This document shows positions 1-36,278 of a DNA stretch of 36,278 nucleotides, piece by piece. Each line of letters begins with the position of its first letter. Positions within the stretch are counted from its first letter, which is position 1. Below the pieces are notes generated by a model. It worked only from the letters and a program-made list of their open reading frames with translations, made no database searches and was not told where the DNA came from. A program made the position numbers and the translations under genes. Location of the stretch: positions 1-36,278 of the forward strand of contig JAPUER010000076.1 of the NCBI GenBank assembly GCA_027492485.1, read 5' to 3'. The stretch is from Betaproteobacteria bacterium (lineage in GTDB: Bacteria > Pseudomonadota > Gammaproteobacteria > Burkholderiales > Casimicrobiaceae).

Positions 1-17
1 CTTAACGCGCCCAGGCG

Positions 18-66
18 TTGAAAGACATAGCTGCATTCAGTTATACCTTGGTGGGGTCGGTATAAC
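18..66 (+). promoter_or_regulatory. Candidate promoter with overlapping palindrome upstream of hslU
   Basis: A TTGAAA hexamer (18-23) is followed after 18 bases by TATACC (42-47). A perfect 8-base inverted repeat, GTTATACC (40-47) and GGTATAAC (59-66) with an 11-base loop, overlaps the -10-like element, as an operator would. It could equally be the terminator of a gene left of the window, although it has no U-tract. Nothing coding was recognised in 1-285. Confidence 0.3.
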
Positions 67-160
67 AACGTACACAATCCGCCGGTTGTGACGTCCTACG
101 CCCCATACGGCACACTGGTAGCAAAGATCAATCGTCGTTCCACCGCCACCCTCTCCCCAA

Positions 161-183
161 CCCTCTCCCCTCAAGGGAGAGGG
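161..183. repeat. Short palindromic intergenic repeat
   Basis: CCCTCTCCC (161-169) and GGGAGAGGG (175-183) form a perfect 9-bp stem with a 5-base loop. It is preceded by a second partial copy of the left arm (149-157). Such CCCTCTCCC/GGGAGAGGG palindromes are common dispersed intergenic repeats in high-GC proteobacteria. Dispersal in this genome cannot be judged from the window. Confidence 0.5.
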
Positions 184-245
184 AACGAGCCGTCACGCCT
201 GTCGCCACCGGCGAAAGCCCGCAAGCCCCGGTGAAAGCCCCAAGG

Positions 246-256
246 CCCCATAAAAT
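246..256 (+). promoter_or_regulatory. Possible sigma-32-type -10 element for hslU
   Basis: CCCCATAAAAT lies 29 bases before the hslU ATG and resembles the heat-shock sigma factor -10 consensus (CCCCATnT). hslVU is a classical sigma-32 target. A matching CTTGAAA -35 box at the normal 13-17 base distance is not visible; the nearest similar string, GTGAAA at 231-236, is only 9 bases away. The call rests on half a promoter. Confidence 0.3.
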
Positions 257-285
257 CAGCCCATCGTCGCTACTCACGCAGTTCC

Positions 286-1617
286 ATGTCCCTCCCCATG
301 ACTCCGAAAGAAATCGCCCTCGAGCTGGACCGGCATATCGTTGGCCAGGCGGCGGCGAAGAAGGCGGTGGCGATTGCGTTGCGCAACCGCTGGCGGCGGC
401 AGCAGGTGCCGGAGCCGCTGCGGCACGAAATTACGCCGAAGAACATCCTGATGATCGGGCCGACCGGCGTCGGCAAGACCGAAATCGCGCGCCGGCTGGC
501 GCGGCTGGCCAACGCGCCGTTCGTGAAGGTGGAGGCGACCAAGTTCACCGAGGTCGGTTACGTCGGTCGCGACGTCGACACCATCATCCGCGATCTCGCC
601 GAAGTGGCGATCAAGCAGACCCGCGAACAGGCGATGAAGGCTGTGCGGGACCGCGCACTGGACGCCGCCGAGGAGCGCGTGCTCGATGCGTTGCTGCCAC
701 CGCCGAGTGCGGTCAATTTCGACGATCTGAAGCCGACCGATAACGCGACACGGCAGAAATTCCGCAAGATGCTGCGCGAAGGCCAGTTCGATGACAAGGA
801 AATCGACATCGAGATCGCCGTCGCCGCACCGCAGATGGAAGTGATGGCGCCGCCCGGCATGGAGGAGATCACGCAGCAGATTCAGGGCATGTTCTCCAAC
901 ATGCAGCAGGGCCGCCGCAAGATGCGCAAGATGCGCGTCGACGAAGCGATGAAGGTGATTCAGGACGAGGAAGCCGCCAAACTCGTCAACGACGAAGAGC
1001 TGAAGCAGAGTGCGCTGCAGAACGCCGAGCAGAACGGCATCGTCTTTCTCGACGAGATCGACAAGATCGCGGCAAGGCAGGACACGCACGGCGCCGACGT
1101 GTCGCGCCAGGGCGTGCAGCGCGACCTGTTGCCGCTGGTCGAAGGCACCACAGTGAACACCAAGTACGGCGCGATCAAAACCGATCACATCCTGTTCATC
1201 GCCAGCGGTGCGTTTCACCTGAGCAAGCCGAGCGATCTGATCCCCGAGCTGCAAGGGCGCTTTCCGATCCGCGTGGAGCTGAGCGCGCTGACGGTGCAGG
1301 ACTTCGAGCGCATCCTGACCAGCACCGACGCCAGTCTGACGCAGCAATACGCGGGCCTGCTCGCGACCGAGCAGGTGACGCTCGATTTCCGGCCGGATGC
1401 GATCCGCCGTCTCGCCGAGATCGCATTCACCGTCAACGAACGGCAGGAAAACATCGGTGCCCGACGCCTGCACACCGTCATGGAGCGCCTGCTGGAGGAC
1501 GTGAGCTACACGGCCGATGCCCTGACGGGTGAAACGATCACGGTCGACGCCGCCTTCGTCGATGACAAACTTGCCGGCATCGTCCGCGACGAAAACCTTT
1601 CGCAGTTCATCCTTTGA
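286..1617 (+). CDS. hslU: ATP-dependent protease ATPase subunit HslU (ClpY)
   Basis: AAA+ unfoldase that feeds substrates to the HslV peptidase in the cytoplasm. At 443 residues it has the usual family length. The N-terminus ([17 protein letters not shown]) is typical. Walker A GPTGVGKT is at 58-65, the central-pore motif GYVG at 91-94, the HslU-specific I domain at about 110-240, Walker B FLDEID at 254-259, and an [12 protein letters not shown] segment near 320 precedes the C-terminal AAA+ lid. The protein ends in LSQFIL, consistent with the C-terminal tail that docks into HslV. The ATG at 286 fits family alignments; ATG 298 is an alternative. No clear Shine-Dalgarno sequence is seen. The stop overlaps the TTG start of the next gene. 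HslV, normally directly upstream, is not seen in the 285 bases before this gene. Confidence 0.97.
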
Positions 1618-2945
1618 CCAACGCCGTACCCTCCCGCACCGCCGCCGTCGAGGCGGCGCCACCGTTCGCCGCCGTCGAGGCGGCGCCTCCGTTTGCCACT
1701 GGCGCCTTCCTGCTGCGTGTCAGTCTGCCGCTGGCCATTGCCTATCTGATCAGCTACGGTCTGCGCACGGTCAATGCGGCGATCGCGCCGACGTTGACGC
1801 GCGAGTTTGGCCTCGATGCCGCCGACCTTGGCCTGCTGACCGCGGCCTACTTTCTGGCATTCGCGTTAACCCAGTTGCCGCTTGGCGGCATGCTCGACCG
1901 CTTCCGGCCGCGTCGCGTGGAGGCGGCCCTGCTGATCTCCTGTGCCGCCGGCTGCATTGTGTTCGCGACCGCAGAGGCAACCTGGGGGCTGATCCTCGGG
2001 CGGGCGCTGATCGGCATCGGGGTGGCCGCCTGTCTGATGGCGGCGCTGCGCACGTTCGGGCTGTGGCTGCCGGCGAGCCGGTTGCCGACCACCAATGGCC
2101 TGATGCTGGCCGTCGGCAACGCGGGCGCCATCCTGTCCACGGCGCCGGTGCTGTGGCTGCTGGGCATGATCACCTGGCGTCAGTTGTTTCTGTCGGTTGC
2201 CGTGCTGACCGTCGTGGTGGCGCTCTGGCTTGCCTTTGCCGTGCCCGATCCGCCGGTCGCGGACAAAAGTCCAGCCGGCAGCAATGCCACCGCGCAACCG
2301 GCGGGCTGGTCGACCGTACTGCGCTCGCCGCTGTTCTGGGCGATCGTGCCGCTGCCCTGCCTGACCAATGCCATCGGTCTCGCCGTACAGGGCTTGTGGG
2401 CGGGGCCGTGGCTGGTCGACGTGGCGAAGCTGCCGGCCAACGCCATCGGCGGCGATCTGCTGTTGATTTCCGCTGGCATGCTGGTGGCCAACATCGCGCT
2501 GGGCAATGCGATGGGGCGACTGATGCAGCGTGGCATTTCGCCGGTGATTTTCTGCTTTATCGCTTGCCTGTTTGCAGGCCTTGGCCAGCTCGCCTTTCTG
2601 CGCTCCTGGGGCGGCTCGCCAGCATTGGCGATGGCCTTCTTCGGCCTCACCCACGTCTCCGGCAACCTGCTGTTCGCGGCGCTGTTCACCCGCTTCGGCA
2701 GGGCGGTGCATGGGCGGCTATCGACGCTGATCAACTTCCTGATGTTCGCCCTTGGTTTCGCACTGCAATGGGGTATCGGTCTGGTCGTCAATCGCTATCC
2801 TGCTGCCACGCCGGGCCGCTACGAAGCCATCGGCTACGAGCATGCCTTCATGTGGCTGTGGGCCTTGCAGGCGCTTTGCGTGGCATGGACACTGGTCCGG
2901 CTGCGCAGCGCCGCCGTGCGTAACGAAGGGGTGGTGCAGGCATGA
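1614..2945 (+). CDS. Major facilitator superfamily transporter
   Basis: Inner-membrane secondary transporter of 443 residues with about 12 hydrophobic segments, the usual MFS size. The segment [15 protein letters not shown] after the second predicted helix matches the MFS loop 2-3 motif (G-x-x-x-D-R-x-x-x-R). A second 6-helix half begins near residue 230 after a polar loop. The substrate is not evident. The TTG start at 1614 overlaps the hslU stop by four bases (TTGA), and no ATG or GTG lies before the first helix, so translational coupling to hslU is likely. The next gene starts in an ATGA overlap at its end, so three genes share one transcription unit. The first 30 residues are Ala/Pro-rich and contain a duplicated nonapeptide. 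Confidence 0.9.
1641..1694 (+). repeat. Two-copy 27-bp tandem repeat in the start of the MFS gene
   Basis: Two adjacent 27-base copies (1641-1667 and 1668-1694) differ at two positions and encode AAVEAAPPF twice in the cytoplasmic N-terminus of the transporter. Each copy contains the palindrome GCCGCC-gtcga-GGCGGC. The copies are in frame, so gain or loss of one would keep the protein readable. Confidence 0.8.
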
Positions 2946-3826
2946 ACATCGCACTCAGGATCGTCGAGATCGTCCTGCCGGTGCTGGTCATCATCGTCAT
3001 GGGCTATGCCATCGGACGCCTCTGGAACAAGCCCGACATGCGGGTGGTGAACCGTCTCAATCTCGATGTCTTCGGCCCGTTTCTGGTGCTCGCCAATCTC
3101 TCCGACAAGAGCGTCGACCTGCTCTCGCTGTGGCCGCTGGTGGTGGCGTCGATCGTCATCGTGCTGGGCTCCGGACTGCTCGCCTGGCCGTTCGCGAAAA
3201 TTTCGCACCAGAGCGCGCGCACCTTCGTGCCGCCGATGATGTTCAACAACTGCGGCAACATGGGACTGCCGCTGGCGCTGTTCGCGTTCGGGCCGGTTGG
3301 CGTCGCCGGCATGGTGGCGCTGTTCACCACGTCGAACCTGCTGCATTTCACGGTGGGCGCCTTCATCGTGCACAAACATGCCGAGCTGAAACTGCTGGCA
3401 AAGAGTCCGATGGTCTGGGCGACGATCATCGGCGCGGCGCTGGGCCTCTCCGGAACGCACCTGCCGGACAGCGTGCACGCACCGATGAAGATGATCGGCG
3501 ACTGCACGATCCCGGTGATGCTGCTCTCGCTCGGCGTGCGCATGCTGGACGTCAAGCGCGAGGACTTCTCGCGCTCGCTGCTCGGCGCCGCCGTCTGCCC
3601 GCTGACCGGCCTGCTGATGGCCGGCATCGTCGTGCAATGGCTGCCGATGAACAAGGAGCAGATCGGACTCGTCTATCTGTTCGGCGCGCTGCCGCCGGCG
3701 GTGCTCAATTTTTTGGTGGCCGACTATTACAAGCAGGAGCCGGAAAAGGTCGCCAGCATCGTGCTCGTCGGCAACATCGCGAGCATTGTGTTCATACCGT
3801 TGGGACTATTGTTCGCGTTGCGCTAG
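2942..3826 (+). CDS. AEC-family (auxin efflux carrier-like) permease
   Basis: Inner-membrane transporter of 294 residues with roughly ten hydrophobic helices. The segment NNCGNMGLPLALFAFG (about residues 101-116) is the conserved unwound-helix region of AEC/BASS-fold carriers, and a second symmetrical half follows a central loop near residue 150. Bacterial AEC members move small carboxylates such as malate or malonate; the substrate here cannot be read from the sequence. The ATG overlaps the stop of the MFS gene (ATGA). It is followed immediately by a REP-like palindrome that probably closes the operon. Family assignment is firm; function is inferred. Confidence 0.9.
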   Translation: MNIALRIVEIVLPVLVIIVMGYAIGRLWNKPDMRVVNRLNLDVFGPFLVLANLSDKSVDLLSLWPLVVASIVIVLGSGLLAWPFAKISHQSARTFVPPMMFNNCGNMGLPLALFAFGPVGVAGMVALFTTSNLLHFTVGAFIVHKHAELKLLAKSPMVWATIIGAALGLSGTHLPDSVHAPMKMIGDCTIPVMLLSLGVRMLDVKREDFSRSLLGAAVCPLTGLLMAGIVVQWLPMNKEQIGLVYLFGALPPAVLNFLVADYYKQEPEKVASIVLVGNIASIVFIPLGLLFALR

Positions 3827-3828
3827 CT

Positions 3829-3892
3829 TGTGGGAGCGGGTTTGCCCGCGAACTGCCGGCGGCATCGCTTCGCGGGCAAGCCCGCTCCCGCA
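3829..3892. repeat. REP-like palindrome, possible operon terminator
   Basis: The arms at 3829-3852 and 3869-3892 are 24 bases each and reverse-complementary except at two positions, with a 16-base loop. Each arm also folds on itself (GCGGG-TTTG-CCCGC on the left, GCGGGC-AA-GCCCGC on the right). The core GGGAGCGGGYTTGCCCGCGA closely resembles repetitive extragenic palindromes described in Pseudomonas. It starts 3 bases after the AEC gene stop and could act as a transcription stop or mRNA stabiliser. Confidence 0.75.
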
Positions 3893-3931
3893 TTGCATGA
3901 AGGTGAACGCCAACATGGATAAGGATTCGCA

Positions 3932-5320
3932 ATGAACCTGCACGCCTTGCTCCGGCAACGCCAGTCGGCCGGCAAACCCATTCGCGTCGGATTGATCGGC
4001 GCCGGCAAATTCGGTTCGATGTATCTGTCGCAGGCGAAGCACACGCCGGGCATTCACCTGCTGGCGGTGGCCGATCTCGACGTCAACCGCGCCAAGCTGG
4101 CGTTGCTGAATGTCGGCTGGGATGCCGCGAAGCTCGGCGCCACGTCGTTCCGCGCTGCCCGCGACAGCGGCAACACCTACGTCGGCAGCGATGCCTTCGC
4201 GATGATCGCTGCGCCCGAGCTTGACCTCATCATCGACGCCACCGGCTCGCCCGCGCACGGCATTGCGCACGTGCTCGCCTGCTGCGACGCCAAGAAACAC
4301 ATCGTGATGGTCAACGTCGAAGCCGATGCGCTGGCCGGGCCGATGCTCGCCCGCAAGGCGCGCGAGGCCGGCATCGTCTATTCGCTCGCTTACGGCGACC
4401 AGCCGGCGCTGGTTTGCGAGATGGTGGACTGGTGCCGTGCGGCGGGTTTCGAGGTGGTCGCGGCAGGCAAGGGCACCAAGTATCTGCCGCAGTACCACGA
4501 GAGCACGCCGGCTACCGTGTGGCCGCACTACGGCATCGCGCCGGAGGATGCCGCGAAAGGTGGCATGAACCCGCAGATGTTCAACAGTTTTCTCGACGGC
4601 ACCAAGAGCGCGATCGAGATGACGGCCATTGCCAATGCCTGCGGGCTGACGCCGCCGCGCGGCTTGCTGTTCCCGCCCTGCGGGGTGGACGACCTCGCCC
4701 ACGTGCTGCGACCGCGCAGCGCCGGCGGACTGCTCGACGGCCACGGCATGGTGGAAGTGATTTCCAGCGTGGAGCGCGACGGCCGCCCGGTGTTTCGCGA
4801 CCTGCGCTGGGGCGTCTACGTGGTGTTCCGCGCCGGCAGCGACGCCGGCCGCGAATACGTGCGCCGCTGCTTCAAGGAATACGGTCTGGTCACCGACAAA
4901 AGCGGCGAATACACGGCGATGTACAAGCCCTATCACCTGATCGGGCTGGAGCTGGGCATCAGCGTCGCCAGCGCCGGGCTACGCGGCGAGCCGACCGGTG
5001 CGCCGCTGGCGTGGTGGCAGGACGGCGCGCTCGACTGGCGCGCCGACGTGGTGGCCACCGCCAAGCGCGACCTCAAACACGGCGAGGCGCTCGACGGCGA
5101 GGGCGGCTTCACCGTCTACGGCAAGATTCTGCCGGCGCGGGAGTCGGTCGACACCGGTGCGCTGCCGCTCGGCCTCGCGCATGGCTGCAAACTGCGGCGC
5201 AACGTGCGCGCTCACGACAGCGTGCGCTGGGACGACGTCGAATTCGACAGCGCCAACGCGCTGCAGCAGCGTGCCATCGACTTTCGTCGCGCGCTGGAAG
5301 CGAAAGCCCAGGCGGAATAG
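3932..5320 (+). CDS. NAD(P)-dependent oxidoreductase with C-terminal SAF domain
   Basis: Protein of 462 residues. The N-terminus carries a Rossmann nucleotide-binding motif (GAGKFG, 23-28) followed by VADLDVNRAKLA, where the acidic residues after the second strand are compatible with NAD(H). The fold resembles the NAD-binding domains of homoserine dehydrogenase and Gfo/Idh/MocA enzymes. The C-terminal 65 residues (from about 397) look like a SAF domain, as in sialic acid synthase antifreeze-like modules. Homologues with this layout are usually annotated as homoserine dehydrogenase-like or, misleadingly, FlgA-like. No threonine-pathway gene is nearby. The ATG at 3932 has AAGGA 8 bases upstream. 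The substrate is unknown; a role with small hydroxy acids or sugar acids is only a guess. Confidence 0.8.
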   Translation: MNLHALLRQRQSAGKPIRVGLIGAGKFGSMYLSQAKHTPGIHLLAVADLDVNRAKLALLNVGWDAAKLGATSFRAARDSGNTYVGSDAFAMIAAPELDLIIDATGSPAHGIAHVLACCDAKKHIVMVNVEADALAGPMLARKAREAGIVYSLAYGDQPALVCEMVDWCRAAGFEVVAAGKGTKYLPQYHESTPATVWPHYGIAPEDAAKGGMNPQMFNSFLDGTKSAIEMTAIANACGLTPPRGLLFPPCGVDDLAHVLRPRSAGGLLDGHGMVEVISSVERDGRPVFRDLRWGVYVVFRAGSDAGREYVRRCFKEYGLVTDKSGEYTAMYKPYHLIGLELGISVASAGLRGEPTGAPLAWWQDGALDWRADVVATAKRDLKHGEALDGEGGFTVYGKILPARESVDTGALPLGLAHGCKLRRNVRAHDSVRWDDVEFDSANALQQRAIDFRRALEAKAQAE

Positions 5321-5470
5321 GCGTTGCGTTGACCCGGGCCGCGCCGGCAGCAGCCGACGACGCATCCTGACCGGCGTCGCCGTTACCCGCCCATAATTCT
5401 TCAACAGCTTTTTTGTTGCAACGAAGGCCAGATGCGGGCTAAGCCACCGAGCAAACACAAGTTGACTTTG

Positions 5471-5500
5471 TTGTTTTCGGTCTTTCAGCCCCTATAGAAT
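5471..5500 (+). promoter_or_regulatory. Candidate sigma-70 promoter for the S9 peptidase
   Basis: TTGTTT (5471-5476), an 18-base spacer and TAGAAT (5495-5500) lie in an AT-rich patch 67 bases before the peptidase ATG. A nearby TTGACT at 5462 is too far from any -10 to be used. The leader then contains a small stem, GCTTT with AAAGC. The rest of 5321-5567 shows no gene. Confidence 0.4.
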
Positions 5501-5567
5501 AAGGCTTTCTCGAAAAAGCTGATCGCGGCGGGATGCAGTTGAAGCCGACGCTTTCGCATCGTGGCCG

Positions 5568-7565
5568 ATGACTACAGCCCACCTCCTGCGCGCCGCCGCC
5601 ATCGCGGTCGCCGCCTTCGTCTTGACCGCGGTGCCTGCCGCCGCGCAACCCGCCAGCGCCGGCGCGGCAACCCCTGTCTACCGCAGCGCGGCAGACATCC
5701 CGGTGAGCGAGTTCTTCCGCCTGCCGCGCTACTCGCAGATGGCGATGTCGCCCAACGGCAGAAAGCTCGCCGCCGTGGCGCCGGTCAACGACCGCGAAAA
5801 CCTGGTCGTGATCGATCTCGACAGCAAGCGAACCACTGCCGTCACCGACTTCAAGACGGTCGACGTCAACTGGTTCACCTGGGTCGACGACAGCCGGCTG
5901 ATCCTCAGCGCCTCGAACCGCGAACTGGAGACCGGCGTCTGGCGGCGCGGCGCGACGGTCGCCATCGACGTCGATGGCAAGAACCACCGCAACATCGCGC
6001 AGGACATGCGCGGCGGCTTCGACATCCTCGCCCGGACCCGCGACGGCAGCGGCGAATTGATCATCACCACGCGCCTGCGCGACATCCAGTCGGAAGACGT
6101 TTACCGCTACGACACGCGGACCGGCCGCAAACAATTGCTCAGCTTCGACTCGCCGGGCCGCGTGGCCGACTGGGTGCTCGACCACACGCTCGCCCCGCGC
6201 ATCGCCATGCGGCTGGAACCGCGCGAAGCGGCGGACAAGGCGCGGCGGCGCACGCTGTGGCATCGCCCGTCGGCAACCGCTGCCTGGCAGCAGATCGGCG
6301 AGCTGAACGGCGACCTCGACCGCCTGCGCCCGCTCGCATTCGACGACGACGGCCAGACACTGTTCGTCGCCAGCCGCCACGGGGGCGACCGCAGCGCGAT
6401 CTATCGCTACGACATCGCCAGGAAGCAGCTGGGCGAGGTGGTCGCGCAACACCCCTGGCTCGACCTCGACGACGGTCTGCTGATCCATCCGGCCAGCGGC
6501 AAAGTGCTCGGCATCCGCCATAGCGCCGAACTGCCCGGCACCAGCTGGTTCGACGAGCGCTACGCCGCCATTCAGGCCGGCATCGACCGCGCGCTGCCCG
6601 ACACCGTGAACCGCATTACGCCGGGCGACGATGCGGCGCGTTACATGTTGGTGTTTGCCCGCTCGGCGACCGATGCCGGTGCCTACTACATTTTCGATAC
6701 GCAACAGCGTGCGTTGAGCCGCGTCGCGGCGACGCGCGACTGGCTGCCCGCAGCCCTGATGCCGGAACGGCGCTTCGTCATGTACAAGGCGCGCGACGGC
6801 CTCGACATTCCGGCCTGGCTCACGGTGCCGCGCGGCGTCGAGGCGAAGAATCTGCCGCTGGTGGTGCACATCCACGGTGGCCCCTGGGTGCGCGGCTATC
6901 ACGGCATCCAGTGGGGGCGCTGGCCGACGGCGCAATTCTTCGCCTCGCGCGGCTATGCCGTGCTGGAGCCCGAACCGCGCGGCTCGATCGGCTTCGGCGC
7001 CAAACACTATCAGCGGAGCTTCAAGCAATGGGGCCTCACGATGCAGGACGACATCACCGACGGCGCGCTGCATCTGGCGAAGGAAGGCATCGTCGACAAA
7101 AACCGCATGTGCCTGTTCGGCGGCAGTTACGGCGGCTATGCCGCGCTGCAGGGGCTGGTGCGCGACCCCGATCTGTGGAAGTGCAGCCACGCCTACGTCG
7201 CCGTGACCGACATCGAACTCAAGCAGAACGTCACCTGGTCCGACACCGCACGCTACAGCGACTATTACCAGACCGATTTCAAACGCTGGATCGGCGACAT
7301 CAGCACCGACCGCGCCCGCTTCGACGCCACCTCACCGGCAAAGAACGCCGACAAGATCAAGGCCGCCGTCATGCTGACGATGGGCGGTCAGGACATCCGC
7401 GTGCCGCTGATCCACGGCACCACCTTCCGCGACGCGATGGAGAAAGCCGGCAAGCCGCTCGACTACAAGGTTTACGTCGACGAAGCGCACGGCTTCAACG
7501 CGCCGGAGAACGTGATCGACTTCTATACGCGCACCGAGCAATTTTTCGCCAAACACCTGAAGTGA
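5568..7565 (+). CDS. Secreted S9-family (prolyl oligopeptidase-like) serine peptidase
   Basis: Exported peptidase of 665 residues. A Sec signal peptide covers about residues 1-24 (hydrophobic AAAIAVAAFVLTAV, then AAAQ). Residues about 50-380 look like the beta-propeller of S9 enzymes. The C-terminal alpha/beta-hydrolase domain carries the oxyanion region HIHGGPW, the nucleophile motif GGSYGG with Ser520, Asp609 in GGQDIRVPL and His641 in DEAHGF, so the triad is complete. The family cleaves short peptides, often after Pro or Ala. The ATG at 5568 gives an intact signal peptide but has only a weak Shine-Dalgarno sequence. It converges on the radical SAM gene with 3 bases between the stops. A periplasmic location is inferred. 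Confidence 0.93.
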   Translation: MTTAHLLRAAAIAVAAFVLTAVPAAAQPASAGAATPVYRSAADIPVSEFFRLPRYSQMAMSPNGRKLAAVAPVNDRENLVVIDLDSKRTTAVTDFKTVDVNWFTWVDDSRLILSASNRELETGVWRRGATVAIDVDGKNHRNIAQDMRGGFDILARTRDGSGELIITTRLRDIQSEDVYRYDTRTGRKQLLSFDSPGRVADWVLDHTLAPRIAMRLEPREAADKARRRTLWHRPSATAAWQQIGELNGDLDRLRPLAFDDDGQTLFVASRHGGDRSAIYRYDIARKQLGEVVAQHPWLDLDDGLLIHPASGKVLGIRHSAELPGTSWFDERYAAIQAGIDRALPDTVNRITPGDDAARYMLVFARSATDAGAYYIFDTQQRALSRVAATRDWLPAALMPERRFVMYKARDGLDIPAWLTVPRGVEAKNLPLVVHIHGGPWVRGYHGIQWGRWPTAQFFASRGYAVLEPEPRGSIGFGAKHYQRSFKQWGLTMQDDITDGALHLAKEGIVDKNRMCLFGGSYGGYAALQGLVRDPDLWKCSHAYVAVTDIELKQNVTWSDTARYSDYYQTDFKRWIGDISTDRARFDATSPAKNADKIKAAVMLTMGGQDIRVPLIHGTTFRDAMEKAGKPLDYKVYVDEAHGFNAPENVIDFYTRTEQFFAKHLK

Positions 7566-7568
7566 CCT

Positions 7569-9125
7569 CTACGACGCTGCCGGTTGCGGCAAATGCCGCC
7601 GTTGCCGCGCCGGGGTGGCGTTGCGTGCGCTCTGGCGGGCGTCGTCGGCCACCGTCAATCCGCGCGTCATGAACGACAGCCTGCCCTTGCTGCCGCTTTT
7701 CACGTAGTCGGCGAGAACGGCCTGCTGTGCAGCGTCCGCAGCGATGCCGCCATCCGTGTGCAACCAGCGATAAACGAGGTCGAACAGCCGCTCCAGCGCG
7801 ATCTGGTGCGTGGCACCGGTCTCGGCGTACAGCCAGTCGGCCAGCGCCATGAAGCGATCAAAGGCACTGGCCGGGGCCTGCAGCAAGACGAACGGCAGCG
7901 TGCTGGCGAAGCGCCCGGAATTGCCGATCAGATCCCAGAATCGCGCGAAGCGGGTGATGCGTTGCAGCTCGGCAAACGTGAGCGCGTTGTTGGACAGGAT
8001 GTTGTATGGCGGTTCGGGGTTGTAGCGCATCGCGAACGCCTCGGTGTGACGGATGATCGGCGTACCGCGCAGGCGTTTGAGCACACCGACCTGAATTTCG
8101 TGCGGGCCGAGACGCGCCAGCGTGTCGAAACCTGCGCCGAAACTCGCCAGCGTCTCGCCCGGCAGGCCGGCGATCAGGTCGACATGCATGTGCGCATGCG
8201 AGTTCGCGTGCAGCCAGCGCAGGTTGTCCTTCGCGCGGTCGTTGTTCTGCTTGCGCGAGATGTGGCCCTGCACGGTCGGGTTCCAGGTCTGAATGCCGAT
8301 CTCGAATTGCAGCGTGCCGGCCGGGAATTTCGCGATGGTGGTCTTCAGCTTGTCGGGCAGGTGATCGGGCACCAGCTCGAAATGCGCGAAGCAGGGGTCG
8401 TCCGGTTTCGCTTCGATGCGTTCGAGAAAGAATTCGAGGATTGCCTGCGAAGTCTTGACGTTCAGGTTGAAGGTGCGATCGACGAACTTGAAGGTGCGCG
8501 CGCCACGGTCGTAGAGCTTCGCCATCTCGACGAGAAAACGCTCGGTATCGAACGGCAATGCGGTTTTGTCGAGCGCGGAGAGGCAAAACTCGCACTTGAA
8601 CGGGCAGCCACGCGAAGCCTCGACGTACAGATGCCGGCGCGCGATGTCTTCGTCGCTGTAATACTCATACGGCAGTTTCAGATCGTCGAGCTCGAATTCT
8701 TCGCCAACGTGCACCTTCATCAGCGGCCGCGGGCCATGCAGCAGCGCGCGGGCGAGCTTGTTGAAGGTCACGTCGCCCTGCCCGGTCACCACATAGTCCG
8801 CCAGCGCAAAGATGCGCTGCCCGGTCGTCTCGAAGCTCACCTCCGGCCCGCCGATCACCACCTTGATCTCCGGCGCCACGGCCTTGAGCATCGCGATCAG
8901 CCGGGTCGTTTCTTCGACGTTCCAGATGTAGACGCCGAAGCCGATCACCTTCGGCGACAGCGCAAGCAACTGCTCGACCAGCGTCTCGGTCTTGCTGCCG
9001 ATGACGAACTCCGCCAGCTTCGTTTCGGCACGCAGATCGTCGTCGAGATTGGCGAACAGATAGCGCAAGCCCAGCGAGGCGTGGGCGTAACGGGCGTTCA
9101 GCGTGGACAAAATGAGCGCGGACAT
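7569..9125 (-). CDS. B12-binding domain radical SAM protein (DUF4080 type)
   Basis: Protein of 518 residues. The N-terminal 140 residues form a cobalamin-binding-like domain (MSALILSTLNARYAHASLGL start, then IGGPEVSF near 91). The radical SAM core follows, with the [4Fe-4S] cysteines C174, C178 and C181 in GCPFKCEFCLSALD. The C-terminal region resembles the DUF4080 extension. Members probably do radical chemistry on an unknown substrate. The start at 9125 was chosen because the family begins MSALILSTLNARY; an upstream frame extends to 9197 but would run into the divergent gene. A -10-like GATAAT ends 6 bases before this ATG and there is no Shine-Dalgarno sequence, so the mRNA may be leaderless. 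Confidence 0.88.
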   Translation of the reverse strand: MSALILSTLNARYAHASLGLRYLFANLDDDLRAETKLAEFVIGSKTETLVEQLLALSPKVIGFGVYIWNVEETTRLIAMLKAVAPEIKVVIGGPEVSFETTGQRIFALADYVVTGQGDVTFNKLARALLHGPRPLMKVHVGEEFELDDLKLPYEYYSDEDIARRHLYVEASRGCPFKCEFCLSALDKTALPFDTERFLVEMAKLYDRGARTFKFVDRTFNLNVKTSQAILEFFLERIEAKPDDPCFAHFELVPDHLPDKLKTTIAKFPAGTLQFEIGIQTWNPTVQGHISRKQNNDRAKDNLRWLHANSHAHMHVDLIAGLPGETLASFGAGFDTLARLGPHEIQVGVLKRLRGTPIIRHTEAFAMRYNPEPPYNILSNNALTFAELQRITRFARFWDLIGNSGRFASTLPFVLLQAPASAFDRFMALADWLYAETGATHQIALERLFDLVYRWLHTDGGIAADAAQQAVLADYVKSGSKGRLSFMTRGLTVADDARQSARNATPARQRRHLPQPAAS

Positions 9126-9131
9126 GGGGCA

Positions 9132-9153
9132 ATTATCGGCGACGCAAGATAAT
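9132..9153. promoter_or_regulatory. Symmetrical divergent -10 elements
   Basis: ATTATC (9132-9137) and GATAAT (9148-9153) form a perfect 6-base inverted repeat around a 10-base centre. Each reads GATAAT toward its own gene, a good -10 hexamer. The leftward one lies 6 bases from the radical SAM ATG; the rightward one lies 27 bases from the gamma-glutamyltransferase ATG. The -35 regions are poor on both sides, so activator help or coincidence is possible. Confidence 0.4.
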
Positions 9154-9180
9154 CGATCCATTGTTGTTACCGCAGCCGCC

Positions 9181-10767
9181 ATGACCTTCAACTTCACCCG
9201 CCCCTACCCCGGTGGCCGCTCGCCGCTGATGACCCGCAATGCCGTGGCCACCACGCACCCGCTCGCAGCGCAGGCCGGTCTGCAGATGATGCAGGCCGGC
9301 GGTAACGCAATCGACGCCATCATCGCCACCGCCGCCGTGCTCACCGTCGTGGAGCCGTGCAGCAACGGCCTCGGCAGTGATCTCTTTGCGCTGATCTGGG
9401 GCCCGCAGGACAAGGCGCTGCACGGCCTCAACTCCTCCGGGCGTTCGCCGCAGGCGTGGACGGCGGACACGTTCAAGGGCATGGACAGCGTGCCGATGCG
9501 CGGCTGGATGAGCGTGTCGGTGCCCGGTGCGATTGCCGGCTGGGTGGCGCTGTCGAAGCGTTACGGCAAGCTGCCGTTCGCCGACCTGCTGGCGCCCGCG
9601 ATCGACATCGCCGAGCGTGGCTATATGGTCACGCCAATCATCGCCAATCAGTGGGCGCGGGCGGTGCCGATCCTGCAACACCAGCCGGGCTATGCCGAGC
9701 ACTTCATGCCGCACGGTCGCGCGCCATTGGCGGGCGAGCTGTTCCGCAACCCCGCGCAGGCGGAATCGCTGCGACTGATCGCGGAGAGCGAAGGCGAATC
9801 TTTCTATCGCGGCCAGCTCGCGGCGCGCATCGTGGCGCACGCCAAGGCGCATGGCGGCCTGATGACCGGCATCGACCTCGCGGCCCACGCTGCCGACTGG
9901 GTGGAGCCGATCCGCATGGGCTATCGCGGTTACGAAGTCGCCGAAATCCCGCCGAACGGGCAGGGCATCGCCGCGCTGATGGCACTTGGCATACTGGAGG
10001 ACTTCGATCTCAAGTCGCTCGGGCCGAATCATCCCGACTACTGGCATCTGTCGATTGAGGCGATGAAGCTCGCCTTCCGCGATGTCCATGCGCAGGTGGC
10101 GGACCCGGAATACATGAACGTCTCGGCCAGCGCGATGCTTGACCGCGATTTTCTGCGCAGCCGGGCAAAACTGATCGACATGCAGCGCGCGCAGGACTTC
10201 TCGCCGAGCGCCGAACTGCGCGGCGGCACCGTCTATCTAAACGCCGCCGACGAGAACGGTCTCATGGTGTCGCTGATCCAGTCGAACTACTACGGCTTCG
10301 GCTCCGGCATCGTGGTCGACGGCATCTCGCTGCAGAACCGCGCCTACGGCTTCGTGCTCGATCCGGCGCATCCCAATTGTGTCGCCGGCGGCAAGCGGCC
10401 GTTCCACACCATCATTCCGGGCTTCATCCTGAAGAACGGCGAGCCGCAGAGCGCCTTCGGCGTGATGGGTGGACACATGCAGGCGCAAGGCCATCTGCAG
10501 ACCGCGATCCGCATGATCGACTTCGGCGAGAACCCGCAGGCGGCGCTCGACGGCCCGCGCTTCCGCGCCGAGCAGGGTCTCGAAATCGATCTCGAAGCGT
10601 GGACACCCGCCGCTGTGCGCGATGCGCTCGCCGCGCGCGGCCACAAGCTGAAAGAGAACAAGGACAGCTATATGGATTTCGGCGCCGGCCAGATCATCTG
10701 GAAAACGGCCGACGGCTACATCAGCGGCAGCGATCCGCGGCGCGATGGCTGCGCGGTGGGGTTTTGA
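9181..10767 (+). CDS. Gamma-glutamyltransferase family protein (Ntn hydrolase)
   Basis: Protein of 528 residues of the GGT family, whose members are made as one chain and cleave themselves into two subunits. The N-terminal half is typical (NAVATTHPLAAQAGLQMM, then AGGNAIDAIIATAAVL and GLGSDLFALIW). The predicted nucleophile and self-cleavage residue is Thr350 in RGGTVYLNAADENG, followed by SLIQSNYYGFGSGIVV. There is no signal peptide, unlike periplasmic E. coli Ggt, which suggests a cytoplasmic YwrD-like enzyme. The substrate (glutathione, gamma-glutamyl peptides or an acylated compound) cannot be told. ATG 9181 (MTFNFTRPYPGGRSPL) matches family starts; an upstream in-frame ATG at 9103 would overlap the divergent gene. 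Confidence 0.92.
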   Translation: MTFNFTRPYPGGRSPLMTRNAVATTHPLAAQAGLQMMQAGGNAIDAIIATAAVLTVVEPCSNGLGSDLFALIWGPQDKALHGLNSSGRSPQAWTADTFKGMDSVPMRGWMSVSVPGAIAGWVALSKRYGKLPFADLLAPAIDIAERGYMVTPIIANQWARAVPILQHQPGYAEHFMPHGRAPLAGELFRNPAQAESLRLIAESEGESFYRGQLAARIVAHAKAHGGLMTGIDLAAHAADWVEPIRMGYRGYEVAEIPPNGQGIAALMALGILEDFDLKSLGPNHPDYWHLSIEAMKLAFRDVHAQVADPEYMNVSASAMLDRDFLRSRAKLIDMQRAQDFSPSAELRGGTVYLNAADENGLMVSLIQSNYYGFGSGIVVDGISLQNRAYGFVLDPAHPNCVAGGKRPFHTIIPGFILKNGEPQSAFGVMGGHMQAQGHLQTAIRMIDFGENPQAALDGPRFRAEQGLEIDLEAWTPAAVRDALAARGHKLKENKDSYMDFGAGQIIWKTADGYISGSDPRRDGCAVGF

Positions 10768-10774
10768 GCAGGCC

Positions 10775-11182
10775 TCACGCGGCCCAGTTCTCCACCGCCA
10801 GGCCCTCCACCCGCTGAAATTCGCGTTCGTTGTTGGTCACCAAGATCCAGCCTTCGGCGCGAGCATGGGCCGCGATCCACAGATCGTTGTTGCCGATCGG
10901 CTGCCCGGCCCGCTCCAGTGCGCCGCGAATCGCGCCGTAATGCTGGCCCGCCGCCTCGGTGAGCGGCATCACCTGAATCAACGTCACCAGTTGCTGTAGT
11001 GCCTCCAATGACCGTGTGCGCGCCTGGCTCTTTTCTGCACCGTGCTGAAGCTCACCCAAGGTAATCACCGACATCGCCAGCGCATCCGCAGCATGCGCTG
11101 CAAACCGCGCGCGAACATTCGGCGGGTTGTGCTTCGCGATGTAGATGCAAATGTTGGTGTCGAGCAGATAGCGGACGGCCAT
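10775..11182 (-). CDS. vapC: VapC-type PIN-domain ribonuclease toxin
   Basis: Type II toxin of 135 residues, the usual VapC length. It has the PIN-domain acidic residues Asp8 (LLDTNICIYIAKHNP), Glu44 (ITLGELQHGAEKS) and Asp100 (NDLWIAAHA), and a late VTNNEREFQRVEGL segment. VapC toxins cleave RNA, often initiator tRNA or 23S rRNA, until bound by VapB. The ATG begins at the base directly after the vapB stop (TAG|ATG), so the two are translationally coupled. It converges on the gamma-glutamyltransferase gene with 7 bases between stops. All expected catalytic positions are present, so it is likely active. Confidence 0.95.
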   Translation of the reverse strand: MAVRYLLDTNICIYIAKHNPPNVRARFAAHAADALAMSVITLGELQHGAEKSQARTRSLEALQQLVTLIQVMPLTEAAGQHYGAIRGALERAGQPIGNNDLWIAAHARAEGWILVTNNEREFQRVEGLAVENWAA

Positions 11183-11413
11183 CTACAGCCCCTCGCGGCC
11201 CTGTGGTGGTGTATCCGCACGACCAGCGGCCATGAAGTCGTCTGGCAGCTCTGCCAACGCATCAAAAATCACAGCACCGGTGGCCGGTCGCTCGCGCAGG
11301 ACGATGTCGTCGCCATTACGGAAAATTTCGACGCGATCCGATTTGAAGCGAAATTCTTTCGGCAAGCGCACAGCCTGACTGTTTCCGGACTGGAAGATTC
11401 GGGCGATCGTCAT
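11183..11413 (-). CDS. vapB: VapB-type AbrB-fold antitoxin
   Basis: Antitoxin of 76 residues. The N-terminal 45 residues form an AbrB/SpoVT-type DNA-binding swapped-hairpin domain (ARIFQSGNSQAVRLPKEFRF, then VEIFRNGDDIVLRER). The C-terminal 30 residues would wrap the VapC active site. It would repress its own operon together with VapC. The ATG at 11413 has GGAGGC a few bases upstream, a strong ribosome-binding site. It is followed without a gap by vapC. A pair of 8-base direct repeats lies directly upstream. Confidence 0.95.
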   Translation of the reverse strand: MTIARIFQSGNSQAVRLPKEFRFKSDRVEIFRNGDDIVLRERPATGAVIFDALAELPDDFMAAGRADTPPQGREGL

Positions 11414-11431
11414 GGTTGCCTCCGATCAAGG

Positions 11432-11452
11432 ATATACGTAAAGTATATACGT
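11432..11452 (-). promoter_or_regulatory. Candidate vapBC operator (direct repeats)
   Basis: ATATACGT occurs at 11432-11439 and again at 11445-11452, a 13-base period, about 19 bases upstream of vapB. The second copy overlaps the self-complementary GTATATAC (11443-11450). The stretch also supplies TATACT and TATATC as -10 candidates on the minus strand, so VapB bound here would block transcription. The rest of 11414-11565 holds no gene. Confidence 0.45.
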
Positions 11453-11565
11453 CGCTTCAGGTGCGGTATGTGCTTGCAATCGTCCTGCTTCGCTGCGTGA
11501 TCGTTACGATTGTGGCTCGCCGGCAGTTCGCCGTGCATTTGTGACGACGTGCACATTCAAATCAC

Positions 11566-12291
11566 ATGAGTCAATCTCAAGTCACCACCCGCATCGCCGA
11601 CCCCACCAGCGTCGACGCCGCCATCGAGAGCCGTTTTTCGGCGCGCGCCTTTCTGCCGACACCGGTGTCGCGCGACACCATCGCCGACATCCTGCGCGTC
11701 GCCGCCCGCGCCCCGAGCGGCACCAACACCCAGCCGTGGCATGTCTACGTCGTCGAAGGCAAGCCACGCCAGCGTATCGAGCGCGAGGTGTGCGCCGCGC
11801 ACGACGCGATCCGCGCCAACCCCGCGCTCGCCAGCGAGTACCGCGAAAGCTATGACTACTACCCCGAACAATGGGTGTCGCCCTACATCGAACGCCGCCG
11901 CGAAAACGGCTGGGGCCTTTATGGCCTGCTCGGCATCACCAAGGGCGACAAGGACGCGATGCACGCGCAGCACCAGCGCAACTTCAAGTTCTTCGATGCG
12001 CCGGTCGGGCTCTTTTTCAGCATCGACCGCGTGATGGGCCGTGGCAGTCTGGTCGACTGCGGGATGTTCATCCAGAACGTGATGGTCGCCGCCCGTGCCC
12101 GCGGTCTGCACACCTGCCCGCAGGCAGCATGGAATGGCTTCGCGAAGATCATTGCGCCAATCATCGGCATGGGCGACGGTGAGCTGATGGTGTGCGGCAT
12201 GTCGCTCGGCTACGCCGACGAATCCACCACCGTAAACACCTTCCAGACACCACGGGTGGCCGTCGAGGACTTTACGCGCTGGGTGGGTTGA
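11566..12291 (+). CDS. Nitroreductase family flavoprotein
   Basis: FMN-dependent NAD(P)H oxidoreductase of 241 residues. The FMN phosphate-binding residues are in SRFSAR (Arg23, Ser25, Arg27) and the flavin-contacting PSGTNTQPW is at 50-58. A C-terminal segment (GHxxD-like MSLGYADE) near 216 matches the family end. Relatives reduce nitroaromatics or quinones, but the physiological substrate is unknown. The ATG at 11566 has no obvious Shine-Dalgarno sequence. It stands alone, divergent from vapBC, and ends before a double-hairpin repeat that may stop transcription. Confidence 0.92.
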   Translation: MSQSQVTTRIADPTSVDAAIESRFSARAFLPTPVSRDTIADILRVAARAPSGTNTQPWHVYVVEGKPRQRIEREVCAAHDAIRANPALASEYRESYDYYPEQWVSPYIERRRENGWGLYGLLGITKGDKDAMHAQHQRNFKFFDAPVGLFFSIDRVMGRGSLVDCGMFIQNVMVAARARGLHTCPQAAWNGFAKIIAPIIGMGDGELMVCGMSLGYADESTTVNTFQTPRVAVEDFTRWVG

Positions 12292-12330
12292 CGACAAGCG
12301 CCTTGCGTAGGGGCGGTCGGGACCTGGCGT

Positions 12331-12410
12331 CGTAGGGTGGGCAAGTTGTTGCCCACGCGTCTGGCAACGCAACGACGACGCACGCGTGGGCACGGGGTGC
12401 CCACCCTACG
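12331..12410. repeat. Double-hairpin palindromic repeat (BIME-like)
   Basis: Two 30-base arms (12331-12360, 12381-12410) are inverted copies with a 20-base centre. Each arm is itself a hairpin: GTGGGCAA-GTTG-TTGCCCAC on the left and GTGGGCAC-GGG-GTGCCCAC on the right. The outer ends are CGTAGGGTGGGC and GCCCACCCTACG. Paired REP hairpins in opposite orientation are how REP/RAYT elements often appear. It sits between the convergent nitroreductase and cysteine hydrolase genes. Confidence 0.8.
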
Positions 12411-12413
12411 TGG

Positions 12414-12968
12414 CTAGAACTCCACCTCCTCCGCAGCGGCGATTCGGTTGCGGCGACCGGGGTATTGCAGCCACTTCATGGTGACGTTGAGATCGCGCAC
12501 GATGGTGGCGGCATCAATCCTGGTGCCGTTGCCGAGGTCAAGGTCGGACGTGGTGTGCGCGTCCTTCACCAGCGTGAGGTCATAGCCGCGTTCGAGTGCG
12601 CCGTACGCACTGGCGCGAATGCACCAGTTGCTCCGCGCGCCGGCGAGCACAATGTGCGTAGCGCCCAGTCGTGCAAGTACGTCCCCGGCATCGGTCTGCT
12701 CGAAGGCGGAATTGAACTGCTTGTAGATGCGCACTTCGCCAGCGGCAGGCACCAGCTCTGGCACCCATTGCCAGGCATCGCTATCTCGCTTGAGCTCATC
12801 GCTCTCATGCTGCACCCAGATCACCGGTACCTGTGCCGCGCGAGCGCGCTCCACGGTGCGCGCTACGTTCGCAACCGTCTTTGCAGCGTCGTGACACTCG
12901 GGCATCACGCCCACCTGCACATCGACGATCATCAGGACGGTTTGCATGCCGGGTCTTATGGTTGCCAT
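12414..12968 (-). CDS. Isochorismatase-family cysteine hydrolase
   Basis: Cytoplasmic alpha/beta hydrolase of 184 residues. The catalytic triad of the superfamily is visible: Asp16 (LMIVDVQVG), Lys83 (IYKQFNSAFEQTD) and Cys116 (GARSNWCIRASAYGA). Members hydrolyse isochorismate, nicotinamide, biuret or other amides; this one has no neighbour that fixes the substrate. The start at 12968 was chosen because the family begins about 15 residues before the catalytic Asp; the open frame reaches 13055 but the added residues are basic and non-conserved. The purine-rich AAAAAAGG upstream is a modest ribosome-binding site. It lies 92 bases downstream of the HigA-like gene and may share its transcript. 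Confidence 0.88.
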   Translation of the reverse strand: MATIRPGMQTVLMIVDVQVGVMPECHDAAKTVANVARTVERARAAQVPVIWVQHESDELKRDSDAWQWVPELVPAAGEVRIYKQFNSAFEQTDAGDVLARLGATHIVLAGARSNWCIRASAYGALERGYDLTLVKDAHTTSDLDLGNGTRIDAATIVRDLNVTMKWLQYPGRRNRIAAAEEVEF

Positions 12969-13060
12969 GTGATGCCTTTTTTCTTGCGACTCCCTGCAAT
13001 GCGACTCCGGCCGCGAATCGCCGTGACGACTCAGCCTTCGCGCAGGCCAATCCATGTGTC

Positions 13061-13378
13061 TTACGCTGCCTGTGCGTGCAGGCGGACACCAAGCGCTCGC
13101 GCGACCTTGAGCACCGTAGCAAAACTGGGGTTGCCATCCTTACTGAGCGCCCGGTAAAGGCTTTCGCGACTCAAACCGGCATCCCGGGCAACCTGACTCA
13201 TCCCCTTGGCTCGGGCGATGTCGCCAAGCGCGCGGGCGATGCCCGCCGTGTCGTCCGGCGCTTCTTCCAGCCACGCGTCAAGATAGGCGGCCATCTCTTC
13301 GGGTGTACGCAGGTGCTCCGCTACATCATATGAAGATGTTTGCGGCTGCGCGGTCCGTTTGCGGGAAGACACGGTCAC
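13061..13378 (-). CDS. HigA-like addiction-module antidote, apparently without a toxin
   Basis: Small DNA-binding protein of 105 residues resembling the putative addiction-module antidote family. It has the conserved YDVAEHLRTPEEMAAYLDA start, then ALGDIARAKGMSQVARDAG and a helix-turn-helix (MSQVARDAGLSRESLYRALS, about 59-78). In this family the gene usually follows a RelE/ParE-like toxin gene. Here the upstream side is occupied by folA on the other strand, and no toxin frame is seen on either side. The start is uncertain: GTG 13378 has AAAGG nearby; GTG 13372 is an alternative; a TTG at 13417 would overlap folA. It could be a solitary regulator. Confidence 0.8.
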   Translation of the reverse strand: MTVSSRKRTAQPQTSSYDVAEHLRTPEEMAAYLDAWLEEAPDDTAGIARALGDIARAKGMSQVARDAGLSRESLYRALSKDGNPSFATVLKVARALGVRLHAQAA

Positions 13379-13398
13379 GCGCCAATCCCTTTCATCCC

Positions 13399-13404
13399 TA
13401 GAAT
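13399..13404 (+). promoter_or_regulatory. -10-like TAGAAT 6 bases before folA
   Basis: TAGAAT ends 6 bases before the folA ATG, which would put transcription start at or next to the A of the start codon. There is no Shine-Dalgarno sequence. The -35 region is weak. The same spacing occurs upstream of the radical SAM gene and miaA. Confidence 0.4.
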
Positions 13405-13410
13405 GTCGCC

Positions 13411-13929
13411 ATGACAACCCCTCCCCCGCCCCGGCTGGCTTTGATCGCAGCGGTGGCGCGCAATGGCGTGATCGGCCGTGATGGCGGCATGCCCTGGCAT
13501 CTTTCCGCCGACCTCAAGCACTTCAAGGCGCTGACCACCGGCAAGCGCATTGTGATGGGGCGGCGCACCTGGGAGGCATTCCCGAAGCCGCTACCGAACC
13601 GCGAGCATGTGGTGGTGTCGTCACGCGCACTCTCGCTGCCGGCGGGCGTACTGCGGGTGCGCTCGCTGGCGGAGGCGCTGGCCTTGCCAGCGCCCGCGGA
13701 GCAGCCGGTGTTCGTGATCGGCGGCAACGCGATGTATGCCGAGGCGATGCCGCTGGCGGACGATCTCTTCCTCACCGAGATCGATGCCGATGTGCCCGGC
13801 GACGCGTACTTTCCGGCGTGGGAGCGCGCGGCGTTTCATGAAGTGAGGCGTGAAACGCAAACGGGTGCGCTGGCGCCCGATGCCGCGCCGGTGCCGTTTG
13901 CCTTTGTGCATTACGAGCGTGTGGCGTGA
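13411..13929 (+). CDS. folA: Dihydrofolate reductase
   Basis: Reduces dihydrofolate to tetrahydrofolate with NADPH, needed for thymidylate, purine and methionine synthesis. Its 172 residues are normal length. The N-terminal substrate region GVIGRDGGMPWHLSADLKHF carries the catalytic acid Asp34, equivalent to Asp27 of E. coli. VMGRRTWEAFPKPLPNR (48-64) is the NADPH-binding helix and loop, and VFVIGGNAMYAEAMPLAD follows. Chromosomal-type rather than a resistance-cassette form. ATG 13411 is preceded by TAGAAT at leaderless distance. The stop overlaps the GTG start of azlC (GTGA), so folA and azlCD are probably co-transcribed. Confidence 0.96.
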   Translation: MTTPPPPRLALIAAVARNGVIGRDGGMPWHLSADLKHFKALTTGKRIVMGRRTWEAFPKPLPNREHVVVSSRALSLPAGVLRVRSLAEALALPAPAEQPVFVIGGNAMYAEAMPLADDLFLTEIDADVPGDAYFPAWERAAFHEVRRETQTGALAPDAAPVPFAFVHYERVA

Positions 13930-14681
13930 GCGGCGTGGCTGACCAGCACGCGGACGACATCGCCGCACGTCGCGCCGCCTTCCGTGCCGGTGCCATCGAG
14001 TGCGCGCAGTTGCTGCCCTCGTACATGCCGTTCGGCCTGGTGTGCGGCGTGGCGGCTGTGCAGGCGGGGCTCGGTGAATGGGGCGCGGTGGCGCTGGCGG
14101 CGTTCGCGTTCGCCGGCTCGTCGCAGGCGGTGTTGACGCAGTTTCTCGGCAGCGGCGCGCCGTTGTTGGTCGCCGTGGCTTCGGGGCTGGTGGTGAACCT
14201 GCGCATGGCCGTCTACAGCGCCGCGATTGCACCGCGCATCGCCGGCGCGACACCGAAGCAGCGGCTGCTGTGGGCGGCGTTTCTGGTGGACCAGACCTTC
14301 CTCTCGAACGAGGCGCGGCATCAGCGCGGCGAGCACGTGGGACATGAGCTGGCGTTCTATCTTGGTTGCGCGATGGTGCTGTGGCCATGGTGGATTTTGA
14401 TGAACGCGATCGGCGCCTTCGCCGGGGCGAAGCTGCCGGCGTCGTGGCAACTGGACTTCACCATCCCGCTGTCGTTCGTGGCGCTGGTGGTGCCGTTGCT
14501 GAAGTCGAAGCCGCAGATCATTGCCGCCATCACCGGCGGCGCCGCCGGTGTGGTGCTTTACGCCTTGCCGCTCAAGCTTGGCCTGATTGCGGCCTGCGTG
14601 ATCGGCACCGGCGTCGGCCTGCTGGTGGATGCGCTGCTGGCGCGCAGCGCGCAGGCGAAAGCGGGCGGAGGCGCGGCATGA
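13926..14681 (+). CDS. azlC: AzlC-family branched-chain amino acid exporter, large subunit
   Basis: Integral inner-membrane protein of 251 residues with several hydrophobic helices. The segments LPSYMPFGLVCGVAAVQAG (about 35-53), AFAGSSQAVLTQFLG and LVVNLRMAVYSAAIAP are characteristic of AzlC/YgaZ. With AzlD it forms a two-component exporter of branched-chain amino acids (YgaZH in E. coli exports valine and methionine). The GTG start at 13926 overlaps the folA stop, and azlD begins in an ATGA overlap at its end. The substrate here is inferred from family membership only. Confidence 0.9.
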   Translation: MSGVADQHADDIAARRAAFRAGAIECAQLLPSYMPFGLVCGVAAVQAGLGEWGAVALAAFAFAGSSQAVLTQFLGSGAPLLVAVASGLVVNLRMAVYSAAIAPRIAGATPKQRLLWAAFLVDQTFLSNEARHQRGEHVGHELAFYLGCAMVLWPWWILMNAIGAFAGAKLPASWQLDFTIPLSFVALVVPLLKSKPQIIAAITGGAAGVVLYALPLKLGLIAACVIGTGVGLLVDALLARSAQAKAGGGAA

Positions 14682-15019
14682 ACTGGGGCAGCTTCGGCAC
14701 ACCGTCCGGCTGGCTGGCGATTGCACTGCTGGCGCTGGGCACCTTTGCCATCCGCTATTCGTTCCTTGGCTTGCTGGCGGGCCGGAAGCTGCCGCCGCGC
14801 TTCGAGCGGGCGCTGCAGCTCGCCGTGCCGGCGATCTTCGCGGCGCTGGTGCTGCCGCTGATTCTGCTCAACGGCGGTCAATTCGATCTCGCCGCCCGCT
14901 GGCCGCATGTGCTGGCGGCGGTGCTCGCCGGCATCTACGCCCGGTGGCGCGGTGGCATGCTGATCACCTTGCTGGTGGGAATGGGATCGCTGCACGCGAT
15001 CTTGTGGTTGGTAGGTTAG
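14678..15019 (+). CDS. azlD: AzlD-family transporter small subunit
   Basis: Small membrane protein of 113 residues with about four hydrophobic helices. The conserved elements are FAIRYSFLGLLAGRKLPPRF (about 23-42), then VPAIFAALVLPLIL and a final GMLITLLVGMGSLHAILWL. It partners AzlC. The ATG overlaps the azlC stop by four bases (ATGA). It ends facing the alpha/beta hydrolase gene; the 110 bases between them contain a short GGCTC-A-GAGCC palindrome but no clear terminator. Confidence 0.9.
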   Translation: MNWGSFGTPSGWLAIALLALGTFAIRYSFLGLLAGRKLPPRFERALQLAVPAIFAALVLPLILLNGGQFDLAARWPHVLAAVLAGIYARWRGGMLITLLVGMGSLHAILWLVG

Positions 15020-15129
15020 CAGCTTTTCGCTGTAACCCGCTTATGAATTGGGCTCAGAGCCTGATTTGGCTATTTGTCGACTTTCGGTCAAACAGTGGCT
15101 TTCGCCCAGTGCCGACGCCATTACAACCG

Positions 15130-16047
15130 TCAAGCTGATGCTGCCGCAGTCACCTGTTTGCCGAGAAACGCCAGCACTTTCTGCGTGATCTGCGGCAGCG
15201 GACCGAAGTCATGGCCCATGCCGTTGATGATGGCGAGCTCGCTGCCGGCGATGCGGCGGGCGGTCTCCTCGCCGTTTTTCAGCGGCACCAGCGGGTCGTC
15301 GCGACCGTGGATGACCAGCGTCGGCGTCTTGATCCTGCGTACTTCGTCGGTGCGGTCGCCGGAGGCAACGATGGCGGCGAGCTGCTTGATCATGCCGGCC
15401 GGATAGTAGGCGCGGTCATAGGCGGCACCGATGCGCTCGCGCAGCTCGGGCAGCGGCGTCGGAAACTTCGGGCTGCCGATCACCCGCATCACGCGGGCGA
15501 GATGCTCGACGACGACATCGCGCTCGCGGCTGCGCGGGCGGGCGATGAAGGCGAGCGAGGCTTTCGGCGTGGCGCGCGGCAGATTGCGGGCGCCGGTGGT
15601 GCTCATGATGCTGGTCAGCGATTGCACGCGCTCGGGATAGTGGCTGGCGAGGCCCTGCGCAATCATGCCGCCCATCGAGACGCCGACCACATGGCAACGC
15701 GCAATGCCGAGCGCATCGAGCACGCCCGCCGTGTCGTCCACCATGTCGCGCAGCGTATACGGCGCGCGGATGGCGACGCCGAGGCGGTACTTGATGGTCA
15801 TCAGCGCAAGATTCGGTGCCTTGCCAGCCGTGTGCGTGGCGAGGCCGATGTCGCGGTTGTCGAAGCGGATGACGCGGTAGCCCGCCGTGCTGAGTGCGTT
15901 CACCAGCTCCGGCGGCCAGGCGACGAGCTGCATGCCCAGGCCCATGATGAGCAGCACGGTGGCCGGTGGCACGCCCTCGCGCACAGCCGCCGGCGAGGGC
16001 TCATCGATCTCGACCTCGAATTCGAGGCCGTTGGCAGCGACGCGCAT
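15130..16047 (-). CDS. Alpha/beta hydrolase (RdmC-like esterase)
   Basis: Soluble hydrolase of 305 residues. The nucleophile elbow GVSMGG carries Ser124; the acid is Asp250 or Asp251 in IHGRDDPLVPL and the base is His279 in GMGHDFG. FDNRDIGLA near 62 is the motif typical of the aclacinomycin methylesterase/RdmC-like branch. The substrate is unknown. The gene starts 6 bases after the stop of another alpha/beta hydrolase and is the last gene of the SDR-WS/DGAT-hydrolase cluster, which suggests ester or lipid turnover. ATG 16047 is the natural start. Confidence 0.92.
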   Translation of the reverse strand: MRVAANGLEFEVEIDEPSPAAVREGVPPATVLLIMGLGMQLVAWPPELVNALSTAGYRVIRFDNRDIGLATHTAGKAPNLALMTIKYRLGVAIRAPYTLRDMVDDTAGVLDALGIARCHVVGVSMGGMIAQGLASHYPERVQSLTSIMSTTGARNLPRATPKASLAFIARPRSRERDVVVEHLARVMRVIGSPKFPTPLPELRERIGAAYDRAYYPAGMIKQLAAIVASGDRTDEVRRIKTPTLVIHGRDDPLVPLKNGEETARRIAGSELAIINGMGHDFGPLPQITQKVLAFLGKQVTAAASA

Positions 16048-16053
16048 GGCGGA

Positions 16054-16845
16054 CTATCCGTAGAGAAAACGCGCCCCGAGCGGCGGCACGAAGGGTGCCC
16101 AGGTGTCGTGCGGCTGCGCGAGGCGATCGGCAATGGCATACCAGGCGGCGGGGTTGGCGCCGATGCCGAGATGGCTGGCAAAGACTTCGATGTTTTCCAC
16201 GCCGTGCGGGTGCTCGTGCGAATGCTTCTGGATACTGGCCTGCCACGCCACCACGCCGTCGGTCTTCGAATAGATGCTGGTAAACGGCGCCGGCGGCGGC
16301 ACGGTGAGCTTGTGCAGCATCAGCTCATCGGGCAGCGTTTCGCCCGACAGCATCGAATAGACGCGCCAGGCATTGGTCGAGCGCGGGCTCTGCGCGAACG
16401 GGGTGCCAAGCGTGATGACGCTGCGCACGGCATCGGGCACTTCCTTGGCAATCTCGCGGGCGTAGACGCCGCCGAGGCTCCAGCCGATCAGCGAGACCGG
16501 CTCGCCATAGTCGCGGTGCACGGCGATCAACTGCTCGCGCATGCGTTCGAGCACGCCCTTGCGCGGGCCACGGTTGACGCCCTGATACCAGCCGTGGACT
16601 TCGTAGCCGAGATCCTTCAGAAAGCCGCGCAATGGCCCGGTCGAGCCGTCGCCCGCGGCGAGGCCGGGATAGACGATCACGTGATGCGGCGTGTCGTGCG
16701 TCGGCCGCGGCCACATGCCGGCCATGCGCAGCATCGGCCACGCGGCCAGCGCAGCGCCCCATTCCCACGGGGCGCGCGCCTCCATCGCCATCAGGAACGG
16801 GTTGGGGGCTTTCTCGCGACCGTGATCGCCGGTGTGCTGTGTCAA
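16054..16845 (-). CDS. Alpha/beta hydrolase, PGAP1/lipase-like esterase
   Basis: Hydrolase of 263 residues with Ser123 in the elbow GWSLGG, Asp196 in IYSKTDGVV and His225 in FASHLG. The order VIVYPGL, then the elbow, then ITLGTPF resembles lipases of the PGAP1/triacylglycerol lipase type. The start is TTG at 16845: it is preceded by AGGAGG five bases upstream, and the next in-frame ATG (residue 19) lacks a ribosome-binding site. It lies 59 bases after the WS/DGAT gene and 6 bases before the next hydrolase. Hydrolysis of the lipid made by the WS/DGAT neighbour is a reasonable but untested idea. Confidence 0.88.
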   Translation of the reverse strand: MTQHTGDHGREKAPNPFLMAMEARAPWEWGAALAAWPMLRMAGMWPRPTHDTPHHVIVYPGLAAGDGSTGPLRGFLKDLGYEVHGWYQGVNRGPRKGVLERMREQLIAVHRDYGEPVSLIGWSLGGVYAREIAKEVPDAVRSVITLGTPFAQSPRSTNAWRVYSMLSGETLPDELMLHKLTVPPPAPFTSIYSKTDGVVAWQASIQKHSHEHPHGVENIEVFASHLGIGANPAAWYAIADRLAQPHDTWAPFVPPLGARFLYG

Positions 16846-16904
16846 AGGGTTCCTCCTGCCTTGCCGTCCCGGAACGAGGCGGCAAGCGCAAAGCGCGGAT
16901 CAGT

Positions 16905-18584
16905 TTAGCTGCGGGTGCTGGAGCGTTTGCTCGACGGGCGTTTGGCTGCGGGCCTGGCGACTGGTTTCTTCGCAGCAGGTTGCTTTGCGGCGACTTTTTT
17001 GGTGGCCGCTTTTTTCGCCGCGGGTTTGGCAGTGGCGGGTTTTTTCGTTGCCCGTTTCTTCACGGCGCGCACGGCGGCAGCCTGCTCGGCGGCCTCGCTG
17101 CGCGCGGCCTCTGCGGCGCGTTCGCCGTCGATTTCAGCACGCACGGTCGCCAGCGCGACCAGTTCGTCGAAGCCACCCTCGATGGCAGTGCCGAGGTCGT
17201 TGAGGTCGGGCATCGCCTCGCGGCACGCGACCAGGCCGAAGTCGATGCGCCCGCAATAGGTCTGCACCGTGATGTTGAGCGCCATGCCGTGCACCACGAT
17301 GGAGACCGGGAAGAACGTCTTCATCTGCGCGCCCGCCAGATACAGCGGCACCTGCGGGCCTGGCACGTTGCTGATCACCACGTTGGCCACTGGCGGCATG
17401 CGCTCCATCAACTTCGTGCTGGCTACCGCGGCGTTCAGGCGCGATACCAGCAGCGGCGCCAGCAGGCCCGGGTAATCGGTCGGCAACACACTCTTGAGGC
17501 TCTTCAGCGACTCCTTGATCTTGCCGGTGGAGGTGAGGATGGCCTGCCAGCGCACCGCCGCGTCGCCGTGATTGGTGCCGAGCTCGGCCAGCACCATCGA
17601 CGCCTGATTGTTCATGTCCTTGTTGCTCTCCTCGCGCAGGCTCACCGGCATCGCCGCCACCAGCGTGCGCTTCGGCAACGCGTTGTGCTGTTTGAGATAA
17701 GTGCGCAGCGCCGAGGCGCAGATGAACAGCACACCGTCGTTGACCGAGCCGCCCAGCACCCGCGCTGCGCTGCGCACCTCGGCAAACGACAGCGTGGCGG
17801 TGGCGAAGTTGCGCCTGGTCGAGATGTTGACGTTGAACGGCGTGCGCGGTGCAAAGTGAAACGGCGCCTCGCGCTCGGCGACGGACTTCTTGAGCACCGG
17901 CGCCGCCGCCTCGATCACCGCGCCGGCCACGCTCGGGATCGACTTCACGATCTTGGCGTACTGCGCGAGCGAATTGGAGAACACGGCGCCGATCATGTCA
18001 CCGATTTTGGTGTCGGCCTTCGCCGGTTTGTCGGCGGGTGCCTTGTGCGGCGGCGGCGGCACGTCGCGCGGCGTAGCGCTGAGATCGAGGATGGAATTGG
18101 CCAGTACGGTGCCGCCCTTGCCGTCGAGCGCGGCGTGGTGCACCTTGCCGTAAAGCCCCACTTCACCGCTCTTGAGCCCGGTAAATAGCGTGAACTGCCA
18201 CAGCGGACGCGTGCGGTCCATCAGTTCGGCATGCGCCTTCGCCACCGCAGCCTCCAGTTGGCGCAGCGTGCCCGGTTTCGGCAACTCGACGATACGGACG
18301 TGATAGTCGAAATCCAGCTCGCCGGCATGCTCCCAGTGCGGGTGCCCGAGGCCGTAAGGCGCGTAGGCAAGCACATTGGTGAAGATCGGCGCCAGATGCA
18401 GCCGCTTCTTCAGGTGCTCGACGACCGCCTTTGGAAAGCGGGGCTTGAGCGCGTCCGGGATTTCGTAGATGCACAGGCTGGAGACGTGCATCGGTTGTTC
18501 CGGCGTCTCCAGATAGAGAAACGATGCGTCGAGCCCGGATAGTCCGGCGCTGCCTTTGCCCTCGCCCTTGTTGCGCGTCGCCAT
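16905..18584 (-). CDS. Wax ester synthase/diacylglycerol acyltransferase with Lys/Ala-rich tail
   Basis: Bacterial WS/DGAT enzyme of 559 residues; typical members are about 450-480. It transfers acyl groups from acyl-CoA to fatty alcohols or diacylglycerol, making wax esters or triacylglycerol at the inner membrane. The active-site motif HHxxxDG is at 149-155 (HHAALDG), the PLW motif at 127-129 and the ND motif GGSVNDGVL near 280. Residues 508-559 form an extra tail made almost wholly of Lys, Ala, Pro, Thr, Ser and Arg, resembling histone H1 or AlgP-like tails. ATG 18584 has AGGAGG upstream. It is followed by two hydrolase genes and preceded by an SDR gene. Confidence 0.94.
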   Translation of the reverse strand: MATRNKGEGKGSAGLSGLDASFLYLETPEQPMHVSSLCIYEIPDALKPRFPKAVVEHLKKRLHLAPIFTNVLAYAPYGLGHPHWEHAGELDFDYHVRIVELPKPGTLRQLEAAVAKAHAELMDRTRPLWQFTLFTGLKSGEVGLYGKVHHAALDGKGGTVLANSILDLSATPRDVPPPPHKAPADKPAKADTKIGDMIGAVFSNSLAQYAKIVKSIPSVAGAVIEAAAPVLKKSVAEREAPFHFAPRTPFNVNISTRRNFATATLSFAEVRSAARVLGGSVNDGVLFICASALRTYLKQHNALPKRTLVAAMPVSLREESNKDMNNQASMVLAELGTNHGDAAVRWQAILTSTGKIKESLKSLKSVLPTDYPGLLAPLLVSRLNAAVASTKLMERMPPVANVVISNVPGPQVPLYLAGAQMKTFFPVSIVVHGMALNITVQTYCGRIDFGLVACREAMPDLNDLGTAIEGGFDELVALATVRAEIDGERAAEAARSEAAEQAAAVRAVKKRATKKPATAKPAAKKAATKKVAAKQPAAKKPVARPAAKRPSSKRSSTRS

Positions 18585-18641
18585 GTTGCAATCCTCCTGC
18601 GGGAAAGGATAGATGAAAACGCTTTCGCCTGGGCGTGCCGG

Positions 18642-19385
<744 letters not shown>

Positions 19386-19440
19386 ACCGCGCTCCTTTGT
19401 TGCCTTCATGCTAGCGGGCAGACCGGCGGCGGAGGGCTTC

Positions 19441-19481
19441 GAGTCTCGTACTGAGGTATCTGCATGTTCAGGACGAGACTC
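19441..19481 (-). terminator. Hairpin after trpA, possible trp operon terminator
   Basis: Two 14-base arms (19441-19454 and 19468-19481) are complementary with one mismatch around a 13-base loop, GAGTCTCGTaCTGA against TCAGgACGAGACTC. The hairpin begins 9 bases beyond the trpA stop. There is no U-tract, so it may be a Rho-dependent end or an mRNA 3' stabiliser. The region 19386-19490 holds no gene. Confidence 0.5.
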
Positions 19482-19490
19482 GGCACGTCA

Positions 19491-20315
19491 TCAGGCATCC
19501 ATCGCCTTGCGCACTTCGCCCAGCCATGCGCCGGCCGTGGCGGCGACCCGATCCGCTGGCGCGTCGAACATCGTCTGCACCAGCGCCGAGCCAATCACCA
19601 CGGCATCGGCGAACACGCCGATGCGTTTGGCGGTGGCGCCATCGCGAATGCCGAAACCAACACCGACCGGCACCGGCACCGCGGCCTTGATCGCGGCCAC
19701 CTTGCTGCCGACCTCGTCGACATCGAGATGACCGGCCCCCGTCACGCCGCGCAGGCTCACGTAGTACACGTAACCACGCGCGAGGCGCGCCACGTGGGCG
19801 ATGCGCTCGGGTGTGGAGGTGGGTGCAAGCAGAAAGATCGGTGCCAGCCCCTTGCCTTGCAGCATCGCCGAGAAGTCGTCGGCCTCTTCCGGCGGATAGT
19901 CCACGACCAGCACGCCATCGACGCCCGCGGCCGCGGCCGCGTCGACGAACTTCGCCTGACCGATCGCCTCGATCGGATTGGCGTAGCCCATCAGCACCAC
20001 CGGCGTCTTGTCGTTCGTCTTGCGGAATTCGCTGACGATGGCAAGCACCTTGCGCAGCGACATGCCTTTCGCGAGCGCCCGTTCGGATGAGCGCTGAATC
20101 ACCGGACCGTCGGCCATCGGGTCGGAGAACGGCACGCCCAGCTCGATCACATCGGCGCCGGCATTGGCCAGCGCATGCATGGTCGGCAGCGTACTGTCGA
20201 GCGCAGGGTCGCCCGCCGTGATGAACGGGATCAGCGCGGATTTCCTGGCAGCTTTCAGCGCGGCAAATGTCACATCGATGCGGTTTTGCTGGACCGCAAG
20301 CGTGCTGTTTTTCAT
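19491..20315 (-). CDS. trpA: Tryptophan synthase alpha chain
   Basis: Cleaves indole-3-glycerol phosphate to indole and glyceraldehyde 3-phosphate; the indole passes through a tunnel to TrpB. It has 274 residues, normal for the family. The catalytic Glu58 and Asp69 lie in [14 protein letters not shown] (equivalent to Glu49 and Asp60). [10 protein letters not shown] and [11 protein letters not shown] (loop 6 region) follow, then [12 protein letters not shown] near the phosphate site. The start ATG at 20315 shares one base with the trpB stop (TAATG), so the two subunits are translationally coupled. It is the last gene of the fimV-truA-trpF-trpB-trpA run. accD, often next in related genomes, is not here. 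Confidence 0.98.
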
Positions 20316-21517
20316 TATTTCCACTCCAGTCCGGAGCGTTGCGCCACGGTATGCATGTCCTTGTCGCCGCGGCCGGAGAGGTTGACGAGCAGTATCTGGT
20401 CTTTCGCCATCGTGGGCGCGATGCGCGTCGCGTGCGCGATCGCGTGGCTCGATTCGAGCGCCGGGATGATGCCTTCGATGCGGCAACAGTCGTGGAACGC
20501 CTTGAGTGCCTCGTCGTCGGTGATGCTCACGTACTCGGCGCGATGGCTGTCCTTGAGGTACGCGTGCTCGGGGCCAACGCCCGGGTAGTCGAGGCCGGCG
20601 CTGACCGAATGCGTCTCGATGATCTGGCCGTCGGCGTCCTGCAGCAGATAGGTGCGATTGCCGTGCAGCACGCCGGGCACGCCTTGCGTCAGCGATGCCG
20701 AATGCCTGCCAGTCGCGATGCCCTCTCCCGCCGCCTCGACACCGATCAGCCGCGTCTTCTCGTACGGGATGTACGGATAGAAGATGCCCATCGCGTTCGA
20801 GCCACCGCCGACGCAGGCGATCACGGCGTCGGGCTGGCGGCCCGCGACCTCGGGCATCTGCTCGATGCATTCGTTACCGATCACCGACTGGAAATCGCGC
20901 ACCATCATCGGATACGGATGCGGACCCGCCACGGTGCCGATGATGTAGAAGGTGTTGTCGACATTGGTGACCCAGTCGCGCAGCGCTTCGTTCAATGCGT
21001 CCTTGAGCGTCTTCGAGCCGCTCTCGACGGGCACCACGCTGGCGCCGAGCAGCTTCATGCGATAGACGTTCTGCGCCTGCCGCTTGACGTCTTCGCTGCC
21101 CATGTAGACGACGCACTCCAAGCCGTAGCGCGCGGCGATTGTCGCGGTGGCGACACCGTGCTGGCCGGCGCCGGTCTCGGCGATCACGCGCGGCTTGCCG
21201 AGACGCTTGGCGAGCAGCGCCTGGCCGATGCAGTTGTTGATCTTGTGCGCACCGGTGTGATTGAGGTCTTCGCGCTTCAAATAAATCTGCGCGCCGCCGA
21301 GCAACTCGCTCCAGCGTTTGGCGTGATAGACCGGGCTCGGGCGGCCCACGAAGTATTTGAGCTCGTGCTCGAACTCGGCCTTGAAGTCCGCGTCGTGCTG
21401 ATACTTTGCGTACTGCGCCTTGAGTTCTTCAAGCGCAGCGATCAGGGTCTCGGCGACAAAGGTGCCGCCGTAGGGGCCGAAGTGGCCGTGACTATCGGGC
21501 AGGTCATAGGGTTTCAT
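20315..21517 (-). CDS. trpB: Tryptophan synthase beta chain
   Basis: PLP-dependent enzyme that condenses indole with serine to give tryptophan, in an alpha2-beta2 complex with TrpA. It has 400 residues, the standard length. The PLP lysine is Lys92 in [25 protein letters not shown] follows (its Glu is the catalytic acid), and the phosphate-binding GGGSNAMG is near 237. All key residues are present. ATG 21517 has AAGGATC upstream. The gene is separated from trpF by a 106-base region filled by a large palindrome, and overlaps trpA by one base. Confidence 0.98.
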
Positions 21518-21530
21518 GTGACGATCCTTT

Positions 21531-21627
21531 TTGACGCAGATTTCCGCAGATTTAACGCGGATGGCCGCAGATTAAATGCAGAAAAATCTGCGCGAATCTG
21601 CGTCAAATCTGCGGAAATCTGCGTCAA
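21531..21627. repeat. Large GCAGATT-type palindrome between trpF and trpB
   Basis: The arms at 21531-21553 and 21605-21627 are perfect 23-base reverse complements. The 51-base centre contains further copies of GCAGATT or AATCTGC in both directions, so most of the 97 bases can pair. The right arm includes the trpF stop codon. Each arm itself contains the repeated unit (GACGCAGATTTC, CCGCAGATTT). It looks like a mobile or amplifying intergenic palindrome; it may also tune trpF/trpB expression. Confidence 0.8.
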
Positions 21628-22295
21628 GAAAATGTGTTGTCAGCTGCGCGCACTGCGCGACAAAACTGGACGATGAGATCGGTGGACTTTTGGCCGCGCG
21701 AGACTTCGACGCCGCTCGAGACATCCACCGCGAAGGGCCGGACGGCTTTAAGCGCGCCGGCCACATTTGCAGCAGTCAAGCCACCAGACAAAACGACCCG
21801 AGGCACGGGCGCGTTTGCGGTGTTTGGAGTGTTGACTAGCTGCCAATCGAAGGTCTTTCCACTGCCGCCGTGACCGGCGCTCGGCGTGTCCAGCAAAAGG
21901 GCCGAGGCGGAGGCGTACTGATGTGCGGATTGTAGTAAATCGAAGCCCTCGGCGACCGCGAATGCCTTGAGATAGGGGCGCCCGAAGCTCGCGCAGAAGT
22001 CCTCGGGTTCGCTGCCGTGGAATTGCAGCAGGTCGATGCGGGCCGTCGCCAGTGCCGTCTCGACCTCGTCGCGCGTCGGGTCGACGAACAGCGCGACGGT
22101 GCTCACGAACGCCGGCACGCGGCGCGTGAGCGTGGCGCAGTGGTCGAGTGCGATCGCACGCGCGCTCGGCGGATACAGCACAAAGCCGATCGCGTCGGCG
22201 CCCGCCGCGACCGCGGCGTCGACGTGTTCCTCCTCACGCAGGCCGCAGATTTTGATGCGGGTGCGTGCTTGCGCGTTGGGCGAAGTCAGAGGCAT
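21624..22295 (-). CDS. trpF: Phosphoribosylanthranilate isomerase
   Basis: Third step after anthranilate in tryptophan synthesis: Amadori rearrangement of phosphoribosylanthranilate to CdRP. A TIM barrel of 223 residues, slightly longer than usual because of a short insert near 155-163 (NTPNTANAPVP). The catalytic Cys17 is in KICGLR and Asp136 in LLLDT; GHGGSGKTFDW and LSGGLTAANV complete the phosphate site. Its start overlaps the end of truA by 10 bases, so coupling is expected. The final codons and stop lie inside a large palindrome. Confidence 0.97.
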   Translation of the reverse strand: MPLTSPNAQARTRIKICGLREEEHVDAAVAAGADAIGFVLYPPSARAIALDHCATLTRRVPAFVSTVALFVDPTRDEVETALATARIDLLQFHGSEPEDFCASFGRPYLKAFAVAEGFDLLQSAHQYASASALLLDTPSAGHGGSGKTFDWQLVNTPNTANAPVPRVVLSGGLTAANVAGALKAVRPFAVDVSSGVEVSRGQKSTDLIVQFCRAVRAADNTFS

Positions 22296-23086
22296 GGATC
22301 GACAAAACTCTCGGGCAGCTGATGTCCGCGATCGTACTCAATTCCGGCGAGATACAGCCCGTCGGGCGCGAAGGTCGGCGCCGCGAGCTTGCGGTCGCGC
22401 GCCGAGATCAGCTCGCGCAGCCAACTGCTCGGCTGGCGTCCGCTGCCGATGTAGACGAGCGCGCCCACGATGTTGCGGATCATGTGGTGCAGGAAGGCGT
22501 CGGCGTGGAAGTCAAAGCGCAGCACGCCGCCGCGCTGCTGCACGACGGCCGAATGGATCGTCTTGACTGGCGACTTGGCCTGGCACTCGGCGGCGCGGAA
22601 ACTCGTGAAGTCGTGCGTGCCCCAGAGCGCGGGCAGCGCCGCCTCGATGCGCGCGAGGTCAAGCGGCCAGTGTGTCCAGCCGATGCGGCCCGCGTGCAGT
22701 CCCGGCCGCTGCGACGCGCTCGCGAGCAGGTAGACGTAGCGCCGCGATCGTGCCGCGAAGCGTGCATGAAACTGCGCGTCGACCGGGACGGCCCAGCGGA
22801 TCGCGACGTCGTCGGGCAGGAATTGATTGCCGCCGCGCACCCAGGCGGTCGCCTCGCGCTCGACGGCAGTGTCGAAGTGAACGACCTGCAGCGACGCATG
22901 GACCCCGGTGTCGGTGCGGCCTGCGGCGATGACCGTGATTTCAGTCTGCGCGATTTGCGACAGCGCGCCCTCGAGCGCCTGCTGCACGGAGGGCTGTGCG
23001 GACTGGCGCTGCCAGCCGCAAAACGCGGTGCCCCGATATTCGAGTCCCAGCGCCCAGCGCTGAGTGTCGCGCTGGGGAGATTCCAT
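22286..23086 (-). CDS. truA: tRNA pseudouridine synthase A
   Basis: Makes pseudouridine at positions 38-40 of the tRNA anticodon arm. It has 266 residues, normal length. The catalytic Asp59 is in AAGRTDTGVHA; RYVYLLAS and FHADAFLHHMIRNIVGAL are conserved TruA segments. The start at 23086 lies 30 bases after fimV and the end overlaps trpF by 10 bases. A promoter-like TTGACT/TAGACT pair sits in the gap before it. The truA-trpF neighbourhood next to fimV is common in Beta- and Gammaproteobacteria. Confidence 0.97.
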   Translation of the reverse strand: MESPQRDTQRWALGLEYRGTAFCGWQRQSAQPSVQQALEGALSQIAQTEITVIAAGRTDTGVHASLQVVHFDTAVEREATAWVRGGNQFLPDDVAIRWAVPVDAQFHARFAARSRRYVYLLASASQRPGLHAGRIGWTHWPLDLARIEAALPALWGTHDFTSFRAAECQAKSPVKTIHSAVVQQRGGVLRFDFHADAFLHHMIRNIVGALVYIGSGRQPSSWLRELISARDRKLAAPTFAPDGLYLAGIEYDRGHQLPESFVDPCL

Positions 23087-23093
23087 TGGACTC

Positions 23094-23120
23094 AGTCTAT
23101 CGCCGGCTCGGCGAAGTCAA
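23094..23120 (-). promoter_or_regulatory. Candidate promoter for truA-trpFBA
   Basis: On the minus strand TTGACT (23120-23115, overlapping the fimV stop) is followed after 15 bases by TAGACT (23099-23094), which ends 7 bases before the truA ATG. The -35 is good; the spacer is short. If used, the truA transcript would be nearly leaderless and the trp genes could be expressed separately from fimV. Confidence 0.35.
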
Positions 23121-25765
23121 CCGCCCAGCTTGGCCAGCATCGCCTTGGCTTCGGCTTGTTGCGTCTCGTCGCCGTCGTGAATTACTTCACGCAGGATTTC
23201 GCGCGCGCCTTCGCGGTCGCCCATCTCTTCGTAGGCGCGGGCCAAATCGAGCTTGGTCGAGGCGTCATGCCATTGACCATCGAGAATCGACGGCGTCGGG
23301 TCGACAAATCCGCCTCGACCGGCATCGAAGCTCAGATCGAGCATCTCCGGCCGCATCGACGGGCCGACGGTACCGAGGTTGGTCGGCGTCGCGGTCGAGA
23401 AGTCGGTGAAGTCCATCGCCGATTCCGGCAACTGGCCAGCCGAAGTGGCTTTCTTCAGTGAGGCTTCGAGTTCGGCCAAATCCTGTTCCAGCGATTTTTT
23501 GCCGCCAACGGCCAGATCGCCCGCCACGACCGGTGGCGCCACCGGAACGACTGCGACCGGCACCGGCGCCGGAACTGGCGTACTGCTCGGCTTGGCGATC
23601 GTCATGCCATCGAGGACGAAGTCCAGCGAACTGGCACTGGGTGGTGCCGACGCCACGTCGAGGCTGCCGGGTCGCAAGCCGGGAGCGGTCGGTGTGTCGA
23701 ACGTGGCAACGCTGGCAACCGCTGCCGTCGCTGCCACGGCCGCCGCGACCGGTGCTGCCGATAGCGCCGCGCTTGGCGTCGGCGGCGCTGCGGTGGAGCC
23801 GCTGCCGGCGAGCGGATGGCCAGGGAAGTGGGCGGTAGCGATGTCGGACAGCTTGGCGCGGTAGTCGTCGCTCGCGTCCATCGCGCTGATGTCGTTCGCC
23901 AGCTTGTCGAACGCATCGCGCTTGCCCTGCGCGGCGCAAATCTCGGCCAGTTTGGTCGCGACGTCGGCGCGCTGCGGATCTCGCAATAGCGCTTCGCGCA
24001 GGATTTCTTCGGCCTGAGCTTCGCGACCGTAGGCGATGTAAACCTCGGCCTCGGCCACTGGATCGACTTCACCGGAGTCGATGGTGCCCATGCCGGAACG
24101 GCTGAACTGGCTCTGCACCGGAACGTCGTTGGTCTTGACCACGCCGAGCCCGGAGGTGCCGAACACGGTATCCGGATTCATCGTGTTCACCACCGGGTCG
24201 GCGACCTTCGAGGTGACGGTCGGCACGTCGTCCTTGCGCCGGCGACCGAACAGGAAAAAGCCGGCCAGCCCGAGCACGCCGAGTCCTGCCGCGGCGATGG
24301 GGATCGGGTTCTCGCCGATGAAGCCCATGATGCCGTCGTCGGAAGCCGGAGCTGGCGGCGGTGGCGTCTTCGGCGCCGCCTTGGCAACCGGCGGCGTTTC
24401 CGCAGCAGGCGGTGGCACGACAGCCGCTGGCGCCGGTGCGGGTTCCGGTGCGGGCGTCGGCGCCGCGGCTGGGGGCGGTGGCGGTGGCGATGTCACGACC
24501 GGGGCCGGCGCGGGCGCTGGTGGTGGCGGCGGAGACGCCACCGGAGCCGGCGGCGCAACGACCGCTGCCGGGGCGGGCGCGGGTTTCGGCGGCTCCACCG
24601 TCGCCGCTGCGACGGGCGCCGGTGCTGGCGGCGATGCGTTGGCTTCCTTGGCCTTCGCCTGCGCGTCGGCCATGGCGTTGCTCTTGAGCGTCAGCGCCTT
24701 TTCAAGATCCTGCTTCGTTTTTTCCAATTGTGCTGCGCGCGACTGCTCTTCCTTGAGCGCCTTGGTGGCGGCGACCTTGGATTCGGTGTTGGCCTGTTTG
24801 CCGCGCTCGCCCTGCGAGAGCTTCAGCTTGTCGGCGCCGCCGCCGGCGGTGCCGGTGTCGGCAACGGCGCCGGACACGCGACCGCTGGCGCGCGCAGTGG
24901 GTCGGTCCGCCGCGACGCTGGGCACCGCGTCGGCAACGCGGGCAACATAGCCACGCCAGCTGGTGGCCTGGGCGCGCACTTCGCTGACAGCGCTGTTTTG
25001 CGTAATACCTTGCGCGTCGGACGCCGAGGGCAGGCTGAGCGTGGCGCCGGCACGCAAGCGGTTGATGTTGCTTCCGACGAAAGCATCGGGATTGGCGCGC
25101 TGGATGGCGATCATCAATTGTTCGATGGATACGCCCGGCAGGCTGTTGCGACCGGCGATGCCGGACAACGTGTCACCGGATTTCACGGTGTAGCTGCCGC
25201 CTTCGGTGCCGCGCGCCGCACTGGTGGAGGGCGCGACCGGCGTCGGCGCTGCCACCGGTGCCGGACGACCGGCCGGTGCCGGTGTCGGGGATGGGGTCGG
25301 CGCCGACAACGGTGCCATCGGCGGTCGCGCGGGTTGTGCCGGCTCAATGATTTGTGCCGCGGCCGCCCCCGGAGGATCGAGCAAGAACACGTATTCGCGC
25401 ACCAGGCGACCGGTGCTCGAATTCACTTCGAGCAGGATGTCGAGATAGGGGTCGTTGATGGCCTGGCCGCTGGCGAGGCGGATGTACGGCGTGCCGTTGG
25501 GACGCCTCAGCACCTGGGCACGCACGGTCTGCAGGATGCCCTGATATTCGACATTGGCAGCGCGGTAAACCGCCGGCGAGGCGACATTGACGCGAATCGA
25601 ATCGACGTCGTCACCCGGCGCGACCGACAGATCAACCTCTGCGACCAGCGGCTGGCCAAGCGCGGTCGTCACATTGAGACGCCCGAGCCCGAGCGCGGAA
25701 ACATCCGATGCCGCGATGAGACCAGCGAGGACGAGTGATACGACGAGTGGTTTTTGGCGCAGCAT
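23117..25765 (-). CDS. fimV: FimV-family polar/motility hub protein
   Basis: Inner-membrane protein of 882 residues that in relatives organises type IV pili, polar localisation and cAMP signalling. The signal peptide is at 1-24, followed by the FimV N-terminal domain (LGLGRLNVTTALGQPLVAEV). A LysM peptidoglycan-binding domain is at about 191-246 (SYTVKSGDTLSGIAG). A charged coiled coil runs 320-372 and a Pro/Ala-rich stretch 378-475. One transmembrane helix is at about 487-506 followed by GRRRKDD. TPR-like repeats lie near 580-640, and the conserved FimV C-terminal motif (KLDLARAYEEMGDREGAREI) is at the end. The domain order is canonical. No pilus genes are in the window. Confidence 0.95.
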   Translation of the reverse strand: MLRQKPLVVSLVLAGLIAASDVSALGLGRLNVTTALGQPLVAEVDLSVAPGDDVDSIRVNVASPAVYRAANVEYQGILQTVRAQVLRRPNGTPYIRLASGQAINDPYLDILLEVNSSTGRLVREYVFLLDPPGAAAAQIIEPAQPARPPMAPLSAPTPSPTPAPAGRPAPVAAPTPVAPSTSAARGTEGGSYTVKSGDTLSGIAGRNSLPGVSIEQLMIAIQRANPDAFVGSNINRLRAGATLSLPSASDAQGITQNSAVSEVRAQATSWRGYVARVADAVPSVAADRPTARASGRVSGAVADTGTAGGGADKLKLSQGERGKQANTESKVAATKALKEEQSRAAQLEKTKQDLEKALTLKSNAMADAQAKAKEANASPPAPAPVAAATVEPPKPAPAPAAVVAPPAPVASPPPPPAPAPAPVVTSPPPPPPAAAPTPAPEPAPAPAAVVPPPAAETPPVAKAAPKTPPPPAPASDDGIMGFIGENPIPIAAAGLGVLGLAGFFLFGRRRKDDVPTVTSKVADPVVNTMNPDTVFGTSGLGVVKTNDVPVQSQFSRSGMGTIDSGEVDPVAEAEVYIAYGREAQAEEILREALLRDPQRADVATKLAEICAAQGKRDAFDKLANDISAMDASDDYRAKLSDIATAHFPGHPLAGSGSTAAPPTPSAALSAAPVAAAVAATAAVASVATFDTPTAPGLRPGSLDVASAPPSASSLDFVLDGMTIAKPSSTPVPAPVPVAVVPVAPPVVAGDLAVGGKKSLEQDLAELEASLKKATSAGQLPESAMDFTDFSTATPTNLGTVGPSMRPEMLDLSFDAGRGGFVDPTPSILDGQWHDASTKLDLARAYEEMGDREGAREILREVIHDGDETQQAEAKAMLAKLGG

Positions 25766-25999
25766 GCCGCCCTCTGATTTCTGAAACTAGAAGAAAAATA
25801 ACATCATGGAGTTGCCGCCGCAAGCTCAGAATTAGCTTTAAGTAGCAGCACCAGTGAGTATGTACTTACTTATAGGCGGTTAAACCGTTCCATGTCCCCA
25901 AGATGTTGTGTCGGGCGTTGGCGGGAGCCACCACATATTGTGCATGGCGACATTGTGAGCGCCATGTCAGCGTCATGCAACAGAAATGTTGAAATTTCG
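25766..25999. other. AT-richer intergenic region upstream of fimV
   Basis: No gene is visible between leuB and fimV. The stretch is clearly less GC-rich than its surroundings, consistent with the fimV promoter region. A CGGTT-T-AACCG palindrome lies near 25876-25886 and TATAAG occurs next to it on the minus strand, but no well-spaced -35 was found. asd, which often sits here in relatives, is absent. Confidence 0.5.
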
Positions 26000-27064
26000 C
26001 TACACGGCAGCGACGAGGGCGTCGCCCATCGCTCGGGTGCCGCACACCGCTTCGCCGGGCAGCGCGATGTCACCGGTGCGGGCGCCGCCGGCCAGCACCT
26101 TGCGGACGCCGGCTTCGATGCGCTGCGCCAGATCCTCGCGATTGAACGAGTAGCGCATCATCATCGCGAGCGAGAGCACCGTCGCGATCGGGTTGGCCTT
26201 GTTCTGGCCGGCGATGTCCGGCGCCGAGCCGTGGATCGGTTCGTACAGGCCCTTGTTGCTGGCGTCGAGCGAGGCCGACGGCAGCATGCCGATGGAGCCG
26301 GCCAGCATCGAGGCTTCGTCGGACAGGATGTCGCCGAAGATGTTGCCGGTGACGATCACGTCGAACTGCTTCGGTGCACGCACCAGCTGCATCGCGGCGT
26401 TGTCGACGTACATGTGCGAGAGCTGCACGTCCGGGTACTGCTTGCCGATTTCGGTGACCACTTCGCGCCACAGGATCGAGGTGTCGAGCACGTTGGCCTT
26501 GTCGACGCTGCAGAGCTTTTGGTTGCGCTTCATCGCCGTGCGGAAGCCGACGTGCGCGATGCGCTCGACCTCGCTCCGGGCGTAGTGCATGGTGTCGTAG
26601 CCCTCGTCCTCGCCGGCCGCGTTGGTGCGGCGACCGCGCGGCTGGCCGAAGTAGATGTCGCCGGTCAGTTCGCGGATGATCATGATGTCGAGCCCGGCGA
26701 CGACCTCCGGCTTCAGCGACGAGGACGCCGCGAGTTCCGGGTACAGCATGGCCGGGCGCAGATTGGCGAACAGTTGCAGATCCTTGCGGATGCCGAGCAG
26801 CCCCTGCTCCGGACGCACCGCGCGCGGCAACGTGTCGTATTGCGGGCCGCCGACGCAACCGAGCAGGATGGCGTCGGCCGCGCGGGCCTGCCGCTGCGTC
26901 GCCTCCGGGTAAGGGTGGCCGTGTGCGGCGTGCGCGGCGCCGCCGAGCAGACCGTGCGACAGTTCGATCGGCACCCCTTCGGCCTTGAATTTTTCGAGCA
27001 CGCGGACGGCCTGGCCGACGATTTCCGGGCCGATGCCGTCGCCGGGGAGGATGAGGATTTTCAT
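26000..27064 (-). CDS. leuB: 3-isopropylmalate dehydrogenase
   Basis: NAD-dependent oxidative decarboxylation of 3-isopropylmalate in leucine synthesis. It has 354 residues, standard length. The start [16 protein letters not shown] is typical; the substrate-binding arginines are in [28 protein letters not shown] follows; the metal/cofactor signature [24 protein letters not shown] is near 240, and the NAD-binding [17 protein letters not shown] follows. All expected elements are present. It lies 236 bases downstream of leuD on the same strand rather than directly after it, so it may use its own promoter. Confidence 0.98.
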
Positions 27065-27271
27065 GGTGTCTTGGATGTTGCTTTGGGTGATTGGGATCGC
27101 AATGAACGCGGGCGGGCGCTGGCGTCGGGTGGTGAGTGGGTATCGGCCGGACGCATCAGCTTGACGGCAATGTACGCATGCGCAAAGGGCTCAGCAGACG
27201 AAATCGTCAAATATCGACTTTTATGTTTTTATCGCCGCTAGCCCCATTCGAAAGCCGTTTCCGCCAAAAAG

Positions 27272-27299
27272 TTATTAATATATGTCGGCCGGTCGGCAA
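27272..27299 (-). promoter_or_regulatory. Candidate promoter for leuB
   Basis: On the minus strand TTGCCG (27299-27294) and TAATAA (27277-27272) are 16 bases apart, within an unusually AT-rich stretch (about 27190-27290) that separates leuD from leuB. A leader of about 200 bases would follow. No gene, attenuator peptide or riboswitch was recognised in 27065-27300. Confidence 0.3.
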
Positions 27300-27300
27300 T

Positions 27301-27939
27301 TTACGCCAGCCACGGCTGCGCCGCGTAGTGCTTCGCCTCGAAGGCGCGGATGGCGTCGCCGTGCTTGAGCGTGAGACCGATGTCGTCCCAGCCGTTCAGC
27401 AGGCGCTCGCGACGCGAAGGATCGATGTCGAACTTTGCGATCCAGCGTTCATCGGTGGTGCGCACTTCCTGCCCATCAAGATCGACGGTCAGACGGAAGC
27501 CCACAAACGCCGCGCAGTCGTGAAACAACTGATCCACGGCGGCCTCGGGCAGGCGGATCACCAGCAGCCCGTTATTGAGCGAGTTGTTGTAGAAGATGTC
27601 GCCGAACGACGGCGCGATCACCACGCGATAGCCGTTCTGCGCCAGCGCCCACGGCGCGTGCTCGCGCGACGAACCGCAGCCGAAGTTCTGCCGCGCCAGC
27701 AGGATCGAGGCGCCCTGAAAGCGCGCTTCGTTCAATACGAACTGCGGGTTCAGCGGCCGTTTGCTGTTGTCCATGCCCGGCTGGCCGACGTCGAGATAAC
27801 GCCATTCGTCGAAGCAGTTCGGCCCGTAGCCGGTGCGCTTGATCGACTTCAGGAACTGCTTGGGAATGATGGCATCGGTGTCGACGTTGGCGCGATCCAT
27901 CGGCGCCACCAGACCGGTGTGAACGGTGAACTTTTCCAT
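27301..27939 (-). CDS. leuD: 3-isopropylmalate dehydratase small subunit
   Basis: Swivelling domain of isopropylmalate isomerase, working with LeuC. It has 212 residues, normal. [20 protein letters not shown] and [15 protein letters not shown] are the conserved start; [16 protein letters not shown] carries the substrate-binding SSREH segment. The ATG at 27939 follows the leuC stop by 14 bases and has GGAG upstream, so leuC and leuD are one unit. Confidence 0.98.
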
Positions 27940-27953
27940 GCGTTGCGCTCCGA

Positions 27954-29363
27954 TTAGCCGAGACGACGAACGTCAACAAAATGCCCCGCAATCCCGGCCG
28001 CCGCGGCCATCGCCGGGCTGACCAGATGGGTGCGGCCACCGGCGCCCTGACGGCCCTCGAAATTGCGGTTCGAGGTGGAGGCGCAGCGCTCGCCCGGCTC
28101 CAGCCGGTCGTCGTTCATCGCCAGACACATCGAGCAGCCCGGTTCCCGCCATTCGAAGCCGGCGGCGAGGAAAATCTTGTCGAGGCCTTCCTGCTCGGCC
28201 TGCGCCTTCACCAGCCCCGAGCCCGGCACCACCATCGCCAGCTTCACGTTGTCGGCGCGGCGACGGCCCCTGACCACGGCCGCCGCGGCGCGCAGATCCT
28301 CGATGCGCGAATTGGTGCAGGAACCGATGAATACCTTGTCGATCTTGATTTCGTTGACCGGCGTATTTGGCGTCAAGCCCATGTAGGCCAGCGCGCGGGC
28401 GATGCCTTCGCGCTTGACCGAATCCTTCTCACGGTCGGGGTCCGGCACCCGGTCGTCCACGGTGATCACCATCTCCGGCGAGGTGCCCCAGGTGACATGG
28501 GGGATCAGCGAGCTGGCGTCGATCACCACCGTACGATCAAAGGTGGCATCGTCGTCGCTCTTGAGCGTGCGCCAGTATTTGGTGGCGGCGTCCCACTGTT
28601 CGCTGGTCTTCGGGGCGAACGGGCGCCCCTTGACGTAAGCCTCGGTCACCTCGTCGTAAGCCACCATGCCGGCGCGGGCACCGGCCTCGATCGCCATGTT
28701 GCACAGCGTCATGCGGCCTTCCATCGACAGCGTGCGCACCGCCTCACCGCCGAACTCCATCGCATAGCCGGTGCCGCCCGCAGTGCCAATCTTCCCGATG
28801 ACGGCGAGCACCAGATCCTTCGCGGTCACCCCCGTCGGCAAACGGCCGTCGCAGCGCACCAGCAGCGATTTCGAGCGCTTCTGCGGCAGGCATTGCGTCG
28901 CCATCACGTGCTCGACTTCGCTGGTGCCAATACCGAACGCCAGCGCCGCAAACGCGCCATGCGTGGACGTATGCGAGTCACCGCAGACCACGGTCATGCC
29001 GGGCAGCGTGGCGCCCTGCTCGGGGCCGATCACGTGCACGATGCCGCGGCGCACGTCGCCCACCGGGAAATACACCAGGCCCTGCTCGCGCGCATTGGCG
29101 TCGAGCGTGTCCACCTGGGTGCGCGACACCGGATCGAGAATGGTCTTGAAGCCCGGTGTGGTCGGCGTGTTGTGGTCGGGCACCGCGATCATGCTCGCCT
29201 TGCGCCACGGCTGGCGGCCGGCCAGCTTCAGGCCCTCGAACGCCTGCGGGCTGGTGACTTCGTGCACCAGATGGCGGTCGATGTAGAGCAGCGCGGTGCC
29301 ATCGCTTTCGGTGCGGACGACGTGGGCGTCAAAGAGTTTGTCGTAGAGCGTGCGACCAGCCAT
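27954..29363 (-). CDS. leuC: 3-isopropylmalate dehydratase large subunit
   Basis: Aconitase-fold enzyme that with LeuD interconverts 2- and 3-isopropylmalate. It has 469 residues, the usual size for the bacterial form. The [4Fe-4S] ligands are Cys349 ([12 protein letters not shown]), Cys410 and Cys413 ([10 protein letters not shown]). [20 protein letters not shown] (127-146) is the conserved active-site stretch. The gene starts 54 bases after plsB on the same strand. The gap holds CATAAAATC, a possible -10, but no clear -35. Confidence 0.98.
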
Positions 29364-29417
29364 GAGAAACCTGCAGCGAAATCTGAAAACGACGCGCCAG
29401 ATGCGCGAATCCCGATT

Positions 29418-31988
29418 TTATGCGGTTGCAGCAATTTGCCCGACCCGCCGTTGCGCGGCCCGCAGCACGGCGGCGCGGGTGTCGGGCGGCAGCAGGAAAG
29501 CCGCCTCGTCGGCACGGGCCTTGAGTTCCGGGCCGTAGTGGACAGCATCGGCGGAATCGAGCCGCAGCAAGCCCACCCGCAGCAGCGCGTCGAACGCCGA
29601 GCGGAACTGGCTGCGATCGGAGAACTCGGGTGCGTTGAACACGTGGGTCATCGCCAGGTGCTGCGCCGCCTGCTGGCACAGCGATTCCACCGCCTCGCGG
29701 CTCTGCTCGCCGCTGGCCACGCGCCCGGCCAGCGCCAGCATCAGGGCATGGCGGGTCAGCGCCGGACGAATGGTGGCGGCCAGCAGTTCCAGATGCATCG
29801 CCGCATCGGTGCCGGCGGGCGCCGCGCTCAGCACATCGGCATCGGCTTCGACGCCGATCCAGCCGTCGCTCGCCATCGTCGCCAGCGTCCGCTCGAACGG
29901 CGGGAACAGCACCGCATCGGGATTGCCGCCAGCACCTGTTGCCAAATCGCGGTCGTCATGCTCGATGGGCGCCGGGGTCACCGCCTCGGCCCGCCACGGC
30001 GGCAGATACAGCTCGGATTCGAGCAGCACGTAGAGCTCGCGTGCCAGCCGCGCCAGCTTGGTCTTGCCGATCACACCGTGCTGCACGATCAGGCAGGCAA
30101 TCAGCCCCGGCAGCGCGAAGCAATGCAGCACGTTGTTGCGGAAATAGGTGAGCGCGACAGCCGATTCGTCGCTCGCCATCACCACGTCGCCCAGCGGATG
30201 GCTCTGCCGGCGCAGATAGCCAAGTCGCGCCGTGTGGGCAATCGCCTCGGCGCCGGTCAACGTGGTGGCTACCGCCTCGGGCGCGGTGCGCGCCTGGGCC
30301 ACCAGTCGCAGCAGCCGCTCGACGATGTCGGCGAGCTGTGCGGCATCGGCCGCGTGCTTCGGGGTTGCCAGCAGCGCGGTCGCCACCACCGCCACCGGAT
30401 TGAGATGCACGGCCCCGTTGATGCGCTCGGCGATCTGCCGCGACAGCTCGGTCAGCGTGCGCCGGCGCAGGTTCTTGTCGGCCAGCCAGCCGTCCATGTC
30501 GCGGGCGCCTTCGGCATCGAGCAGTTCGCCCAGCGCAATCGGCCGCGCAAAGCTCACCCCCACCTCGCCATACTGCTCGTGGCGAAGATCGCGGATGGCG
30601 CCGAGCAGCCCCCACACCGATTCCTTGCGTTTGGCCGCGCCGGCCAGCTCCTGCGTGTAGCTGCCGCCCTCGATCAGTTTCTCGTAGCCGATGTAGACCG
30701 GCACAAACAGCAATGGCCGCGAATGTTCGCGCAGGTAGCTCTGCACCGTCATCGAGATCAGCCCGGCCTTCGGCGGCAGCATGCGGCCGGTGCGCGAGCG
30801 CCCGCCTTCGACGAAATACTCCATCGGAAAGCCGCGCCGCAGCACTTCATGAACGTAGGCCGCGAACACTTCGCCGTACAGCTCGTCGCCCCTGATCGAC
30901 CGGCGCAGAAAGAAGGCGCCGCCGCGCCGCAGGATGCTGCCGACGATCGGCAGGTTCAGGTTGGCGCCGGCGGCGATGTGCGGCACGGTCAGCCCGACGC
31001 GATAGACCACATAGGACAGCAGCAGATAGTCGATATGGCTGCGGTGACAGGGCACGTAGACCAGCGTGTTGTCCTTCGCCAGCGCCTGCAACCGCTCCGT
31101 GCCGCGCACGTCGACGCCCTGATAGATGCGGGTCCACAGCCGGCCGAGCAACTGCTCGCCAAGGCGCACCACCAGATACGAGTAGTCGGCCGCAATCTCG
31201 CGCCCGATGGTCTCGGCGCGGCGCTCCACCTTCGGCACCGGCAGTTTTTTCTCGATGGCTTCCTGCGCAATCGCCGCCTGCACGCGCGGTTCGCGCATCA
31301 TGGCGTCGATCAGCGTGCGCCGGTGCGAGAGATCGGGGCCGATGGCCGCTTCGCGTTCGTTGCGAAACTCGGTGCGCAGCACCCGCGCCACCCGACGCAC
31401 GATGCGCTCGCGGTCGAGGCCTTGCACCTGCGCGATGCGGATGATTTCCTGCAGCGAAACGGCGGCGCCGAACTTGGCCACCACCGCGCGGCGGTAGAAG
31501 AGGATCGACAGCAGCTTGCGCAACCGCGAGCGCCCGCCCCAGCCCTCGGCCGCCCACACGCGCAGGATGCGCATGCCATAGAGCGGCGAGCTCTCCCGCT
31601 CCTCGCGCTCCGGCGCGCGCCCCCAGAAGATGCTGACCGGGATCAGCCGCACCTCGGTGGCACGCTGCTCGAGCACGGCATCCACCAGCCGCGTCAGCCG
31701 GCTGGACGCGACGCGACTGCGATCGTCGTGCAACGCAAACAGCGAATGGCGCTCAGCCACCAGCGGCATCGGCCGGTGCGACGCCGGCACCGGGTGCGCG
31801 CGGGTCAGTACATCGAGCATCGCGGCATCGACCACCGACGGCCGCGGCATGACGTAGCAAACCGGCGAATCGCCGCCGATCGCTAGCGTCTCCGGGAACA
31901 CCTGTACCTGCACCCACAGTGACAGCGCGCGCCGCAGCGCCGCGCGCAACGCGCGTGCCGGCAGATTGAGCAGGTCGGCCCCGGTCAT
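29418..31988 (-). CDS. plsB: Glycerol-3-phosphate 1-O-acyltransferase
   Basis: Membrane-associated enzyme that acylates sn-glycerol 3-phosphate at position 1, the first step of phospholipid synthesis. It has 856 residues, slightly longer than E. coli PlsB. The acyltransferase motif I HRSHID is at 315-320 (VPCHRSHIDYLLL), motif II with GGAFFLRRS is near 356-364, motif III EGGRSRTG at 394-401, and FVPVYIGYE (motif IV) follows. The long C-terminal region is conserved only within PlsB. ATG 31988 overlaps the miaA stop by four bases. PlsB of this type is mainly gammaproteobacterial, which helps place the organism. Confidence 0.97.
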   Translation of the reverse strand: MTGADLLNLPARALRAALRRALSLWVQVQVFPETLAIGGDSPVCYVMPRPSVVDAAMLDVLTRAHPVPASHRPMPLVAERHSLFALHDDRSRVASSRLTRLVDAVLEQRATEVRLIPVSIFWGRAPEREERESSPLYGMRILRVWAAEGWGGRSRLRKLLSILFYRRAVVAKFGAAVSLQEIIRIAQVQGLDRERIVRRVARVLRTEFRNEREAAIGPDLSHRRTLIDAMMREPRVQAAIAQEAIEKKLPVPKVERRAETIGREIAADYSYLVVRLGEQLLGRLWTRIYQGVDVRGTERLQALAKDNTLVYVPCHRSHIDYLLLSYVVYRVGLTVPHIAAGANLNLPIVGSILRRGGAFFLRRSIRGDELYGEVFAAYVHEVLRRGFPMEYFVEGGRSRTGRMLPPKAGLISMTVQSYLREHSRPLLFVPVYIGYEKLIEGGSYTQELAGAAKRKESVWGLLGAIRDLRHEQYGEVGVSFARPIALGELLDAEGARDMDGWLADKNLRRRTLTELSRQIAERINGAVHLNPVAVVATALLATPKHAADAAQLADIVERLLRLVAQARTAPEAVATTLTGAEAIAHTARLGYLRRQSHPLGDVVMASDESAVALTYFRNNVLHCFALPGLIACLIVQHGVIGKTKLARLARELYVLLESELYLPPWRAEAVTPAPIEHDDRDLATGAGGNPDAVLFPPFERTLATMASDGWIGVEADADVLSAAPAGTDAAMHLELLAATIRPALTRHALMLALAGRVASGEQSREAVESLCQQAAQHLAMTHVFNAPEFSDRSQFRSAFDALLRVGLLRLDSADAVHYGPELKARADEAAFLLPPDTRAAVLRAAQRRVGQIAATA

Positions 31989-32971
31989 CGCTCCGGCCCG
32001 CCGCCGGCACCACCACGCGAGCCAAGCCAGTCGGCAATCAGCCCGGCAGCGCGGGCGACGGCGTCCGGCGCGTCGCAGGCGACCTCGTCCCCTGGGAAGC
32101 TGCGCAACCAGGTCGTCTGCCGCTTCGCCAGCTGGCGCGTCGCGAACAGCGTGCGGTCGAACAGCTCCTCGCGCGGCGCGCGGTGTTCAAGCACGTCGAG
32201 CACCTGCCGGTAGCCGACGCAACGCATCGACGGCAGATCGGGATGCAGCGCATAACGGTGACGCAACTGCTCCACCTCGGCCACCAGGCCGTGCGCAAAC
32301 ATCGTATTCAGGCGTTCCTCGCAACGCAGATGCAGCCAGGCGCGGGTGCGCGGCAACCAGCGGATGATGAATAGATCGAGATCGGCCAGCACCGAGCGCC
32401 GCTGCCCCTGCAGGCTGGATAACGGCGTGCCGGTCAGCAGCCAGACCTCGATCGCGCGTTCGATGCGCTGGGTGTCGGTCGCCGGCAGCCGCGCGGCCAT
32501 CACCGGGTCGACGCGGGCGAGTTCCGCGTGCAACGCCGCAATGCCTTCGGCCGCGCAGCGCGCCTGCACCTGCGCCCGCACCGCCGGGTCGGTCGGTGGC
32601 AGCTCGCTCATGCCATGCAGCAGCACGTTGGCGTACATCATGGTGCCGCCCACCAGCAGCGGCAGATGCCCACGGTGGTGGATGCCGTTGACTGCGGCGC
32701 GGCAGTCGGCGGCGAAGCGCGCGACCGAATAGCTTTCGGTCGGGGCGATGACATCGATCAAATGATGCGGCACGCTGGTCCGCTCGGCCGCGGTCGGCTT
32801 CGCGGTGCCCACATCCATGTCGCGATAAACCAGCGCCGAGTCGATGCTGACGATTTCACCGGCAAACTGCTTCGCCAGCGCAATCGCCGCCGCACTCTTG
32901 CCCGACGCCGTCGGGCCGACCAGCATCACGACGGAGGAACGATTCGAGTGGACGAAGGAGGCAGCCGACAT
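31985..32971 (-). CDS. miaA: tRNA dimethylallyltransferase
   Basis: Adds the dimethylallyl group to A37 of tRNAs reading UNN codons. It has 328 residues from the chosen start. The P-loop GPTASGKS is at 19-26; SIDSALVYRDMDVGTAKPT carries the catalytic Asp and Thr region; PHHLIDVIAPTESYS and VGGTMMYANVLLHG (GGT motif) follow, and RQLAKRQTTWLRSF is the tRNA-binding end. The ATG at 32971 was chosen over one 72 bases upstream because the extension is basic and non-conserved, and because CATAAT lies 6 bases before 32971. The stop overlaps the plsB start (ATGA). Confidence 0.96.
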   Translation of the reverse strand: MSAASFVHSNRSSVVMLVGPTASGKSAAAIALAKQFAGEIVSIDSALVYRDMDVGTAKPTAAERTSVPHHLIDVIAPTESYSVARFAADCRAAVNGIHHRGHLPLLVGGTMMYANVLLHGMSELPPTDPAVRAQVQARCAAEGIAALHAELARVDPVMAARLPATDTQRIERAIEVWLLTGTPLSSLQGQRRSVLADLDLFIIRWLPRTRAWLHLRCEERLNTMFAHGLVAEVEQLRHRYALHPDLPSMRCVGYRQVLDVLEHRAPREELFDRTLFATRQLAKRQTTWLRSFPGDEVACDAPDAVARAAGLIADWLGSRGGAGGGPER

Positions 32972-32977
32972 GGGGCG

Positions 32978-32983
32978 ATTATG
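32978..32983 (-). promoter_or_regulatory. -10-like CATAAT 6 bases before miaA
   Basis: Reading on the minus strand, CATAAT is followed by CGCCCC and then the miaA ATG. Transcription would start at or beside the start codon, and there is no Shine-Dalgarno sequence. At 17 bases further upstream the sequence is CCGTTG, a weak -35. The radical SAM gene has the nearly identical arrangement GATAAT-TGCCCC-ATG. Confidence 0.4.
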
Positions 32984-33185
32984 CCGATGCCGGCGACGGC
33001 CAACGGTGTACCGGCGACTCGGAAGCGGTGGCGACGCACTCATGAAAATCGCCGCGCCGTCGCTTCAGGACAAAATTTGCAGCGTAAAGACCCACCGCGC
33101 GTGTCGTCGCAGACGATGGCACAAGATAATTTGCACGCTAAGAACGCTCTGAAAGTCGTTACTCAACTGAGCTTTTGTCATCCGC

Positions 33186-33230
33186 AAGGAGTAACGTTTT
33201 GCACCAACGAACAAACCTCGTTTTGTTCGT
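33186..33230 (+). promoter_or_regulatory. Ribosome-binding-like site and hairpin in the leader of the repeat protein gene
   Basis: AAGGAG (33186-33191) lies 7 bases before a TTG (33199) that is in frame with the large downstream gene. A perfect 9-bp stem follows, ACGAACAAA (33207-33215) with TTTGTTCGT (33222-33230), loop of 6. It ends 37 bases before the ATG chosen for the protein. Either the gene starts at the TTG, or this is a regulated leader. The rest of 32972-33267 shows two similar 18-base strings beginning AATTTGCA at 33074 and 33128, and no gene. Confidence 0.4.
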
Positions 33231-33267
33231 CGCAATACAAGAAAACTCTTCTGTGTGGGAAACTCAA

Positions 33268-36228
33268 ATGAACAAGCGCTGGCTTCTCAAAGCCACCGTA
33301 GAAGGCATGCTTCTCGGTGGGTGTATCGCGTTGGCCGCTCCGGCCTCGGCGGGCATGATCAAGGATCGACATGGCAACGTAGGCTACGACACGGCTACGG
33401 AGTGCGATGCGGCCGTCGCCGCGGGCACCGCGAAGTATTACCAACCGTTCACCGAACACCCGCCGCTCAAGCGTGACGGCGAGGCCTCGACCAAAGTCTT
33501 GCAACTGCGTGAGCTGTCCGCCGCACACGGCGGCGGCGCCTGCGACCTCGGTGTCGGCCGCGCCGGCGAGCGCGACGGCGTGAGTCGCGAACTGATCGGC
33601 AAGTGGGTGCCCTACGCACCGAACATGGCGGTCAACGCCTACTTCGACGGCGCCGGCAAGCTCGTTCGCGCCACCATGAAGCAGTGCGACAATCATTTCG
33701 GCGACGCTATCCCCCGCCCGGTCGGCATTGGCGGTACCGCAGGTACCGAGTGCTTTGTCAATGTGGCGATTGCCCCGCGCTTCGAAACGAAAACCGAACA
33801 GGTAGTGAAAGTCGCGGCGACCAAGCGCTTTGAAACGGTTCCGGCCACCTACAAGACCGTGTCCGAGCAGGTGCTCGTGCAGCCTGAGATGAAGCGGCAG
33901 ATTCCGGTCGCACCGACCTACAAGACCGTCTCGGAGCAGGTGCTCGTGCAGCCGGAAACCAAAAAGTTCATCCCGGTGCCGGCAACCTACAAAACGGTGT
34001 CGGAGCAGGTGCTGGTGCAGCCGGAAACCAAAAAGTTCATCCCGGTGCCGGCAACCTACAAAACGGTGTCGGAGCAGGTATTGGTGACCCCGGAAACGAA
34101 ACGGCAAATCCCGATTCCGGCCACCTTCAAGACAGTGACGGAAACGGTCGTGGTACGCCCGGAATCGGTTCGTGAAGAGCCGATCCCAGCCGCGTTCAAG
34201 ACGGTCAGCGAGCAGGTGCTGGTACGCCCGGAAAGCAAGCGCATCGAAGTGCTTCCGGCGACTTACAAGACCGTAAGCGAGCAAGTCGTTGCCACGCCGG
34301 AGCGCAAGGAAATCAAGGTGGTGCCGGCGGCCTACGAAGATCGTACCGAGCAGGTGCTGGATCGCCCCGCCACAACGCGCACCGAAACCATTCCGCCGAC
34401 GTTCAAGACCGTTGCCGAACAAGTGCTCGTGACCCCGGAAACGATCCGCTACGAGCCGATCGAAATCCCGACCCGTCAGGTCAGCGAACAGGTGCTGCTC
34501 AACGCGGCCAGCTCGCGGCTTGAAGTGGTACCGGGTACGACCAGGACAGTCAGCGAACGCGTCCTGGTGCGCGAGGCCAGCAAGCGTCTGGAGACCGTGC
34601 CTGCGGTGTTCGAAACCGTCAGCGAGCGCGTCAAAGTCGCCGACGGCGCGCTGGAGTGGAAAAAGGGCCGTGCCTGGATCAGTCAGGCGTTAAACGTCCG
34701 CCCGGCCAAAGGCTTTGCGGTGGGTACCGACGGCAAAGTGGAAGGCGCACGCGTGGACGCATCGGGCGCCGCACCGGTTGCTGGCGGTGTGGTGACGACA
34801 GCTTCGCCCGCCAGTGCCGCTGCGGCAGCCGCTGCCGGCATCAAGCTCACGCCGGGGGCGATCATCGGCAACAACGACGACGTGTGGTGCCTGGTGGAAA
34901 TTCCCGCGCAGTATCAGACGATCACGCGTCAGGTGCTGAAGTCGCCGGCGTCGGTGCGCGAAGTTGAAGTCGCGCCCGAATACGCCACGGTTGAACGCCA
35001 AGTGGTTGATCGCGCGGCGGCAACGCGCACCATCGAGATCCCGGCGACCTATCAAACGCTCACCCACACCGTGATTGACGTCGAGCGCATGAAGTCGATG
35101 GGCTACAAGTTCGACGACAAGGGCGACATCGTGGCCATGCCGAACGGCGAGCGCGTGCTGCGTGCCGCCTCGGTACCGGGCTGGACCGGCACGGTCAGTG
35201 GCGGCGTTGCGGGCGCCGCTGGCGTGGGTGCCAAGGCGGCGGGAGCGGGCAAATCGAACGCCATCACCGACAAGACTGCCGGCGCGGCCTCCGGGATTGA
35301 AGGCTACGTTCGCGAAGTCAAGGTCGCTGCGGTGTACAAGTCGGAAAGCCGTCAAGTGGTGGATCGTTCGGCCAGCGTGCGTACCATCGAAGTGCCCGCG
35401 ACGTACAAAACCGTCAAGACGCGCGTGATGGTACGCCCCGCAGCGACGGAAGAAGTGGTCATTCCGGCCACCTTCAAAACGGTCAGTCGTCAGGTCGTCG
35501 ACAAACCCGCGAGCAGCCGCGAAATCGCAATCCCGGCCGAGTACAAGACAGTCGAACGTCGCGTAGTCGATACGGCGGCCTCGACGAAGAAGATCCCGGT
35601 ACCCGCTGAAACGCAACAAGTCTCGCGTCAGGTCGTCGACAAGCCGGCCTCGTTCCGTGAGGAGCTGATTCCGGCGGTGTACAAGACCGAGTCGCGTCAG
35701 ATCGTCGACAAACCCGCCTCGTTCCGCGAAGAGGTCGTCGCGGCGGTCTACAAGACCGAGTCGCGTCAGGTCGTCGACAAACCCGCCTCGTTCCGCGAAG
35801 AAGTCGTCGCCGCGGTCTACAAGACCGAGTCACGCCAGGTCGTCGACAAGGCCGCTTCGTTCCGCGAAGAATCAATCCCGGCGGTGTACAAAACCGAAGC
35901 CCGTCAAGTCGTAGATCGTGCCGCCGCAGTACGCGAAATCGATGTGCCTGCGGTGTACGAAACCATCTCCACGCAAGTTAAGGTGGCGGATGCCAGCGTC
36001 GAGCGCCGCTCGGTGTTGTGCGAGTCGAACGCCACGCCGGCAAAGATCCGCGAAATTCAGGCCGCACTGAAGGAAGCCGGCTTCAATCCCGGCCGGGTTG
36101 ATGGCGTCATCAAGCCTGCAATGATGCAGGCGGTCACGCGCTTCCAGGAGTCCATGCGTCTGCCGGTGGATGATGGTCGCGCCATCAACCTCGACACGTT
36201 GCGCGCCCTCAAGGTAACACCGAACTAA
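33268..36228 (+). CDS. Secreted 23-residue-repeat protein with peptidoglycan-binding-like C-terminus
   Basis: I do not recognise a named family for the whole protein. From ATG 33268 it has 986 residues. Residues 1-29 are an export signal (KRWLLK, hydrophobic core, PASAG); LLGGC at 15-19 could instead be a lipobox. Residues 30-170 form a non-repetitive head with Cys46, Cys92, Cys140 and Cys162. Three blocks of a 23-residue unit follow: 172 to about 460 (13 units, consensus YKTVSEQVLVxPE), 549-607 (2.5 units) and 690-920 (10 units, consensus YKTESRQVVDKPASFREE). Ala/Gly-rich linkers separate them. Residues 921-986 resemble a PG_binding_1 domain (IREIQAALKEAGFNPGRVDG). It is probably a periplasmic or outer-membrane stalk tied to the cell wall; this is inference. 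An in-frame TTG at 33199 with AAGGAG is an alternative start. Confidence 0.85.
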   Translation: MNKRWLLKATVEGMLLGGCIALAAPASAGMIKDRHGNVGYDTATECDAAVAAGTAKYYQPFTEHPPLKRDGEASTKVLQLRELSAAHGGGACDLGVGRAGERDGVSRELIGKWVPYAPNMAVNAYFDGAGKLVRATMKQCDNHFGDAIPRPVGIGGTAGTECFVNVAIAPRFETKTEQVVKVAATKRFETVPATYKTVSEQVLVQPEMKRQIPVAPTYKTVSEQVLVQPETKKFIPVPATYKTVSEQVLVQPETKKFIPVPATYKTVSEQVLVTPETKRQIPIPATFKTVTETVVVRPESVREEPIPAAFKTVSEQVLVRPESKRIEVLPATYKTVSEQVVATPERKEIKVVPAAYEDRTEQVLDRPATTRTETIPPTFKTVAEQVLVTPETIRYEPIEIPTRQVSEQVLLNAASSRLEVVPGTTRTVSERVLVREASKRLETVPAVFETVSERVKVADGALEWKKGRAWISQALNVRPAKGFAVGTDGKVEGARVDASGAAPVAGGVVTTASPASAAAAAAAGIKLTPGAIIGNNDDVWCLVEIPAQYQTITRQVLKSPASVREVEVAPEYATVERQVVDRAAATRTIEIPATYQTLTHTVIDVERMKSMGYKFDDKGDIVAMPNGERVLRAASVPGWTGTVSGGVAGAAGVGAKAAGAGKSNAITDKTAGAASGIEGYVREVKVAAVYKSESRQVVDRSASVRTIEVPATYKTVKTRVMVRPAATEEVVIPATFKTVSRQVVDKPASSREIAIPAEYKTVERRVVDTAASTKKIPVPAETQQVSRQVVDKPASFREELIPAVYKTESRQIVDKPASFREEVVAAVYKTESRQVVDKPASFREEVVAAVYKTESRQVVDKAASFREESIPAVYKTEARQVVDRAAAVREIDVPAVYETISTQVKVADASVERRSVLCESNATPAKIREIQAALKEAGFNPGRVDGVIKPAMMQAVTRFQESMRLPVDDGRAINLDTLRALKVTPN
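33781..34647 (+). repeat. Repeat block A: 13 units of 69 bp
   Basis: Twelve full units and one partial unit, in frame, encode residues 172 to about 460. The consensus is [Y/F]KTVSEQVLV-x-PE-x-KR-x-x-x-x-PAT. The stretches 33949-34017 and 34018-34086 match at 67 of 69 bases, a recent duplication; most other units have diverged at third positions while keeping the protein pattern. Confidence 0.9.
34912..35088 (+). repeat. Repeat block B: two and a half diverged units
   Basis: Units start at Tyr549, Tyr572 and Tyr595 (YQTITRQVLKSPASVREVEV, then YATVERQVVDRAAATRTIEI, then a broken YQTLTHTVIDVER). They are intermediate in sequence between block A and block C and are enclosed by Ala/Gly-rich linkers. 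Confidence 0.8.
35335..36027 (+). repeat. Repeat block C: ten units of 69 bp
   Basis: Units run from Tyr690 to residue 920, with consensus YKTESRQVVDKPASFREE. Units at 35680-35748 and 35749-35817 match at 66 of 69 bases. The last unit changes to YETISTQVKVADASVE and leads into VLCESNATP before the peptidoglycan-binding-like domain. Confidence 0.9.
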
Positions 36229-36230
36229 GG

Positions 36231-36271
36231 CAACGCTGAACAAGTCCACGATCAGATGGTGAGAAGCGTTG
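36231..36271 (+). terminator. Weak hairpin after the repeat protein gene
   Basis: CAACGCT (36231-36237) and AGCGTTG (36265-36271) are perfect 7-base complements with a 27-base loop, starting 2 bases after the stop. There is no U-tract and the window ends 7 bases later, so this is only a possible terminator or part of a longer repeat. Confidence 0.25.
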
Positions 36272-36278
36272 TAGGTAG

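What the first reader, a model, noticed from the sequence alone, without database searches (positions are those of the whole stretch)
33268..36228. Large secreted protein built from about 26 copies of a 23-residue unit, capped by a cell-wall-binding-like domain
Seen: export signal, a Cys-containing head, three blocks of a 23-residue unit (13, 2.5 and 10 copies) and a C-terminal segment resembling PG_binding_1. Each unit alternates beta-prone (VSEQVLV) and charged/Pro (PETKK, IPVPAT) stretches. Inference: the units form an elongated beta-rich stalk of regular length that projects from or spans the periplasm while the C-terminus grips peptidoglycan. I know no named system with this layout, so it is the best candidate here for undescribed biology.
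Basis: partly seen in the sequence, partly recalled or inferred. Interest (0 to 1): 0.75.

Follow-up and report, generated by a model that had tools for sequence, protein, structure and literature searches.

The report
Expanded beta-repeat wall-binding envelope protein
A bacterial gene encodes a large exported protein made mostly of 25 copies of a 23-residue beta-strand unit with a cell-wall-binding domain at its end; it is an enlarged version of a widespread but unnamed family that may link or space the outer membrane and the cell wall.

Summary
Window 33268-36228 encodes 986 residues: signal peptide, Cys-containing head, 25 units of 23 residues (13+2+10, plus a partial unit) and a C-terminal PG_binding_1 domain. 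Nine of 16 other same-genus genomes hold orthologues; dN/dS against the nearest is 0.037. But the layout is not unique. A compact form (Cys, 4 units, WKxG, Cys, 4 units, Trp, Cys, PG_binding_1) is widespread: 271 confirmed stretches in GTDB genomes, best 80 kept, titles from Pseudomonadota to Desulfuromonadales, Melioribacteraceae, Krumholzibacteriota and Campylobacterales. Of those 80, 71 have 8 units, 8 have 10, one has 7; nine proteins of the window's genus have 19-28. A strict lipobox pattern fits 49 of 70 compact forms. AlphaFold gives alternating 12- and 7-residue strands. The head also occurs before an outer-membrane barrel in another family, which argues for a periplasmic position. Repeats and head have no Pfam or NCBIfam model over cut-off in the proteins scanned. 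Best reading: a periplasmic wall-bound beta-repeat spacer or tether. Localisation, overall shape and function are untested.

The parts
33268..33351 (+). Sec-type signal peptide (residues 1-28, motif ASA before GM; judged by eye). LGGC at residues 16-19 is shared only with L002 and absent from seven other full-length orthologues, so a lipoprotein is unlikely
33364..33759 (+). Cys-containing head domain (residues 33-164; Cys 46, 92, 140, 162)
   Evidence: 72% mean column identity in 9 genus members; precedes an outer-membrane barrel in another family; no Pfam family over cut-off
33772..34668 (+). array 1: 13 units of 23 residues (residues 169-467), ending in EWKKG
   Evidence: profile and shuffle test
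34669..34887 (+). linker between array 1 and C541 (residues 468-540)
34888..35040 (+). C541 (CLVEIPAQY motif) and array 2: 2 full units (residues 546-591)
   Evidence: motif shared with relatives
35041..35325 (+). partial unit and Gly/Ala-rich insertion seen only in the genus proteins (residues 592-686)
35326..36015 (+). array 3: 10 units (residues 687-916), some nearly identical
36019..36225 (+). C918 and PG_binding_1 domain (Pfam match residues 926-971)

Best explanation
It is an exported protein, most likely periplasmic, and a repeat-expanded variant of an unnamed family of peptidoglycan-binding beta-repeat proteins. Shown: signal sequence, 25 units, PG_binding_1 domain with its predicted fold, kinship with compact 8-unit relatives, strong purifying selection. 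Inferred: PG_binding_1 holds the C-terminus on peptidoglycan; the units stack as a semi-rigid spacer; the head sits in the periplasm and contacts an outer-membrane or periplasmic partner. Many compact relatives carry a lipobox and could link outer membrane and wall directly. The working role is a spacer or tether at the outer membrane-peptidoglycan interface whose reach is set by unit number.
For: PG_binding_1 in the window protein and in 61 of 61 compact proteins scanned; fold match. Shared skeleton of three Cys, WKxG and the CLVE-P-A motif. Compact Cys spacing is rigid: of the 70 loci (of 80) that fit the spacing window, 55 are exactly 114/98 and all 70 have 98 between Cys2 and Cys3. Units: 8 in 71 of 80, 10 in 8, 7 in one; 19-28 in nine genus proteins, window included. 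Strict lipobox pattern in 49 of 70; looser pattern 61 of 80. Strands of 12 and 7 residues alternate, block pLDDT mostly 75-85 in the arrays with dips to 39-62 between modules. With unit position held fixed, the strongest covariation is p14-p17 across the Pro-Ala turn (9.9 and 9.5 SD of all pairs; no shuffle control). dN/dS 0.037 overall, 0.025 and 0.028 in arrays 1 and 3 against L002. The head precedes an OMP_b-brl domain over cut-off in 7 of 7 fusion proteins scanned and stands alone with a signal sequence in L193; that both ends of an even-stranded barrel face the periplasm is established knowledge.
Against: The full-length model is poor outside the parts that have relatives in the alignment (mean pLDDT 46.4, 703 of 986 residues under 50); the compact model has pTM 0.42. 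No localisation or binding data. No partner gene: among 442 neighbours within three genes of 80 loci, apart from one genus (Kangiella), the largest shared groups cover 9, 8 and 5 loci at mixed positions; context differs between genus members (where the centre was misassigned in L182). Six of 16 same-genus genomes gave no match and one only a 57-residue PG-domain piece with a stop (at most 8 candidates scored per genome), so it is dispensable in the genus. The window protein is probably not lipidated, so what fixes its N-terminus is unknown. PG_binding_1 also occurs in enzymes and phage proteins.
Confidence: 0.55

Rival explanations
1. The protein is a scaffold or adaptor for wall enzymes: the repeats are a binding platform and PG_binding_1 targets it to the wall.
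For: PG_binding_1 commonly accompanies wall enzymes; structure matches include lytic transglycosylases and the protease CtpB. A small LysM-type protein lies within three genes in 5 of 80 loci (domain named by eye).
Against: No catalytic domain at E <= 1 in the window protein; no enzyme neighbour shared by many loci.
Confidence: 0.2
2. The protein is a cell-surface or matrix fibre: repeats exposed outside, PG_binding_1 a wall anchor on the inside.
For: Large size, DNA-level tandem copies and unit numbers of 19-28 in the genus are common in surface proteins.
Against: No outer-membrane export or barrel domain in the window protein. The head's other setting, before an outer-membrane barrel, is a periplasmic position. 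Arrays are under purifying selection.
Confidence: 0.15
3. The repeats are low-complexity filler without a fold, spread by slippage.
For: Tandem DNA copies of 81-86% match; low pLDDT over much of the full-length model; no PDB match for the repeat part.
Against: dN/dS 0.025-0.028 in arrays 1 and 3; exact 23-residue spacing inside blocks; fixed unit number and Cys spacing in most compact forms; strands at pLDDT mostly 75-85 where the alignment is deep.
Confidence: 0.05

Closest known systems
Unnamed compact relatives, e.g. L093, L108 (Lysobacterales MAG), L155 (Alcanivorax sp. DSM 26293), L137 (Neptunomonas japonica)
   Same: Cys, units, WKxG, Cys with CLVEVPAEY-type motif, units, Trp, Cys, PG_binding_1; same 23-residue unit
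   Different: 8 units (4+4) instead of 25; mostly 320-420 aa as read (starts uncertain); often a lipobox; no head domain
10-unit forms in Thiobacillus, Gallionellaceae and other titles (L134, L147, L151, L152, L156, L160, L171, L172)
   Same: same skeleton with extra units
   Different: 458-523 aa in seven (381 in L172, start uncertain), 10 units, a different short N-terminal region
PF01471 PG_binding_1 proteins (SleB, SltB3, CtpB domains)
   Same: C-terminal domain over cut-off and fold matched
   Different: no catalytic domain; the rest of the protein is unrelated
Head plus outer-membrane barrel proteins of another family of the order (L177, L178, L179, L189-L192)
   Same: homologous head domain
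   Different: head is followed by OMP_b-brl/OmpA_membrane; no repeats, no PG_binding_1
OmpA/Pal/Lpp outer membrane-wall tethers
   Same: proposed role only
   Different: different wall-binding domain; no OmpA C-terminal domain or Lpp match in the window protein

Membership tests
PF01471 PG_binding_1 domain protein | HMM score over the curated cut-off | tested here: met
   41 bits against 23
PF01471 PG_binding_1 domain protein | fold | tested here: met
   predicted model against 6tci: TM 0.77 on target, rmsd 2.0 over 67 columns
PF01471 PG_binding_1 domain protein | binding to peptidoglycan | not testable with these tools
   none
unnamed compact beta-repeat PG-binding family | three Cys, WKxG, CLVE-P-A motif and C-terminal PG_binding_1 in this order | tested here: met
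   C162, WKKG 464-467, C541 in CLVEIPA, C918
unnamed compact beta-repeat PG-binding family | 8 units and Cys spacing 114/98 | tested here: not met
   25 units; spacing 379/377 (residues): an expanded variant, not a compact member
unnamed compact beta-repeat PG-binding family | lipobox (common, not universal) | tested here: not met
   LGGC shared only with L002 among nine full-length genus proteins; compact forms 49 of 70
OmpA/Pal wall tether | OmpA C-terminal domain | tested here: not met
   no match at E <= 1
autotransporter or surface adhesin | outer-membrane export or barrel domain | tested here: not met
   no match at E <= 1
TonB/TolA-type force transducer | uncleaved N-terminal inner-membrane helix | tested here: inconclusive
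   an AxA-type motif suggests cleavage; no signal predictor was available

The most novel reading that the evidence does not exclude
The 23-residue unit defines an undescribed class of wall-bound beta-repeat envelope spacers found in several diderm phyla. Reach is set by unit number, held at 8 in most compact forms read and raised to 19-28 in one genus, where a head otherwise joined to an outer-membrane barrel takes the place of the lipid anchor: a built-in ruler of envelope spacing.
Probability: 0.25. Interest if true: 0.72.

Novelty: new variant of a known kind. Interest (0 to 1): 0.5.

Why it matters
How diderm bacteria hold outer membrane and wall at a set distance is understood mainly from Lpp, Pal and OmpA (general knowledge). 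A widespread family with a wall-binding domain and a countable repeat, without a family model for its repeats, offers natural variants of 7, 8, 10, 12 and 19-28 units to test whether repeat number sets spacing. The head, shared with a barrel protein, gives a lead to the partner.

Tried and rejected
Mobile-element origin: no match for the window protein in phages or plasmids; one weak plasmid match for the compact form (Methylobacterium); none of 58 pattern matches in viral contigs confirmed. Not indicated.

Partner genes: a first neighbour clustering took the wrong frame as centre in 15 of 80 loci; it was rerun with the right centres. Kangiella synteny apart, the largest groups cover 9 loci, 8 loci (a cyclic-nucleotide-binding-like protein, named by eye, at -1, +1 or +2) and 5 loci (a LysM-type protein, by eye). 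These are too few and too scattered to claim a partner. Eight genus loci gave no conserved context; the centre was wrong in L182.

Fold of the repeats: Foldseek rows for phi29 collar, lysenin and aerolysin-type pores have TM about 0.06-0.15 and very large rmsd, likewise the top rows of the viral library; rejected as meaningless. VIA-align was not available.

Covariation: the first run mixed unit types and was set aside; the stratified run gave p14-p17 and otherwise no clear strand register.

Family models: all NCBIfam rows are under their cut-offs; those seen for the window and the compact proteins fall mostly on the PG domain. In one search one member each of 61 also met DUF6224 (5.5e-4) and ATPgrasp_ST (5.9e-4); taken as chance.

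Literature: five searches of the held PMC library, listings and abstract starts only; no paper was opened. The five peptide strings gave 0 papers. 'Undescribed' rests on these searches and on the family scans only.

Full report
What is there. The frame 33268-36228 encodes 986 residues: signal sequence, Cys-containing head, 25 units of 23 residues in blocks of 13, 2 and 10 with a partial unit after the second block, and PG_binding_1 at the end. Lag-23 identity is 0.345 against a maximum of 0.111 in 500 shuffles.

It is a constrained gene. Of 16 other genomes of the genus, nine hold orthologues: six as one match over nearly the whole length, G003 and G009 as several matches in one open frame, G004 over two contigs. 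G016 has only a 57-residue PG-domain match with a stop inside, and six have none; at most eight candidates per genome were scored. In the 43 other genomes of the family, five have matches, all confined to the PG-domain end. Against the nearest orthologue, L002, dN/dS is 0.037, and 0.025 and 0.028 in arrays 1 and 3. Against L003 and L004 it is 0.107 and 0.091 overall and 0.27 and 0.35 in the head, with synonymous sites near saturation, so these are rough; three region values could not be computed.

It belongs to a wider unnamed group. A 333-residue protein in another family of the order (L011, the same contig as L093) shares the skeleton. With an alignment of four relatives, 344 stretches matched in GTDB genomes, 271 were confirmed, and the best 80 were kept and read. 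Titles name many Pseudomonadota and also Desulfuromonadales, Deltaproteobacteria, Melioribacteraceae, Krumholzibacteriota and Campylobacterales; most are MAGs, so single placements may be wrong. In unit number, 71 of 80 have 8, 8 have 10 and one has 7. Seventy of 80 fit the Cys spacing window (first gap 110-130, second 96-100); 55 of these are exactly 114 and 98 and all 70 have 98 in the second gap. The ten left out include the eight 10-unit forms. Sixty-one of the 70 were aligned and scanned, and all 61 match PG_binding_1. In the window's genus nine full-length proteins, the window's included, have 19 to 28 units.

Shape. AlphaFold with 61 compact sequences gives mean pLDDT 75.2 and pTM 0.42: strands of 12 and 7 residues alternate through both arrays with Pro-Ala between most of them, followed by the helical PG domain; confidence dips between modules. 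The full-length window model has mean pLDDT 46.4; the same strand pattern appears mainly where relatives lie in the alignment, and the PG domain is confident. With unit position held fixed, the strongest covariation lies between positions 14 and 17, which flank Pro-Ala, as a tight turn would give; it has no shuffle control. The overall shape is not shown. If strands lay side by side at about 0.48 nm, 25 units of two strands would measure about 24 nm; this is arithmetic, not a result.

The head. In draws of 300 genomes of the order it was found in five, four of them of the window's genus, and in a draw of 398 of the phylum only in the window's own genome. In the family of the fifth, 10 of 83 genomes have it. 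Seven such proteins were scanned and all seven carry an outer-membrane barrel over cut-off; one more, L193, is a free-standing exported head, and others were partial. By recall of gene content that family looks like Neisseriaceae; no call names it. Since an N-terminal extension of an even-stranded barrel lies in the periplasm, the head is probably periplasmic.

How it may work. Wall-binding end and head would both lie in the periplasm with the units between. A strict lipobox pattern fits 49 of 70 compact relatives, which could tie outer membrane to wall; the window protein has instead a signal that looks cleavable, and the head. A spacer or tether is the simplest reading, at 0.55. An adaptor for wall enzymes and a surface fibre remain open.

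Known or new. The domain and the general role are known. The repeat and the head have no family model over cut-off among the proteins scanned, and units above 12 were seen here only in the window's genus (L070 has 12). Hence a new variant of a known kind.

Noticed in passing
window 23117-25765 (-): An 882-residue FimV-like protein (named by recall) with a LysM-like motif and a Pro/Ala-rich middle, near truA and trpB; no family scan was run.
   Followed up: no
G009 contigs C60 and C58 (L008, L026): One genus member has a full copy and a second fragment at a contig end, a possible paralogue.
   Followed up: partly
L072 42-1346 and 1567-2328 (-): Two neighbouring genes for repeat proteins of 434 and 253 residues with no Pfam match at E <= 0.01, so no PG_binding_1: a related unit in another copy number.
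   Followed up: partly
L075, L080, L086: Short (about 190-230 aa) exported proteins with Cys and a few units; L075 has no Pfam or NCBIfam match, so the unit also exists without the wall-binding domain.
   Followed up: partly
L193 1420-1896: The head domain stands alone as a 159-residue exported protein.
   Followed up: partly
L108, L122 and other loci: A cyclic-nucleotide-binding-like protein (by eye) lies within two genes of the compact gene in 8 of 80 loci, in both orientations; meaning unknown.
   Followed up: no
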